Shown: one piece after another, positions 1 through 9,058 of the stretch
Position numbering within the stretch: position 1 is the stretch's first letter
How the letters are laid out: each line of letters starts with the position of its first letter
NCBI GenBank assembly: GCA_020350725.1
Contig: CP070719.1
Span: 1,330,921-1,339,978, forward strand
Reading direction: 5' to 3'
DNA from: a bacterium
GTDB taxonomy: Bacteria > BMS3Abin14
Length of the DNA: 9,058 nt
The notes under the pieces: model-generated
Database searches by the model: none
What the model saw: the letters and a program-made list of their open reading frames with translations, nothing else
Told to the model about the DNA's origin: nothing
Made by a program: the position numbers and the translations under genes

Positions 1-12
1 AGAAAAAGGCGG

Positions 13-104
13 TTGTCATTGCGAGGAGTTACGAGAGGGACGAGGGCGACGCGGCAATCCAAGATTTTCCGGATCGCTTCACCTGTAGGCAGTTCGCGAT
101 GACA
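13..104. repeat. Palindromic intergenic repeat element (TGTCATTGCGA type)
   Basis: Imperfect terminal inverted repeats bound this stretch: TGTCATTGCGA at 14-24 pairs with TCGCGATGACA at 94-104, with one mismatch. A second inner pair, GCAATCC at 54-60 and GGATCGC at 71-77, would form the tip of a hairpin around AAGATTTTCC. From memory, similar elements starting TGTCATTGCGAGGAG and containing GCAATC are common between genes in many bacteria, including Desulfobacterota. No coding capacity is seen. The left arm holds extra purine-rich sequence (about 29-43) without a clear partner on the right, so this copy looks decayed or carries an insertion. It may be a non-autonomous mobile element or a REP-like sequence. 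Confidence 0.55.
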
Positions 105-129
105 GGTAATGCGTGGAGACGCGGAGAGA

Positions 130-185
130 AAAACGAATCACAAATCACGAATCACTGATTCACCAACTGTGAACTGTGAGCCAGC
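130..185. repeat. Heptanucleotide repeat tract 1 (ATCACRA then AACTGTG words)
   Basis: Seven-base units follow each other in one phase. ATCAC-type words begin at 137, 144 and 151, a variant ATTCACC at 158, and AACTGTG at 165 and 172, followed by a decayed unit at 179. The word changes from ATCACRA to AACTGTG without a change of phase. The part at 134-179 is repeated with three mismatches at 291-336. There is no sign of a gene. Seven is not a multiple of three, so the tract is not a coding repeat, and the units abut without spacers, so it is not a CRISPR array. Confidence 0.8.
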
Positions 186-191
186 CTTTAC

Positions 192-244
192 CACAGAGGA
201 CACAGAGCGGTCCCTTTCAGACCGCATCACAGAGGGCCACAGAG
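192..244. repeat. CACAGAG repeats flanking a small hairpin
   Basis: CACAGAG occurs four times, at 192-198, 201-207, 228-234 and 238-244. The first three are spaced by multiples of nine bases (9, then 27). Between the second and third copies lies a perfect 6-bp inverted repeat, GCGGTC at 207-212 and GACCGC at 220-225, with a 7-base loop. Nine-base CACAGAGGA-type repeats are, from memory, frequent intergenic sequences in several phyla. No function is evident. The period is nine and therefore differs from the 7-base tracts on both sides. Confidence 0.65.
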
Positions 245-251
245 ATGATTT

Positions 252-342
252 CAGTTTTGGATTTTGGATTTGGGACTTTGGATTCGCAATCGAATCACAA
301 ATCACGAATCACTGATTCCCCAACCGTGAACCGTGAACTGGT
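252..342. repeat. Heptanucleotide repeat tract 2, phase-locked with changing words
   Basis: Thirteen consecutive 7-base units can be read in a single phase (start positions divisible by 7, from 252 to 336). GGAYTTT-type words start at 259, 266, 273 and 280; a transitional unit starts at 287; ATCAC words start at 294, 301 and 308; a variant ATTCCCC starts at 315; AACCGTG starts at 322 and 329; AACTGGT starts at 336. The identity of the repeated word changes three times while the 7-base step never slips. The second half duplicates tract 1. The tract ends about 20 bases upstream of the promoter of the first gene. Confidence 0.85.
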
Positions 343-363
343 TTATATCCACCCTCCGGTCGG

Positions 364-393
364 TTGACACCGCTCGACTTAGAAGGGTAAAAT
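364..393 (+). promoter_or_regulatory. Sigma70-type promoter for the paaK/liv unit
   Basis: A perfect -35 box TTGACA (364-369) is followed after 18 bases by TAAAAT (388-393), which matches five of six positions of the -10 consensus. Transcription would start near 400 and give a leader of about 48 bases before the ATG at 448. A short inverted repeat, CGGT at 361-364 and ACCG at 369-372, surrounds the -35 box and could be part of an operator, although its length is compatible with chance. This is the best promoter match seen in the window. Confidence 0.65.
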
Positions 394-447
394 TCCGCGT
401 TCTTTCAGCACAGTCCGATCCATTATGGCCGAAACAAGGGGAGATAG

Positions 448-1749
448 ATGATCTGGGACGAAGAATTCGAGACCATGCCTCGTGAGGCCCTCGAGTCACT
501 TCAGGTCTACCGGCTCAGGAAGACCATTGAGAGGGTCTATGCCACGGTTCCATTCTACAAAGAGGCCTTCGACAAGCGCAAGGTCCACCCGTCAAACATC
601 AATTCCCTGGCCGACCTCCAGCGGCTGCCCTTCACCACCAAATCCGATCTGAGGGAAAATTATCCCTTCAAGCTCTTCACCCTGCCGCTCCACGAGGTGG
701 TGAGGATCCATGCCTCCTCGGGGACCACGGGAAAACCCACCGTGGTCGGCTACACGAAAAGGGACATCGAAACCTGGTCCACCCTGATGGCAAGGACCCT
801 GTCCTGCGCCGGCGTGCGGAAGGGGGACGTCGTCCAGAACGCCTACGGTTACGGGCTGTTCACGGGAGGTCTCGGCTTTCATTACGGGTCGGAGAAGCTG
901 GGCGCCACGGTCATCCCCATCTCAGGAGGCAACACCAAGCGGCAGATCATGCTGATGGAGGATTTCGGCAGCACCGTCCTGACCTGCACACCCTCCTATG
1001 CCCTGACCATATCGGAGGCCATGGACGAACTGGGGATCGGCAAGGACCGCCTCAGGCTGCGTGTCGGGATCTTCGGGGCCGAGCCCTGGTCTCAGAGCAT
1101 GCGGCAGCAGGTGGAGAACAAGCTCGGAATAGACGCGGTGGACATCTACGGGCTCTCCGAGGTGATCGGTCCCGGCGTATCCGTGGAGTGCATCGAGGCC
1201 AAAAACGGCCTCCATATCTTCGAGGATCATTTCATTCCGGAGATCATCGACCCCGATTCCCAGGAGCCTCTTCCATATGGTGAGGAGGGCGAGCTGGTCT
1301 TCACCTCCCTCACAAAAGAGGCCTTTCCCGTTATCAGATACCGGACTCGGGACATCACCCGGCTTTACATGGAACCGTGCAAGTGCGGCAGGACCCATGT
1401 CCGGATGGACAGGGTCACGGGCCGGTCCGACGACATGCTCATCATCCGGGGAGTGAACATCTTCCCCAGCCAGATCGAGAGCCTCCTGATGGAGATCGAC
1501 GGTCTCGAACCCCATTACCAGATCGTTGTCAAAAGAGAGGGAACGCTGGATAATCTGGAGATCAGGATCGAGGTCAACGAGTCGGTTTTCTCGGATGAGA
1601 TCAAGAATCTGGAGCTGCTCGAGAAAAGGGTCGAAAAAGAGTGCAAGGAGAGCCTCGGCGTAGCCACGAAGGTAAAACTGGTCGAACCGAAGACACTCCA
1701 GAGGTTCGAGGGAAAAGCGCAGCGGGTGGTGGATGAGCGAGGCGCCTGA
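448..1749 (+). CDS. paaK: Phenylacetate-CoA ligase family protein, copy 1
   Basis: This 433-residue adenylate-forming enzyme has the normal length for phenylacetate-CoA ligases (aryl acid + ATP + CoA to aryl-CoA + AMP + PPi; cytoplasmic). The phosphate-binding loop SSGTTGKPT is at 90-98, YGLSE at 234-238, GEL at 281-283, YRTRD at 298-302, GRSDDM at 325-330 leading into [11 protein letters not shown] at 334-344, and the C-terminal lysine motif EGKAQRV at 421-427 with probable catalytic Lys423. A CxCG motif (311-314) lies before the hinge. The ATG at 448 follows AAGGGGAG at 436-443 with a short 4-base spacing, and a strong promoter lies upstream. A close paralogue closes the gene set at 7517-8827. 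The real substrate could be phenylacetate, a hydroxylated form, indoleacetate or another aryl acid; sequence alone does not decide. The family call is secure. Confidence 0.93.
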
Positions 1750-1757
1750 CAGAATGA

Positions 1758-1792
1758 GTTCACTGTTCACAGCTTGCGGTTTGCCTTTGAAA
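1758..1792. repeat. Heptanucleotide repeat tract 3 (GTTCACW, then GYTTGCS words)
   Basis: Units start at 1758 (GTTCACT), 1765 (GTTCACA), 1772 (GCTTGCG), 1779 (GTTTGCC) and 1786 (TTTGAAA), all 7 bases apart. The first words are the reverse complement of the AACYGTG words of tracts 1 and 2 (GTGAAC read on the other strand), so this is the same family in the opposite orientation. The tract begins eight bases after the paaK stop codon. A weak 5-bp hairpin, GGTTT at 1778-1782 and AAACC at 1790-1794, overlaps its end. Confidence 0.6.
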
Positions 1793-1810
1793 CCATAACG
1801 GAAGAGGCTT

Positions 1811-1849
1811 CATTATATAAAATATAATTATTTATTAATAATAACTTAA
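1811..1849. promoter_or_regulatory. AT-rich island, possible promoter or protein-binding region
   Basis: Only two of 39 bases are G or C, in sharp contrast to the GC-rich surroundings, and A+T richness continues to about 1880. The island contains TATAAT (1823-1828) and a perfect 10-bp palindrome TTATTAATAA (1832-1841). A TTGAAA (1787-1792) with CATTAT (1811-1816) at 18-base spacing, and TTTACT (1854-1859) with TATTTT (1876-1881) at 16-base spacing, are candidate promoters for the ACT gene; both are weak matches. It could equally be an UP element or a site for a nucleoid protein. No gene is seen in the 189-base gap. Confidence 0.35.
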
Positions 1850-1885
1850 GGGCTTTACTTCTTAAAAAACTTGAATATTTTCGTG

Positions 1886-1920
1886 ACTGGAAACGGTACA
1901 CTGTAAACCGGAAACCGGTT
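1886..1920. repeat. Heptanucleotide repeat tract 4 (ACYGGAA words)
   Basis: Five units start at 1886 (ACTGGAA), 1893 (ACGGTAC), 1900 (ACTGTAA), 1907 (ACCGGAA) and 1914 (ACCGGTT). The tract ends 18 bases before the ATG of the ACT gene, just upstream of its purine-rich ribosome-binding region (1925-1935). It shares ACTGGAAAC with the tracts before livH and before the second paaK. It also shares the 11-mer AAACCGGAAAC and the word GTACACT with the tract at 7467. Confidence 0.8.
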
Positions 1921-1938
1921 CTCCGGGGGGAAGGGAAA

Positions 1939-2370
1939 ATGGGCAAGAAGGTCGAACAGATAAGCATTTTCATGGAAAACAAGGCCGGGAGGATGGCTCA
2001 GATCACCCGGGTCCTTGGGGACGCTGGCGTCAACATCCTGGCGCTGTCCCTCGCCGACACCGCCGACTTCGGCATCCTGAGGCTCATCGTCAGCGACAAC
2101 GACAAGGCGGTTGAGGCCCTCAAAGCGGCCGGATTCACGGTGGGTAAGAACGAGGTCCTGGCCGTGGAGGTACCGGACCACCCCGGCGGCCTGGCGGCGT
2201 TCCTCGAGATACTGGGTGTCAACGAGATCAATATCGAGTATATGTATGCATACAGGAAATCGGGACACGCTATCCTCATCTTCCGATTTGACGACATCGA
2301 ACGGGCGAGAAGTGTCCTGCCGGGGGCGAACTTCAAGATCGTCTCCGCAGACGAGCTTTACAGCGTTTAG
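1939..2370 (+). CDS. Small protein of two ACT domains
   Basis: This 143-residue protein consists almost wholly of two tandem ACT domains, at about 6-66 and 73-138. Both show the usual strand-helix start: the first has the ENKAGRMAQITRVL segment (13-26) followed by GVNI (30-33), and the second has VPDHPGGLAAFLEIL (78-92) followed by INIEYM (97-102). ACT domains bind amino acids or related small molecules and usually regulate enzymes. No enzymatic, DNA-binding or membrane part is present, so it would be a free-standing cytoplasmic sensor or regulatory subunit. It lies between paaK and the amino-acid-type transporter, which suggests that it senses a substrate or product of the pathway; this is inference. 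Stand-alone tandem ACT proteins next to phenylacetate-CoA ligase genes are, from memory, recurrent in Desulfobacterota and archaea. The ATG follows a purine-rich ribosome-binding region at 1925-1935. Confidence 0.88.
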   Translation: MGKKVEQISIFMENKAGRMAQITRVLGDAGVNILALSLADTADFGILRLIVSDNDKAVEALKAAGFTVGKNEVLAVEVPDHPGGLAAFLEILGVNEINIEYMYAYRKSGHAILIFRFDDIERARSVLPGANFKIVSADELYSV

Positions 2371-2464
2371 GTTCTTGGCAGGGTATTCTGCCTCGAACTG
2401 TGTTATATATCGGTCATTTAGACGTTGGGATCCTGTCTGCTGAAGGGGGGAGGAGGAAAAGATA
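2371..2464. other. Gap between ACT gene and binding-protein gene
   Basis: This 94-base gap lacks a clear heptanucleotide tract; a single AACTGTG (2396-2402) followed by TTATAT resembles the end of tract 2. A small inverted repeat, GGCAG at 2377-2381 and CTGCC at 2388-2392 with a 6-base loop, is too weak to call a terminator. A very strong Shine-Dalgarno stretch, GGAGGAGG at 2449-2456, lies 8 bases before the ATG at 2465 and fits high expression of the binding protein. Confidence 0.5.
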
Positions 2465-3655
2465 ATGCTAGGATCGAGAGGTAAAATGAGAAACGCTCTG
2501 TTGGTACTCAGTCTTGTCGTACTCGTGGCTGCCTTCACCAGCCAGTGCGCACCGAAGAAGGCGCCGCCGGTCGAGTTGAAGATCGGGGCCATATTCGCTT
2601 CAACAGGTCCCGCTTCCATGCTTGGCCTTCCGGAGAAGAACACCGCGGAGATGATAGAGGCGGAGATCAATGCCGCCGGCGGCGTTGCCGGCAATCCGGT
2701 CAAACTGATCTTCTACGACACCGAGGGTGACGCGACGAAAACGGTGACGGCCACCAAGAAACTGATCGAGAAGGACATGGTTGACGTCATCATCGGGCCG
2801 ACCACTTCCGGCAACTCGCTCGCCATCATCGATGTCGTGGAGAAGGCCAAGGTGCCCCTGATCTCCTGCGCGGCCTCTATCAGGATCGTACAGCCCGTGA
2901 AACCTTATGTCTTCAAGACGCCCCAGACGGACGTCATGGCCGTGGAGCGGATCTACAGCAGGCTCCAGAACAACGGGATCAAGAAGGTCGCCATCATCAC
3001 CGTCAGCAACGGATTCGGTGACTCCGGGCGGGTCCAGCTTCAGAACCTCGCCGCCGATTACGGCCTCACCATCGTCGCCGATGAGCGCTACGGCGCCAAC
3101 GACACGGACATGACCGTCCAGATGACCAAGATCAAGGGAACGGATGCCGAAGCGATCATCTGCTGGGGCACCAATCCCGGCCCGGCCGTCATTGCCAAGA
3201 ACCGGAAACAGCTGGGCATCACCATTCCCCTTTACAACAGCCACGGCGTGGCCTCCAAGACCTTCATCGAGCTCTCCGGCGATGCGGCCGAGGGAACCTT
3301 CCTGCCCGCCGGTAAACTTCTGGTTGTGGACCAGCTGGATGATTCAGACCCACAGAAGGCCCTTCTTCAGAAGTACAAGACCGATTACGAGTCTAAATTC
3401 GGCGGCGCCGCCAACACCTTCGGCGGCCACGCTTACGATGCCTTCATGATAGCGGTCCAGGCGATGGAGAAGGCCCTTCCCGCCGGCGGCGGAAAGCCCT
3501 CTCATGACGCCATCCGAGCTGAAATCGAGAAGATCCAGGGATTTGTCGGGACAGGCGGCATATTCAACTTCTCGCCGGAGGACCACAACGGTCTGACCAA
3601 GGACGGCTTCGTCATGGTTCAGATCAAGGACGGCGACTGGAGCATGGTCGACTGA
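2465..3655 (+). CDS. ABC transporter substrate-binding protein, LivK/branched-chain amino acid type
   Basis: This 396-residue periplasmic binding protein of the Leu/Ile/Val-binding family captures the solute for the LivHMGF importer encoded downstream. An N-terminal hydrophobic export signal covers about 10-25. The mature fold starts at KIGAIFASTGPAS (39-51), followed by NAAGGVAGNPVKLIFYDTEG (69-88), the hinge-region GPTTSGNS (111-118) and the second-lobe segment KKVAIITVSNGFG (173-185). Cys28 follows the signal, but the residues before it (TSQ) do not match a normal lipobox, so lipid attachment is uncertain. The ATG at 2465 has an excellent ribosome-binding site; an in-frame ATG at 2486 with GAGAGG upstream would give a shorter, more typical signal peptide and is a fair alternative. 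The ligand cannot be predicted: this family binds branched-chain and aromatic amino acids, aryl acids and amides. The paaK neighbours favour an aromatic compound. Confidence 0.92.
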   Translation: MLGSRGKMRNALLVLSLVVLVAAFTSQCAPKKAPPVELKIGAIFASTGPASMLGLPEKNTAEMIEAEINAAGGVAGNPVKLIFYDTEGDATKTVTATKKLIEKDMVDVIIGPTTSGNSLAIIDVVEKAKVPLISCAASIRIVQPVKPYVFKTPQTDVMAVERIYSRLQNNGIKKVAIITVSNGFGDSGRVQLQNLAADYGLTIVADERYGANDTDMTVQMTKIKGTDAEAIICWGTNPGPAVIAKNRKQLGITIPLYNSHGVASKTFIELSGDAAEGTFLPAGKLLVVDQLDDSDPQKALLQKYKTDYESKFGGAANTFGGHAYDAFMIAVQAMEKALPAGGGKPSHDAIRAEIEKIQGFVGTGGIFNFSPEDHNGLTKDGFVMVQIKDGDWSMVD

Positions 3656-3760
3656 GTTTTCTGGAGAAGCGTTCGGCCTCGCCGGCAGCCGGTCCCGTGT
3701 CCAACGGAAAGACGCGTCACGGAGGCGCTGTCGGCAGGACAAGGGACGTAGCGGAGTTAT

Positions 3761-3790
3761 CGAGGGGGCTGGCCTCAGCCGGCCCCCTCG
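3761..3790 (+). terminator. Strong hairpin between binding-protein gene and livH
   Basis: A 13-bp stem, 3761-3773 paired with 3778-3790, closes on the 4-base loop CTCA. It is GC-rich with a single U-G wobble. Only a poor T-rich stretch (TTGTGT, 3791-3796) follows, so it may act as a partial terminator or as an mRNA 3'-end stabiliser. Either role would make the binding protein more abundant than the membrane parts, as is usual for such importers. It lies 105 bases after the binding-protein stop codon in a 225-base gap with no gene. Confidence 0.65.
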
Positions 3791-3850
3791 TTGTGTCGCC
3801 TGGACGGAACACTTACGGAGTTTCCGGCTTTTCGATCGGGCTGTCGCCGA

Positions 3851-3878
3851 ACTGGAAACCGGCAACTGAAAACTAACC
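3851..3878. repeat. Heptanucleotide repeat tract 5 (ACYGGAA words) at the livH start
   Basis: Units start at 3851 (ACTGGAA), 3858 (ACCGGCA), 3865 (ACTGAAA) and 3872 (ACTAACC). The tract ends two bases before the ATG of livH, so it occupies the place where a Shine-Dalgarno sequence should be, and none is visible there. It belongs to the same word family and lies on the same strand as the tracts before the ACT gene and the second paaK. Confidence 0.75.
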
Positions 3879-3880
3879 CT

Positions 3881-4765
3881 ATGGTTCTCGGACAACAGAT
3901 ACTCCAATACCTGATCACGGGCATCACGGTGGGCAGCATCTATGCCCTTATCGGATTTGGATTCAACATCATCTACAATTCTACCGGGATCATCAACTTC
4001 GCCCAGGGCGAGTTCGTCATGCTCGGGGGCATCCTGACGGTCACGGGCATTCAGCTGCTGCATCTTCCCATACCCTTCGCCGCCTTTCTGGCCATCCTCA
4101 CGGTGTCCCTCGTCGGTGTCATCTTCGACATGGCCGCGATCCGCCCCCTGAAGGACGCCAGCCCCATCACCCTCATCATCATCACCATCGGCGCCTCCAT
4201 CTTCATCAGGGGGGTCTCGAGCCTCACGTGGGGCAAGGAACCTTACCCCCTTCCCGCCTTCTCGGGAGAGGACCCCATACCCTTCTTCGGGGCCGTCATC
4301 CAGCCGCAGAGCCTCTGGGTGATGGGCGTCGCAGTCGTCATCGTCCTCCTGCTCCGCCAGTTCTTCGGAAAGACGCTGACCGGGAAGGCCATTCTCGCCA
4401 GTGCCGTCCAGCCCAGGGCCGCGCAGCTCGTCGGCATCGACATCCGCTACATGGTGCTGCTCTCCTTCGGCCTCTCCGGGGGCGTCGGCGCGGCCGCGGG
4501 CATCGTCATCGCTCCCATGAGCATGGTCCAGTACGATATGGGTGTTATGATGGGTCTGAAGGGCTTCTGCGCCGCCATCATCGGCGGCCTAGGACAGCCG
4601 TGGGGGGTCATCTACGGCGGTATCTCGCTGGGCATTCTGGAATCCCTGGGGGCGGGGCTCATCTCCAGCGGCTACAAGGACGCCATCGCCTTCATCATCC
4701 TCCTCCTGATGCTCTTCTTCAGACCGCAGGGAATACTGGGCAGGGGAAAGGGGGACCGGGTGTGA
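3881..4765 (+). CDS. livH: Branched-chain amino acid-type ABC transporter permease LivH
   Basis: This 294-residue inner-membrane permease is one of the two transmembrane subunits of the importer. Its family hallmark is at 18-45, running GSIYALIGFGFNIIYNSTGI (18-37) then INFAQGEF (38-45). The ATPase-contacting EAA-like loop is near 169-186, with AAQLVGI at 180-186, and the GGLGQPWG turn lies at 235-242. Many hydrophobic stretches alternate with short loops, ending in FRPQGILG (280-287). The ATG at 3881 places the conserved N-terminus correctly although no Shine-Dalgarno sequence precedes it. Extension to the TTG at 3791 would add 30 residues of low-complexity, non-family sequence and was not chosen. 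It overlaps livM by four bases (GTGA), which indicates translational coupling. Family assignment is secure; the substrate is unknown. Confidence 0.93.
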   Translation: MVLGQQILQYLITGITVGSIYALIGFGFNIIYNSTGIINFAQGEFVMLGGILTVTGIQLLHLPIPFAAFLAILTVSLVGVIFDMAAIRPLKDASPITLIIITIGASIFIRGVSSLTWGKEPYPLPAFSGEDPIPFFGAVIQPQSLWVMGVAVVIVLLLRQFFGKTLTGKAILASAVQPRAAQLVGIDIRYMVLLSFGLSGGVGAAAGIVIAPMSMVQYDMGVMMGLKGFCAAIIGGLGQPWGVIYGGISLGILESLGAGLISSGYKDAIAFIILLLMLFFRPQGILGRGKGDRV

Positions 4766-5754
4766 ACCTGCGCTCCCTGCTCAGCTCGCCGTATGCCGGG
4801 TTTCTGGCCTTTTCCGCCGTTATCCTCCTCCTGCCGATGGTCATCACCAACGATTACTACCTCAACGTCCTGATCATCATCGGGATCCACTCCATCATCG
4901 CAATAGGCCTCGACCTCCTCCTGGGGTACACCGGCCAGATATCGCTGGGCCACGCCGCGTTCTACGGTCTGGGCGCATACATCTCAGGGGTCCTCTCGGC
5001 CCGTCTCCAGTGGCCTTCATTGGCGGGTCTGGTCGCCTCGCTCATCGGGGTCGCCGTGCTGGCCTTCCTCATCGGCATCCCGACCCTCAAGCTCCACGGC
5101 CACTACCTGGCCATGGCGACGCTGGGCATGGGCATCATCGTCTTCATCTTCTTCCAGGAGCTCGATTTCCTGACCGGTGGGCCTTCCGGCCTGATCGGCA
5201 TCGAGGCCATGTCCCTGTTCGGGGTACCCTTCGAGACGGACCTCAGGTACTATTTCCTGGTGTGCGGTTTTCTCATCGGCACCCTTCTCCTGTCCCTGAA
5301 CGTGGTCCATTCGAGGGTGGGGAGGGCGTTGAGGGCCATACACGGCTCGGAGGTCGCCGCATCGGTGGTCGGCGTCAACATCTCGCGGTACAAAGTGGGG
5401 ATATTCGTCCTCTCAGCTCTGTACGCGGCAGCCGCAGGATGGCTCTACGCCCACTACATCACCTTTATCAGCCCCAGCTCTTTCGGGTTCATGTTTTCTG
5501 TCAAGCTGGTCATCATGGTGGTCATCGGCAGCCTGGGGAGCCTGTGGGGAGCCATCTTCGGCGCCCTCATTCTCACCAGCCTGCCGGAGATCCTCGTGGT
5601 GTTCGAGAACTACGAGACGACCGTCTTCGGAATGATCCTCATGCTCGTCATGATCTTCATGCCCAGGGGACTGCTGAGGGGCATCGGAGACGTGTCGGGC
5701 AAGGCCTTGAGGGCCGTATGGGGCGGTTCGGGGGAGGAGGTTCCGGAACAGTGA
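4762..5754 (+). CDS. livM: Branched-chain amino acid-type ABC transporter permease LivM
   Basis: This 330-residue second permease of the importer starts at a GTG that shares bases with the livH stop codon (GTGA overlap). The LivM hallmark GYTGQISLGHAAF is at 55-67, followed by TLKLHGHYLAMATLG at 108-122, LTGGPSGL at 137-144, and the EAA-like ATPase contact loop at about 187-206 (GRALRAI, then AASVVGV). The GSLGSLWG turn is at 256-263 and MPRGLLRG at 300-307. Multiple membrane segments are evident, and the C-terminal tail after 308 is cytoplasmic. Longer reading in the same frame upstream of 4762 runs inside livH and has no family similarity, so the GTG start is preferred. The stop codon overlaps the livG start by four bases. 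Confidence 0.93.
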   Translation: MNLRSLLSSPYAGFLAFSAVILLLPMVITNDYYLNVLIIIGIHSIIAIGLDLLLGYTGQISLGHAAFYGLGAYISGVLSARLQWPSLAGLVASLIGVAVLAFLIGIPTLKLHGHYLAMATLGMGIIVFIFFQELDFLTGGPSGLIGIEAMSLFGVPFETDLRYYFLVCGFLIGTLLLSLNVVHSRVGRALRAIHGSEVAASVVGVNISRYKVGIFVLSALYAAAAGWLYAHYITFISPSSFGFMFSVKLVIMVVIGSLGSLWGAIFGALILTSLPEILVVFENYETTVFGMILMLVMIFMPRGLLRGIGDVSGKALRAVWGGSGEEVPEQ

Positions 5755-6512
5755 CCATCCTTCTGAGAACGGAGGGCCTCTCGAAGCACTTCGGCGGCGT
5801 CCGTGCCCTGGACGTTCTCGATGTGGAAGTCTGCCAGGGAGCGATCCAGTCGATCATCGGACCCAACGGCGCCGGCAAAACCACCCTTTTCAACGTCATA
5901 TCCGGAGTCCTGCCTCCCTCCGCCGGAGAGGTGGTGTTCAGGGACGAATCAATAACCAGGAGATCTCCCGACAGCATCGCCGCACTGGGGCTGACCAGGA
6001 CATTCCAGAACCTGCAGCTCTTCTCCGAGATGACGGTCCTCGAGAACGTCATGGTCGGGATGCACCTCAGGTCCAGAGGAGGCTTTTTCGCCTCGGCCCT
6101 GAAACTCCCATGGGCCTTGAGGGAGGAGCGCAGGATCAGGGCACGGTCGCAGGAGTGGCTGGAGTTCGTGGGCCTGGCCGATCACGCCCGGCGGATCGCC
6201 GGCAGCCTTCCCTTCGGGCGCCAGAGGGTCCTGGAGGTGGCCCGCGCCCTGGCCACCGAACCGACCCTCCTGATGCTGGATGAGCCGGCGGCCGGCCTGA
6301 ACAGCAGGGAAACGCTGGACATCGCCGACCTGATCGGCAGGATCCGGCACCTGGACATCACGGTCCTCCTGGTGGAGCACGACATGGACCTCGTCATGGA
6401 GATCTCCGACAGCGTGACGGTCATCGATCAGGGAAAGAAGATCGCCGAGGGCGACCCTGAGTCCGTGCGCAATGACGACAGGGTGCTCAAGGCCTACCTG
6501 GGCCAAGAATGA
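5751..6512 (+). CDS. livG: Branched-chain amino acid-type ABC transporter ATPase LivG
   Basis: This 253-residue ATP-binding subunit powers the importer together with LivF. The Walker A motif GPNGAGKT is at 37-44, the Q-loop Gln at 86 (TFQN), the signature segment SLPFGRQR at 152-159, Walker B LLMLDEP at 173-179 with AAGLN, and the switch His at 210 (VEHDM). The degenerate signature (no LSGGQ) is usual for LivG and does not indicate loss of function. The insertion between Q-loop and signature (about 104-130) is also typical of LivG. It starts at GTG within the livM stop codon (GTGA overlap), with GGGGAGGAGG at 5731-5740 as Shine-Dalgarno. Longer reading upstream in this frame lies within livM and was rejected. 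After its stop codon a 121-base repeat-filled gap precedes livF. Confidence 0.94.
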   Translation: MTILLRTEGLSKHFGGVRALDVLDVEVCQGAIQSIIGPNGAGKTTLFNVISGVLPPSAGEVVFRDESITRRSPDSIAALGLTRTFQNLQLFSEMTVLENVMVGMHLRSRGGFFASALKLPWALREERRIRARSQEWLEFVGLADHARRIAGSLPFGRQRVLEVARALATEPTLLMLDEPAAGLNSRETLDIADLIGRIRHLDITVLLVEHDMDLVMEISDSVTVIDQGKKIAEGDPESVRNDDRVLKAYLGQE

Positions 6513-6513
6513 T

Positions 6514-6520
6514 AAAGGAG
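6514..6520 (+). promoter_or_regulatory. Stranded Shine-Dalgarno sequence after livG
   Basis: AAAGGAG begins one base after the livG stop codon and is a good ribosome-binding sequence, but no start codon with an open frame follows at normal distance. Instead the heptanucleotide tract begins at the very next base. In most liv operons livF starts here. The simplest explanation is that this was the livF ribosome-binding site before the repeat region was inserted. That is inference. Confidence 0.4.
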
Positions 6521-6611
6521 TATTCAGGATTCAGGATACAGTATTCAGTATTAAGCGCGAATTGAATCTGACATTTCGACAATATACTGACTACTGAATA
6601 CCGAATAACGA
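6521..6611. repeat. Heptanucleotide repeat tract 6, two inverted arms (TATTCAG / ATACTGA)
   Basis: The left arm has units starting at 6521 (TATTCAG), 6528 (GATTCAG), 6535 (GATACAG), 6542 (TATTCAG) and 6549 (TATTAAG). The right arm has reverse-complement type units starting at 6584 (ATACTGA), 6591 (CTACTGA), 6598 (ATACCGA) and 6605 (ATAACGA). A perfect 10-bp pairing, GTATTCAGTA at 6541-6550 with TACTGAATAC at 6592-6601, would form a stem over a 41-base loop. The element lies between livG and livF inside an otherwise tightly packed operon and would be transcribed. It ends 22 bases before the livF start. Confidence 0.75.
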
Positions 6612-6633
6612 TTCCCTTTTGTGAGGTTCATCC

Positions 6634-7371
6634 TTGTTAAAGGTCCGCAACATCACAACCTATTACGGCAGGATCAGGGTCCTCAAGGGCGTCTCGGTCC
6701 ACGTGGGTGAGGGCGAGATCGTCGCCCTCATAGGGGCCAACGGGGCGGGAAAGACCACCCTGATCAATGCCATCTGCGGTCTGTTGAAAGTCCAGACCGG
6801 AACCATCGAGCTGGAGGGAAGGCGGATCCACAACAGGTCGCCGGAGAGGATCGTCCGGGCCGGCCTCTCCCAGGTACCGGAAGGACGTCTGGTATTCGCC
6901 CCTCTCTCGGTGGAGGACAACCTCAAGCTGGGAGCGTATCTGAGGTACCGGGGAAAGGAAAAGGCTGAGGCCGACGAGACCCTCGAGGAGGTCTACTCCC
7001 TCTTCCCCGTCCTGAAAGAGAGGGCCGGACAGGTGGCCGGGACCCTGAGCGGGGGGGAGCAGCAGATGCTCGCCGTCGGCCGCGCCCTGATGGCCCGACC
7101 AAGACTGCTGCTCCTGGATGAACCCTCCCTGGGGCTCGCCCCCATGATCGCGGGCGAGATCTTCCGAACCATCGCCAAGCTCCGGGAGGAAGGCGTCACC
7201 ATTCTCCTCGTCGAACAGAACGCCAGAGCGGCCCTCGCCCTCGCCGACAGGGGATATGTCCTGGAAACGGGCACGGTCGTCCTCCAGGACAGGGCCGAGA
7301 GGCTCCTCAAGAACAGGGAGGTCCAGAGGGCCTACCTGGGAAAGGGGAAAAAGGAGATATGGGATGCCTGA
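6634..7371 (+). CDS. livF: Branched-chain amino acid-type ABC transporter ATPase LivF
   Basis: This 245-residue second ATP-binding subunit has the length normal for LivF. Walker A GANGAGKT is at 34-41, the Q-loop Gln at 80 followed by VPEGR, the signature TLSGGEQQ at 137-144, Walker B LLLLDEPSLGLAP at 158-170, and VEQN at 193-196. Gln in place of the switch His is the normal state in LivF and so is not a defect. The start is a TTG at 6634 with GTGAGG (6621-6626) as probable Shine-Dalgarno; LivF proteins normally begin just before the conserved LKVRNITTYYG-like segment, which supports this start. The gap to livG is unusual for this operon type and is filled by a heptanucleotide repeat element. 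An 11-bp inverted repeat overlaps its stop codon. Confidence 0.94.
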   Translation: MLKVRNITTYYGRIRVLKGVSVHVGEGEIVALIGANGAGKTTLINAICGLLKVQTGTIELEGRRIHNRSPERIVRAGLSQVPEGRLVFAPLSVEDNLKLGAYLRYRGKEKAEADETLEEVYSLFPVLKERAGQVAGTLSGGEQQMLAVGRALMARPRLLLLDEPSLGLAPMIAGEIFRTIAKLREEGVTILLVEQNARAALALADRGYVLETGTVVLQDRAERLLKNREVQRAYLGKGKKEIWDA

Positions 7372-7394
7372 TTTCCGCTGGTGATCAGGCATCC
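7362..7394 (+). other. Perfect 11-bp inverted repeat over the livF stop codon
   Basis: GGATGCCTGAT at 7362-7372 and ATCAGGCATCC at 7384-7394 pair perfectly around an 11-base loop, and the left arm includes the livF stop codon (7369-7371). No T-run follows, so it is not a classical intrinsic terminator. It could protect the mRNA 3' end, slow termination at the stop codon, or mark a Rho-dependent end between livF and the second paaK. Confidence 0.55.
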
Positions 7395-7466
7395 GGTACC
7401 GAGTTTCCAGGTTATTTCAAAAACCGCAATAATGAATCACCCCTTATTGATCTCCACGGTTGTTCG

Positions 7467-7501
7467 ACTGGAAACTGGAAACCGGAAACTGTACACTATT
7501 T
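7467..7501. repeat. Heptanucleotide repeat tract 7 (ACYGGAA words)
   Basis: Units start at 7467 and 7474 (both ACTGGAA), 7481 (ACCGGAA), 7488 (ACTGTAC) and 7495 (ACTATTT). The tract ends 15 bases before the ATG of the second paaK, directly upstream of its GAGGG ribosome-binding sequence (7504-7508). An inverted 9-mer partner, AGTTTCCAG at 7402-7410, matches CTGGAAACT at 7468-7476. The rest of the 145-base gap holds no gene and no convincing promoter. Confidence 0.8.
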
Positions 7502-7516
7502 TCGAGGGTGTGAATC

Positions 7517-8827
7517 ATGAGCGATCACCGAATCTGGGACGAAGAACGGGAGACGATGCCGAGGGACGAGCTGGAACAGCTCCAGCTCGAGAGGCTTCAG
7601 GCGACCTTCAACCGGGTCTACCGGAACGTCAAGTTCTACCGGAACCGGCTCGATGAGGCGGGGGTCCTTCCGGAGGACATCAAGGGCTTCGGGGACCTGG
7701 GAAAAATACCCTTCACCACGAAGGAAGATCTGAGGGAGAATTACCCTTACGGGATTTTCGCGGTCCCCCTCAGGGAGGTCGTCAGGATCCATTCCTCAAC
7801 GGGGACCACGGGAAAGCCCACGGTGGTCGGCTACACCCGTAACGACATCGACACGTGGAGCGAACTGGTGGCCCGTTTCATGACCGCCGGAGGGGTGACA
7901 AAGGACGACGTCGTCCAGATCGCCTTCGGATACGGCCTCTTCACCGGCGGATTCGGTCTCCACTACGGTGCCGAGAGGATCGGGGCCTCGGTCATTCCCA
8001 TCTCCAGCGGCAACACCAGAAGGCAGCTGATGATCATGGAGGACTACCGGACCTCGGTGCTCGTCTGTACGCCATCCTACTCCATCTACCTGGCCGAGGC
8101 CCTCGAGGAGAACGGCATCAACGCGGACCGGCTCAGCCTGAGGTACGGGCTTTTCGGCTCCGAACCATGGTCCGAGAGGATGAGGAGCGAGATCGAGAGC
8201 CGCCTGGGGATCATCGCCACCGACAACTACGGGCTGTCGGAAGTCATGGGCCCCGGCGTGGCCGGTGAATGCCTGGCCAAGTCGGGTCTCCATCTCAACG
8301 AGGACCACCTCATCCCGGAGATCATCGACCCTGAAACGGGTGAGGTCCTGCCCCTCGGGGAGAGGGGGGAACTGGTTATCACCACCATCACGAGAGAGGC
8401 CATGCCCCTGATCAGGTACAGGACAAGGGACCTGACCCGGCTGTACCGTGAGGAGTGCGAGTGCGGCAGAACCCTGGTCAAGATGGAGAAGGTGTCTGGC
8501 AGGACCGACGACATGATCATCATCAGGGGCGTGAACATCTTCCCCAGTCAGGTGGAGAAGGTCCTGTTCAGCTTTGAGGGGATCACCCCCCACTACCGGA
8601 TCGTCCTCAGCCGGGAGGGGGCGCTCGACGAGATGGCGGTCCTCGTGGAGGTCAACGAGACCCTGTTCTTCGACGAGATGAAGAAACAGAGGTTGCTGGT
8701 CGAGGAGATCAAGGAAGCCCTGCGGAGCGAGCTGGGGCTCAAGGTGTCCCTCAAGCTGGTCGAGCCCCGCAGCCTGGAGAGGTTCAAGGGCAAGGCCGAG
8801 AGGGTGATCGACGAGAGGGAGCGGTAG
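7517..8827 (+). CDS. paaK: Phenylacetate-CoA ligase family protein, copy 2
   Basis: This 436-residue aryl-CoA ligase is clearly paralogous to the protein at 448-1749 over its whole length, with the same order of motifs: P-loop [10 protein letters not shown] at 93-102, FGYGLFTGG at 137-145, YGLSE at 238-242, YRTRD at 301-305, GRTDDM at 328-333 leading into [11 protein letters not shown] at 337-347, and FKGKAER at 423-429 with probable catalytic Lys426. The CxCG motif (314-317) is also shared. The reaction is ATP- and CoA-dependent activation of an aryl acid. Differences between the copies are spread along the protein, including the putative substrate-pocket region (NAYGYG in copy 1, IAFGYG here), so the two may prefer different acids; this is inference. 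The ATG has GAGGG upstream at 7504-7508. It is the last gene of the unit; a probable terminator follows. Confidence 0.93.
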
Positions 8828-8834
8828 AACGGTC

Positions 8835-8863
8835 AAGACCTGGATCCCGGTTCCGGTTTTTTT
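8835..8863 (+). terminator. Probable intrinsic terminator after paaK copy 2
   Basis: A stem of six or more base pairs with one bulged T (8838-8844 with 8852-8857, extendable by A-T pairs outward) closes on a 7-base loop and runs straight into a T-tract of seven (8857-8863). It starts eight bases after the paaK stop codon and separates the transport/ligase unit from the sugar-nucleotide gene downstream. The stem is modest, so confidence is moderate. Confidence 0.5.
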
Positions 8864-8864
8864 G

Positions 8865-8899
8865 GAGTTTTAAACTTTGGATTTTGGACTTTGGATTAA
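8865..8899. repeat. Heptanucleotide repeat tract 8 (GGAYTTT words)
   Basis: Units start at 8865 (GAGTTTT), 8872 (AAACTTT), 8879 (GGATTTT), 8886 (GGACTTT) and 8893 (GGATTAA). GGATTTT and GGACTTT are the same words as in the tract at 252-286, more than 8.5 kb away and on the same strand. The tract follows the probable terminator directly and ends 48 bases before the start codon of the next gene. Confidence 0.75.

Positions 8900-9058
<159 letters not shown>

Follow-up and report, generated by a model that had tools for sequence, protein, structure and literature searches.

The STRR sequences of cyanobacteria, described by Mazel and colleagues, are reportedly intergenic heptanucleotide tandem repeats made of a few named words, with inverted pairing lying outside their definition. 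Degenerate heptamers are also on record from Xanthomonas and Nostoc (PMC4692102), Geobacter (PMC2700814) and Beggiatoaceae (PMC4679880), and according to the SPADE survey (PMC6344855) intergenic heptamers are the most abundant tandem repeats in prokaryotes. The arrays analyzed here come from a 9,058-nt stretch of contig CP070719.1 (assembly GCA_020350725.1; the window), from the remainder of its genome (the own genome) and from related genomes designated by G-numbers. They resemble those of the survey in being tandem, intergenic, abundant, of period 7 and without known function, and they share with the general heptamer class the excess of 7-bp units over other lengths. The accessible part of the survey reports general abundance; inverted pairing and concerted change of word at orthologous gaps belong to the present arrays and set them apart within a known, unexplained class.

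Individual described systems share further properties with these arrays. In Geobacter metallireducens, classes 1-3 of predicted global regulator sites and the GGACCGG x4 family (PMC2700814) likewise comprise three to five units of 7- or 8-base words, arranged as opposite-strand pairs of variable spacing (here, 47 of 124 arrays are paired, versus 13 in a control), and the class 3 word, MTYCTGA, resembles words found here; however, these are few classes with 16–49 copies in one genome, whereas we find some 130 words and turnover at fixed gaps. Both sides of the P6b stem in the trnL (UAA) intron of Nostoc and Calothrix (PMC4476775) are composed of degenerate heptamers, lengths change there in 7-nt steps, and one word class has repeatedly been exchanged wholesale for a second, but this is a single structured-RNA locus with two word classes, while the present arrays are intergenic, genome-wide and free of RNA-strand bias. 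Beggiatoaceae, Cyanobacteria and Bacteroidetes have TAACTGA repeats (PMC4679880) that also form intergenic heptamer arrays near start codons and change in 7-nt indel steps, there between close Cyanothece strains; they use one word in direct orientation, with a single indirect case, whereas in our arrays the TAACTGA ring is not among the commonest words of any genome. The GGGAATC and GGGGAYT repeats of Xanthomonas and Nostoc (PMC4692102) are intergenic, degenerate, mostly of about four units and sometimes inverted within a gap, but represent one G-rich word with proposed quadruplexes, and the words found here are mostly not G-rich. Simple slippage microsatellites share the unit-multiple length change between close relatives, seen here in the small G003/G009 sample. 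As for STRR, which the first-pass annotation of the window had put forward as the known parallel, the likeness holds at the level of the heptamer, but heptamers elsewhere are not confined to a few fixed STRR words; instead of a few words in heterocystous cyanobacteria, we find 132 words in a group whose nearest named relatives are MAGs deposited as Proteobacteria or bacterium.

Heptamer arrays in the window

In the pooled intergenic DNA of the window, identity at lag 7 is 0.375, versus about 0.25 at neighbouring lags and 0.242 in coding DNA. The best local period-7 run of each gap was compared with those of 500 dinucleotide shuffles per gap, which gave p=0.002 for gaps 1-447, 6513-6633, 7372-7516 and 8828-8948, p=0.008 for gap 1750-1938, a weak p=0.11 for gap 3656-3879, and no signal (p=0.32) for gap 2371-2464. 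None of the other periods from 5 to 12 was comparable in these gaps, save for marginal values in the long first one. The original count of repeats in six of seven gaps thus stands for five, the sixth being weak, and six of the eight tracts then listed are detected by TRF or run score, whereas 1758-1792 and 3851-3878 are not long enough to count by themselves. That different tracts are written in different heptamer words is confirmed, the words being AATCACN, AACYGTG, TTTTGGA/CTTTGGA, ACYGGAA and TATTCAG.

The first gap contains a composite block at 130-185, delimited by TRF and sequence, with an AATCACN array (136-155), the palindrome GAATCACTGATTC and an AACTGTG array (165-179). This block recurs at 287-342, in a composite block at 252-342 (TRF; shuffle p=0.002) with arrays of TTTTGGA (255-284), AATCACN (293-312) and AACCGTG (322-338). 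AATCAC and AACNGTG recur together across the own genome, where TTTGGAN x3 occurs 87 times and the reversed pattern not at all. Tract 1758-1792, 3' of the paaK1 stop, has two or three GTTCACN units, of which a weak short left arm, GTTCACT GTTCACA (1758-1775), is not significant alone; the right array of ACTGGAA, ACCGGAA and ACTGTAA units (1886-1920, p=0.008) directly precedes the start of the ACT-domain gene. Directly before the livH start lie AACYGGM-type heptamers (3851-3878; weak, p=0.11), with a possible, weak short left arm, GGAGTTTCCGGCTT, at 3821-3834, read from sequence only. In the livG-livF gap, the left arm (TATTCAG/GATTCAG)n follows the livG stop codon (6519-6555, p=0.002) with an inverted-partner score of 19 against 4-5 in controls, and the right arm, (ATACTGA/CTGAATA)n at 6583-6607, precedes the livF start in inverted orientation to it; TRF, partner score and orthologue comparison support this arm. 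In the livF-paaK2 gap, the right array ahead of the paaK2 start is (ACTGGAA/ACCGGAA)n (7467-7497, p=0.002), and a left arm remnant, GAGTTTCCAG (7401-7410), is recognized by hairpin alignment to that array (score 12.4). The paaK2-gmd gap has a TTTTGGA/CTTTGGA array (8860-8897; TRF, p=0.002). The mirror-image relation of 6519-6555 with 6583-6607, and of 7401-7410 with 7467-7497, had been overlooked in the first-pass annotation.

Extent in the genome and the family

Statistics for the own genome rest on evenly spaced stretches, a 409-kb sample covering about 15% of it. In twenty such 20-kb stretches, intergenic identity was 0.328, 0.313 and 0.292 at lags 7, 14 and 21, versus about 0.267, with no lag-7 excess in their coding DNA; with a better gene finder, the intergenic lag-7 value in the 409-kb sample was 0.325 versus a background of 0.262 (z ~37), and the echoes at lags 14 and 21 were absent from coding DNA. 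The gaps contain 113 period-7 arrays, versus 0.4 in shuffles, and every other period except the harmonic 14 gives at most 22, a number reached by a shoulder at period 8 that fits a preferred step and not a fixed footprint. Extrapolated, this amounts to some 1,400 arrays per genome. The autocorrelation analysis against shuffled controls proposed at first pass therefore reveals an excess of period 7 over periods 5-12 that is genome-wide and confined to intergenic DNA, with tracts in other gaps as well. The lag-7 signal is present in seven of the eight sampled genomes of the family and clear in only one of 76 loci outside it; in no sampled genome does coding DNA exceed background at lag 7. An assembly artefact is unlikely, because independently deposited MAGs, including two single-contig chromosomes (G001, G008), carry arrays with genus-specific words.

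Arrays are typically three to five units long, with a peak at three to four. Across 1.2 Mb from eight related genomes they employ about 130 (132) distinct words, which supports the notion of a shared period without a shared word. A single hidden consensus behind them was rejected, as the words have just a weak common core, WCY, above chance (3.84 versus 3.50 ± 0.10 bits per word). The proposal that three units, about two helical turns, would present a common face found no support: the value at lag 21 is no higher than the fall between lags 7 and 14 would give, and multiples of three are not favoured among unit counts. Adjacent units in the own genome are more similar than distant ones (0.80 at lag 7, 0.68 at lag 28). 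In the main words five or six of the seven columns are nearly fixed and one or two positions are free, and variation is concentrated accordingly (most variable column 0.50 versus 0.39 expected), a pattern that plain mutation does not give, while common descent of array blocks could.

Inverted pairs at orthologous gaps

The inverted partners of the 47 of 124 arrays (13 in the complement control) lie in the same gap. Words found in no other sampled gap have such partners too, for 14 of 41 arrays versus 2 in the control, which indicates that the arms are linked locally. Arrays tend to adjoin the stop codon and to lie 20-40 bp upstream of the next start, and the arms of pairs are 0-389 bp apart. 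In 23 pairs, the units of one arm do not follow the mirrored order of the other (observed 4.15 versus permuted 4.28, p = 0.92), and arms that share a gap resemble each other no more closely than they do arrays of that word in other places (p = 0.83), two results that speak against recent arm-to-arm copying. One pair, at 8960-9211 of locus L188 in G009, has three units matching in order. A single mobile element (MITE) was also dismissed, the spacers of inspected TATTCAG pairs being unrelated and of different lengths.

At orthologous gaps the pair persists, but both arms switch jointly to a different word. The livG-livF gap keeps its pair in four species, written as TATTCAG, ATTTCAA, GCAGAAC or GATCTCA; the paaK1-ACT gap has heptamer arrays in G002, G004, G006, G007 and G011, and in four of these genomes the inverted arrangement is clear; and the livF-paaK2 gap has inverted arrays spelled with other words in G001, G002, G006 and G007. 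Over three orthologous gaps, arms match better within genomes than between them (207.5 versus 142.0 ± 14.6; label permutation p = 5e-5), and no such excess appears in direct orientation. While paaK1-ACT and livG-livF keep their arrays, the ACT-livK gap has them in none of ten genomes, a contrast that could mean selection. Change in unit number, which the first pass had suggested looking for between strains, is seen in the sister species G003 and G009, whose arrays differ in the number of 7-nt units and in some cases, between flanks that are conserved, are spelled throughout with another word; in this small sample, indels near arrays include five of 7 nt, two of 6 nt and one of 8 nt. The number of words and their change at orthologous gaps support the earlier idea that something, be it a process or a constraint, generates or maintains units of 7 bases.

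Origin and significance of the arrays

The arrays belong to a class of intergenic repeats that evolve fast and are found throughout this uncultured lineage, often as mirror-image pairs at gap ends. At a probability that we put at roughly 40%, the paired arrays are made by a replication- or repair-linked DNA process combining slippage with inverted copying. Each array would arise and be remodelled through the gain and loss of tandem units in steps of 7 nt. Occasionally, a template switch at a quasi-palindrome or at a stalled fork would write the reverse complement of an array on the far side of the gap, so that both arms carry one word; such switching is known to generate inverted copies of this kind (PMC8794818). 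Because recent arm-to-arm copying is not directly seen, unit turnover has to be invoked, which would afterwards scramble unit order within each arm; now and then a whole gap would be rewritten with a new word. Selection would mainly purge arrays from promoter-only gaps and from coding DNA, as 7 is not divisible by 3, and the arrays themselves probably have no specific function.

An unlikely alternative is that arrays of 25-35 bp are copied from gap to gap, whether by ectopic recombination, by microhomology-mediated insertion or through some novel mobile mechanism; a newly landed block would change the word of the gap, often as an oppositely oriented pair. Words are genus-specific and recur 70-140 times (the GAGTCCA pattern has 71 copies in the own genome, 76 in G003 and none in G001, G002, G007 or G008), composite blocks recur in strand-consistent form, and of the 173 own arrays that are 24 bp or longer, 64 have an exact 24-mer in common with another array, mostly between unrelated flanks, although chance may partly explain such sharing in degenerate common words. 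The first-pass view that no single mobile sequence was copied about agrees with the many words, but block dispersal may occur as well. REP and REPIN elements are moved by Y1 (TnpA-REP) transposases; here, Y1_Tnp domains number 0-3 per genome, with none found in the array-bearing G007, the copies inspected have no common spacer or terminal sequence, and words found in no other sampled gap still commonly form inverted pairs. Improbable, in our estimation, is a nucleoid or regulatory protein that accepts different words, binds inverted array pairs and so bridges or marks gene ends. The nearly fixed columns of the main words and the placement of arrays beside stop codons and upstream of starts would suit such binding, as would the annotation of paired heptamer and octamer classes in G. 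metallireducens as global regulator sites (PMC2700814), itself a prediction. However, a single sequence-reading protein is unlikely given that the eight genomes use some 130 words with little in common beyond a weak core, there is no 21-bp phase signal, and array-bearing gaps are sparser where gaps are divergent and promoter-rich (0.57 versus 1.19 per kb).

Distinctly improbable are intercistronic RNA hairpins in operons, in which the arms would pair into a long stem of free sequence, for instance protecting or processing mRNA. Such a stem would suit the joint change of both arms and the wholesale word-class replacement in the P6b heptamer stems of Nostoc (PMC4476775), and against shuffles the fold z falls below -3 in 20 of 72 array-bearing gaps versus 7 of 100 array-free ones. 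But arms lack matched unit order, arrays are as frequent in convergent as in codirectional gaps (25% versus 22%), and sense and antisense fold equally well (38:34) with arm mismatches of 18 G-T versus 28 A-C, both small samples; with neither a strand difference in stability nor a G-T excess, there is no sign of selection for RNA pairing, and RNA stem selection was rejected on this lack of strand asymmetry. A reverse transcriptase or similar templated writer that adds heptamers in the manner of telomerase is highly improbable: some main words do look like a fixed hexamer with one free base (AATCACN, GTTCACN), but a family search detected RVT_1 domains neither in the own genome nor in nine of eleven relatives, which contradicts a writer of the RVT_1 type.

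Besides the replication- or repair-linked process that we favour, the inheritance of address and paired form, but not of the word, might point to a word-independent system that keeps mirror-image arrays at fixed intergenic addresses throughout the lineage. We consider this unlikely; if true, it would imply an unknown enzyme that writes inverted-pair arrays, or selection for a DNA structure to which 7-base words of whatever sequence can give rise. A repeat pair kept in the same gene gaps across a dozen genomes while its word changes is a natural experiment that separates sequence from form, and it argues against both one sequence-reading protein and RNA pairing as general explanations. The origin of the 7-base step becomes directly testable in close strains, and the lineage offers a new way into the unsolved question of why seven-base repeats are so abundant in bacteria.

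Period-7 arrays in the window, its genome and its relatives

The window (9,058 bp) carries, all on the plus strand, paaK1, an ACT-domain gene, livK-livH-livM-livG-livF, paaK2 and the start of a gmd-like gene (codon-based calls, named from reading of the translations). In the gaps between these genes, self-match at a 7-base offset is 0.375 versus approximately 0.25, and in coding DNA it is 0.242. The first-pass annotation had described degenerate tandem heptamers of several word families in six of the seven gaps; this stands for five, where a period-7 run exceeds 500 dinucleotide shuffles (p 0.002–0.008; p values throughout are nominal, many tests having been run on the same samples), and is weak in the sixth (p 0.11, 500 shuffles); the gap at 2371–2464 has no run that exceeds the 500 shuffles. 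TRF is in agreement with these runs. Composite blocks on one strand, such as 130–342, are also built from the high-copy words AATCACN, AACNGTG and TTTTGGA, and words of other periods, CACAGAG(GA) nonamers (ACCACAGAGGACACAGAG) and GACGCGGA octamers, adjoin heptamer blocks at 190–242 and 115–130. A long imperfect palindrome, GTTGTCATTGCGAGGAG...GCGGCAATCC...GGATCGCTTC...TTCGCGATGACAGG, lies at 14–107 and belongs to a type that occurs dispersed; relative G003 (locus L132) has a similar stretch, TGTCATTGCGAGGAG...GGCAATCC, and related ones are present elsewhere in the family.

The genome-wide period-7 scan proposed as a check, run on 20 evenly spaced 20-kb stretches of the window's own 2.78-Mb genome, a single scaffold with N100 gaps, revealed an excess at lag 7 and its harmonics that is confined to intergenic DNA. 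In the gaps of this genome, period 7 accounts for 113 arrays (shuffles, 0.4), period 8, the second commonest, for 22, and other non-harmonic periods for at most 10 each; arrays occupy approximately 8.6% of intergenic bases at approximately 510 per Mb, an upper figure with a few N runs counted in. Stretches L033, L037, L039, L040, L043, L045 and L047 contain N runs exactly 100 long, frequently next to gaps rich in repeats, which indicates that the genome was scaffolded and that the longest arrays may be absent.

The phylum was sampled through one family of 12 genomes; those that carry a name are MAGs entered as either 'Proteobacteria bacterium' or 'bacterium'. In samples of 20–200 kb, intergenic-only excess of varying strength recurs in G001, G002, G004, G007, G008 and G009 (z 6–20), with hardly any in G003, for which the sample was small (z 1.3). 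When 80 paaK loci from named genomes were scored, the four family loci were conspicuous at lag 7 (z 2.8–7.2), the single locus standing out beyond the family belongs to a deltaproteobacterial MAG (L090, JAJZUQ010000029.1; z 5.8), and all others have z of 2.5 or less. Gaps of L090 often carry two different words at opposite ends, not an inverted pair.

Words, placement and inverted pairing

Eight genomes yielded 132 distinct words, and vocabularies differ by lineage: GAGTCCAGAGTCCAGAG has 71 copies in the window's genome, 76 in G003, 46 in G009 and zero in G001, G002, G007 and G008, and AATCACN x3 has 139, with 21 in G008, 12 in G004 and zero in G001, G003, G007 and G009. The core common to words is weak (3.84 bits, where real intergenic 7-mers give 3.50 ± 0.10), and the main words have one or two variable positions with the remainder nearly fixed, as in GTTCAC[AGC], [GATC]AATCAC and G[AGCT]G[TGC]CCA. 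Within arrays of the window's genome, neighbouring units are most alike, similarity declining with distance (0.80, 0.72, 0.70, 0.68). In a conserved dispersed block of this genome (L037 9299–9345, 11328–11374 and 14691–14732; L047 4898; L048 221; L050 4837) the word drifts stepwise (GAACTGT, GAACTGG, GAGCTGA, GTCCTAA, GTACTAA, GTGATAT, GTGATAA), in several copies followed by CTTATCTCTTATCACTTATCTCTTA; it resembles a heptamer array that became fixed within a repeated element.

Arrays have three to five units as a rule, an approximate mode since the threshold under-detects two-unit arrays. In codirectional gaps, 27 lie within 10 bp of the upstream stop codon versus 9.6 expected, a second cluster lies approximately 20–40 bp upstream of the next start, and array-bearing gaps are sparser among divergent gaps (0.57 versus 1.19 per kb). 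When the strongest array of each gap was used as probe (n=124), its reverse-complement word occurred elsewhere in the gap in 47 cases, the direct word in 16, the complement alone in 13 and the reverse alone in 9. Where the word was confined to a single sampled gap, an inverted partner was present in 14 of 41 cases, and the other three forms gave 4, 2 and 3, respectively. Two hairpins of G008 (L175 17156–17346; L178 1385–1457) have arms mixing 6- and 7-base units (GTTTCTG GTTTCTG GTTCTG GTGTCTG / CTAGAA CTAGACG CTAGAA CTAGACA).

Word replacement at orthologous gaps

The strongest new evidence in this study is the comparison of orthologous gaps. Between livG and livF, the window's genome has (TATTCAG)n...(CTGAATA)n, G007 (ATTTCAA)n...(CTGGAAT)n, G002 (GCAGAAC)n...(GTTCTAC)n and G001 (GATCTCA)n...(TGAGATT)n; G004 is one-sided, and the 37-bp gap of G009 has no arrays. 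The livF-paaK2 and paaK1-ACT gaps behave likewise, the pair being kept and the word changed, and the ACT-livK gap has an array in none of 10 genomes. Across three gaps, picked because the window contains them, arms match better within than between genomes (sum 207.5 versus 142.0 ± 14.6, p = 5e-5), with little effect in the direct-orientation control. In 37 aligned gaps of the sister species G003 and G009 (approximately 84% identical), some arrays differ by 7-nt units and others were swapped for another word between conserved flanks (for example, GGTTCCT/GGCACCA in G009 where G003 has GTTCAAC/GTTCAAT). In the livK-livH gap (L243–L252), a GC-rich terminator-like hairpin, GGGGGCCG...CGGCCCCCT, is conserved throughout the family, and the arrays around it change words.

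Among the tandem DNA repeats of prokaryotes, intergenic heptamers are reported to be the most abundant, their function unexplained (SPADE, PMC6344855). Described cases include short arrays in Geobacter metallireducens that come in pairs and fall into several 7/8-mer classes (PMC2700814), G-rich degenerate heptamers in Xanthomonas, mostly of four units, and Nostoc (PMC4692102), and the word TAACTGA in Beggiatoaceae (PMC4679880). In the parts of the open-access literature covered, we came across no account of orthologous intergenic gaps in which the word changes in concert. The closest parallel there is the P6b stem of the Nostoc trnL intron, which is made of either of two heptamer classes and has undergone wholesale replacement several times (PMC4476775); the arrays described here show the like across a genome.

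Origin of the paired arrays

Gap address and paired form persist while the word does not, and arms share the word, not the order of variants. Selection for an RNA stem is compatible with the better folding than shuffles (z below −3) in 20 of 72 array-bearing gaps versus 7 of 100 others; sense and antisense folding are equal (38:34), and arm mismatches comprise 18 G-T versus 28 A-C (small counts), giving no sign of RNA-strand selection. One or more tests also speak against each of two further readings, a single sequence-specific protein and a single mobile element. Y1 transposases number 0–3 per genome, and RVT_1, present in 2 of the 12 genomes, was not found in the window's own.

Mirrored unit order between arms was not seen (p 0.92), and arms of one gap resemble each other no more than they resemble arrays of the same word at other places (p 0.83). 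Neither result gives a sign of recent arm-to-arm copying, which unit turnover could mask. The main rival is dispersal of blocks: of the 173 arrays of at least 24 bp in the window's genome, 64 have an exact 24-mer in common with an array far away whose flanks are not homologous on both sides, which suggests that array blocks may also spread, perhaps alongside the following process. The best fit is a replication-linked DNA process that would make and reshape arrays in 7-nt steps, with an inverted copying, which we infer, that would place the word into the opposite arm, and with turnover of units as its third part.
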